A model generated the notes under the pieces. It saw nothing but the letters and a program-made list of their open reading frames with translations, was not told the DNA's origin and ran no database searches. Below are positions 1 to 36,415 of a DNA stretch of 36,415 nt, piece after piece; positions within the stretch are counted from its first letter, which is position 1; the number at the start of each line of letters is the position of its first letter. The stretch is from the NCBI GenBank assembly GCA_013151435.1, contig JAADIH010000191.1:1-36415 (forward strand). The letters are read 5' to 3'. Origin of the DNA: Alphaproteobacteria bacterium (lineage in GTDB: Bacteria; Pseudomonadota; Alphaproteobacteria; Caulobacterales; Parvularculaceae). Position numbers and translations under genes: made by a program.

Positions 1-84
1 TCTCCCGCCTTTTCTGAATCGGCGACCCATCTTGGGGTTTGCCTGTCGCAGCATGAAACAAACGAGAATGAAACATGCCTTTAA
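1..84 (+). CDS. Possible C-terminal end of an upstream chemotaxis gene (frame 1: ...SPAFSESATHLGVCLSQHETNENETCL*)
   Basis: Open frame from the window edge to a TAA at 82-84, overlapping the ATG of the next gene; too short to assign to a family. Confidence 0.3.
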   Translation, partial: SPAFSESATHLGVCLSQHETNENETCL

Positions 85-440
85 GCGTGCTAGCCGTTGA
101 TGATTCGCGGACGATGAGAGAGATGTTGCGCCTTGCCCTCACGGAAGCGGGCTTTGAGGTGTCGCTTGCGGAGGATGGCGAGCACGGCCTTGAAGTGCTT
201 GCCGACATGGCGCCCAATGTCATTGTTACGGATATCAACATGCCGAAAATGGACGGTTTTGGGTTCATTGAGGGCGTAAGGCGTTCTGCCGAACATCGCG
301 TAACGCCGATACTCGTCCTGACGACAGAGTCGGCGCCGGAACTTAAAATGCGGGCCAAGAATGCCGGCGCCACCGGTTGGATCGTCAAACCATTTGATAA
401 AGACAAACTAGTCGACGCCATAAAACGCGTCGCTGCATAG
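75..440 (+). CDS. cheY: CheY-like single-domain response regulator
   Basis: Receiver signature VLAVDDSRTMR, phosphoacceptor region VIVTDINMPKMDG, KPF near the C-terminus; lies directly upstream of cheA. Confidence 0.93.
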   Translation: MPLSVLAVDDSRTMREMLRLALTEAGFEVSLAEDGEHGLEVLADMAPNVIVTDINMPKMDGFGFIEGVRRSAEHRVTPILVLTTESAPELKMRAKNAGATGWIVKPFDKDKLVDAIKRVAA

Positions 441-457
441 ATTCGGGAGCCTTTCCA

Positions 458-2638
458 GTGGATTCAATGGCGGAAATTAAGCAGACCTTTTTTCAGGAAT
501 GCGATGATTTGCTCGGTGAGTTAGAGACCGGCCTTATGGATATGGAGGGCGGCGACGGGGATTCTGAAACGGTTGCCGCGATTTTCCGTGCGGTCCACTC
601 AATCAAAGGCGGCGCCGGGGCGTTCGGGCTCGATAAGCTTGTGGCGTTTGCGCATATTTTTGAAACGACGCTTGATGAAGTCCGCGCGGACCGGTTGGAA
701 GCAACGCCTGATGTTTTGGGTGTGTTGTTGCGTTCGTCAGACGTATTGGCGGATTTGGTGCGCGCCGCCCAAGACGATAAGGAACTGGGCGATGACGCTA
801 CTGCGGGCCTCGTCGAAGAGCTGTCAGCATTCGTTGGAGATAAGGCAGGCGCAGCCGACGAGGCGCTAGCGGGCGGTGAGGATATTTCATTTGCGCCGCA
901 AGGCACGGCTATTGATCTTGATGATGTGTTTGGCGACCTTGGTGATGTTGAGGAAAATCAGTCCTTCACCATTAAATTCCGTCCGATGCCGGAACTCTAC
1001 GCAAACGCGAATGAAACCGTTCTGCTGTTCCGCAACCTGGCCGAGATGGGCGATGTAGAAGCCGTATGCGATGAATCGCAAATTCCAACGCTTGATGAGC
1101 TTGATCCGGAAGGCGCCTATCTTTCCTGGACGGTTACCGTTCACACCAGCCATAGCAAAGACGAGTTGCTGGAAATTTTCGAGTTTGTCGAGGATGACTG
1201 CACACTCGAAATTACCGCCGATGAGGCGTCGGATGACACGGACGAGCCCGACCTGGCTGATGATGATGCTATATCAGCCGAAGAAGAGGCGCCGCCGACA
1301 GAGGCAGATGGCACACCTGACGACGCCGGCTCTGGCGATGAGGCTGCAAGCGAAGACAATATTGTTTCACTAGCCGAGAAAAAAGCCAAGCCGGATGCTA
1401 AGGAGCAGGCGTCAAAGGAAAAAGATACAAGCGACGCGACGATACGGGTCAATCTTGTCCGTATCGACCGTCTCGTCAATCTGGTCGGCGAGCTGGTGAT
1501 CAATCAGGCGATGCTCACCCAGGGTGTGATTGACGCCGGGCTAGAGCGCGGCGATTCGGTTGAGGCGGGCCTTGAAGAGTTAAAACAACTGACGCGTGAA
1601 ATTCAAGACAGTGTCATGGCCATCCGTGCGCAACCGGTCAAAGCCTTGTTTCAGAGGATGTCGCGTATCGTCCGCGAAGCCGCAAGGGCGACGGAGAAAT
1701 CTGTACACCTCGTGATGGAAGGCGAGATGACGGAAGTCGATAAGACGGTTGTCGAACGTCTGGCGGACCCCTTGACCCACATGATCCGCAATGCGGTCGA
1801 TCACGGTCTTGAGAAGGCTGAAACACGCATTGCCAACGGCAAGCCCGCTGAAGGCACAGTGTCGCTCACAGCAGCACACCGTTCCGGCCGCGTTGTGATT
1901 GAGGTTTCCGACGATGGTGCGGGAATAAACCGTGAGCGTGTCAGAAACATCGCCATTGAAAAAGGTCTCATCAGTGAGGAAGATAAATTATCCGATAGCG
2001 ATATCGATAATTTGCTGTTTTTGCCCGGCTTTTCGACCGTCGAGAAGGTTTCTAACCTTTCTGGTCGCGGCGTCGGCATGGATGTTGTCAAGCGTGCTAT
2101 CCAGGCTGTCGGCGGGAGAATAATGATCTCATCGCAACCCGGAAAAGGCTCGACATTCTCTATCAGCCTGCCGCTGACACTTGCTATTCTCGATGGCATG
2201 GTCGTTGAAGTCGCTGACCAAACTCTGGTCGTTCCCCTTACGGCAATTGTTGAGACGTTGAAGCCGATGCCATCAGACATCCACGAACTAGGCGCCGGTG
2301 CAAAAGTTATATCAATCCGTGGTGAGTTTATTCCGATCATCGATGCCGGCCTTACTATGGGATATCGAACCGAACCGGCAGACCCGCTGACCGGGGTTGT
2401 GCTTTCGGTTGAAACGGAAGAGGGCGCGCGCGCTGCGGTGATCGTTGACACAATTCAGGATCAACGACAGGTGGTCATAAAAAGCCTGGAAGAAAATTAC
2501 GGCCATGTCGACAGCGTCGCTGCGGCGACAATCCTCGGCGACGGCAGGATTGCGCTCATTCTCGACGTTGACTCAATTATCGCTCGTGAAGGCGACGCGC
2601 CTTCATTTCAAGAAAATAGTCTAGCTGCAACAGGGTAA
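458..2638 (+). CDS. cheA: Chemotaxis histidine kinase CheA
   Basis: Hpt motif HSIKGGAGAFG, dimerisation domain VNLVRIDRLVNLVGELVINQAML, HATPase motifs HMIRNAVDHGLE / DDGAGI / GRGVGMDVV, C-terminal CheW-like domain. Confidence 0.97.
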   Translation: MDSMAEIKQTFFQECDDLLGELETGLMDMEGGDGDSETVAAIFRAVHSIKGGAGAFGLDKLVAFAHIFETTLDEVRADRLEATPDVLGVLLRSSDVLADLVRAAQDDKELGDDATAGLVEELSAFVGDKAGAADEALAGGEDISFAPQGTAIDLDDVFGDLGDVEENQSFTIKFRPMPELYANANETVLLFRNLAEMGDVEAVCDESQIPTLDELDPEGAYLSWTVTVHTSHSKDELLEIFEFVEDDCTLEITADEASDDTDEPDLADDDAISAEEEAPPTEADGTPDDAGSGDEAASEDNIVSLAEKKAKPDAKEQASKEKDTSDATIRVNLVRIDRLVNLVGELVINQAMLTQGVIDAGLERGDSVEAGLEELKQLTREIQDSVMAIRAQPVKALFQRMSRIVREAARATEKSVHLVMEGEMTEVDKTVVERLADPLTHMIRNAVDHGLEKAETRIANGKPAEGTVSLTAAHRSGRVVIEVSDDGAGINRERVRNIAIEKGLISEEDKLSDSDIDNLLFLPGFSTVEKVSNLSGRGVGMDVVKRAIQAVGGRIMISSQPGKGSTFSISLPLTLAILDGMVVEVADQTLVVPLTAIVETLKPMPSDIHELGAGAKVISIRGEFIPIIDAGLTMGYRTEPADPLTGVVLSVETEEGARAAVIVDTIQDQRQVVIKSLEENYGHVDSVAAATILGDGRIALILDVDSIIAREGDAPSFQENSLAATG

Positions 2639-2642
2639 GACC

Positions 2643-3122
2643 ATGTCAGAAATAGAAATAAAAACGAAGAGCAATGATGACGCACTGGAGCTGGTGGCGT
2701 TTTGTGTGGGCGATCAGGAATATTGCGTGAACATTATGTCCGTACGAGAAATTCGTGGTTGGACGAAAGAAACGTCTCTGCCGTTGACGCCTGCTTATGT
2801 GCGCGGCGTGATAAATTTGCGGGGGTCAGTTGTCCCGGTTATCGATCTTGCGTCCCGCCTCGGTCTTGAACAGACAGAACCATCCGCGCGGCATGTAATC
2901 ATCATTATGCAGATTGGCGAGCAGGCGGTTGGGCTGGTCGTTGACGCCGTGTCGGACATCTTAACTATCCTGAAGGAAAAAATTCAACCAACCCCGGATG
3001 TGTCTTCCGAGGCTGCGAGAGGCTTTGTTGAAGGCGTGTTGGCGATGGAAGAAAGAATGATCAACTTACTCGATCTAGGCACCGTCCTGCCGAGAGATAC
3101 GATTGAAGGAATTGCAGCGTAA
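2643..3122 (+). CDS. cheW: Chemotaxis coupling protein CheW
   Basis: CheW fold signatures FCVGDQEYCVNIMSVREIRGW, YVRGVINLRGSVVPVIDLASRLG; follows cheA. Confidence 0.96.
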   Translation: MSEIEIKTKSNDDALELVAFCVGDQEYCVNIMSVREIRGWTKETSLPLTPAYVRGVINLRGSVVPVIDLASRLGLEQTEPSARHVIIIMQIGEQAVGLVVDAVSDILTILKEKIQPTPDVSSEAARGFVEGVLAMEERMINLLDLGTVLPRDTIEGIAA

Positions 3123-4009
3123 TGCAGACCTCAGCGCAACGCCATAACAAAACAGAAGCGATCACGCCCGGCGAGTATCTTTTTACGGCGGATGATTTTC
3201 AACAGATTGCTACGTTGATAAAAGATGCGTCTGGCATCTCTCTGACCGAATCAAAGGTGTCTCTGGTTTATTCTCGGCTGGCGAAACGGTTGCGCGCTAA
3301 AGACATAAAAACATTCCGCGAATATTGCGCATTTGTGAAAAGCGACGACGGCGCTGAAGAACGCAACAATATGTTGAATGCGCTGACAACCAATGTAACG
3401 CGATTTTTTCGTGAGCCGCATCATTTTGATATCTTAAAATCTACTGTCTTGCCGCCATTGCTGGCGCAAGCCAAGCGCGGCGGGCGTGTGCGCATCTGGT
3501 CATCGGCCTGCTCCAGCGGCGAAGAGCCCTATTCCATCGCTTTAACGCTGTTGTCTCTTTTGCCGGATGCAACGTCATACGATATAAAAATTCTGGCGAC
3601 TGATATTGACAAAAATATTCTCGATAGAGCGCAAAAAGGCGTTTACAGGACATCCAATGTTGAGCCGGTTCCGACGAACTTGCAGCAGAAATATTTTGAT
3701 AAGGTCGGCAACGCAGGTGAGGAACTGTGCGTCAACGACACTGTTAAAAAACTTATTACGTTCCGACCGCTGAACCTGATTAGGCCATGGCCGGTAAAGG
3801 GCCCCTTCGATTTTGTATTTTGCCGCAATGTTGTGATTTATTTCGAAGAAGATACGCAACAAGAGCTTTGGCAAAAATATTACAACGTGCTTGCGCCGGG
3901 CGGGTGGCTGTTTATCGGCCATTCAGAACGCGTAACCGGACCGGCTGCGGCGGCGTTTAGTTCCGAAGGAATGACCGCTTACCGAGACAAAACAGGCGGC
4001 GAACGTTGA
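3122..4009 (+). CDS. cheR: Chemotaxis protein methyltransferase CheR
   Basis: SAM-methyltransferase motifs RIWSSACSSGEEPYSIA and FDFVFCRNVVIYF; TNVTRFFREPHHF; overlaps the cheW stop. Confidence 0.96.
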   Translation: MQTSAQRHNKTEAITPGEYLFTADDFQQIATLIKDASGISLTESKVSLVYSRLAKRLRAKDIKTFREYCAFVKSDDGAEERNNMLNALTTNVTRFFREPHHFDILKSTVLPPLLAQAKRGGRVRIWSSACSSGEEPYSIALTLLSLLPDATSYDIKILATDIDKNILDRAQKGVYRTSNVEPVPTNLQQKYFDKVGNAGEELCVNDTVKKLITFRPLNLIRPWPVKGPFDFVFCRNVVIYFEEDTQQELWQKYYNVLAPGGWLFIGHSERVTGPAAAAFSSEGMTAYRDKTGGER

Positions 4010-4077
4010 ATGTGATTGTTACATTTCCCTATCAACCGAGAAATTCTGAGCGTATTTCTAAGTAAGAGGACAAAACC

Positions 4078-4474
4078 ATGGCGTTAAAAGATAAATTGAG
4101 AGTGATGGTCGTTGACGACATGTCCACGAGCCGCAGTTTGATCTATGACTGTTTTGACAAGCTCGGCATTAGCAATGTCAGTGCAGCCAAAAATGGGGCG
4201 GATGCGCTTAGCGCTATCAAGAAAAGCCCGGTGCATCTGGTTGTATCTGATTACAACATGCCGAATATGAACGGGCTGGAATTGCTCAAAGCGTTGCGTG
4301 GCAATGCCAAGAGCCAAGACGGAGAAGATCGGCTTTATTCTCGTTTCCGGCAGCCCAGACCAAACATTGGTCGATAAAGGGCGTCAGCTCGGTATGAATA
4401 ATTACCTGAAAAAACCGTTTAATCCGACAGATTTGGAACGTTGCATCAAGGAAGTATTCGGACGATTGGACTAA
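4078..4474 (+). pseudogene. Second CheY-like response regulator, interrupted by a frameshift near 4310-4316
   Basis: Frame 1 gives MVVDDMSTSRSLIYDCFDKLG...VVSDYNMPNMNGLELLKALRGNAKS, then leaves frame. Frame 2 from 4316 gives KTEKIGFILVSGSPDQTLVDKGRQLGMNNYLKKPFNPTDLERCIKEVFGRLD* (stop 4472-4474), completing the receiver domain with its KPF. Confidence 0.85.
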
Positions 4475-4489
4475 TGCCTGGCCCCCGCG

Positions 4490-4912
4490 TTGTACAGTAA
4501 CAGTAGAGTAGCCGTTCCAATGTTAGCCGTCGAAAAAGATACGGATAATTCCGGTCCAGATGCGCAGCTTGCCCTGCTGCTTGAGTTTGTTCAGCAAGAG
4601 CTGGACAGGCTTGCAGTGACAAGTGATCGCCTACAGGGCCAGATTGGCGAGCTACTGATAAGTGGCGGCGATGATTTGCCTGCTGATGTCTATCAAGTTC
4701 AAGATATCGATCGCGTGTCGCAAATTATTCATGACCTTGCCCGGTTTCTTAAATCTGTAGTCCTGCAAGTGCATCCGGAGTGGTGTATTGATGCAACGCA
4801 TGCGGCAGATAATATAATTATGAGTGAGTTGGCGTCACGCCTACGCGGAGAGCAAGATAATTCGCCTAAAGAACATGCGCCAGCTGCCGTTGGGGATTGC
4901 CTTTTTCTTTAG
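4490..4912 (+). CDS. Hypothetical protein in the chemotaxis operon (start uncertain; internal ATG at 4520)
   Basis: Open frame between the cheY-like gene and the MCP, acidic and helical-looking (LALLLEFVQQELDRLAVTSDRLQGQIGELL); no family recognised. Confidence 0.6.
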   Translation: MYSNSRVAVPMLAVEKDTDNSGPDAQLALLLEFVQQELDRLAVTSDRLQGQIGELLISGGDDLPADVYQVQDIDRVSQIIHDLARFLKSVVLQVHPEWCIDATHAADNIIMSELASRLRGEQDNSPKEHAPAAVGDCLFL

Positions 4913-5153
4913 AGTTGGAATCTGATATTATAAGCTATCCATAAAGTGCGCAGTCAGATTAAATTCCTTGCGGAAACAACATTTTACAGAACAACGTCTA
5001 TTGTTCAGATGCTTTGGCATCATGAGCTTATGGCTTTCTCATTCGTGCAATCTCTTACGGGTTTGATGAACCAGGTGCGTAGTAAACCCCAATTAACCAA
5101 TATGGTGTAGCGTCGTTCATGAAATTGTCCGTCCCCTGAAGGAGAAACCCAAA

Positions 5154-8100
5154 ATGAACCTCAAACGCCAATTTGCGCTGATCGCCGCCCCGCCGATTTT
5201 ATTTTTATTGTTAAACCCGCTTTACGGCGCGACAATTGGCTGGAATGGTATTCTTTTACCAGTGCTTGCAACGCTCACAATGACGCTGACAAGCATTGTT
5301 CTCTCTTACTATTTTGCGCGTCCACTTTTAGCAAAAATCTCCAACCTGTCAAAACGGGCAAAAGCGATTCGCCAGGCCGATGGTTCGACTTCGGGTGATG
5401 ATGCAAAAAACACGGATATTTTTGACGAAATTTCTGCGGTCTTTAAGAGGGTGACGCTAGAGCGCGAGGAAGTAAAAAATGCTCGCGAAACCCTTTCAGA
5501 AGCCAAAGCAAAACTCGATGCGATTGAACTTTCACAAGCAACGATTGAGTTAGATCTCGATGGAACGATTTTGGGCGCTAACGAAAATTTCCTCAACACG
5601 ATTGGTTATTCCCTCGATGAGATTAAGGGCCAGAATCATTCGATGTTCGTTGATGCGGAATATAAGTCGAGCCCTGATTATAAAGCTTTTTGGGACGGTT
5701 TGCGCCGCGGTGATTTCAATGCGGGCAAATTTAAGCGTATTGGCAAAGGCGGAAAAGAGATTTGGCTTCGGGCAAGCTACAATCCGATTCTCGATGAGAG
5801 CGGAAAGCCATATAAAGTTGTAAAATTTGCGTCAGACATTAGTGACACCGAAGAGGCGGCGCATGAAGCTCTCTTCAAGAGCTCTGCATTTGGCGGTTCA
5901 TCGGTTGCGATGATGATGGTCGATCGTGATTTCATCGTCACCTATGTCAATGAAGCGACCAAGCAGCTTCTGGCGGCGAATACGGATGCGTTCCGTGAGG
6001 TTTGGCCGAGCTTTAACGCTGATAATATCCTTGGCGCCTGCATAGACATGTTCCACAAAAATCCGGCGCATCAGCGCCAACTTTTGTCGGACCCATCGCG
6101 TCTTCCTTATCAGACCGAGATCACGGTTGGAGACCTTAAGTTTTCACTGAATGTTAGCGGTGTCTTCGACGCAGATCGAAACTATATCGGTAATACGTTG
6201 GAGTGGGCGGATGTAACGGTAGACCGTCTCAATTCGGGAATGTTGGATGCACTGTCGCGTTCACAAGCAACGGTTGAGTATAATCTCGACGGGGCGATCG
6301 TCAGCGCCAATGAAAACTTCCTGAAAACGATGGGTTATACGCTAGATGCACTCAAAGGCCAGCCTCATTCGCTACTTGTTGACGCAAAATATAAAGAAAG
6401 CTCAGAGTACAAAGCGTTCTGGGAAGCTTTGCGCCGCGGCGAATATCAGGCCGGAACCTACAAGCGGATTGGCGAGGGCGGAAAAGAAATCTGGATTCAG
6501 GCAAGTTACAACCCGATTCTCGACGCCAGCGGTAAGCCCTTCAAGATTGTTGAATTCTCGTCGGATGTGACCGAAACTGAAAACGCTGCACGCGAAGCAA
6601 CTTTCAAAAGCGCGGCGTTTGAAGGCTCATCGGTTGCGATGATGATGGTCGACCGCGACTTTATGGTCACTTATGTTAATGAGTCCACCACAAAACTTCT
6701 GTCAGAAAATGCAGATGTTTTCAGTGAATTTTGGCCAAACTTTAATGCGGCCCAAATCGTAGGGTCGTGTATTGATATATTCCACAAAAACCCTGCGCAT
6801 CAGCGTCAGTTACTTTCTGATCCCTCCCGCCTGCCATTTCAGACCGACATCGCCATTGGCGATTTCAGGTTCGCACTAAACGTAAGCGGTGTGTTTGACG
6901 CGAATGGCGATTATGTCGGCAATGTTCTTGAGTGGTCTGATGTGACGGCGGATCGGTTGAATGCCGGAATGCTCGCCGCCCTTGATCGTGCGCAAGCGAC
7001 GACTGAATTCTCGCTAGACGGTAAGGTTGTTGATGCGAACGAAAATTTCTTAAACGTTATGGGGTACAGCCTGGATGATATCAAAGGTAAACATCATAGT
7101 ATATTTGTTGATCAAGAGCTTAAAAACAGCCCCGACTATGGCGTTTTTTGGGAAGCGCTGAAACGCGGAGAGTTTCAATCGGGTGAGTATAAACGCACTG
7201 GAAGAAATGGCTCGGATGTCTGGATCCAAGCGTCATATAACCCGATTCTTGATGGCAGCGGCAAACCATTTAAAGTTGTCGAATTTGCATCCGACATCAC
7301 CGATGTTGTCAATCAGCGTCATAAGGATGAAGAAGAACGTCGTGAGACGGCGAAAGCGCAGCAGTTGGTTGTGGACTCGCTGGCCAATGGATTACGCAAG
7401 CTTTCCGATGGCGACCTTACCGACACCATCGAGACGGCATTTACAGCCGAATACGAACAGCTTCGTCATGACTTCAATAACGCGGTGTCGAAATTGAAAG
7501 AGACCATGGGAACGATTGTCACCACAGTGGAGGGCATTCGTCACGGGTCCGGAGAAATCAGCACCGCTGCGGATGATCTGTCAAAACGGACAGAAAACCA
7601 GGCGGCGACGCTGGAACAAACCGCCGCTGCGTTGGATGAGATTACGGCGACGGTGAAACAGACATCGGAAGGCGCGAATGAAGCGAACTCTGTTGCGTCG
7701 GAAGCTCGTAAAGAAGCGCAGACAAGCGGCGAAATTGTCAAAGAGACGGTTGAGGCGATGGGTGAGATTGAAAAATCATCCGTTCAAATCTCGCAAATCA
7801 TTGGCGTTATCGATGATATTGCATTCCAGACCAACCTGTTGGCGCTCAATGCTGGCGTTGAAGCTGCACGCGCAGGCGATGCCGGTCGAGGGTTTGCCGT
7901 TGTCGCACAAGAAGTACGCGCTCTCGCGCAAAGATCCTCCGACGCGGCCAAAGAGATCAAGGGCTTGATCACATCGAGTTCGCAACAGGTTGAAACTGGC
8001 GTTGAGTTGGTCGGTCGCGCAGGCACTGCATTGGCGGGAATTGCCGAACGTGTGGAGAGTGTCAGCACGCTGGTTTCCGAAATTGCCGCCTCCGCGAAAG

Positions 8101-8438
8101 AACAGTCGGTGAGCCTTTCGGAAGTCAACACCGCAGTCAACAAAATGGACCAGGTGACGCAACAAAACGCGTCCATGGTTGAGCAAACCACGGCCGCCAG
8201 TCACTCACTGGCCAATGATTCAGATGAACTCATGAGCCAGGTTGCTCACTTTAAAATTGGCGATCATAAATCAGGCGGTTCAGACGCTGCGCCGTCGCGC
8301 AATAAAAAAGGCGCCAAGCCCAAGCAGTCGGTGGCCGAACAACAAGACCGCGCGGCGTCTTTCGCATCTGCAACTAACGGGTCGGCGGCATTGCATGTAG
8401 AACCAGAGGTTAGCCAGGAAGACTGGCAAGACTTCTAA
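5154..8438 (+). CDS. Methyl-accepting chemotaxis protein with two N-terminal TM segments and five alternating PAS modules (A-B-A-B-A)
   Basis: TM segments near the N-terminus; repeated PAS text (ANENFLNTIGYSLDEIKG / ANENFLKTMGYTLDALKG / ANENFLNVMGYSLDDIKG); MCP hairpin tip IAFQTNLLALNAGVEAARAGDAGRGFAVVAQEVRALAQRS; C-terminal EDWQDF resembling the CheR/CheB-binding pentapeptide tether. Confidence 0.96.
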   Translation: MNLKRQFALIAAPPILFLLLNPLYGATIGWNGILLPVLATLTMTLTSIVLSYYFARPLLAKISNLSKRAKAIRQADGSTSGDDAKNTDIFDEISAVFKRVTLEREEVKNARETLSEAKAKLDAIELSQATIELDLDGTILGANENFLNTIGYSLDEIKGQNHSMFVDAEYKSSPDYKAFWDGLRRGDFNAGKFKRIGKGGKEIWLRASYNPILDESGKPYKVVKFASDISDTEEAAHEALFKSSAFGGSSVAMMMVDRDFIVTYVNEATKQLLAANTDAFREVWPSFNADNILGACIDMFHKNPAHQRQLLSDPSRLPYQTEITVGDLKFSLNVSGVFDADRNYIGNTLEWADVTVDRLNSGMLDALSRSQATVEYNLDGAIVSANENFLKTMGYTLDALKGQPHSLLVDAKYKESSEYKAFWEALRRGEYQAGTYKRIGEGGKEIWIQASYNPILDASGKPFKIVEFSSDVTETENAAREATFKSAAFEGSSVAMMMVDRDFMVTYVNESTTKLLSENADVFSEFWPNFNAAQIVGSCIDIFHKNPAHQRQLLSDPSRLPFQTDIAIGDFRFALNVSGVFDANGDYVGNVLEWSDVTADRLNAGMLAALDRAQATTEFSLDGKVVDANENFLNVMGYSLDDIKGKHHSIFVDQELKNSPDYGVFWEALKRGEFQSGEYKRTGRNGSDVWIQASYNPILDGSGKPFKVVEFASDITDVVNQRHKDEEERRETAKAQQLVVDSLANGLRKLSDGDLTDTIETAFTAEYEQLRHDFNNAVSKLKETMGTIVTTVEGIRHGSGEISTAADDLSKRTENQAATLEQTAAALDEITATVKQTSEGANEANSVASEARKEAQTSGEIVKETVEAMGEIEKSSVQISQIIGVIDDIAFQTNLLALNAGVEAARAGDAGRGFAVVAQEVRALAQRSSDAAKEIKGLITSSSQQVETGVELVGRAGTALAGIAERVESVSTLVSEIAASAKEQSVSLSEVNTAVNKMDQVTQQNASMVEQTTAASHSLANDSDELMSQVAHFKIGDHKSGGSDAAPSRNKKGAKPKQSVAEQQDRAASFASATNGSAALHVEPEVSQEDWQDF
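5532..7315 (+). repeat. Intragenic tandem repeat, 729 bp (243 codon) period, about 2.4 copies
   Basis: Equivalent codons tca/tca/gcg of SQAT/SQAT/AQAT start at 5532, 6261 and 6990, i.e. 729 bp apart each time; surrounding sequence is clearly similar at DNA and protein level. Confidence 0.9.
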
Positions 8439-8447
8439 TTCGACGAC

Positions 8448-8502
8448 GAGGCAAGCGGCGCTCTTTCTCAATGAAGGCGTGCCGCTTGCCTCATTAATTT
8501 TC
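8448..8502 (+). terminator. Probable rho-independent terminator or processing hairpin after the MCP gene
   Basis: Perfect 12-bp inverted repeat GAGGCAAGCGGC (8448-8459) / GCCGCTTGCCTC (8481-8492) followed by ATTAATTTT. Confidence 0.65.
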
Positions 8503-8531
8503 ATGCCTGTCAGAAGCAGCCGGTAGTATAT

Positions 8532-9572
8532 ATGCCCATTCGTGTTCTCGTTGTTGATGATTCGCCGATCATGCGCGGTTTGATTTCACGCGCGCTAGAC
8601 CATGACCCTGACATTGACGTTGTTGGAACCGCCGGCGATCCTTACGAGGCGCGACAGGCGATCAAGTCGCTAAACCCCGATGTCATCACCCTTGATGTTG
8701 AGATGCCGCGCATGAACGGGATAGAATTTCTCGAAAAAATCATGCGCCTGCGACCGACGCCTGTTATCATGGTGTCTACGCTAACCCATAAAGGGGCTAC
8801 CGCGGCGATCCAAGCAATGAGCCTCGGCGCTATTGATTGTCTGGGTAAGCCTGATCGCGGAAATGCCCGCGAGGTCTTTGCGAAACTACCCGGGTTGGTA
8901 AAAGTTGCAGCGAGAGCCAATGTTAGGCCGTTGGGCGAGACGCGTGCGGTTAAGCCCTACCCGGATACGTTTGAACCAAATGAAAAAATCGTCGCCATCG
9001 GCGCCTCAACAGGAGGTGTCGAGGCGTTGACGGATGTCTTGTCAGGGTTTCCGGAAAATTGCCCGCCAACAGTTATCGTTCAGCACATGCCGGCATTGTT
9101 TACCGTCAGTTTTGCCAAACGGCTTGATACTTTGTGTGCGGCTAAGGTTGAAGAGGCGGTGGATGGTGCGCCGCTGGAGATGGGACGCGTCTATCTGGCG
9201 CCTGGTGGCGCTACGCATCTTTCTATTGCTGGAACAGGGCCCTTCACCTGCCGTCTTCGCGCAGATGACTTAGTAAGCGGCCATAGACCATCCGTTGACG
9301 TCCTTTTCAACAGTGTCGCCGAGAAGATTGGCAGACGCGCCGTTGGCGTTATTCTTACCGGTATGGGCGGCGATGGCGCCGCCGGTCTGCTTGCTATTCG
9401 CGAAACGGGTGCGGTGACAATCGGGCAAGATGAAGGCTCTTGCGTCATTTATGGAATGCCGAGGGTGGCGTTTGAAATGAAGGCTGTGCAGCGTCAATAT
9501 CCCTTGTCGCGAATAACTCCTGCGATCATGCGCGCTTGCGATCGTAATGCCAAAGCCGAGGCTGCTGCATGA
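8532..9572 (+). CDS. cheB: Chemotaxis response regulator protein-glutamate methylesterase CheB
   Basis: Receiver domain [13 protein letters not shown]...[14 protein letters not shown]; methylesterase motifs [38 protein letters not shown]. Confidence 0.97.
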
Positions 9573-10150
9573 GCAGGTTTACCAACCTTGCGCGCAGCGC
9601 AGAACGCCCAAAGCCGGGAGACCAGCGCAAATTCAATGTTTTTCAGGGGCAATACAAAGTATCCAACCTGGAGAATGCAGTTCTATCGACACTGTTGGGA
9701 TCTTGCGTCGCGGTGTGCATGTACGATCCCGAGGCCGGTGTCGGCGGCATGAATCATTTTCTGGTGCCCGGCGGTGAAAACCGCGCTAATGAGCGCAGTC
9801 TCAGCCATGGCGCCTACTCAATGGAGCTCTTGATCAACGGGCTATTGAAACGCTGCGCAGAGCGCAAACGGCTGGTTGCTAAACTCTTTGGCGGCGCTTC
9901 TGTAATGTCCGGCCTGTCGGATGTCGGGCAACAAAATGCTGAATTTGCCCGCAGCTTTCTGGCGACGGAAGATATTCTCTGCATTAGCGAAAGTCTTGGC
10001 GGCAAGAGTGCGCGGCGTATAAATTTTTGGCCCTGTACCGGCCGGGTGCAGCAATTATTTATTCCCATTGCGGATGCGCCGCAGGTTGAAGAAGAAGACA
10101 AAAGTGAGCCAGAAGCGCCGCCTGCCGGTAATGATGTTGAACTATTTTGA
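9569..10150 (+). CDS. cheD: Chemoreceptor glutamine deamidase CheD
   Basis: [30 protein letters not shown] with catalytic Cys and His; ATGA overlap with cheB. Confidence 0.95.
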
Positions 10151-10498
10151 TCACGCGCCATACTGTGACGCTTGGCCATCAACACCCTCACCCAGACATT
10201 TACTCCGCTCAGAGAGAGATTTTTTCTCGACATTCGGGCGTACATCCCCCGCAACACGTCTCTGCTTAGTTTTCCTTGATAAATAGGAATCTACAAGGAA
10301 AATATGAGTTTTCGGCTCATTTGGCGGGTTTTCAGGCCAAAGGCGGCTGCGCATTCAGCGCTTTAAACACAGTTTCCTTGCGCAAACTAACAGAGAATAT
10401 TTTTTGTGGAACGAGGAATAACAATTAGGTTTCAGCGAGACGAGATTAACCTCTGGGCGCCAAACAATGCGATTGAATCGCGTTTTTGACAGGCGACG

Positions 10499-11371
10499 CT
10501 AATCTTTCACGCCACATGTTTCGTCAACTGTTGCAGTTTCTTCGCTCGCATCAAACCGAGTAATCCATTCGTAGGCTCTGGTTTGCGCGCCAGTGATGCG
10601 GAAAACGCCGGTTAGGGCGACGCCCCTGTGGTCCGGATTAGTTCTACTCTTTGCCGATGCCGTAATGGCATATCTTCTGCCTGCGGCGGCGCTGCGTGAG
10701 GCGGTGCCGAGCTGGACGCCAGAAGCTGCGTCGTTGCGTTGCGTGTCGCGGTTATAGAGTTTCGTCAGCAAGGCAGCTGAGGGCGCCCTACCGTCGCCGA
10801 AGACGGTCAAAACCGGCATGGCGCATTTAGCCAGCTTTGGCGATATGCCGAGCACAAGCGATAATTCGTCAGCGGAGTAAAACAGACGATTGCCGATTCT
10901 CTCTCCGTTTCGCGCGGCGGCATAATCGCGCCGTTCGGCGCCATTTGGCCTCGCCAAATCGTCTGTGTCACGCCAATCAGCGACGTGTGCGGCGAGTTTG
11001 GTCGCATTTTCCTCCTCTTCGCCTAGAAAGCGAAAGAAGTCAGCCAGCACTTGCTCGCTTGCAAGGTTGAGATCGAGCTTTTCGCTTTCCTGAGCTGGTG
11101 AGAAAGAAACGTCATAGCCATTGATGGAAAACTCCAGAGTTGAGACCCCTTCGATTCGACCGGCACGCTCGCCAGCGATTGCCTGTGCGGCGAACTCAAG
11201 GCCATCGGCCGCCGCCTGGCGGGCGAGGAATGTATTTTCTCTGGCTGCCGCAATGCGCGCCTCAATACGGGCGCTTGCAAGCGCAACAGCGAGCGCCACG
11301 GATAGAAGAAGCGCTACCCACAAGACAATGACCAGGGCGGCGCCGCGCTGTCTTTTCTTTCGGTCGATCAT
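10499..11371 (-). CDS. gspK: Type II secretion minor pseudopilin GspK
   Basis: N-terminal RQRGAALVIVLWVALLLSVALA and GspK-type middle region (VADWRDTDD); within a T2SS operon. Confidence 0.85.
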   Translation of the reverse strand: MIDRKKRQRGAALVIVLWVALLLSVALAVALASARIEARIAAARENTFLARQAAADGLEFAAQAIAGERAGRIEGVSTLEFSINGYDVSFSPAQESEKLDLNLASEQVLADFFRFLGEEEENATKLAAHVADWRDTDDLARPNGAERRDYAAARNGERIGNRLFYSADELSLVLGISPKLAKCAMPVLTVFGDGRAPSAALLTKLYNRDTQRNDAASGVQLGTASRSAAAGRRYAITASAKSRTNPDHRGVALTGVFRITGAQTRAYEWITRFDASEETATVDETCGVKD

Positions 11372-13413
11372 TCAATGGGTGTAGCACGTTCTCCGAGACG
11401 GTGCATTTCACGGCGGATAAATTTGATTGCATTTTGCGCGTCCGCGTCGCTACGGATAATGCGTGGCGTTAAAAAGATAATCAGCTCAGTGCGGCGCTTG
11501 GTGATATCGCGGGACCTAAAGGCGTAACCGAGGCCGGGGATATCCTTTAAAATCGGAACACCGCTTTGATTGTCGGTGTATGTTTCGCGGATGAGACCGC
11601 CAAGCGCGATGGTGCCGTTATTTTTGACGGCGACGGTGCTGGTAAATTTGCGTTGTCGGATGGTTGGGGAATCGATGCCGGATGTTGTTGTCGGAACAAC
11701 GTCGCTGACTTCCTGCGTCACTTCCAAGACCACAATATCACTGGCGTTAATCCGCGGTTTTACTTCCAAAATGACACCCGTCTCGCGCAACTGCACGGTT
11801 GAGACAATCGGCGCGCCTTGATCGATGACGCTCTGTGCGGTTTGGGTGACAACCGGCACTTCATCGCCGACCTGTAAGTTTGCCGACTGATTGTTTAAAA
11901 CCATGATCGACGGCGTCGACAGAACGCTGACATCGGTGACCGATGCAAGCGTGTTCAACGCGACTTGAACATTGGTGTCGAAATATGTGTAACTCAGTCC
12001 TGGAAACACAGGTCCTACAGCGCCTTGGCTATTGTCGGCGAGTGTGGCCGTCGATTCTGCATTTTGAAAAAACCACCTAACGCCGTAGCTGAGATCATCG
12101 TTGAGCGTGACTTCGACAATCGTAGCTTCGATTAAAACCTGCGGCGACTGCACGTCCATACGGGCCACGAGGTCGAGGATTTCGCGATATTCCTGATCAG
12201 TCGCGCGAATGATGAGAGCGTTGTTAAGCTCGTCCGTCGAAATCGTTGCGCGATCGCCGCCACCACCCGGCAGCGCCGGGCGCCGGAAAGTCGGTTGCAC
12301 TGCTGCGCCGCCTGCATCGTTCGTGGGGCTCGCGCTGGCGGAAAACGCACCGCCGCCAAAGGCTGTATTGAGCTGGTCCGCCAAGACTTCCGCAGGCGTA
12401 TTCTGGACGGCATAGTAGCGCAAACGACGCTCATCGCCGCCAGATGGCTGGTCAAGCCGTTCGATCCAGGCGCGCGTTTCGCGAAAGCCTTCTTTTGTGC
12501 GTGCCGTAACGAACAGAAGGTTTAGCCGCGGTAGGGCGATCAATTCCGCTTGAGTCCCACCGCCAGCTACGGCCGCGTCCAAAACCGTAATGATCTCTTC
12601 CCGGATTGTTTCAGCGTTGGCGTAGCGAAGCTTGAACATGCCGAATGTGCGGTCCGTCAGATAGGGCGTGTCAAAAGCCGCGATTGCATCGATTGCGTTT
12701 ACGACCTCGGCTTGCGCGCCGCGCAGTAAGAGCGCGCTTCGGTCTTCATCGACAGTGATAGTCAAGCGGTCGGATATGAACGGGTCAATAAGCTGCGCCA
12801 ATTCGCCAGGCGCGGCGAATTTTATCGGAACGATGGTGACGCCATAGCCGACATAACTGTTCCCTGCATTTAGCAGCGGCTGGGCGGCGGCGCTGGCGCT
12901 CGTGGTGGTGGTCAGGAGAAATCCAAAATTGGTTTTCACCAGCGCCAAACCAGACTCGGCGAGCACGGTTTCGAGCGCGGTTAGCGCTTCTGCGACCGCG
13001 ACCGGTTCTGCCGCTGTTAGCGTGATGGCGCCGCTGACGCCGTCAGCGATGGTTAACGGTTGTTCTAGCGCTTCAGCAAGCACTGCGCGCGCAACGTCCG
13101 CCACGGGCGCGTTGACGAAAGCAAGTGAGAGCGTTCTGCCTGAAAGCGGGTCATCATCGGGGCCGGCTTGCGACAATGACCCTACAATTGCTTTGTAATA
13201 CACCAGCCGGTCTGGGTCTTGTTTTGACACAGGCGCCGGCGTTTGAGTAGGGGCAGGAATGCTCCCTTCTTCTGGTGGCGCAGGGCTCGCAAAGCCTGGC
13301 AAGGCGGGGGTGCTCGGGCGTGGTTGAAGTTTTTGCAGCGACGCACAGCCGGCCAGCGCCGCGATTAGAGCAAGCCCGAATATTAACCGTGTTGCATGCG
13401 GCAGTTTAATCAT
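11368..13413 (-). CDS. gspD: Type II secretion secretin GspD
   Basis: Lipoprotein-like signal LALIAALAGCAS; N-domain repeats; secretin core VLSTPSIMVLNNQSANLQVGDEVPVVT ... ALGGLIRETYTDNQSGVPILKDIPGLGYAFRS. Confidence 0.95.
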   Translation of the reverse strand: MIKLPHATRLIFGLALIAALAGCASLQKLQPRPSTPALPGFASPAPPEEGSIPAPTQTPAPVSKQDPDRLVYYKAIVGSLSQAGPDDDPLSGRTLSLAFVNAPVADVARAVLAEALEQPLTIADGVSGAITLTAAEPVAVAEALTALETVLAESGLALVKTNFGFLLTTTTSASAAAQPLLNAGNSYVGYGVTIVPIKFAAPGELAQLIDPFISDRLTITVDEDRSALLLRGAQAEVVNAIDAIAAFDTPYLTDRTFGMFKLRYANAETIREEIITVLDAAVAGGGTQAELIALPRLNLLFVTARTKEGFRETRAWIERLDQPSGGDERRLRYYAVQNTPAEVLADQLNTAFGGGAFSASASPTNDAGGAAVQPTFRRPALPGGGGDRATISTDELNNALIIRATDQEYREILDLVARMDVQSPQVLIEATIVEVTLNDDLSYGVRWFFQNAESTATLADNSQGAVGPVFPGLSYTYFDTNVQVALNTLASVTDVSVLSTPSIMVLNNQSANLQVGDEVPVVTQTAQSVIDQGAPIVSTVQLRETGVILEVKPRINASDIVVLEVTQEVSDVVPTTTSGIDSPTIRQRKFTSTVAVKNNGTIALGGLIRETYTDNQSGVPILKDIPGLGYAFRSRDITKRRTELIIFLTPRIIRSDADAQNAIKFIRREMHRLGERATPIE

Positions 13414-13469
13414 AGTCGCATCTTTGCTTGGTAAACGAATATAGGATTGAGCAAGTTTTACGCCGCTCT

Positions 13470-13931
13470 TTATTGTTGTTCAGACGATAAAGGCAGCTCA
13501 AAATCTTGCCCTTCTTTTTCAAAACGGGCGCTTATCCCATCAAGCGACAAGAGTTTGAAGCCGTCAATGCTTTCGTCTGGTTTTAAGATGAAGTTTTGGT
13601 TGTTATCGCCGCCAAAGACCGCCGCTTGTCGGCCATCGGATTTCGCCATCCCAAGATAGCGGTATTTGCGAAGCGATGCGGCCGGGTCGGGAGGCGGCGC
13701 AGCGGGCGCATCGTTAGCGGCCGACGTCTGCGGCTGGGCTGGTTCAGGAAGCTGGCTGCGGTCAAATAACGTGGCGAGAGCGTGAAACTCGGTGGCGGCG
13801 TCAGCGAGATCGGGAATTACATTCTTGGTTGGATCTGTGACCGCCTGATTTTTAATAGGCCAGAACGCCAGAAAAGCTGCGAGTACGGCGCTGAGCGCTG
13901 CAATGGCATAAGTTGCATGTAGTTGTCTCAT
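13470..13931 (-). CDS. T2SS-associated protein, GspC/PilP-like candidate
   Basis: One N-terminal TM, proline/alanine linker, then a small beta domain (YRYLGMAKSDGRQAAVFGGDNNQNFILKPDESIDGFKLLSLDGISARFEKEGQDFELPL), located between gspM and gspD. Confidence 0.55.
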   Translation of the reverse strand: MRQLHATYAIAALSAVLAAFLAFWPIKNQAVTDPTKNVIPDLADAATEFHALATLFDRSQLPEPAQPQTSAANDAPAAPPPDPAASLRKYRYLGMAKSDGRQAAVFGGDNNQNFILKPDESIDGFKLLSLDGISARFEKEGQDFELPLSSEQQ

Positions 13932-14473
13932 TGGGCTGGCGCCTCCGTTGGAGCGCCGATAATCGCAAACTTTAGTCTGAGATTACCGCCGCCAGAACCC
14001 TCATCCGTTGAAAAATCAAATCCGGCTAGCCGTTTCTCCCCAAGCTGTGCGTCATCCAGCGCCGCCAGCAGATTTTCTATCGACCCGTTTGCGCGAACTT
14101 CCGACATATAAACCGTGAACTGATTATCAAGCGGTGTTTGGCTCGGCTGGCAGGGGAAGGTGATCGTGTTGCCATGTTTGGCGTGGCTATCAGCGAGGGC
14201 GCTACAAGAAGCTAGAACGATTTGCGCCGCGGCGCCTGTTTCAGGCTCGATGGTCTTGGCGGTTATATTTTCGTCAGTGACAGGTTTTTGAAATGCAACG
14301 ATGCGTTGCTCGAGGGCTTTGATTGTTTCCTGCTTACCGCTTAGCTGCGCTTGACCCTCAAGGGCGGCGCCCAGTAGCGACAAAACAGGAAACCCAACAC
14401 CGAATAAGATAGCGGCAAGAATTACCCAAGAGGAGAGCGCATGGAGGTGTTTGTTTTCGAGAAGCGACATCAT
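13928..14473 (-). CDS. gspM: Type II secretion GspM-like protein
   Basis: Short cytoplasmic N-terminus, one TM, coiled-coil segment; between the gspL-like and gspC-like genes. Confidence 0.65.
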   Translation of the reverse strand: MMSLLENKHLHALSSWVILAAILFGVGFPVLSLLGAALEGQAQLSGKQETIKALEQRIVAFQKPVTDENITAKTIEPETGAAAQIVLASCSALADSHAKHGNTITFPCQPSQTPLDNQFTVYMSEVRANGSIENLLAALDDAQLGEKRLAGFDFSTDEGSGGGNLRLKFAIIGAPTEAPAQ

Positions 14474-15519
14474 TGGCTCTTCTTCGCAAGCCGAGGCATC
14501 GGCCGAGTGGTTTGGAACTTCTCATAGCTGGGATATGCTGACGGCGTGCGACGAAGGGGTGGCGTTGCGTTTTTTGGCGCGGAACCAATCGGCGTCAACC
14601 CAGAAATCTGTAATGCGTCATTTGCAAATGATATCTGATTAATAATGCCGCCATCGGGTATATCCGCCGTTATCTCGTTTATAGCGCCTTGCACATCTCG
14701 CAGGCTGGTTAGCGTTGGGGCGATCGCTGCAAGCGTGGCGCGCTTGTCCGCATCGGCGCGTAAGCGACGCGCCTCACTGATGAGGTCGTTTTCATAGACC
14801 TCTAGCGCAGCTATTTTCACGCTAGCGCGATGGTTGAAGGCCGCCGCTAAGACAATGAATACGGACACAAGCACGGCCGCGGCAATGGGCCATTGTTGCA
14901 ACGCTCCGTTTGCAAGCTTGCTGAATGTCTTGAAAGAATATTTCACTTTTCCCGTAGCATCCGCCGCGGCGCCCACATTGTTTACCTGTCTGCCAGCAAG
15001 GGCTTTTATCGCCTCATTGACCGACGACTTTTTTGTAATCGCGACCTCAACGTCAAGGCGCCCGGGATTTGATTTTCTCAACGCCCCGATAGCGAATGAC
15101 GCATCTTCCGGCGGGATGGGCGATATCTCGTCCAGCCGCATCGCGACGGCATCCGCCAAAGTGGCGCGCGCTGCGGTGGGAAGATCAATCATGGTTTCAA
15201 AAATCAGTGAATCTTGCAACGTGACCGTAGTGGGCAGGTCATTCGGCGACCCGCGTTCACCGACCAGCCTTTGCTCACCCAGTAAGGACTTTTCAACCGT
15301 TCCGAGCGTGCTGATGTTTGTTGAACCATCAAATTCGATGATGGTTTCTTTGGGCATGAAGCGATATTCACGTAACCTGCGCGGCGCCCAGATGCGCATT
15401 CCCGCGCGTTGCCAGTCCAGCGCCTTGCGCCAGTCCGGCAGCGTCAAGCCGGTTATCGGCTGGTGAAGAAAGGCAGGACCTAATCGCGGCATTTGCGGCT
15501 CACAGGGTCGAATGCACAA
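14470..15519 (-). CDS. gspL: Type II secretion GspL/PilN-like protein (true start may be near 15492)
   Basis: Single TM (QQWPIAAAVLVSVFIVLAAAF) followed by a PilN-like periplasmic region (GAINEITADIPDGGIINQISFANDALQISGLT). Confidence 0.7.
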   Translation of the reverse strand: MCIRPCEPQMPRLGPAFLHQPITGLTLPDWRKALDWQRAGMRIWAPRRLREYRFMPKETIIEFDGSTNISTLGTVEKSLLGEQRLVGERGSPNDLPTTVTLQDSLIFETMIDLPTAARATLADAVAMRLDEISPIPPEDASFAIGALRKSNPGRLDVEVAITKKSSVNEAIKALAGRQVNNVGAAADATGKVKYSFKTFSKLANGALQQWPIAAAVLVSVFIVLAAAFNHRASVKIAALEVYENDLISEARRLRADADKRATLAAIAPTLTSLRDVQGAINEITADIPDGGIINQISFANDALQISGLTPIGSAPKNATPPLRRTPSAYPSYEKFQTTRPMPRLAKKSQ

Positions 15520-16088
15520 TGCAACGGCGCGCCGCCGCTGAGTGCATATTCCAGAATGACCGGCCTGCCGCCATCCTCGGATTTAATTTCCACACGGACA
15601 AGCTGTGGCGGACGTTTTCCTTTCCAGTCTTTGCGCCAACCTATTGGTGCGCGCTCTGTGGCGCGCCCGTAATATGAAAAACCACTGACATTTGCGGGGA
15701 ACAAGTTAGTAGACAGTTGTTCGTCGTCGTCTTTGTCCAGCTTTTGGATAGTCCCCAACAAGGCGCCGTTTTCAATGGTCAATTTAAAAACTCTCGCAGC
15801 CGTTGGATTTCCAGCAAATGAAACAACACGCAACGCATCTGGCGCGCCCTCAAAGCGAAGCTTAGGCTCGCCAGCGGCCAGTAAAATAGAATTGCTAAAT
15901 ATTTGGGTTAGCGCTCCGTCAACACTGCGAATGGCTTCGCGGGTTTTACCGTCTTGCAGAATTGCGGACGAGATTCGGATAGAGCCGAAGACCGCCGGGG
16001 CAAGCGCGCTTGCGAGCCCCGCCAACAGGGCGGTCGCAATCAACGCTTCCACAAGCGAATAACCCCGCTGTTTCGCAGTCCTCTGCAT
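15480..16088 (-). CDS. gspJ: Type II secretion minor pseudopilin GspJ
   Basis: Prepilin-type N-terminus KQRGYSLVEALIATALLAGLASA; position in the operon. Confidence 0.8.
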   Translation of the reverse strand: MQRTAKQRGYSLVEALIATALLAGLASALAPAVFGSIRISSAILQDGKTREAIRSVDGALTQIFSNSILLAAGEPKLRFEGAPDALRVVSFAGNPTAARVFKLTIENGALLGTIQKLDKDDDEQLSTNLFPANVSGFSYYGRATERAPIGWRKDWKGKRPPQLVRVEIKSEDGGRPVILEYALSGGAPLHCAFDPVSRKCRD

Positions 16089-16462
16089 TAGCGCCCACCC
16101 ACTGGACGGCGTGCTAAAAATTCGAACGAGCGCACAGCGCTCGTATCATTTCTAACAATGACAATGTCGAATGTTGAAGAGGCATCGCTAGTGTCGCCCA
16201 AAGAGAGCGGCGCTCGTTCGATTCTCCACCCGGTAAGGCCGGCCAGGATATCGTCACCCGCCAGCCCCGCATTCAATCGCGCGACGATGGTTTTTACATC
16301 GGTCAGCTGTTGGGCGCGTTCCTCGCTTCGCGCATTGAGACGCACCACGCCTGACAACGCGCTTGCAATGGCGGTCAATACGCCGGCCGCTATTGCGGTG
16401 GCGATTAAAATTTCGGTGAGGGCGTAACCGCGCTGCCTCGGCTTTTTTGCGGGCTCACTCAA
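16088..16462 (-). CDS. gspI: Type II secretion minor pseudopilin GspI
   Basis: Prepilin N-terminus RQRGYALTEILIATAIAAGVLTAIA; position in the operon. Confidence 0.8.
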   Translation of the reverse strand: MSEPAKKPRQRGYALTEILIATAIAAGVLTAIASALSGVVRLNARSEERAQQLTDVKTIVARLNAGLAGDDILAGLTGWRIERAPLSLGDTSDASSTFDIVIVRNDTSAVRSFEFLARRPVGGR

Positions 16463-16922
16463 TGCGTTCGATCTTTCCTGTTATGGCGTGAACAAGGATC
16501 ACCGCCCGGCGCTGGTTCTTGGTGATTTCAATGCGGCCGCCAGGATTTGCAAACTGGTCTGCAAACACAATTCCTTCAACAGAGTTGGTCGCCCAATCAA
16601 TAGCGAGATCACCTCGAAACCGCCGGTTAAGATTGAGGTTAGAAATCATGTACCCCGCATCGGAACGCGCCACCGCAACGCGCTCGCCGGACTGTTGCGC
16701 TTCGAGGCGCGCCCGCTTCAAATCCGTCACCAATTGTTCGGCTGTTTGATCAATAATCAGGCGCGGCGAGCGCGCGTTAATTGCACTTGCTGCAATCAAC
16801 GTGGCGAATGAAAAAATCGATAGCACAAACAGCAACTCAACCAACGTAAATCCACGCTGATGAGGCCGGTTATATTTTTCGGATGTCAGCATCTTCACCG
16901 TCGCCGCCTTCTTCTCCATCAC
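16455..16922 (-). CDS. gspH: Type II secretion minor pseudopilin GspH
   Basis: HQRGFTLVELLFVLSIFSFATLIAA prepilin signature; GspH-like ERVAVARSDAGYMI; position. Confidence 0.85.
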   Translation of the reverse strand: MMEKKAATVKMLTSEKYNRPHQRGFTLVELLFVLSIFSFATLIAASAINARSPRLIIDQTAEQLVTDLKRARLEAQQSGERVAVARSDAGYMISNLNLNRRFRGDLAIDWATNSVEGIVFADQFANPGGRIEITKNQRRAVILVHAITGKIERIE

Positions 16923-17328
16923 GGCCCAGCGAGATCACCTCAAAATCGTCGCCACTTTCCGTAACGCTATATTGAAACGGACGCCCCCACGGGTCGGTGA
17001 GGCCGCTCTTTTCTTTGAGGTAAGGGCCCAGCCACCGCTCGGCCGCATCAGGCGCTTCTACCAGAGCGGTCAAGCCGTCAGACAATTCTGGGTAACGACC
17101 ATAATCGAGATAATAAAGCTCAAGCGAAGAGGCGATGTTCGATGCTTGGGTGCGTGCGATATCGGTTTTGGCGCGTCCCAAATATCCGACAACGCGGGGC
17201 GCGACCAGCGTCGCCAAAAAGGCCAATATGGCGAGCACAACCAGCAGCTCAAACAATGTAAGGCCGCGCTGGTGGTTTCGCTTAGAATTTTTTGTTGCTT
17301 TCATCATCGCCTCAATAAATCGCATCAT
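16870..17328 (-). CDS. gspG: Type II secretion major pseudopilin GspG
   Basis: HQRGLTLFELLVVLAILAFLATLVAPRVVGYLGRAKTDIARTQ...LDYGRYPELSDGL...DPWGRPFQYS. Confidence 0.95.
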   Translation of the reverse strand: MMRFIEAMMKATKNSKRNHQRGLTLFELLVVLAILAFLATLVAPRVVGYLGRAKTDIARTQASNIASSLELYYLDYGRYPELSDGLTALVEAPDAAERWLGPYLKEKSGLTDPWGRPFQYSVTESGDDFEVISLGRDGEEGGDGEDADIRKI

Positions 17329-18532
17329 TCAAACTTAATACGCCAGACATCACGGCCGCAATGACGCCGGCCGTCAATAGCCCCATGATGGCGGTCAGGA
17401 TCGGGCCGAGCAACGCCATAAATTGCCTGATTGCGGTGCGGGTGCGCTGTTCGGCAAATTTTGCCGCCTGCGCCGCCATCGCGCCGAGCGCGCCGATTTC
17501 GTCCCCCACTTCCAGAAAGCTGGTCATTTCTTTGGACGGTGAGGCAAGGCGTGCAAGCGCAGCGGAGAGTTTGTCGCCGGTGCGCACCGCTTGTTCGATT
17601 TTTGAAAGCTCATCGCGTATCAATGCATGATGCACGGTCTCTGCGGCCAATGGCATTGCATCAGAAAGCGCTGTGCCGCCTTCAAGCAGCGTTGATAAGG
17701 CGCGGCAATAACGGCCGAGTTCACTGTCGCGGCGCATGCGCCCGAAATAGGGCATGGCCAAAAGCAGGTTGTCGAATTCTGCTTGATAGCGGATCCGCGC
17801 AAAGCGCCAGCCAAGCAGGGTCACTAGCGCAGCAAACGGCGCGAGGAAAAGATTGGCCCGGATAAAAGCGCCAACACCGAGCGCGATGCGGGTTTCCGGC
17901 GGCGGCGTAGCGCCGGAATTTTCGAATATCAGCTCAAACTGAGGCAGAACAAGAAAGCTTAAAAATATCAGCGTCAATATTATCAACACAACAAGGGCGA
18001 GCGGGTAGACGAGCTGGGCAATAATATCCCGGCGGAGGCTTAGCGCGCTTTCATAATGTTCGGCCAGTTTGGAGAACTGGTCCGGCAACGCGCCAAGGCT
18101 TTCGCTGGCGCGAATGAGCGCCACCATCAAACGCGGCGCTTTCAATGCGCCATTGACGAGCGCGTCGGAAAGCGGTCGGCCGGCGCGGACCTCGTGGGCG
18201 AGGTGATCGAAAAATTTCATCTGCCGATCGGTCGCCGCCTGGGCGTGCGCGACGTCTATGGCTTTCAACAATGGCAGCCCGGCGCCCAACAAATCCGCAA
18301 GGCGTTTTGTAATGAAGGAGAGCTCCCGCAAGGAGAGCGCGCCATCGCGTCCGTCGCCAAAAATCTTTAGCGTTGGCGCACTATGGGCTGGTTTTAACGA
18401 GATCGGAGCGAGTTGACGTGCGCGCAACCGTTCAATCGCAGCAGGTTTGTCATTCGCCTGTACGACCCCGGTAACAACCTCGCCGGAACGGTCCTCCGCA
18501 GAATATTTCCAGTCGGTTGCAGTATCGCTCAC
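17312..18532 (-). CDS. gspF: Type II secretion inner membrane platform protein GspF
   Basis: GspF-domain duplications with three TM segments; FITKRLADLLGAGLPLLKAI...; FLEVGDEIGALGAMA. Confidence 0.94.
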   Translation of the reverse strand: MSDTATDWKYSAEDRSGEVVTGVVQANDKPAAIERLRARQLAPISLKPAHSAPTLKIFGDGRDGALSLRELSFITKRLADLLGAGLPLLKAIDVAHAQAATDRQMKFFDHLAHEVRAGRPLSDALVNGALKAPRLMVALIRASESLGALPDQFSKLAEHYESALSLRRDIIAQLVYPLALVVLIILTLIFLSFLVLPQFELIFENSGATPPPETRIALGVGAFIRANLFLAPFAALVTLLGWRFARIRYQAEFDNLLLAMPYFGRMRRDSELGRYCRALSTLLEGGTALSDAMPLAAETVHHALIRDELSKIEQAVRTGDKLSAALARLASPSKEMTSFLEVGDEIGALGAMAAQAAKFAEQRTRTAIRQFMALLGPILTAIMGLLTAGVIAAVMSGVLSLNDAIY

Positions 18533-20175
18533 AGTCCCAACGCCCGCTGAAGTTCTGATGCGTCGGTTATGCCGTTTGCAACCTTTGTTTCGCCATCGTC
18601 TGCGAGTTGCGTAAACCCCCGCTCTCTGGCGGTGTTTCTGACGGTGGAAGCGGTAACGCCTCTGCGGATGACGGATTTCAACTCCTCATCGACTTCAAGA
18701 ATTTCACTAATCGCCACACGCCCTACATATCCGGTTCCAATACACGCATTGCACGCCGTAACGCCGTCCGCGTCAGCTTTACATTCCGGGCAGGTGCGGC
18801 GCACCAGCCGTTGCGCGATAACGCCGATAAGGCTTGAAGCGACCAGGTAATCTTCAACCCCCATATCAAGCAGGCGCGTTATCGCCGAAGGCGCATCATT
18901 GGTATGCAGGGTCGACAACACGAGATGCCCGGTGAGCGAGGCCTGAACGGCAGTGCGCGCGGTTTCCAGATCGCGCATCTCCCCGACCATAATGACGTCC
19001 GGGTCGTGGCGCAGAAAAGATCGCATGGCGTTTGCGAAATCAAGGCCAATCGCGGGATTGACCTGCGTCTGTGAGACGCCGTCAATTTGATACTCAACCG
19101 GGTCTTCAATGGTGAGGATTTTGGTTTTTCGTTTGGCCAACAATTCCAAAAGTGCATAGAGCGTTGTCGTCTTGCCGCTGCCGGTCGGACCGGTAATCAG
19201 CAAAATGCCGTTTGGCTGTTGGATAAGCCGGCGCAACGCATCTGCGCTCTTTAAGGAGAAGCCCAGTGCTTCCAGCTCTAATGTGAAAGAGGATTTCTCA
19301 AGCAGGCGCAAGACAATGCTCTCGCCGAAAATTGTCGGCGTTGTCGATACGCGCAAGTCTATCGAACGGCCGGCGACAGGAAACGAAAACCGCCCGTCCT
19401 GGGGCCGGCGCCGCTCCGCAATGTCTAGGCTCGCTAAAATTTTCAATCGGGAGATCGCCGCAAGGCCCTGCGCTATGGTCAGGTGCTCTTGCATGCTCAA
19501 CACGCCATCGACGCGATAGCGGATATCAACACCGCGCTCTTTCGGTTCGATGTGAATATCTGACGCGCGTTGTCGTGCGGCTTCGACAATAAGCCTGTTG
19601 ACGAGCTTTACCGCTGGCTCCCCGCTGGCAAGGTCTTTTAGCTTTGCCGCATCATCGCCAATACTAGCCGCGTCGGATTGTGTTTCCTCGTTTCGAAGCT
19701 CAGGACGGGCGAGCGCGGCGATACGGTCAAACTGTGTTTGCGTCGCCAGCAACGGCGTCACTTTGCCGCCGAGCGCAAATGACAATCCGCGCAATCCCTC
19801 GCCGCCTATTGGGTCGACGATTGCTGCTGTAATTTCATTTCCGTCCTGGGAAAGCGGAATGATGCGGTGCTTTTCCAAAAATCGCCAATTGGTATTCTTG
19901 ATAAGATCGCGCGACGGGGCGGCGCGCGCGCCCTGAAAGCGCGGAAGCGAAAAATACGCTGAATAAAATTCCGCAATGGCGTCTTCGGTCATCAAGCCGA
20001 GCTTACTCAGCGCCTGATCAAGCGGCGCACCGGTTTCGCGGCATAGTTCGATGATGTGGCCCTGTTGTGATGGGGTCAACAGTCCCTGTCGTTGCAGTGC
20101 GGCAATCACTGCAACGGCGGGATGTTCAGTACTATTTAGCCCTGCGGCTTCAAAAGGCATTGGGTGCTCTTGCAA
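18529..20175 (-). CDS. gspE: Type II secretion ATPase GspE
   Basis: Walker A GPTGSGKTTTLYALL, Asp box TIEDPVEYQIDGVSQTQVN, Walker B VIMVGEMRDLETA, zinc motif CPEC..CNAC. Confidence 0.96.
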   Translation of the reverse strand: MQEHPMPFEAAGLNSTEHPAVAVIAALQRQGLLTPSQQGHIIELCRETGAPLDQALSKLGLMTEDAIAEFYSAYFSLPRFQGARAAPSRDLIKNTNWRFLEKHRIIPLSQDGNEITAAIVDPIGGEGLRGLSFALGGKVTPLLATQTQFDRIAALARPELRNEETQSDAASIGDDAAKLKDLASGEPAVKLVNRLIVEAARQRASDIHIEPKERGVDIRYRVDGVLSMQEHLTIAQGLAAISRLKILASLDIAERRRPQDGRFSFPVAGRSIDLRVSTTPTIFGESIVLRLLEKSSFTLELEALGFSLKSADALRRLIQQPNGILLITGPTGSGKTTTLYALLELLAKRKTKILTIEDPVEYQIDGVSQTQVNPAIGLDFANAMRSFLRHDPDVIMVGEMRDLETARTAVQASLTGHLVLSTLHTNDAPSAITRLLDMGVEDYLVASSLIGVIAQRLVRRTCPECKADADGVTACNACIGTGYVGRVAISEILEVDEELKSVIRRGVTASTVRNTARERGFTQLADDGETKVANGITDASELQRALGL

Positions 20176-20288
20176 CGTTCAAAACTGTTCGCATCAGCTT
20201 AGTGCATAAAAGCCAGCCAAACAAAGCCGAAATAAAAGAACTATCGAGTGAAACCACAACAGTCTCGGCTTAAGCATGTGCAATTGCT

Positions 20289-20308
20289 TTGGTTTCAATA
20301 GAAACCAA
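20289..20308. promoter_or_regulatory. Perfect inverted repeat upstream of gspE (possible operator or hairpin)
   Basis: TTGGTTTC (20289-20296) AATA GAAACCAA (20301-20308) in the non-coding region 5' of the T2SS operon. Confidence 0.4.
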
Positions 20309-20715
20309 TACAAGTATTACATGATTGCAACACTACCGAACATCCTGCGGCGATCTTTCCTAATAATAATAATTCGAAAATTTGGCCCATATTACGCCTG
20401 ATAATGCTCGGTTCTTGTTTTGTCATGGGGTTCGTCTTGGATGATATAATATCAGTATAGAGAGTGTATTTGAATCAATTATACAAATGCACGTTGACAG
20501 ACATCTCTTTATTGGATTGCTCATGACGGCATCAGTTCAAGTATAGAAGCCGAAATGTGTAGATATCGGGCGCACTCATTATTGTGCTTGTCTGGTGTTT
20601 GAGAGCTATATCAGTACCGTTTGTATGAGTTCAGCGATCCTGCTGACAGGGCCGCTTTGCGCCGAAAATTACCTAACGCCGGGATTTGTTCCGGGCGAAT
20701 AAGAGAGGTTTGCTT

Positions 20716-21892
20716 ATGAACCGCCGCCATCCGCAGCTATTTTGCAAGCGCATTTTACTCGCAGGCCTCTTGATCAGCGCCGCAATCTTCCCAAGCGCTT
20801 TGGCGCAAACAACACAGACCTATGAATATGACGCCCTCGGGCGATTGGTGCAGGTTGACGAATTTGCGTCCGGTGACGCAGCGCAATATGTGTATGACGC
20901 GGCTGGAAACCGCACCAGGTAACTTTGACGACGCCCGGCGATCCTGTTTTTTCAATTGCCAGCGCGAGCGCCAACGAAGGCGGTGCAGTATCTTTGACTG
21001 TAACGCGCGGGGGCAACCCTGGCGTTGCCGTTACTGTTGACTATGCAAGCTCAAATAGTTCGGCAATCGCTGGAAGCGATTACACCGCAGTTTCGGGCAC
21101 GCTCAATTTTCTGGTAAACGAAACACCTAAGAACATCAGTGTCGCCACAACCCAAGACAGCGTCTATGAAGGCAATGAGGCATTCACGCTCACGCTTTCG
21201 AATGCCAGCGCGCCAGCAACCATTGGAACTGGTGTTGCGACCGGCACGATTAACAATGATGATACGGCGCCAGCATTTTCGGTGAACAACGTATCAGTGT
21301 CGGAAGGTGGAACGCTCAGCTTCACCGTCACAAAAACCGGCTCAACGGCATTATCACATAATATCAATTACGCGACCGCCAATGGCACAGCTATAGCGGG
21401 TTCTGACTATACGGCGAAATCCGGAACGCTAACATTCACTTCGTCGCAAACCTCAAAAACGGTGACGGTTACAACCATTGAGGATACCGCTGTCGAACCC
21501 AATGAAACTGTACAATTGAACCTTTCAGCGGCAACGAGCGGCGCGACGATCTCTGACAGCCAGAGCATTGGTACGATCAATAATGACGACGTTGGCAACA
21601 CTCCGCCAGTTGCTAACGATGACAGTGTATCTGGCTCTCAGAACGTAAACTTAGTCTTACTGCCGCTGACAAACGATACCGATGCGAATAATGATACGCT
21701 TTCAATCCAAAGCTTTACTCTCAGCGCTGGCCTCACGCTGCTCAGCTCAACAGCACATCAATAACGGTGAGGTCGTCTCTTTGTGGCAATAGAACACTCA
21801 CCTATGTGGCGAGTGATGGCAATGGCGGCACAGATTCCGCAACGGTCAGTATCTCTTTTACACAAACCTGTGGAACGAGGCTGTGTTTATGA
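20716..21892 (+). pseudogene. Secreted YD-repeat/Calx-beta/cadherin-like protein, broken by two apparent frameshifts
   Basis: Signal peptide MNRRHPQLFCKRILLAGLLISAAIFPSALA, then YEYDALGRLVQV...YVYDAAGNRTR, a frame change near 20918 into VTLTTPGDPVFSIASASANEGGAVSLTVTR (Calx-beta repeats), and another near 21750 into TSITVRSSLCGNRTLTYVASDGNGGTDSATVSISFTQTC. Confidence 0.75.
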
Positions 21893-22007
21893 TCGAAGAG
21901 GTTTTTTCGAAATCTCTGGTCACAAACACACCGCCTTGACCACTAGTTTTTGACTTGCGTTCGTCGCGTTCCGTTCACTGAATTCACGTCCATAGAAAGC
22001 CTCGCCC

Positions 22008-25000
22008 ATGTTGTCCGCACGCACCTTCCGCCGGATTGCCGTTGGCCTTGCGCCTGCCGCGTTTTTTGCCGCTTCCGCTCATGCGCAATCGACGCCGGAG
22101 CCGTTGCTGGCGCAGGTGCAGGGCGATGCGAACGGGGTTGATCTGGCGACCGGCGCGCTGACCATGTCGGCGAGCGATGTGGCGATCGGCCAACCGGGCG
22201 CCGGCGGGCTCAGCTACACGCGGGTCTATTCCGGCACGGGTTGGCGCGGAAAGATGCTCGGCACGATCTGCACAGAATCTGGCGATCCGAGCAAATATAT
22301 CGTCTCGATGGTCGCATCATCAGAAACGTTCACGCTGACCGGCAGCCTTGGCACGGGAACGTTTGCTTCCGATATCAATTCCGGCGCGAGCCTGACCTAC
22401 ACCTCGGCAAACCAGGAGTTCACCTATACCAGCGGCGACGGGACGGCGGCGGTGTTCGATGCGACGCTGGCCGGGAAGATCGACCCGGCGAACGCCAATG
22501 AGGGTGTTCTGGTTCGCACCACCGCCCCGAACGGCGCGGTTACCGACTACACATATAACGAAGCAACCGTCTCCAGCACGACGCGGGCGCGGCTGCAGTC
22601 GGTGACCAATTCGTTCGGTTACCAGATGCATATGAATTACGCCGATGACAGTCCGGCGAACACCACCGAGCTCAATGGCAATTGGCTGCGCGTCACCAAA
22701 GTCACCGGCTTTAACCGCACAGTTGATTATTGCGCAGCGACGGCAAACACCTGTTCTTATTCCCAAAGCTGGCCGGATGCGAGCTATACCGGGACCAACA
22801 GCCAGATCGCGACCGTCACCGATCCGATTGGGCGGGTGACGACTTACACCTAATGCCAGCGGCAAGCTCACCAAGGTCAAATGGCCTAGCTCGACGGTAG
22901 ATAATCTTACCGTCAGCTATCACGCGGCGGGCGCTTCTGCGGGGTTCGTTTCTACGATCAATCGCGGCTACGCCAGTTGGACCTATTCCTACTCGGATAC
23001 ATCGACCGTGCGCACGACGACGGTCACGTTGCCGGGCGGCGGCTCGAGCGTCACCACGAGCAGGCTCGCCAGCGGTCTTGTCTCATCGACAACAAGCCCG
23101 CTCAATCAGACCACCCGCTATCGCTATTATACGTCCGGCCAGGTGAGGCGAGTGATCGCGCCGGAGGGCAATTACGTTTCCTACAGCTATGACGGGCGCG
23201 GCAACCTCACCACCACGACTGCTGTCTCCAAGTCCGGCTCCGGGCTTGCCAACATCGTCTCTTCGGCGACTTACGCCGCGACCTGCACCAACAACAAGAC
23301 CTGCAACAAGCCGCTGACGACGACGGATGCGCGCGGCAAGGTGACCAATTACGTCTATGACGCAACCCATGGCGGGACTGCCAAAATCACCGCGCCGGAC
23401 CCCGATGGCGGCGGCGCGCTGGTGCGCCCGGAGACGCGCATTACCTATGCGCAAAAGCGCGCGCGTTACAAAACCGCCAGCTCAACCTTCGCCGATGGCC
23501 CGTTGATGTGGGTCCCGACCGAGACCTCGGCCTGCGCGACGCTCACCTCCTGCGCCGGCGGCGCGGACGAGACCAAAACCGTCACCACATGGCCGGGAAC
23601 GTCCTCAGCGCAAAACCTGCAGCCCGTATCGGTCACCGCCAAGGCCGGGAACAATGCGGTGACCACCACCACCAGCTTTGCCTATACCGACTTCGGCTGG
23701 CTCGATAATGTCGATGGCCCGTTGTCGGGCGCCGCTGACCGTTCGTTCTTCTTCTACAATGATGCGGGCGAGCAAACCGGCGCCATCGGCCCGGACCCGG
23801 ACGGCGCCGGGGCGCTGAAGTTCCAGGCTGCGCGCACCAGCTTCAACACTTTCGGCCAACCCATAAAAGTCGAGCAAGGCACAGCGACAGCGCAAACCTC
23901 CGCTGCGCTCGCCGCCATGACCGTCTTACAAAAAGCCGAGACCGAATATGACGCCTATGGCCGGCCGGTGAAATCTCTTGCCTATTCCGGCGCGACGACG
24001 ACGCTGTTGGCGGTCAGCCAAGTGAGTTACGACTCTGCGGGGCGCACCGATTGCGTTGCGCAACGGATGAACCCGTCGGTGTTTGCAACCCTGCCGTCAT
24101 CGGCCTGCACGCTGGGGACCAAAGGCTCATATGGCGACGACCGGGTGGCGCGCAACACCTACAATAATGGCGGTCAGGTTTTAAAAACCATCTCCGCCTA
24201 TGGCACGACGTTAGCGCAGGACACGGTGACGCGCACATACACGACCAACGGCCTCGCCGCGACGCTCACCGATGCGGGCGGTAATAAAACCACTTATGAA
24301 TATGACGGCTATGACCGTCTCACAAAGACGCGGTTCCCATCGAAGACCACGGCGGGGACCTCATCGACCACCGACTATAACCAGTTGACCTTCTCCAACG
24401 TTGCCGCGACGCTGGGGCTCGTGACATCTGTGCGCAACCGGGCGGCTCAGTCGATCACCTTCACCTATGACGATCTCGGGCGCATGACACGCCGGCATGT
24501 GCCGGGTTCGGCCGACGGGACCGCAACGAAAGAAAACCACGATTTCGCCTATGACAGCTTCGGGCGGTTAACAACGGCCACTCATTGGAGTGTGACGCTG
24601 GCCTACACATATGACCAGCTCGGGCGGCTGACCAAGAAGCAGCATAATGCGGCGCTGCCGATTGACTACGCCTATGACGCCGCCAGCCGGGTGACCAAGC
24701 TGACCCATCCGGACGGGTTCGCGGTCGATTACGCCTATGACACGCTCGGCCGCCCGACCTCGGCGACCAATGGTTCGAACACGCTGGCGACGGTGGCCTA
24801 TGACGATTACGGTCGGCGCGCCTCCCTCACCTATGGCAACGGAACCAGCGTTGCCTACACCTTTGACGGCGGCGGCCGGCTCAGCGATCTCGACTGGAAC
24901 CTCAACGGAACCACCAACGACTTCAGTTACGACTTTACCTACACGCCGTCATTCCAGACCGCCACCAAGACCCTCTCCGACACCGCGTTTGACTGGGTTC

Positions 25001-25242
25001 CGGCGGCGTATTCTGTCGACAGCTACACCGCCAACGGCCTCAATCAGTATACCGATGTCGCCGGGGTGACGCCGGTCTATGACGCCAATGGCAACATCAC
25101 CACCGACCATCGCGGCTGGGACTATACCTATGATGCTGAAAACCGGCTGAGGACCATCAAGAACGGGGCGGCGCTGGCTTCCCTGGTCACGGACGCAGAA
25201 AGTTTTTACACATCGCAGCAACTTATCAGCCGACGGCATTAA
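22008..25242 (+). pseudogene. RHS/YD-repeat protein, frameshifted near 22851 and truncated at its 3' end
   Basis: Signal peptide, many YD repeats (YEYDGYDRLTKT, FTYDDLGRMTRR, YTYDQLGRLTKK, YAYDAASRVTKL). Frame 0 ends at GRVTTYT* (22853); frame 1 continues from 22852 as NASGKLTKVKWPSSTVDNLTVSYH into ORF 23008-25242, then ends soon after DAENRLRTIKNGAALASLVTD. Confidence 0.85.
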
Positions 25243-25253
25243 GAAGCCCCTGA

Positions 25254-25496
25254 CGCAATACTTATGTCGAACGCGCCATTGGCTCTGTCTGGCGAGAATG
25301 TCTTTATCACACAATTGTCTTGAACGCGGCGCGTTTACGCCGGGTGTTGAAAGCTTATGCCCAATACTACAATAATACGCGCGCGCATTTGGGTCTTGAT
25401 AAAGACACGCCCACTCCGAGACCGATTTCGGCTTCCGGTGCAATCAAATCGATTCCCCACCTCGGAGGATTGCACCATGAGTACTTAAGAATCTAG
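25254..25496 (+). mobile_element. C-terminal remnant of an integrase-core (DDE) transposase
   Basis: Frame 0 reads RNTYVERAIGSVWRECLYHTIVLNAARLRRVLKAYAQYYNNTRAHLGLDKDTPTPRPISASGAIKSIPHLGGLHHEYLRI*, the recognisable C-terminal end of integrase-core transposases; the N-terminal part is missing. Confidence 0.85.
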
Positions 25497-25544
25497 TTTT
25501 CAGTAAGGACAACAAGTGTTTCCCGAACGCCCATCAGTTAGCAG

Positions 25545-27359
25545 TTAAAGGATATCATTGTCGCTCTGCGACATTTGTTGCCGGCGCCACAAGTCACGAT
25601 ATAACCCATTTTGATGAATAAGGGCCTCATGTTTGCCGCGCTCTTCGATACGGCCATTGCAAAGCACCAAGATTTCATCGGCATTAATAATCGTCGACAA
25701 GCGATGCGCGATTACAAGGGTAGTTCGCTCACTAGCAATATCATTGAGGCTGCGCAAAATCTCTTGTTCCGTTGCAGAGTCAAGGGCGCTTGTAGCCTCA
25801 TCAAAAATCAGAATCCGTGGATTTTTCAAAATTACACGGGCGATTGCGACACGTTGCTTTTCACCTCCTGAAAGTTTGAGACCGCGCTCGCCCACTTGCG
25901 TGTCAATACCGTCTGGAAGACGTGCAATAAATTCACCAAGTTGCGCTGCCTTAGCCGCGCGCTCGACGTCTTTCCGGGACGCGCCTATCTTACCATAGGC
26001 GATGTTATAGAACAATGAGTCGTGAAAAAGCACTGTATCCTGAGGAACAACGCCAATTGCATTTCGCAAACTATCTTGCGTGACCGTACAGATGTCATGC
26101 CCGTCAATTAGAATTTTCCCGCCATTAACATCATAAAAACGAAACAATAACCTTGCGATAGTGGATTTTCCCGCACCGCTTGGACCAACGATCGCGACTG
26201 TTTTTCCAGCTGGAATATCGAAAGAAATATCTTCCAACAAAGGCCTGCGCTTGTCGTAATGGAATAACACATTGCGAAAGGAAACACCGCCCCGGCCAAC
26301 TGTTAAAGCGCATGCGCCTGGCGTATCCTCAACTTCAGGACGTTGGGAAAGCAAGCCTAACATGGCTTCCACGTCTGCGAGGGACTGTTTTATTTGAGTA
26401 TAGACAAGACTTAACGCATGAAGTGGCGCATATAATTGCAACAGATAGGCGTTAACAAGGACAAAATCTCCGATCGTCATTGCGCCCGTTACGACACGCC
26501 CGCCAGCTAGAACCATTACTAAAATAGCGCCGGTAGCAGTGATAAGCGACCTGCCGATGTTAAATAACACTTGTACGGTTTGATTGCGAATAGCTGCGCT
26601 TTCATAAGCGCGTTTTGCAGTGTCAAATCTACGCGCCTCAGCCTCTTCGGCTGTAAAATATTTTACAGTTTCATAATTCATCAAGCTGTCAATGGCCTTC
26701 ATGCTCGCGGCCACATCCAGCATATTCATTTCTTTTCGAAACCGAACTTGCCAACGGGTCATTAGCAACGTGAAACCAAGATATGAAGCGATCGTCATGA
26801 TCGTAATAATGGCAAAACTTGGGTGGTATAAACGAAACAGGACCGCCGACACTAATGCTAATTCAACTATCGTTGGGAAAATACTAAACAATACGAGCTC
26901 TAGCAAAAATTCCATGCCAGTAGTGCCGCGTGCAATGATTGTCGCTATGCCGCCTGTCTGTCGGTTAAGATGAAAACGCAACGAGAGAGCGTGAAGCTTT
27001 CGAAAGACGTCCAAGGATGTTATGCGAATAGCTCTTTGGCTAACTGTAACGAAAAGATACTCTCTTAGTTCCCCTGTAAGTTGGTTGAGCGCATTAGCGA
27101 CGCCATAGGCAACAATAAGTGCAATTGGCGCGTAAATAGGAGCAGCGATCAGCGTATCTATAACATGCTTATACAAAAAAGGCGCAACAACACTAATTCC
27201 TTTGCCGACAATAATTAGAATCAGCGCCCCCACAACACGTGCCTTAAGCGCGCTTTCCCTCTTAGGCCAAAGTAATGAGAATAGTCGCAAAACGACTTGC
27301 GCTACCACTCTCTGATCATTTTGTGATTGGGTTGGCTGTTGACCTTTAGCGTTCATCAT
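25545..27359 (-). CDS. ABC transporter, fused permease/ATPase, Atm1/HMT1 (ABCB7-like) type
   Basis: TM domain with TGELREYLFVTVSQRAIR and FHLNRQTGGIATIIARGTTGMEFLL; NBD motifs GPSGAGKSTIARLLFRFYD, LSGGEKQRVAIARVILKNPRILIFDEATSALD. Confidence 0.93.
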   Translation of the reverse strand: MMNAKGQQPTQSQNDQRVVAQVVLRLFSLLWPKRESALKARVVGALILIIVGKGISVVAPFLYKHVIDTLIAAPIYAPIALIVAYGVANALNQLTGELREYLFVTVSQRAIRITSLDVFRKLHALSLRFHLNRQTGGIATIIARGTTGMEFLLELVLFSIFPTIVELALVSAVLFRLYHPSFAIITIMTIASYLGFTLLMTRWQVRFRKEMNMLDVAASMKAIDSLMNYETVKYFTAEEAEARRFDTAKRAYESAAIRNQTVQVLFNIGRSLITATGAILVMVLAGGRVVTGAMTIGDFVLVNAYLLQLYAPLHALSLVYTQIKQSLADVEAMLGLLSQRPEVEDTPGACALTVGRGGVSFRNVLFHYDKRRPLLEDISFDIPAGKTVAIVGPSGAGKSTIARLLFRFYDVNGGKILIDGHDICTVTQDSLRNAIGVVPQDTVLFHDSLFYNIAYGKIGASRKDVERAAKAAQLGEFIARLPDGIDTQVGERGLKLSGGEKQRVAIARVILKNPRILIFDEATSALDSATEQEILRSLNDIASERTTLVIAHRLSTIINADEILVLCNGRIEERGKHEALIHQNGLYRDLWRRQQMSQSDNDIL

Positions 27360-27723
27360 TCAATACGCGCAATGGTAGAGTGATAAAGCGTCGACGCCTT
27401 TACGACACAGGTCAGAAATTGAAAAGGCATGGATGAGACCTGGAAAAGGCAAACTTTGGAAGCCTTCTGTTAAGCAGAGATTTCTTGGGCGTCGTCATTC
27501 AAAATAAAAATTCCAAACCATTATTCTATGCTGAATTTTCAGTAAGTTCTCGTGCCCCAAATTTAGCGCGATATAAGATATATCATTCTTAATCACGAAT
27601 TGGTTTGCCCACAAGCAACAGAGTAAGAAAAATATTCTATTCTTCAAATATTACACAAGTTTCATATCTATCTATGACATTAATAAACCGTACTAATTAC
27701 TATAACTGTATTGTCTTCGTGGT

Positions 27724-27729
27724 TATAAT
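27724..27729 (+). promoter_or_regulatory. Possible -10 hexamer upstream of the small peptide gene
   Basis: TATAAT in an AT-rich intergenic region; no convincing -35 seen. Confidence 0.2.
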
Positions 27730-27781
27730 ATGTTTGTATTTCTATGTTGGATATATATTCCAATTTTCGTCAATCTAAATC

Positions 27782-27786
27782 AGGAG
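27782..27786 (+). promoter_or_regulatory. Shine-Dalgarno of the small peptide gene
   Basis: AGGAG with a 7-nt spacer to the ATG at 27794. Confidence 0.7.
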
Positions 27787-27793
27787 TTCAAAA

Positions 27794-27982
27794 ATGATTA
27801 AAGATGCTAAGCTTTTTGCTTTTCAGTTATCAGAACAATCTGAAAAGAAAACTGATGACAAGACATGGAAGGCGCGGAAAGGTCTCGCAATAGCAGGCTG
27901 CAGCATTGTGAGTGGGTCATGGCCAGACCCTGTCCTCGCGTATCGCGCATGGGGCGGTAGTGATACCGGGCCCTACTGCTAA
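27794..27982 (+). CDS. 62-aa candidate RiPP precursor peptide
   Basis: MIKDAKLFAFQLSEQSEKKTDDKTWKARKGLAIAGCSIVSGSWPDPVLAYRAWGGSDTGPYC; strong SD; lysine-rich leader with LFAFQLSEQ resembling graspetide leader motifs (FFAxFLE-like); Cys/Gly/Ser/Trp-rich C-terminus; immediately upstream of an ATP-grasp peptide ligase gene. Confidence 0.75.
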   Translation: MIKDAKLFAFQLSEQSEKKTDDKTWKARKGLAIAGCSIVSGSWPDPVLAYRAWGGSDTGPYC

Positions 27983-28074
27983 GACAAAAGAAAATGGCGC
28001 CTTCATCAATCTTGCGCCAATAGAGAAGATTGTCGAAGAGCGCTTTCGGTAAGGGCTGGTCAACTTCATTACTG

Positions 28075-28120
28075 AAGCACCAATAGAATTGACATTTTAG
28101 CCAACTGCTTGGTGCTTTTT
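28075..28120 (+). terminator. Stem-loop plus T-tract between precursor and ATP-grasp gene (candidate attenuator or leaky terminator)
   Basis: Perfect 9-bp inverted repeat AAGCACCAA (28075-28083) / TTGGTGCTT (28109-28117), 25-nt loop, running into TTTTT (28116-28120). Confidence 0.6.
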
Positions 28121-28121
28121 C

Positions 28122-29177
28122 GTGATTTTGGCCGGCCGTTACAGTCCCCTCTACGCCGTGAAAAAAATGAATCCAAAAAAAATAGTTGCTGTCACGACTG
28201 ATTGCGATTTGCATGTCGATGTAGTTCTTAAAAAGATTCAAGAATCAGGAGGGAGCGTTTTCCGGGTAAACCTTAATGAGTTTCCTCAGCGTTATGAGCT
28301 GTCTACTCAACACAGTACTAATGGTTGGAGTGGCCAAATTCGCAATCTCACCACCGATGAGTTCTTGCAGTTAGAAGAGATAGGAGCTTTTTGGATTCGA
28401 AAAAAAGGTGATTTTTCATACAACGCAACGCTCTCAAAACAGGAGCTTGCGTTCGCAAATGATGAAATGGAACATTTGCTTTTCGGCTTGTTCAATTCCT
28501 GTGACTGTTACTGGATGAGTCGTCCGTCTGCTATTCGTAGCTCGATGTGGAAGCTGGAACAATTGCACCGTGCAATGAGATTCGGTTTTGCCACCCCAAA
28601 AACACTAACAACGTCATCTTCTACTGCCGTACGACAATTTAGATCCACCTGTAAGAACGGCATTATTTTTAAAACGCTTTCCAGCGCCTCTTTAGCGTCG
28701 GAGTTAGTGAGTGAAGAGGAAATTGTAGCATACGGCTTAAAAACTACACTCATCACTGATGAAAATGACCACATGCTGGATTCTATCAGCATCGCTCCGG
28801 GATTTTTCCAAGAGTATATTCCAAAATCTATAGAGTTACGCGTTACCGTCGTTGGGCAAACAGTTTATGCTGCAGAAATTCATTCCCAGAGCGATCCGCG
28901 CACGTCGACAGATTATCGTGATTTTAGTGCTGAAATAAAATATGATGTTGCTATTTTGCCAGACAAAATAGAGCGACTATGCATTGAATTTGTTCGCAGC
29001 TATGGCCTTGAGTATGGTGCTCTAGATCTAATCGTCACGCCTGCCGGCGAATATGTTTTTCTTGAAAATAATCCCGTTGGTCAGTTCTATTTTGTGGAAC
29101 AGCTGGTTCCAGCACTTACAATTTCCGATGCGATGGCCAGTCTTTTGATCCAAGAAGCGCATAAGCAAAGTCAATGA
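28122..29177 (+). CDS. MvdD/graspetide-type ATP-grasp peptide ligase (likely start ATG 28167 or GTG 28158)
   Basis: N-terminal KIVAVTTDCDLHVDVVLKKI, AFWIRKKGDF, GLFNSCDCYWMSRPSAIRSSMWKLEQLHRAMRFGFATPKTLTT, FFQEYIPKSIELRVTVVGQTVYAAEIHSQ, YGALDLIVTPAGEYVFLENNPVGQFYFVE; this pattern matches microviridin MvdD/MvdC-like ligases. Confidence 0.87.
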   Translation: MILAGRYSPLYAVKKMNPKKIVAVTTDCDLHVDVVLKKIQESGGSVFRVNLNEFPQRYELSTQHSTNGWSGQIRNLTTDEFLQLEEIGAFWIRKKGDFSYNATLSKQELAFANDEMEHLLFGLFNSCDCYWMSRPSAIRSSMWKLEQLHRAMRFGFATPKTLTTSSSTAVRQFRSTCKNGIIFKTLSSASLASELVSEEEIVAYGLKTTLITDENDHMLDSISIAPGFFQEYIPKSIELRVTVVGQTVYAAEIHSQSDPRTSTDYRDFSAEIKYDVAILPDKIERLCIEFVRSYGLEYGALDLIVTPAGEYVFLENNPVGQFYFVEQLVPALTISDAMASLLIQEAHKQSQ

Positions 29178-30049
29178 AATCACACCTTGCTTCGATCCTT
29201 GACGCCATAGAGCAGGAACGCGGCAGCAAAGCCATCGTGTTTGCTGCATCAAATTTAGATATTGGTTTGCTGCCCACTTTATACGATTTGATTGAAGAGC
29301 TTTCACCAAAGTCATCACTTGATGTGGTTATTCATTGCCACGGGGGAGAAATTACAGCGGCGCGACGCTTAGCGCGCATCCTCACCGATGCAACCCGCCA
29401 CTTGACTTTTATTGTTCCGTTTTACTGCACTTCAGCCGGAACCATTATGACGCTAGCGGCGGACGAAATTATTGCTGGCGCAACAGCCGTTTTCTCACCA
29501 GTCGACCCGCAATTAACTACCGCTCCAGATTCCGCCAACGCTGGAGAAAGCATGATTTCTGCAGAGGATGTTCGTCTTCTCAGGCGAGCATACGCGGATT
29601 GGTTTAACGTTGATCAAAATCAAGCCAATGAGAAAGCTTTGGCAAAGCTATCCGATAACATTTTCCCGACCACTCTCACGTCTTTTTATCGGGCCACGAA
29701 AGAAGTTAAAATGATTTGTTCAGAGTTACTTTCGATTCGCGAAGGGCGCTTTAATGAATCGGAAATAGACCAGATCATTACGAGCCTCTCGTCAGGCTAT
29801 CACTCGCATTTTTATCCGATTTCAGGCGAGGATTTATCCGCACTTTCCTTACCTGTGATTAGGAGTCCGCGGATCGAAAAAGCCGCTTGGAAAGCTTCAA
29901 AATTTATCCGCAGCGTTGTCGGCGGCGGCTTACGCAAAGCGCCGAAGGATGACTGGGTTGACGCAATGATCGCTAGTCGCGAACGGGTCTTCGTGCGTCG
30001 AAATACACAACAGCGTCTTGAAGCGATATGGGAAGAGTTAGATACTTAA
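29174..30049 (+). CDS. SDH-family Clp-fold serine protease
   Basis: VVIHCHGGEITAARRLARIL, VPFYCTSAGTIMTLAADEIIAGATAVFSPVDPQL (Clp/crotonase-fold Ser nucleophile in TSAGT); ATGA overlap with the ATP-grasp gene. Confidence 0.85.
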   Translation: MKSHLASILDAIEQERGSKAIVFAASNLDIGLLPTLYDLIEELSPKSSLDVVIHCHGGEITAARRLARILTDATRHLTFIVPFYCTSAGTIMTLAADEIIAGATAVFSPVDPQLTTAPDSANAGESMISAEDVRLLRRAYADWFNVDQNQANEKALAKLSDNIFPTTLTSFYRATKEVKMICSELLSIREGRFNESEIDQIITSLSSGYHSHFYPISGEDLSALSLPVIRSPRIEKAAWKASKFIRSVVGGGLRKAPKDDWVDAMIASRERVFVRRNTQQRLEAIWEELDT

Positions 30050-30056
30050 GAGCGCT

Positions 30057-30614
30057 ATGTTAAAATTCTATATTGTCGAATTCTGCCGGTTTTACATTCT
30101 TACTGTGTTAAGTTTGGGAGTATACGGAAAGCTTCGTTCATTTACTGATTTCCGCCACGGTGTAGAGGAGATACTCAATCTATCACAAGGCGCTGCTCAA
30201 AGCCGAATTGCAAAAAGCATTTCTGGAACCGTCATTATAACTGAGGCGGTAACAGCGTTATTAACACTTGCTGGTGGGAATTTTTCAACGATTGGAATAG
30301 GTGGGGCCACATTATTAGTCATTTTCTTCACAGTTGTGATCGCAAGAATTATTTTTCAAAAACGCCTGATCCATTGCAACTGTTTTGGAGTTTCAGTCCA
30401 CGCAATAACTTGGCTGGATCTGGTTCGAAACATGATCATTCTTTCTGCGTGCTCTGTTTTTCTTGTTATTACTTATCGCCATCAAGAATACTTAACAATC
30501 CAAACGTCAATGTTGAACAACAGTATTCTGTTTTGCCTAGCTATAATTCTTTCCAATTATACGATGAATCTAAAGGAGTTACAATTTCTTATGCGGCGCC
30601 CTTCAATCGGTTAG
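30057..30614 (+). CDS. MauE/DoxX-like redox-associated membrane protein
   Basis: Four or more TM segments with the MauE-type CNCFG motif (LIHCNCFGVSV) and the N-terminal LSLGVYGKLRSFTDFRHGV. Confidence 0.82.
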   Translation: MLKFYIVEFCRFYILTVLSLGVYGKLRSFTDFRHGVEEILNLSQGAAQSRIAKSISGTVIITEAVTALLTLAGGNFSTIGIGGATLLVIFFTVVIARIIFQKRLIHCNCFGVSVHAITWLDLVRNMIILSACSVFLVITYRHQEYLTIQTSMLNNSILFCLAIILSNYTMNLKELQFLMRRPSIG

Positions 30615-30623
30615 GTTAAAGAT

Positions 30624-31235
30624 ATGGATGTGACGTTCATTGGTTTTGTATTGGCTTTCCTGGCTTTCGCCATCGCGATTAATTCGTTTCTCATCATTCG
30701 CACAGCGAAAATGATTGAAGCGATTGCTCCGGCAATAGGAATGCCTTCGCCCCTTTGTGAAGGTACGCCTCTCCCCGCTTTTTCTGGGAGTATGATTCAG
30801 ACAGGTGAGACTGTTTGTAATGCTTCCCTTGTCGGAAAACCAGGAGTCATTATTTTTATGACCTCGGGATGCGCTGTATGCGAAGAAAAAAAGCCGGAAA
30901 TTTTAAGGGCGCGGCAGGGCGCAAAAGCACTTGGCGTTATATTTCTGGTGGCAGAGATGGATTCACTCCACGCGGCGCAGCAAGATTTAAGCAGAACCTC
31001 CTTTTTAAGTTTCACCATGACGCTAAATAAAAAGTCGTTTTACAGATTAAACCCTACAAAAAGCATGCCTCTATATGTGTTCTTTGACGAAAACGGCATC
31101 GTTAAAGCTTCGAATTTGATCGGCGATGAAAATTGGACTTTATTTATAGAAAAAGTTACCGCCGTGACATTGCCAGGTGATGATTCCAATAGGCCTACAG
31201 AATTTTCCGACACCGTATTTTCTGGAGCCGTATAG
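30624..31235 (+). CDS. MauD/TlpA-like thioredoxin-fold protein, membrane anchored
   Basis: N-terminal TM, GKPGVIIFMTSGCAVCEEKKPEI (CxxC), MPLYVFFDENGIVKASN; directly follows the mauE-like gene. Confidence 0.82.
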   Translation: MDVTFIGFVLAFLAFAIAINSFLIIRTAKMIEAIAPAIGMPSPLCEGTPLPAFSGSMIQTGETVCNASLVGKPGVIIFMTSGCAVCEEKKPEILRARQGAKALGVIFLVAEMDSLHAAQQDLSRTSFLSFTMTLNKKSFYRLNPTKSMPLYVFFDENGIVKASNLIGDENWTLFIEKVTAVTLPGDDSNRPTEFSDTVFSGAV

Positions 31236-31320
31236 CATAACCTTCTTTTCTTCTTAATTCTTGGGCTGTCACTCATGTCCGTCTCCTGGTTGACGGACTC
31301 TCTATTCAAATGAGGGACCA

Positions 31321-31490
31321 ACTGGGGCTCAGGTCAGCGTCGATGAAGACAAGAGCGTCGCCACATTCCTCTGCAAGCCCGTAAAATATACCTTTCCAAA
31401 CACCACGTTCACCCCATCGCGCATAACGATTGTAAACGGTTGTTCGTGGGCCATCTCTGGCTGGCAAATCCCGCCATCAATACCTCCCTA
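31321..31490 (-). mobile_element. IS5-family transposase remnant (OrfA/DUF4096-like)
   Basis: The - strand reads DGPRTTVYNRYARWGERGVWKGIFYGLAEECGDALVFIDADLSP, the recognisable GRPRTTVYNRYxRWxxxGVWxxIF motif; no complete ORF present. Confidence 0.8.
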
Positions 31491-31694
31491 GAGGAAGGCA
31501 TGAATCATGCTTTGCATAAATAAATCAATCCGATAAATTGGGTTCACACCCTAATGTGGGTAATCCGGTCTTGAGTGTATTGCCACGCTTGTGATCATAT
31601 GCGCGTTCACCGTGTTTCGGAACGGCTCACTGTAATTTTTGTCAACAAATAAGCAAAAATACGATAATGTTAAATTGGAATTTGGAAATGAGGG

Positions 31695-33983
31695 ATGTCC
31701 ATGAGACGCATATTCTTATTTGCGGCGGCAGTGTTGGTTATTGGTTTTGTCGGCTGGAAGGGTTTTTCCTACGCAGTCGTAACGGGCATGTTGGGTCAGG
31801 AGAGAGATGCTGGCGTCATTTATGGCGACGCCACGCCGGACCCGGTTATTATTGCGCGGCGTGAAGCCGATCAGTCCTTGTCGCCTGATAACACGTCGAA
31901 ACAAGTCCTGTTCGGTGACCTTCATGTCCATTCGTCATACTCCACGGACGCATTTTTATGGGCGCTGCCGCTAAATCACGGGAAAGGCGTTCATCCGGTT
32001 GCGGACGCATGTGATTATGCGCGCTATTGCTCGGCTATTGATTTCTGGTCGATTACCGATCACGCGGAAGCGATCACGCCAGAACGATGGACGCAGACAA
32101 AACAGTCTGTGCGACAGTGCCAGGCAAAATCGACCGATCAGACAAACCCGGATTTGGTTTCAATGATGGGCTTTGAATGGACGCAAGTTGGCGGCGTTCC
32201 TTCAGAGCATTTTGGCCATAAAAATGTAATTTTTCTTGGGCTCGATGACGATGAAATCGCCGCGCGTCCGATTGCCGCCCAAGGGGCGGCGACCCAAGCC
32301 CTGCGCACCAACGCAGCGGGCATACCGCCGATTGTTGCGATGGCGGATTTTAAAAACAGAAACGTCTATTATGACTTCAATACGTTTTTGAAAAACATCC
32401 GCGATGTTCCTGAATGTGATCCCAATCTTCCTTCGAGTCAGCTGTCGCTCGAATGTTATGAGTCGGCAAAGCTGCCCGGCGATCTCATAGAACGGCTGAG
32501 TGATCAGGGGCTTGATCCATTGATCATACCCCACGGTACTTCATGGGGTTTTTATACGCCGCCGGGCACGAGTTGGGATAAACAGCTTGCGCCCAAGCAC
32601 CGGCCTGAAAAATTTCGATTAATCGAAATTTACTCCGGCCACGGCAACTCTGAAGAGTACAGAGATTATCAAAACATCATTGAGATTGAACCGGATGTCT
32701 CTGCCGCATGCCCGCCAAAGCAAGACGGATTTACGCCGCCTTGCGTCCGGGCCGGTGAACTAATTGAACAGCGTTGTCTGAGTGAAGGAAACGGTAGTGA
32801 AATATGCGCCATCAAATCGCAGGCAGCGCGAGACGCCGCTGCGAGCATGGGCGTGCCTTATCATTTGGCGATCGCCAGTGAAACCCCGGAAGACTGGCTT
32901 GACTCAGGTCAGTGTACAGACTGTTATCTGCCGCCGTTTCATCACCGCCCGAAAACCAGCGTGCAATATGGCTTGGCGATATCGAATTTCGACGATGTGG
33001 CCGAAGACGAAAACCCTATTCGGTTCAACTGGGGCTTCATTGCCTCATCCGATAACCACCGGGCGCGCCCTGGCACGGGGTACAAAGAAATCGCTCGCCG
33101 TCTCAACACTGAATCGGGCGGTGTCGTTGATCCAAAATTTCGAAAGATGTTCATCCGCGATGAACCAGCGCCCGATTCCACAGTCTATCGTAAAACACGC
33201 GAAGAGCTGACGGCGCTCACAGGCTTTCAGTTGACGGAGCTTGAGCGCCAATCAAGCTTCTGGCAAACCGGCGGACTTGCTGCGGTGCATAGCGAAGGCC
33301 GTTCGCGCGAAGAAATCTGGGATGCGCTGCAACGGCGTGAAACATATGCAACCTCAGGGCCGCGCATGTTGTTATGGTTTGACCGCATTGGCGAGGATGG
33401 CAGTGAAGCGCCAATGGGCGCAACCGTCGATGCATCAACCTCCGGCACATTTAAGGTAACCGCTGTAGGCTCCTACAAACAAAAACCGGGTTGTCCGGAC
33501 TTTGCAGTGGATGCTCTCGGCGGCGATCGCATTGAGAGCCTTTGCGCCGGCGAATGCTACAACCCGAGCGATCAGCGTAATTTGATCGAGCGTATTGAGA
33601 TCATCCGTATCCGGCCGCAAACGTCTCCAGAAGAACAAATTACCAACCTGATCGATGATCCGTTTCTTGTCCACCAGTGCACGCCTGATGAGACCGGTTG
33701 CTCGTTTGAGTTTGGCGACCCCGATTTCGCCGCTGGTGCGCGCGATGTGCTTTATTATGCGCGCGCCATACAAGAAGCGCGTCCGACCATAAACGCTGAA
33801 CCCATCCAGTGCGAACGCGATGAAGAGGGCAGCTGCATAAAGGCGTCCCTTTGTTATGGGGATTGGCGCTCTGGCGATGCAGAGTGCACAAGCATGAAGG
33901 ATGTGCGCGCCTGGTCTTCACCGATATATTTGAATTATTCAAAACAGGCGGAGGCTTCTGTCGAAGCGTCCAATGAGCAATAG
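31695..33983 (+). CDS. DUF3604 domain-containing protein (probable exported or membrane-anchored PHP-like phosphoesterase family)
   Basis: FGDLHVHSSYSTDAFLWALPLNHGKGVHPVADACDYARYCSAIDFWSITDHAEAITPERW, FNWGFIASSDNHRARPGTGYKE, REEIWDALQRRETYATSGPRMLLWF. Confidence 0.92.
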   Translation: MSMRRIFLFAAAVLVIGFVGWKGFSYAVVTGMLGQERDAGVIYGDATPDPVIIARREADQSLSPDNTSKQVLFGDLHVHSSYSTDAFLWALPLNHGKGVHPVADACDYARYCSAIDFWSITDHAEAITPERWTQTKQSVRQCQAKSTDQTNPDLVSMMGFEWTQVGGVPSEHFGHKNVIFLGLDDDEIAARPIAAQGAATQALRTNAAGIPPIVAMADFKNRNVYYDFNTFLKNIRDVPECDPNLPSSQLSLECYESAKLPGDLIERLSDQGLDPLIIPHGTSWGFYTPPGTSWDKQLAPKHRPEKFRLIEIYSGHGNSEEYRDYQNIIEIEPDVSAACPPKQDGFTPPCVRAGELIEQRCLSEGNGSEICAIKSQAARDAAASMGVPYHLAIASETPEDWLDSGQCTDCYLPPFHHRPKTSVQYGLAISNFDDVAEDENPIRFNWGFIASSDNHRARPGTGYKEIARRLNTESGGVVDPKFRKMFIRDEPAPDSTVYRKTREELTALTGFQLTELERQSSFWQTGGLAAVHSEGRSREEIWDALQRRETYATSGPRMLLWFDRIGEDGSEAPMGATVDASTSGTFKVTAVGSYKQKPGCPDFAVDALGGDRIESLCAGECYNPSDQRNLIERIEIIRIRPQTSPEEQITNLIDDPFLVHQCTPDETGCSFEFGDPDFAAGARDVLYYARAIQEARPTINAEPIQCERDEEGSCIKASLCYGDWRSGDAECTSMKDVRAWSSPIYLNYSKQAEASVEASNEQ

Positions 33984-34827
33984 TCGAGCTACGAACCGAA
34001 CGACGCTTGCTTACGCGATTGCGGCTTTTGTAGCGCTGGGCGCTGCGCTATATTCAGCACTTGGGGTGTCAATTGGCAGGCGCGACACCGCTGCTGTAGC
34101 GTATGTAAATGGCGCACCTATTCTTGATGCGGAGTATGCGCGCGCGCGCGACGCAATGCAGTCTGGATTGGTGAGGGCGCGCACAGCGGAAGATAACGCG
34201 CGCGCCATGCAAATTTTGATTGACGAGGAGTTGATTGTTCAAGAAGCCTTGCGACTTGAGCTTGGGCGCGATGATCGTTTGGTTCGTAAAAACCTGATCC
34301 AGGCGCTTATCCGTTCCGTTACGTCTTTAAATCCAGCCGTTGATCCAGAAGAAGACGCGCTCAGGACTTTTTACGAGGCGGAAACAGTCCTCTTCTCTTC
34401 TCCCCGGCTGGTGACGATTGATGTTGTGCGCGCAGACAGCGAAAGCCAGTCGCAAGGATTTGTGGGTGCTTTGCAAGGGGGCGCTTCCTTTGAAGAGGCT
34501 CGTGCGACCTTCGATCTGGTGCGCATCCCGGTTGCGTCCCGGGCGCCGCTTGGGAAGGTGAGTGACTACCTCGGCGGTTCGGCGCGCGATGCTGTCGCCA
34601 AGATGGCGCAGGGGGAAATTACGGGGCCTATAGCGACCAGCAGCGGCGAGCTTTTTCTTTGGCTTCGCAAAGATGAAGGCGGCCCGCTTTCCTTTGAACA
34701 AGCCAGAAATAGCGTCGAGATCGAATGGCTGCGCCGCCGCGACGAACAGGCGCTGGAAAAATATGTCGCGCGATTGCGCCGTAATGCGCGGATCAAAGTA
34801 TTGATTGACCCCGAAACGGAACAATGA
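33973..34827 (+). CDS. Peptidyl-prolyl cis-trans isomerase, parvulin/PpiC type, membrane anchored
   Basis: N-terminal TM, YVNGAPILDAEYARARDAM, LIDEELIVQEALRLEL, rotamase-like C-terminus GKVSDYLGGSARDAVAKMAQGEITGPIATSSGELFLWL. Confidence 0.85.
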   Translation: MSNSRATNRTTLAYAIAAFVALGAALYSALGVSIGRRDTAAVAYVNGAPILDAEYARARDAMQSGLVRARTAEDNARAMQILIDEELIVQEALRLELGRDDRLVRKNLIQALIRSVTSLNPAVDPEEDALRTFYEAETVLFSSPRLVTIDVVRADSESQSQGFVGALQGGASFEEARATFDLVRIPVASRAPLGKVSDYLGGSARDAVAKMAQGEITGPIATSSGELFLWLRKDEGGPLSFEQARNSVEIEWLRRRDEQALEKYVARLRRNARIKVLIDPETEQ

Positions 34828-36008
34828 TGCGTGCCTTTTTTGCTATCTTTGCGCTGGGTTCCATCGTTCTATGTGGCCCCGCTGAGGCGCATACCCGCAG
34901 TCAGTCTTTTTCAAGTTGGACCATCGACGGCCAGTCTCTCACGTTTGTGTTTGCTGTCGATGCGCGGCGCGTGACGCAGCTTTCCCAGATTTATACGGAT
35001 GAGAAAGACTTGCAGACATTGTTGATTGCGCATTTGCGCGAAACCATACGCGTTGCTCAAGGCAAGGCGTCATGCAAACGCACTGACATAGAGCCGCTCG
35101 GCCAGAGCAGAAACACATTGCGTGTTTCGGGTCGGTTTGTCTGTCCTCGTCCAATCGCAGATGGAAATGTGAGTATTACGGTTGTTGCGTTTCAGATTGT
35201 GTCTGCAACACATATTCATATTGCGCGCGTCAATCATGAAGGCGAGTTCTCGGATACGGTGCTGCGTGAAGGGCGCTCCACGTTCATTCTTCGCTCTGAA
35301 AGTCCTCCTCGCAGTCTTTGGGCGTTTATCGGCGTCGGGTTTTTTCACGTTTTATCTGGTCTCGACCACCTAGTTTTTCTGGCGGCATTGCTAATCGTCG
35401 CAACGACGCCGCGGACCGCGCTGTTTTGCATCACCGGCTTTACGCTCGGGCACACAATATCGCTGGCGCTGGTGACTTTAGGAATAATCGCGCCAAACAC
35501 ACAACTTGTTGAGGCCATGATCGGTTTTACAATTGCAGTAACCGCGCTAGAGGCTGGCGCGAAATACGGTCTTGATCGCCGTTCGGCGATGACAGGGTTT
35601 GCCGTCCTTTCGCTGATTGTCGTCACCCTCCCATTCGGCAGTGCGGCGCTGCTTTTCGGAACCGGGATTATGCTCGCTGCGTTCGCTTTTTTCATGGCGC
35701 GCTTGTCAGGCGACGTAGCGCTAACTTTGTTGCCGGTAGTAACGGCGGCGTTTGGTCTGGTCCATGGCGCCGGTTTTGCTGGCGGCTTGTTGGCGTTTAG
35801 CTTTCTACGGACAGAAATATTTGCCCCATTGCTAGGGTTTAATATCGGCGTTGAGCTCGCTCAGCTTGCTGCGCTCGCAAGTTTTTATGGCCTCATGCTA
35901 GGGCTTCGACAAATTCATTCAATCCCTGCGGGCTTCATTGAACGCACTGCGAGCATTTCAATTTTTGCCTTAGGCAGTTTTTGGTTCGCCCAACGCATTT
36001 GGGTGTAG
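34824..36008 (+). CDS. HupE/UreJ family membrane protein
   Basis: Signal peptide, periplasmic domain, then GVGFFHVLSGLDHLVFLAALLIV, FTLGHTISLALVTLG, GLVHGAGFAGGLLAF, FNIGVELAQLA. Confidence 0.9.
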   Translation: MMRAFFAIFALGSIVLCGPAEAHTRSQSFSSWTIDGQSLTFVFAVDARRVTQLSQIYTDEKDLQTLLIAHLRETIRVAQGKASCKRTDIEPLGQSRNTLRVSGRFVCPRPIADGNVSITVVAFQIVSATHIHIARVNHEGEFSDTVLREGRSTFILRSESPPRSLWAFIGVGFFHVLSGLDHLVFLAALLIVATTPRTALFCITGFTLGHTISLALVTLGIIAPNTQLVEAMIGFTIAVTALEAGAKYGLDRRSAMTGFAVLSLIVVTLPFGSAALLFGTGIMLAAFAFFMARLSGDVALTLLPVVTAAFGLVHGAGFAGGLLAFSFLRTEIFAPLLGFNIGVELAQLAALASFYGLMLGLRQIHSIPAGFIERTASISIFALGSFWFAQRIWV

Positions 36009-36175
36009 TCAAGTCTGCGGCGAGGGTTTTTGTTATTGTGGCAAGCGTGTCATTTACAAAATAGTTGTGCGCAGAAGAAAAATTGCGGCCCGGCCACCGC
36101 CAGGCTGTCCGAAAATCCAGGACCATTTCACATGAAAATCGGAAGACTGCGTGGTGGGCCTGGACGAAGAAACAT

Positions 36176-36192
36176 CGAACCCGAAGGGTTCG
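36176..36192. terminator. Small perfect hairpin, possible terminator for tRNA-Ala on the - strand
   Basis: CGAACCC GAA GGGTTCG; on the - strand followed by ATGTTTCTT. Confidence 0.3.
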
Positions 36193-36263
36193 CAAGGGCG
36201 GCTGCCCGCCGCCCGGTCAGGGCGCCCCATCGGAGGCGCACCTTCGCGCCGCGAGATAAAAAA

Positions 36264-36339
<76 letters not shown>

Positions 36340-36415
36340 GAAACCTTGAGGGCCGCGTCTTAAGGCCCCGCGCCGGTCTCTGTCAATTGGCCGGCGGAAG
36401 CGATAAGCTCGGGCT

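What the first reader, a model, noticed from the sequence alone, without database searches (positions are those of the whole stretch)
27794..27982. Unusual precursor-like peptide with C-terminal core CSIVSGSWPDPVLAYRAWGGSDTGPYC
Seen: a charged Lys-rich N-terminal half including LFAFQLSEQ, then a sharp switch to a hydrophobic, Gly/Ser/Trp-rich half with Cys36 and a terminal Cys62, Asp45 and Asp57. Established: graspetide leaders carry an FFAxFLE-like recognition helix, and cores usually have repeated Thr/Ser/Lys donors with Asp/Glu acceptors. Inference: the leader fits, but the core lacks the usual repeats and ends in Cys, so ring topology or bond type may differ (side-chain ester, C-terminal carboxylate linkage, disulfide C36-C62, or thioester).
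Basis: partly seen in the sequence, partly recalled or inferred. Interest (0 to 1): 0.8.

Follow-up and report, generated by a model that had tools for sequence, protein, structure and literature searches.

The report
Graspetide precursor with paired cysteines
The small gene is real and encodes the raw material of a modified peptide that a neighbouring enzyme probably ties with one side-chain ring and that dedicated partner proteins then probably clasp with a disulfide bond, a combination not described in the papers on this peptide class that could be read here.

Summary
The ORF at 27794-27982 is exactly as described and is a real gene. It heads a cluster encoding an MvdD-type ATP-grasp ligase, a ClpP-fold SDH protease, MauE and a membrane-anchored thioredoxin-like MauD, with a divergent ABC exporter. 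I recovered 92 distinct precursors (37 non-redundant cores). Their core is C-[ST]-x(n)-D-x-G-x-x-C. C36, S/T37, D57 and C62 are present in 92 of 92; G59 in 91.

In 17 cores position 37 is the only Ser/Thr/Lys. In one core D57 is the only acidic residue. MauE and MauD both accompany 36 of 39 untruncated clusters. Separate actinobacterial and Chloroflexota MauE/MauD clusters also have Cys-rich precursors.

Best reading: a graspetide with one S37-D57 omega-ester nested inside a C36-C62 disulfide made by MauE/MauD after export. The bonds are inferred, not shown. The precursor family is absent from Pfam and NCBIfam. I call it a new variant of a known kind. Identity with a previously numbered graspetide group could not be excluded, because two key papers were not available.

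The parts
27782..27786 (+). Ribosome-binding site AGGAG of the precursor gene
   Evidence: Sequence upstream of the ATG; spacing 7 nt.
27794..27898 (+). Leader part of the precursor, residues 1-35, with FAFxL motif (residues 8-12), W25, R28 and G35
   Evidence: FAFx[LV] in 92 of 92 precursors, W in 91, R in 85. The leader/core border after G35 is inferred.
27899..27982 (+). Core of the precursor, residues 36-62 plus stop: C36, S37, D57, G59, C62 are the conserved positions
   Evidence: C, S/T, D and C in 92 of 92, G in 91 of 92.
28074..28118 (+). Hairpin followed by a U-run between precursor and ligase genes, terminator-like or attenuator-like
   Evidence: MFE -17 kcal/mol, z -3.78; its loop is too long for the simple terminator scan.
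28158..29177 (+). ATP-grasp ligase, graspetide-synthetase type (start at GTG 28158 or ATG 28167)
   Evidence: PF21068 MvdD pre-ATP-grasp domain 48.1 bits against cut-off 27; TIGR04187 222 bits, below its cut-off of 350; profile hits to 5ig9 2.4e-57 and CdnC 7mgv 1.1e-54.
29174..30049 (+). SDH-type ClpP-fold serine protease, candidate leader peptidase
   Evidence: PF01972 73.2 bits against 31.3; S87, D111 and H212 invariant in 10 homologues; model with SppA and ClpP as best structural matches.
30057..30614 (+). MauE, membrane protein with conserved CxCFG motif
   Evidence: PF07291 62.2 bits against 27; alignment; about 4 TM segments by hydropathy.
30624..31235 (+). MauD-like thioredoxin-fold protein, one N-terminal membrane anchor and CxxC (C83, C86)
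   Evidence: PF08534 Redoxin 26.7 bits against 26.6 and weak TIGR02661 MauD match below cut-off; CxxC kept in all aligned homologues; TM 6-24.
25545..27359 (-). Divergent ABC exporter without a peptidase domain, likely exporter of the product
   Evidence: PF00664 and PF00005 over cut-off; homologue present in 33 of 39 untruncated clusters (counted).

Best explanation
The ORF is the precursor of a graspetide-type RiPP. The ATP-grasp ligase binds the FAFxL leader, phosphorylates the D57 side chain and joins it to the S37 hydroxyl, giving one omega-ester macrolactone. The SDH protease removes the leader, probably after G35, and the ABC exporter secretes the core. Outside the cytoplasmic membrane, MauE and the MauD-like thioredoxin oxidise C36 and C62 to a disulfide. 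The product would be a ring within a ring: the ester nested in the disulfide, with a variable loop between. Shown here: the family, the invariant residues and the gene association. Inferred: each bond, the cleavage site, the order of steps, and the activity (perhaps protease inhibition, as for known graspetides).
For: Ligase of graspetide type next to the precursor in a 100/100-supported clade of nine loci that all share the gene set or a truncated form of it. In 92 precursors S/T37, D57 and both Cys are invariant; 17 cores have S/T37 as the only Ser/Thr/Lys and one has D57 as the only acid. MauE and MauD both in 36 of 39 untruncated clusters, SDH protease in 38. Independent support: Ktedonosporobacter L020 has SDH/MauE/MauD and a 5-Cys core, actinobacterial L028 and L050 have MauE/MauD and 3-Cys precursors, whereas L029 and L039 (one Cys) and Deinococcus L094 (no Cys) have no MauE in the cluster. 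MauE is proposed in the literature to act in disulfide formation (PMC7794033). Ligase chemistry and the donor-before-acceptor order fit published graspetides.
Against: No product has been observed. Three clusters with this precursor lack MauE/MauD nearby (L015, L146, L153), one MauE-less actinobacterial cluster has 3-4 Cys (L055), and three Hellea cores have a third Cys. Most other graspetides carry several rings; here only one donor/acceptor pair is universal. The ligase scores below the cut-offs of the named NCBIfam subfamilies. Assignment of the SDH protease to leader removal rests on genomic association only.
Confidence: 0.66

Rival explanations
1. Graspetide in which the ligase makes a Cys thioester (C36 or C62 thiol to D57), with MauE/MauD controlling thiol redox state rather than forming a C36-C62 disulfide.
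For: Cys and Asp are equally invariant, and some graspetide synthetases can form non-native thioesters (PMC13097080).
Against: It leaves the 92-of-92 Ser/Thr at 37 unexplained, and no natural thioester graspetide is described in the papers read. MauE/MauD-type genes recur with multi-Cys precursors in other lineages, which suits disulfides.
Confidence: 0.07
2. Graspetide ring as proposed, but the two Cys have another fate: metal binding, a heterodisulfide, or oxidation by general cell machinery, with MauE/MauD serving some other step.
For: Three clusters lack MauE/MauD nearby, and MauE genes exist elsewhere in several of these genomes.
Against: 36 of 39 clusters carry both genes, the two Cys bracket the core at fixed ends, and 89 of 92 cores have exactly two.
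Confidence: 0.17
3. The ATP-grasp enzyme does something other than a side-chain ester: for example it ligates the C-terminal carboxylate or adds an amino acid to the C-terminus.
For: No product is known, and the ligase falls below the named subfamily cut-offs. A side-to-end linkage has been suggested for one graspetide (PMC10787088).
Against: Its closest solved relatives are graspetide-type ligases; an invariant S/T-D pair is the expected substrate pattern, and three members have Ala after the last Cys.
Confidence: 0.07
4. A lipoprotein or other secreted Cys peptide: [AV]-G-C at 34-36 looks like a lipobox.
For: The residues before C36 resemble [LVI][ASTVI][GAS]C in many members.
Against: No hydrophobic segment: the uncharged run before the Cys is at most 7 residues in 92 precursors and no TM segment is predicted. 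The gene set is that of a RiPP cluster.
Confidence: 0.01
5. Chance ORF with no product.
For: Short ORF without a family-library match.
Against: Ninety-two family members with invariant positions and the same gene context.
Confidence: 0.01

Closest known systems
[quoted passage not shown]
   Same: Same ligase superfamily and fold, leader-core precursor with an aromatic leader motif, conserved Ser/Thr donor placed before an Asp acceptor.
   Different: One universal donor/acceptor pair instead of several, no core repeats, two invariant flanking Cys, linked MauE/MauD and SDH protease. Disulfide is not among the secondary modifications listed for the class in PMC13097080.
Group 9 graspetides (numbering of Lee et al. 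2020 as used in PMC13097080)
   Same: Over half of group 9 examples have a serine proteinase nearby.
   Different: PMC8939145 says group 9 motifs share a leader cluster with groups 8 and 11, which it links to an actinobacterial ligase branch; this family is mainly proteobacterial with a different FAF leader. The defining papers were not available, so identity is not fully excluded.
MauE/MauD of methylamine dehydrogenase maturation
   Same: MauE family member and a MauD-like thioredoxin-fold partner.
   Different: They sit with a RiPP precursor and an ATP-grasp ligase, not with mau structural genes; the MauD equivalog cut-off is not reached.
decRiPPter MauE(+MauD) candidate RiPP clusters in Streptomyces (PMC7794033)
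   Same: MauE, in one case MauD, next to a Cys-rich predicted precursor, proposed to act on the precursor.
   Different: Those precursors have at least 8 Cys; the passage read does not place an ATP-grasp ligase in those clusters.
Stryphnine knottins of the sponge Stryphnus fortis (PMC13418204)
   Same: A disulfide-rich peptide that also carries a Ser-Glu side-chain ester, a chemical precedent for the combination.
   Different: Eukaryotic origin, no ATP-grasp enzyme found, unrelated sequence.

Membership tests
Graspetide | Cluster encodes an ATP-grasp ligase of the graspetide-synthetase family | tested here: met
   PF21068 over cut-off; best solved relatives 5ig9 and CdnC; named NCBIfam equivalog and subfamily cut-offs not reached.
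Graspetide | Small precursor with a conserved leader recognition motif | tested here: met
   FAFx[LV] in 92 of 92. Binding to the ligase was not tested.
Graspetide | Conserved Ser/Thr/Lys donor and Asp/Glu acceptor in the core | tested here: met
   S/T37 and D57 in 92 of 92.
Graspetide | Side-chain omega-ester or omega-amide formed by the ligase | not testable with these tools
   Needs co-expression and mass spectrometry.
MvdD or MvdC equivalog | Score above the curated equivalog cut-off | tested here: not met
   TIGR04184 212.9 against 475; TIGR04185 151.3 against 425.
MauE family (PF07291) | Pfam gathering score and membrane topology | tested here: met
   62.2 bits against 27; about 4 TM segments and CxCFG.
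MauD | NCBIfam TIGR02661 equivalog cut-off | tested here: not met
   21.2 bits against 188.6; it is a Redoxin-domain protein with CxxC, so MauD-like only.
SDH-type ClpP-fold protease (PF01972) | Pfam score, ClpP/SppA-like fold, conserved Ser, Asp, His | tested here: met
   73.2 bits against 31.3; S87, D111, H212 invariant; Foldseek SppA/ClpP at E about 1e-4 with modest TM-scores. Catalytic roles inferred.
Bacterial lipoprotein | Signal peptide with a hydrophobic segment before the lipobox Cys | tested here: not met
   No TM segment; uncharged run of at most 7 residues before the Cys.
Group 9 graspetides | Group-defining core motif | not tested
   Defining papers not held; indirect text argues against.

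The most novel reading that the evidence does not exclude
The ATP-grasp ring is a natural Cys thioester, or is chemically coupled to the disulfide step, with ligase and MauE/MauD acting on the same C36-S37...D57...C62 clasp, so that the bond type and not only the topology is new to graspetides.
Probability: 0.07. Interest if true: 0.85.

Novelty: new variant of a known kind. Interest (0 to 1): 0.63.

Why it matters
If right, this is a graspetide family with a dedicated disulfide pathway, adding a secondary modification not in the list given for the class in 2026 (PMC13097080). The design is simple to test: one donor, one acceptor, two cysteines. A cluster-encoded SDH protease is a candidate leader peptidase, an enzyme still unknown for many graspetides. 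Natural clusters with up to 10 different precursors for one ligase (L162) point to a ligase that tolerates varied loops, which would be useful for making doubly constrained peptides.

Tried and rejected
A scan of the genome collection with the single ligase found nothing; an alignment of three ligases was needed. The phylum-wide draw found only the window, and the plasmid searches gave only distant ligases and no precursor. A pattern scan of the more distant ligase loci of the same order (L004-L007, L010-L013) found no precursor of this family. Lipoprotein: rejected, no signal segment. C-terminal carboxylate linkage: disfavoured, Ala follows the Cys in three members. Thioether by a radical SAM enzyme, as suggested for other Cys-bearing graspetide precursors (PMC8939145): set aside, since the window genes tested around the precursor are assigned and none is a radical SAM protein or lanthipeptide synthetase. 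The simple terminator scan found no site although a strong hairpin with a U-run is there. The SDH structure model supports the ClpP/SppA clan only, since TM-scores are moderate.

Full report
WHAT WAS CHECKED. The ORF is present exactly as stated, 62 aa, with a good ribosome-binding site at 27782-27786. Neither it nor any of 14 homologues matches a Pfam or NCBIfam family. Directly downstream are a ligase of the MvdD pre-ATP-grasp family (28158-29177), an SDH-type ClpP-fold protease (29174-30049, overlapping the ligase stop codon), MauE (30057-30614) and a MauD-like redoxin with CxxC (30624-31235). A divergent ABC exporter lies at 25545-27359. The ligase's closest solved relatives by profile are 5ig9 (2.4e-57) and CdnC 7mgv (1.1e-54). 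A hairpin followed by a U-run (z -3.78) separates the precursor and ligase genes. It may let the precursor be transcribed in excess; that is inference.

FINDING THE FAMILY. Within the host's family only one other genome, of the same genus, carries the ligase. One more comes from the order, G350/Hellea. Both have the same kind of cluster and clear precursors; no ABC exporter gene was found near the Parvularcula cluster. A profile of three ligases then found relatives in Lysobacteraceae, Janthinobacterium, Phenylobacterium and Chloroflexota. A precursor profile (A3) found the family in 8 of 347 genomes drawn from the Luteimonas family, 24 of 295 from the Janthinobacterium family and 1 of 299 from the Phenylobacterium family. 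A ligase tree of 74 rows puts the window and eight other loci in one group with 100/100 support, next to two Chloroflexota and one Deinococcus ligase. The distribution is patchy, as expected of a mobile or often-lost biosynthetic cluster.

WHAT IS CONSERVED. From the fetched loci I took 92 distinct precursors, 37 cores below about 60% identity. In all 92: the FAFx[LV] leader motif, G35, C36, Ser or Thr at 37 (57 T, 35 S), Asp at the position of D57, and the last Cys. G59 is in 91. The residue before the last Cys is aromatic in 85. The loop between is free in sequence, with core length 19-33. In 17 cores the residue at 37 is the only Ser, Thr or Lys; in one core the D57 equivalent is the only Asp or Glu. 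So the one donor and one acceptor that all members can use are S/T37 and D57. S42, D45, S56 and T58 are not conserved. Three members end in CA, so the Cys carboxylate is not the fixed end.

WHY A DISULFIDE. Exactly two Cys occur in 89 of 92 cores; three Hellea cores have three. Counting, of 39 clusters not cut by contig ends, 36 have both MauE and the MauD-like gene, 38 the SDH protease and 33 the ABC exporter. The MauE alignment keeps a CxCFG motif and the MauD alignment keeps CxxC. Hydropathy gives MauE about 4 TM segments and MauD one N-terminal anchor, which fits redox work outside the cytoplasm. Related clusters act as natural comparisons. Ktedonosporobacter L020 has SDH, MauE, MauD and a FAF-leader precursor with 5 Cys in its core. 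Deinococcus L094 has the FAF leader, no Cys and no MauE. In a separate actinobacterial ligase clade, L028 and L050 have MauE/MauD and 3-Cys precursors, L029 and L039 have neither MauE nor a second Cys, and L055 is an exception with 3-4 Cys and no MauE nearby. Some of the genomes without MauE in the cluster carry MauE elsewhere, so absence from the cluster is not absence from the cell. MauE has been proposed to help form disulfides in methylamine dehydrogenase, and MauE/MauD have been seen near Cys-rich candidate RiPPs in Streptomyces (PMC7794033).

HOW IT PROBABLY WORKS. Leader binding, ester formation between S37 and D57, leader removal by the SDH protease, export, and oxidation of C36 and C62. 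Graspetide ligases phosphorylate an acidic side chain that a nucleophile then attacks (PMC13097080), and the donor usually precedes the acceptor (PMC13418204); both fit. The SDH model has SppA and ClpP among its best structural hits, and S87, D111 and H212 are invariant. It is the best candidate for the leader peptidase because the exporter shows no peptidase domain, but this is inference. Function is unknown; protease inhibition was the activity of the graspetides characterised by 2022 (PMC8939145).

COMPARISON AND NOVELTY. It meets the testable defining features of graspetides. It differs in having a single conserved donor/acceptor pair, two invariant flanking Cys and linked MauE/MauD. A 2026 paper lists the known secondary modifications of graspetides and a disulfide is not among them; its main text does not contain 'disulfide', 'MauE' or 'thioredoxin'. 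It does mention a serine proteinase in group 9. A 2022 survey places group 9 motifs in a leader cluster tied to an actinobacterial branch, which argues against identity, but the two papers that define the groups were not held and supplementary tables could not be read. That 2022 survey also noted conserved Cys in other new precursors and suggested thioethers. The family may therefore already sit unnamed in a large data set. I rate it a new variant of a known kind.

LIMITS. No product has been seen. The genome draws were samples. Precursors were taken by profile and regular expression, so divergent members could be missed. The core border was set at a G-C step, so that G35 and C36 are conserved partly by construction, and the tally was restricted to sequences with the FAF motif and ending in C(A). 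None with the motif was dropped for its ending; one degenerate hit without the FAF motif and without the last Cys (L145:7785) was left out. The cluster counts were made by eye from its listing, and clusters from closely related strains are not independent.

Noticed in passing
L162 (G1370) 7444-9662, minus strand: Ten tandem, diversified precursors of this family before one ligase; two of the printed cores and one more end in CA instead of C.
   Followed up: partly
L145 7785-7982: A degenerate precursor copy without the FAF motif and ending in R instead of Cys, next to two intact copies; looks like a decaying paralogue.
   Followed up: no
L020 8351-8617: Ktedonosporobacter (Chloroflexota) FAF-leader precursor with 5 Cys in its core in an SDH/MauE/MauD cluster: a related but distinct Cys-rich graspetide family.
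   Followed up: partly
L028 8695-8976 and L050 8703-8990: Actinobacterial graspetide-type precursors with three C-terminal Cys, followed by ATP-grasp, MauE, a CxxC protein and an ABC transporter; related L029 and L039 have a single conserved Cys near the C-terminus whose role is unexplained.
   Followed up: partly
L094 7681-7896: Deinococcus wulumuqiensis plasmid pDrdI: FAF-leader, Cys-free precursor beside an MvdC/MvdD-type ligase.
   Followed up: no
window 22008-25242: Large YD-repeat (RHS-like) open frames, apparently in two adjacent frames (22008-22853 and 23008-25242); may be broken or frameshifted.
   Followed up: no
window 31695-34827: A DUF3604 protein and a PpiC-type peptidyl-prolyl isomerase follow the cluster; a PpiC-type isomerase is a partner protein in another graspetide (rosaritide, PMC13097080), but linkage of this one to the family was not tested.
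   Followed up: no
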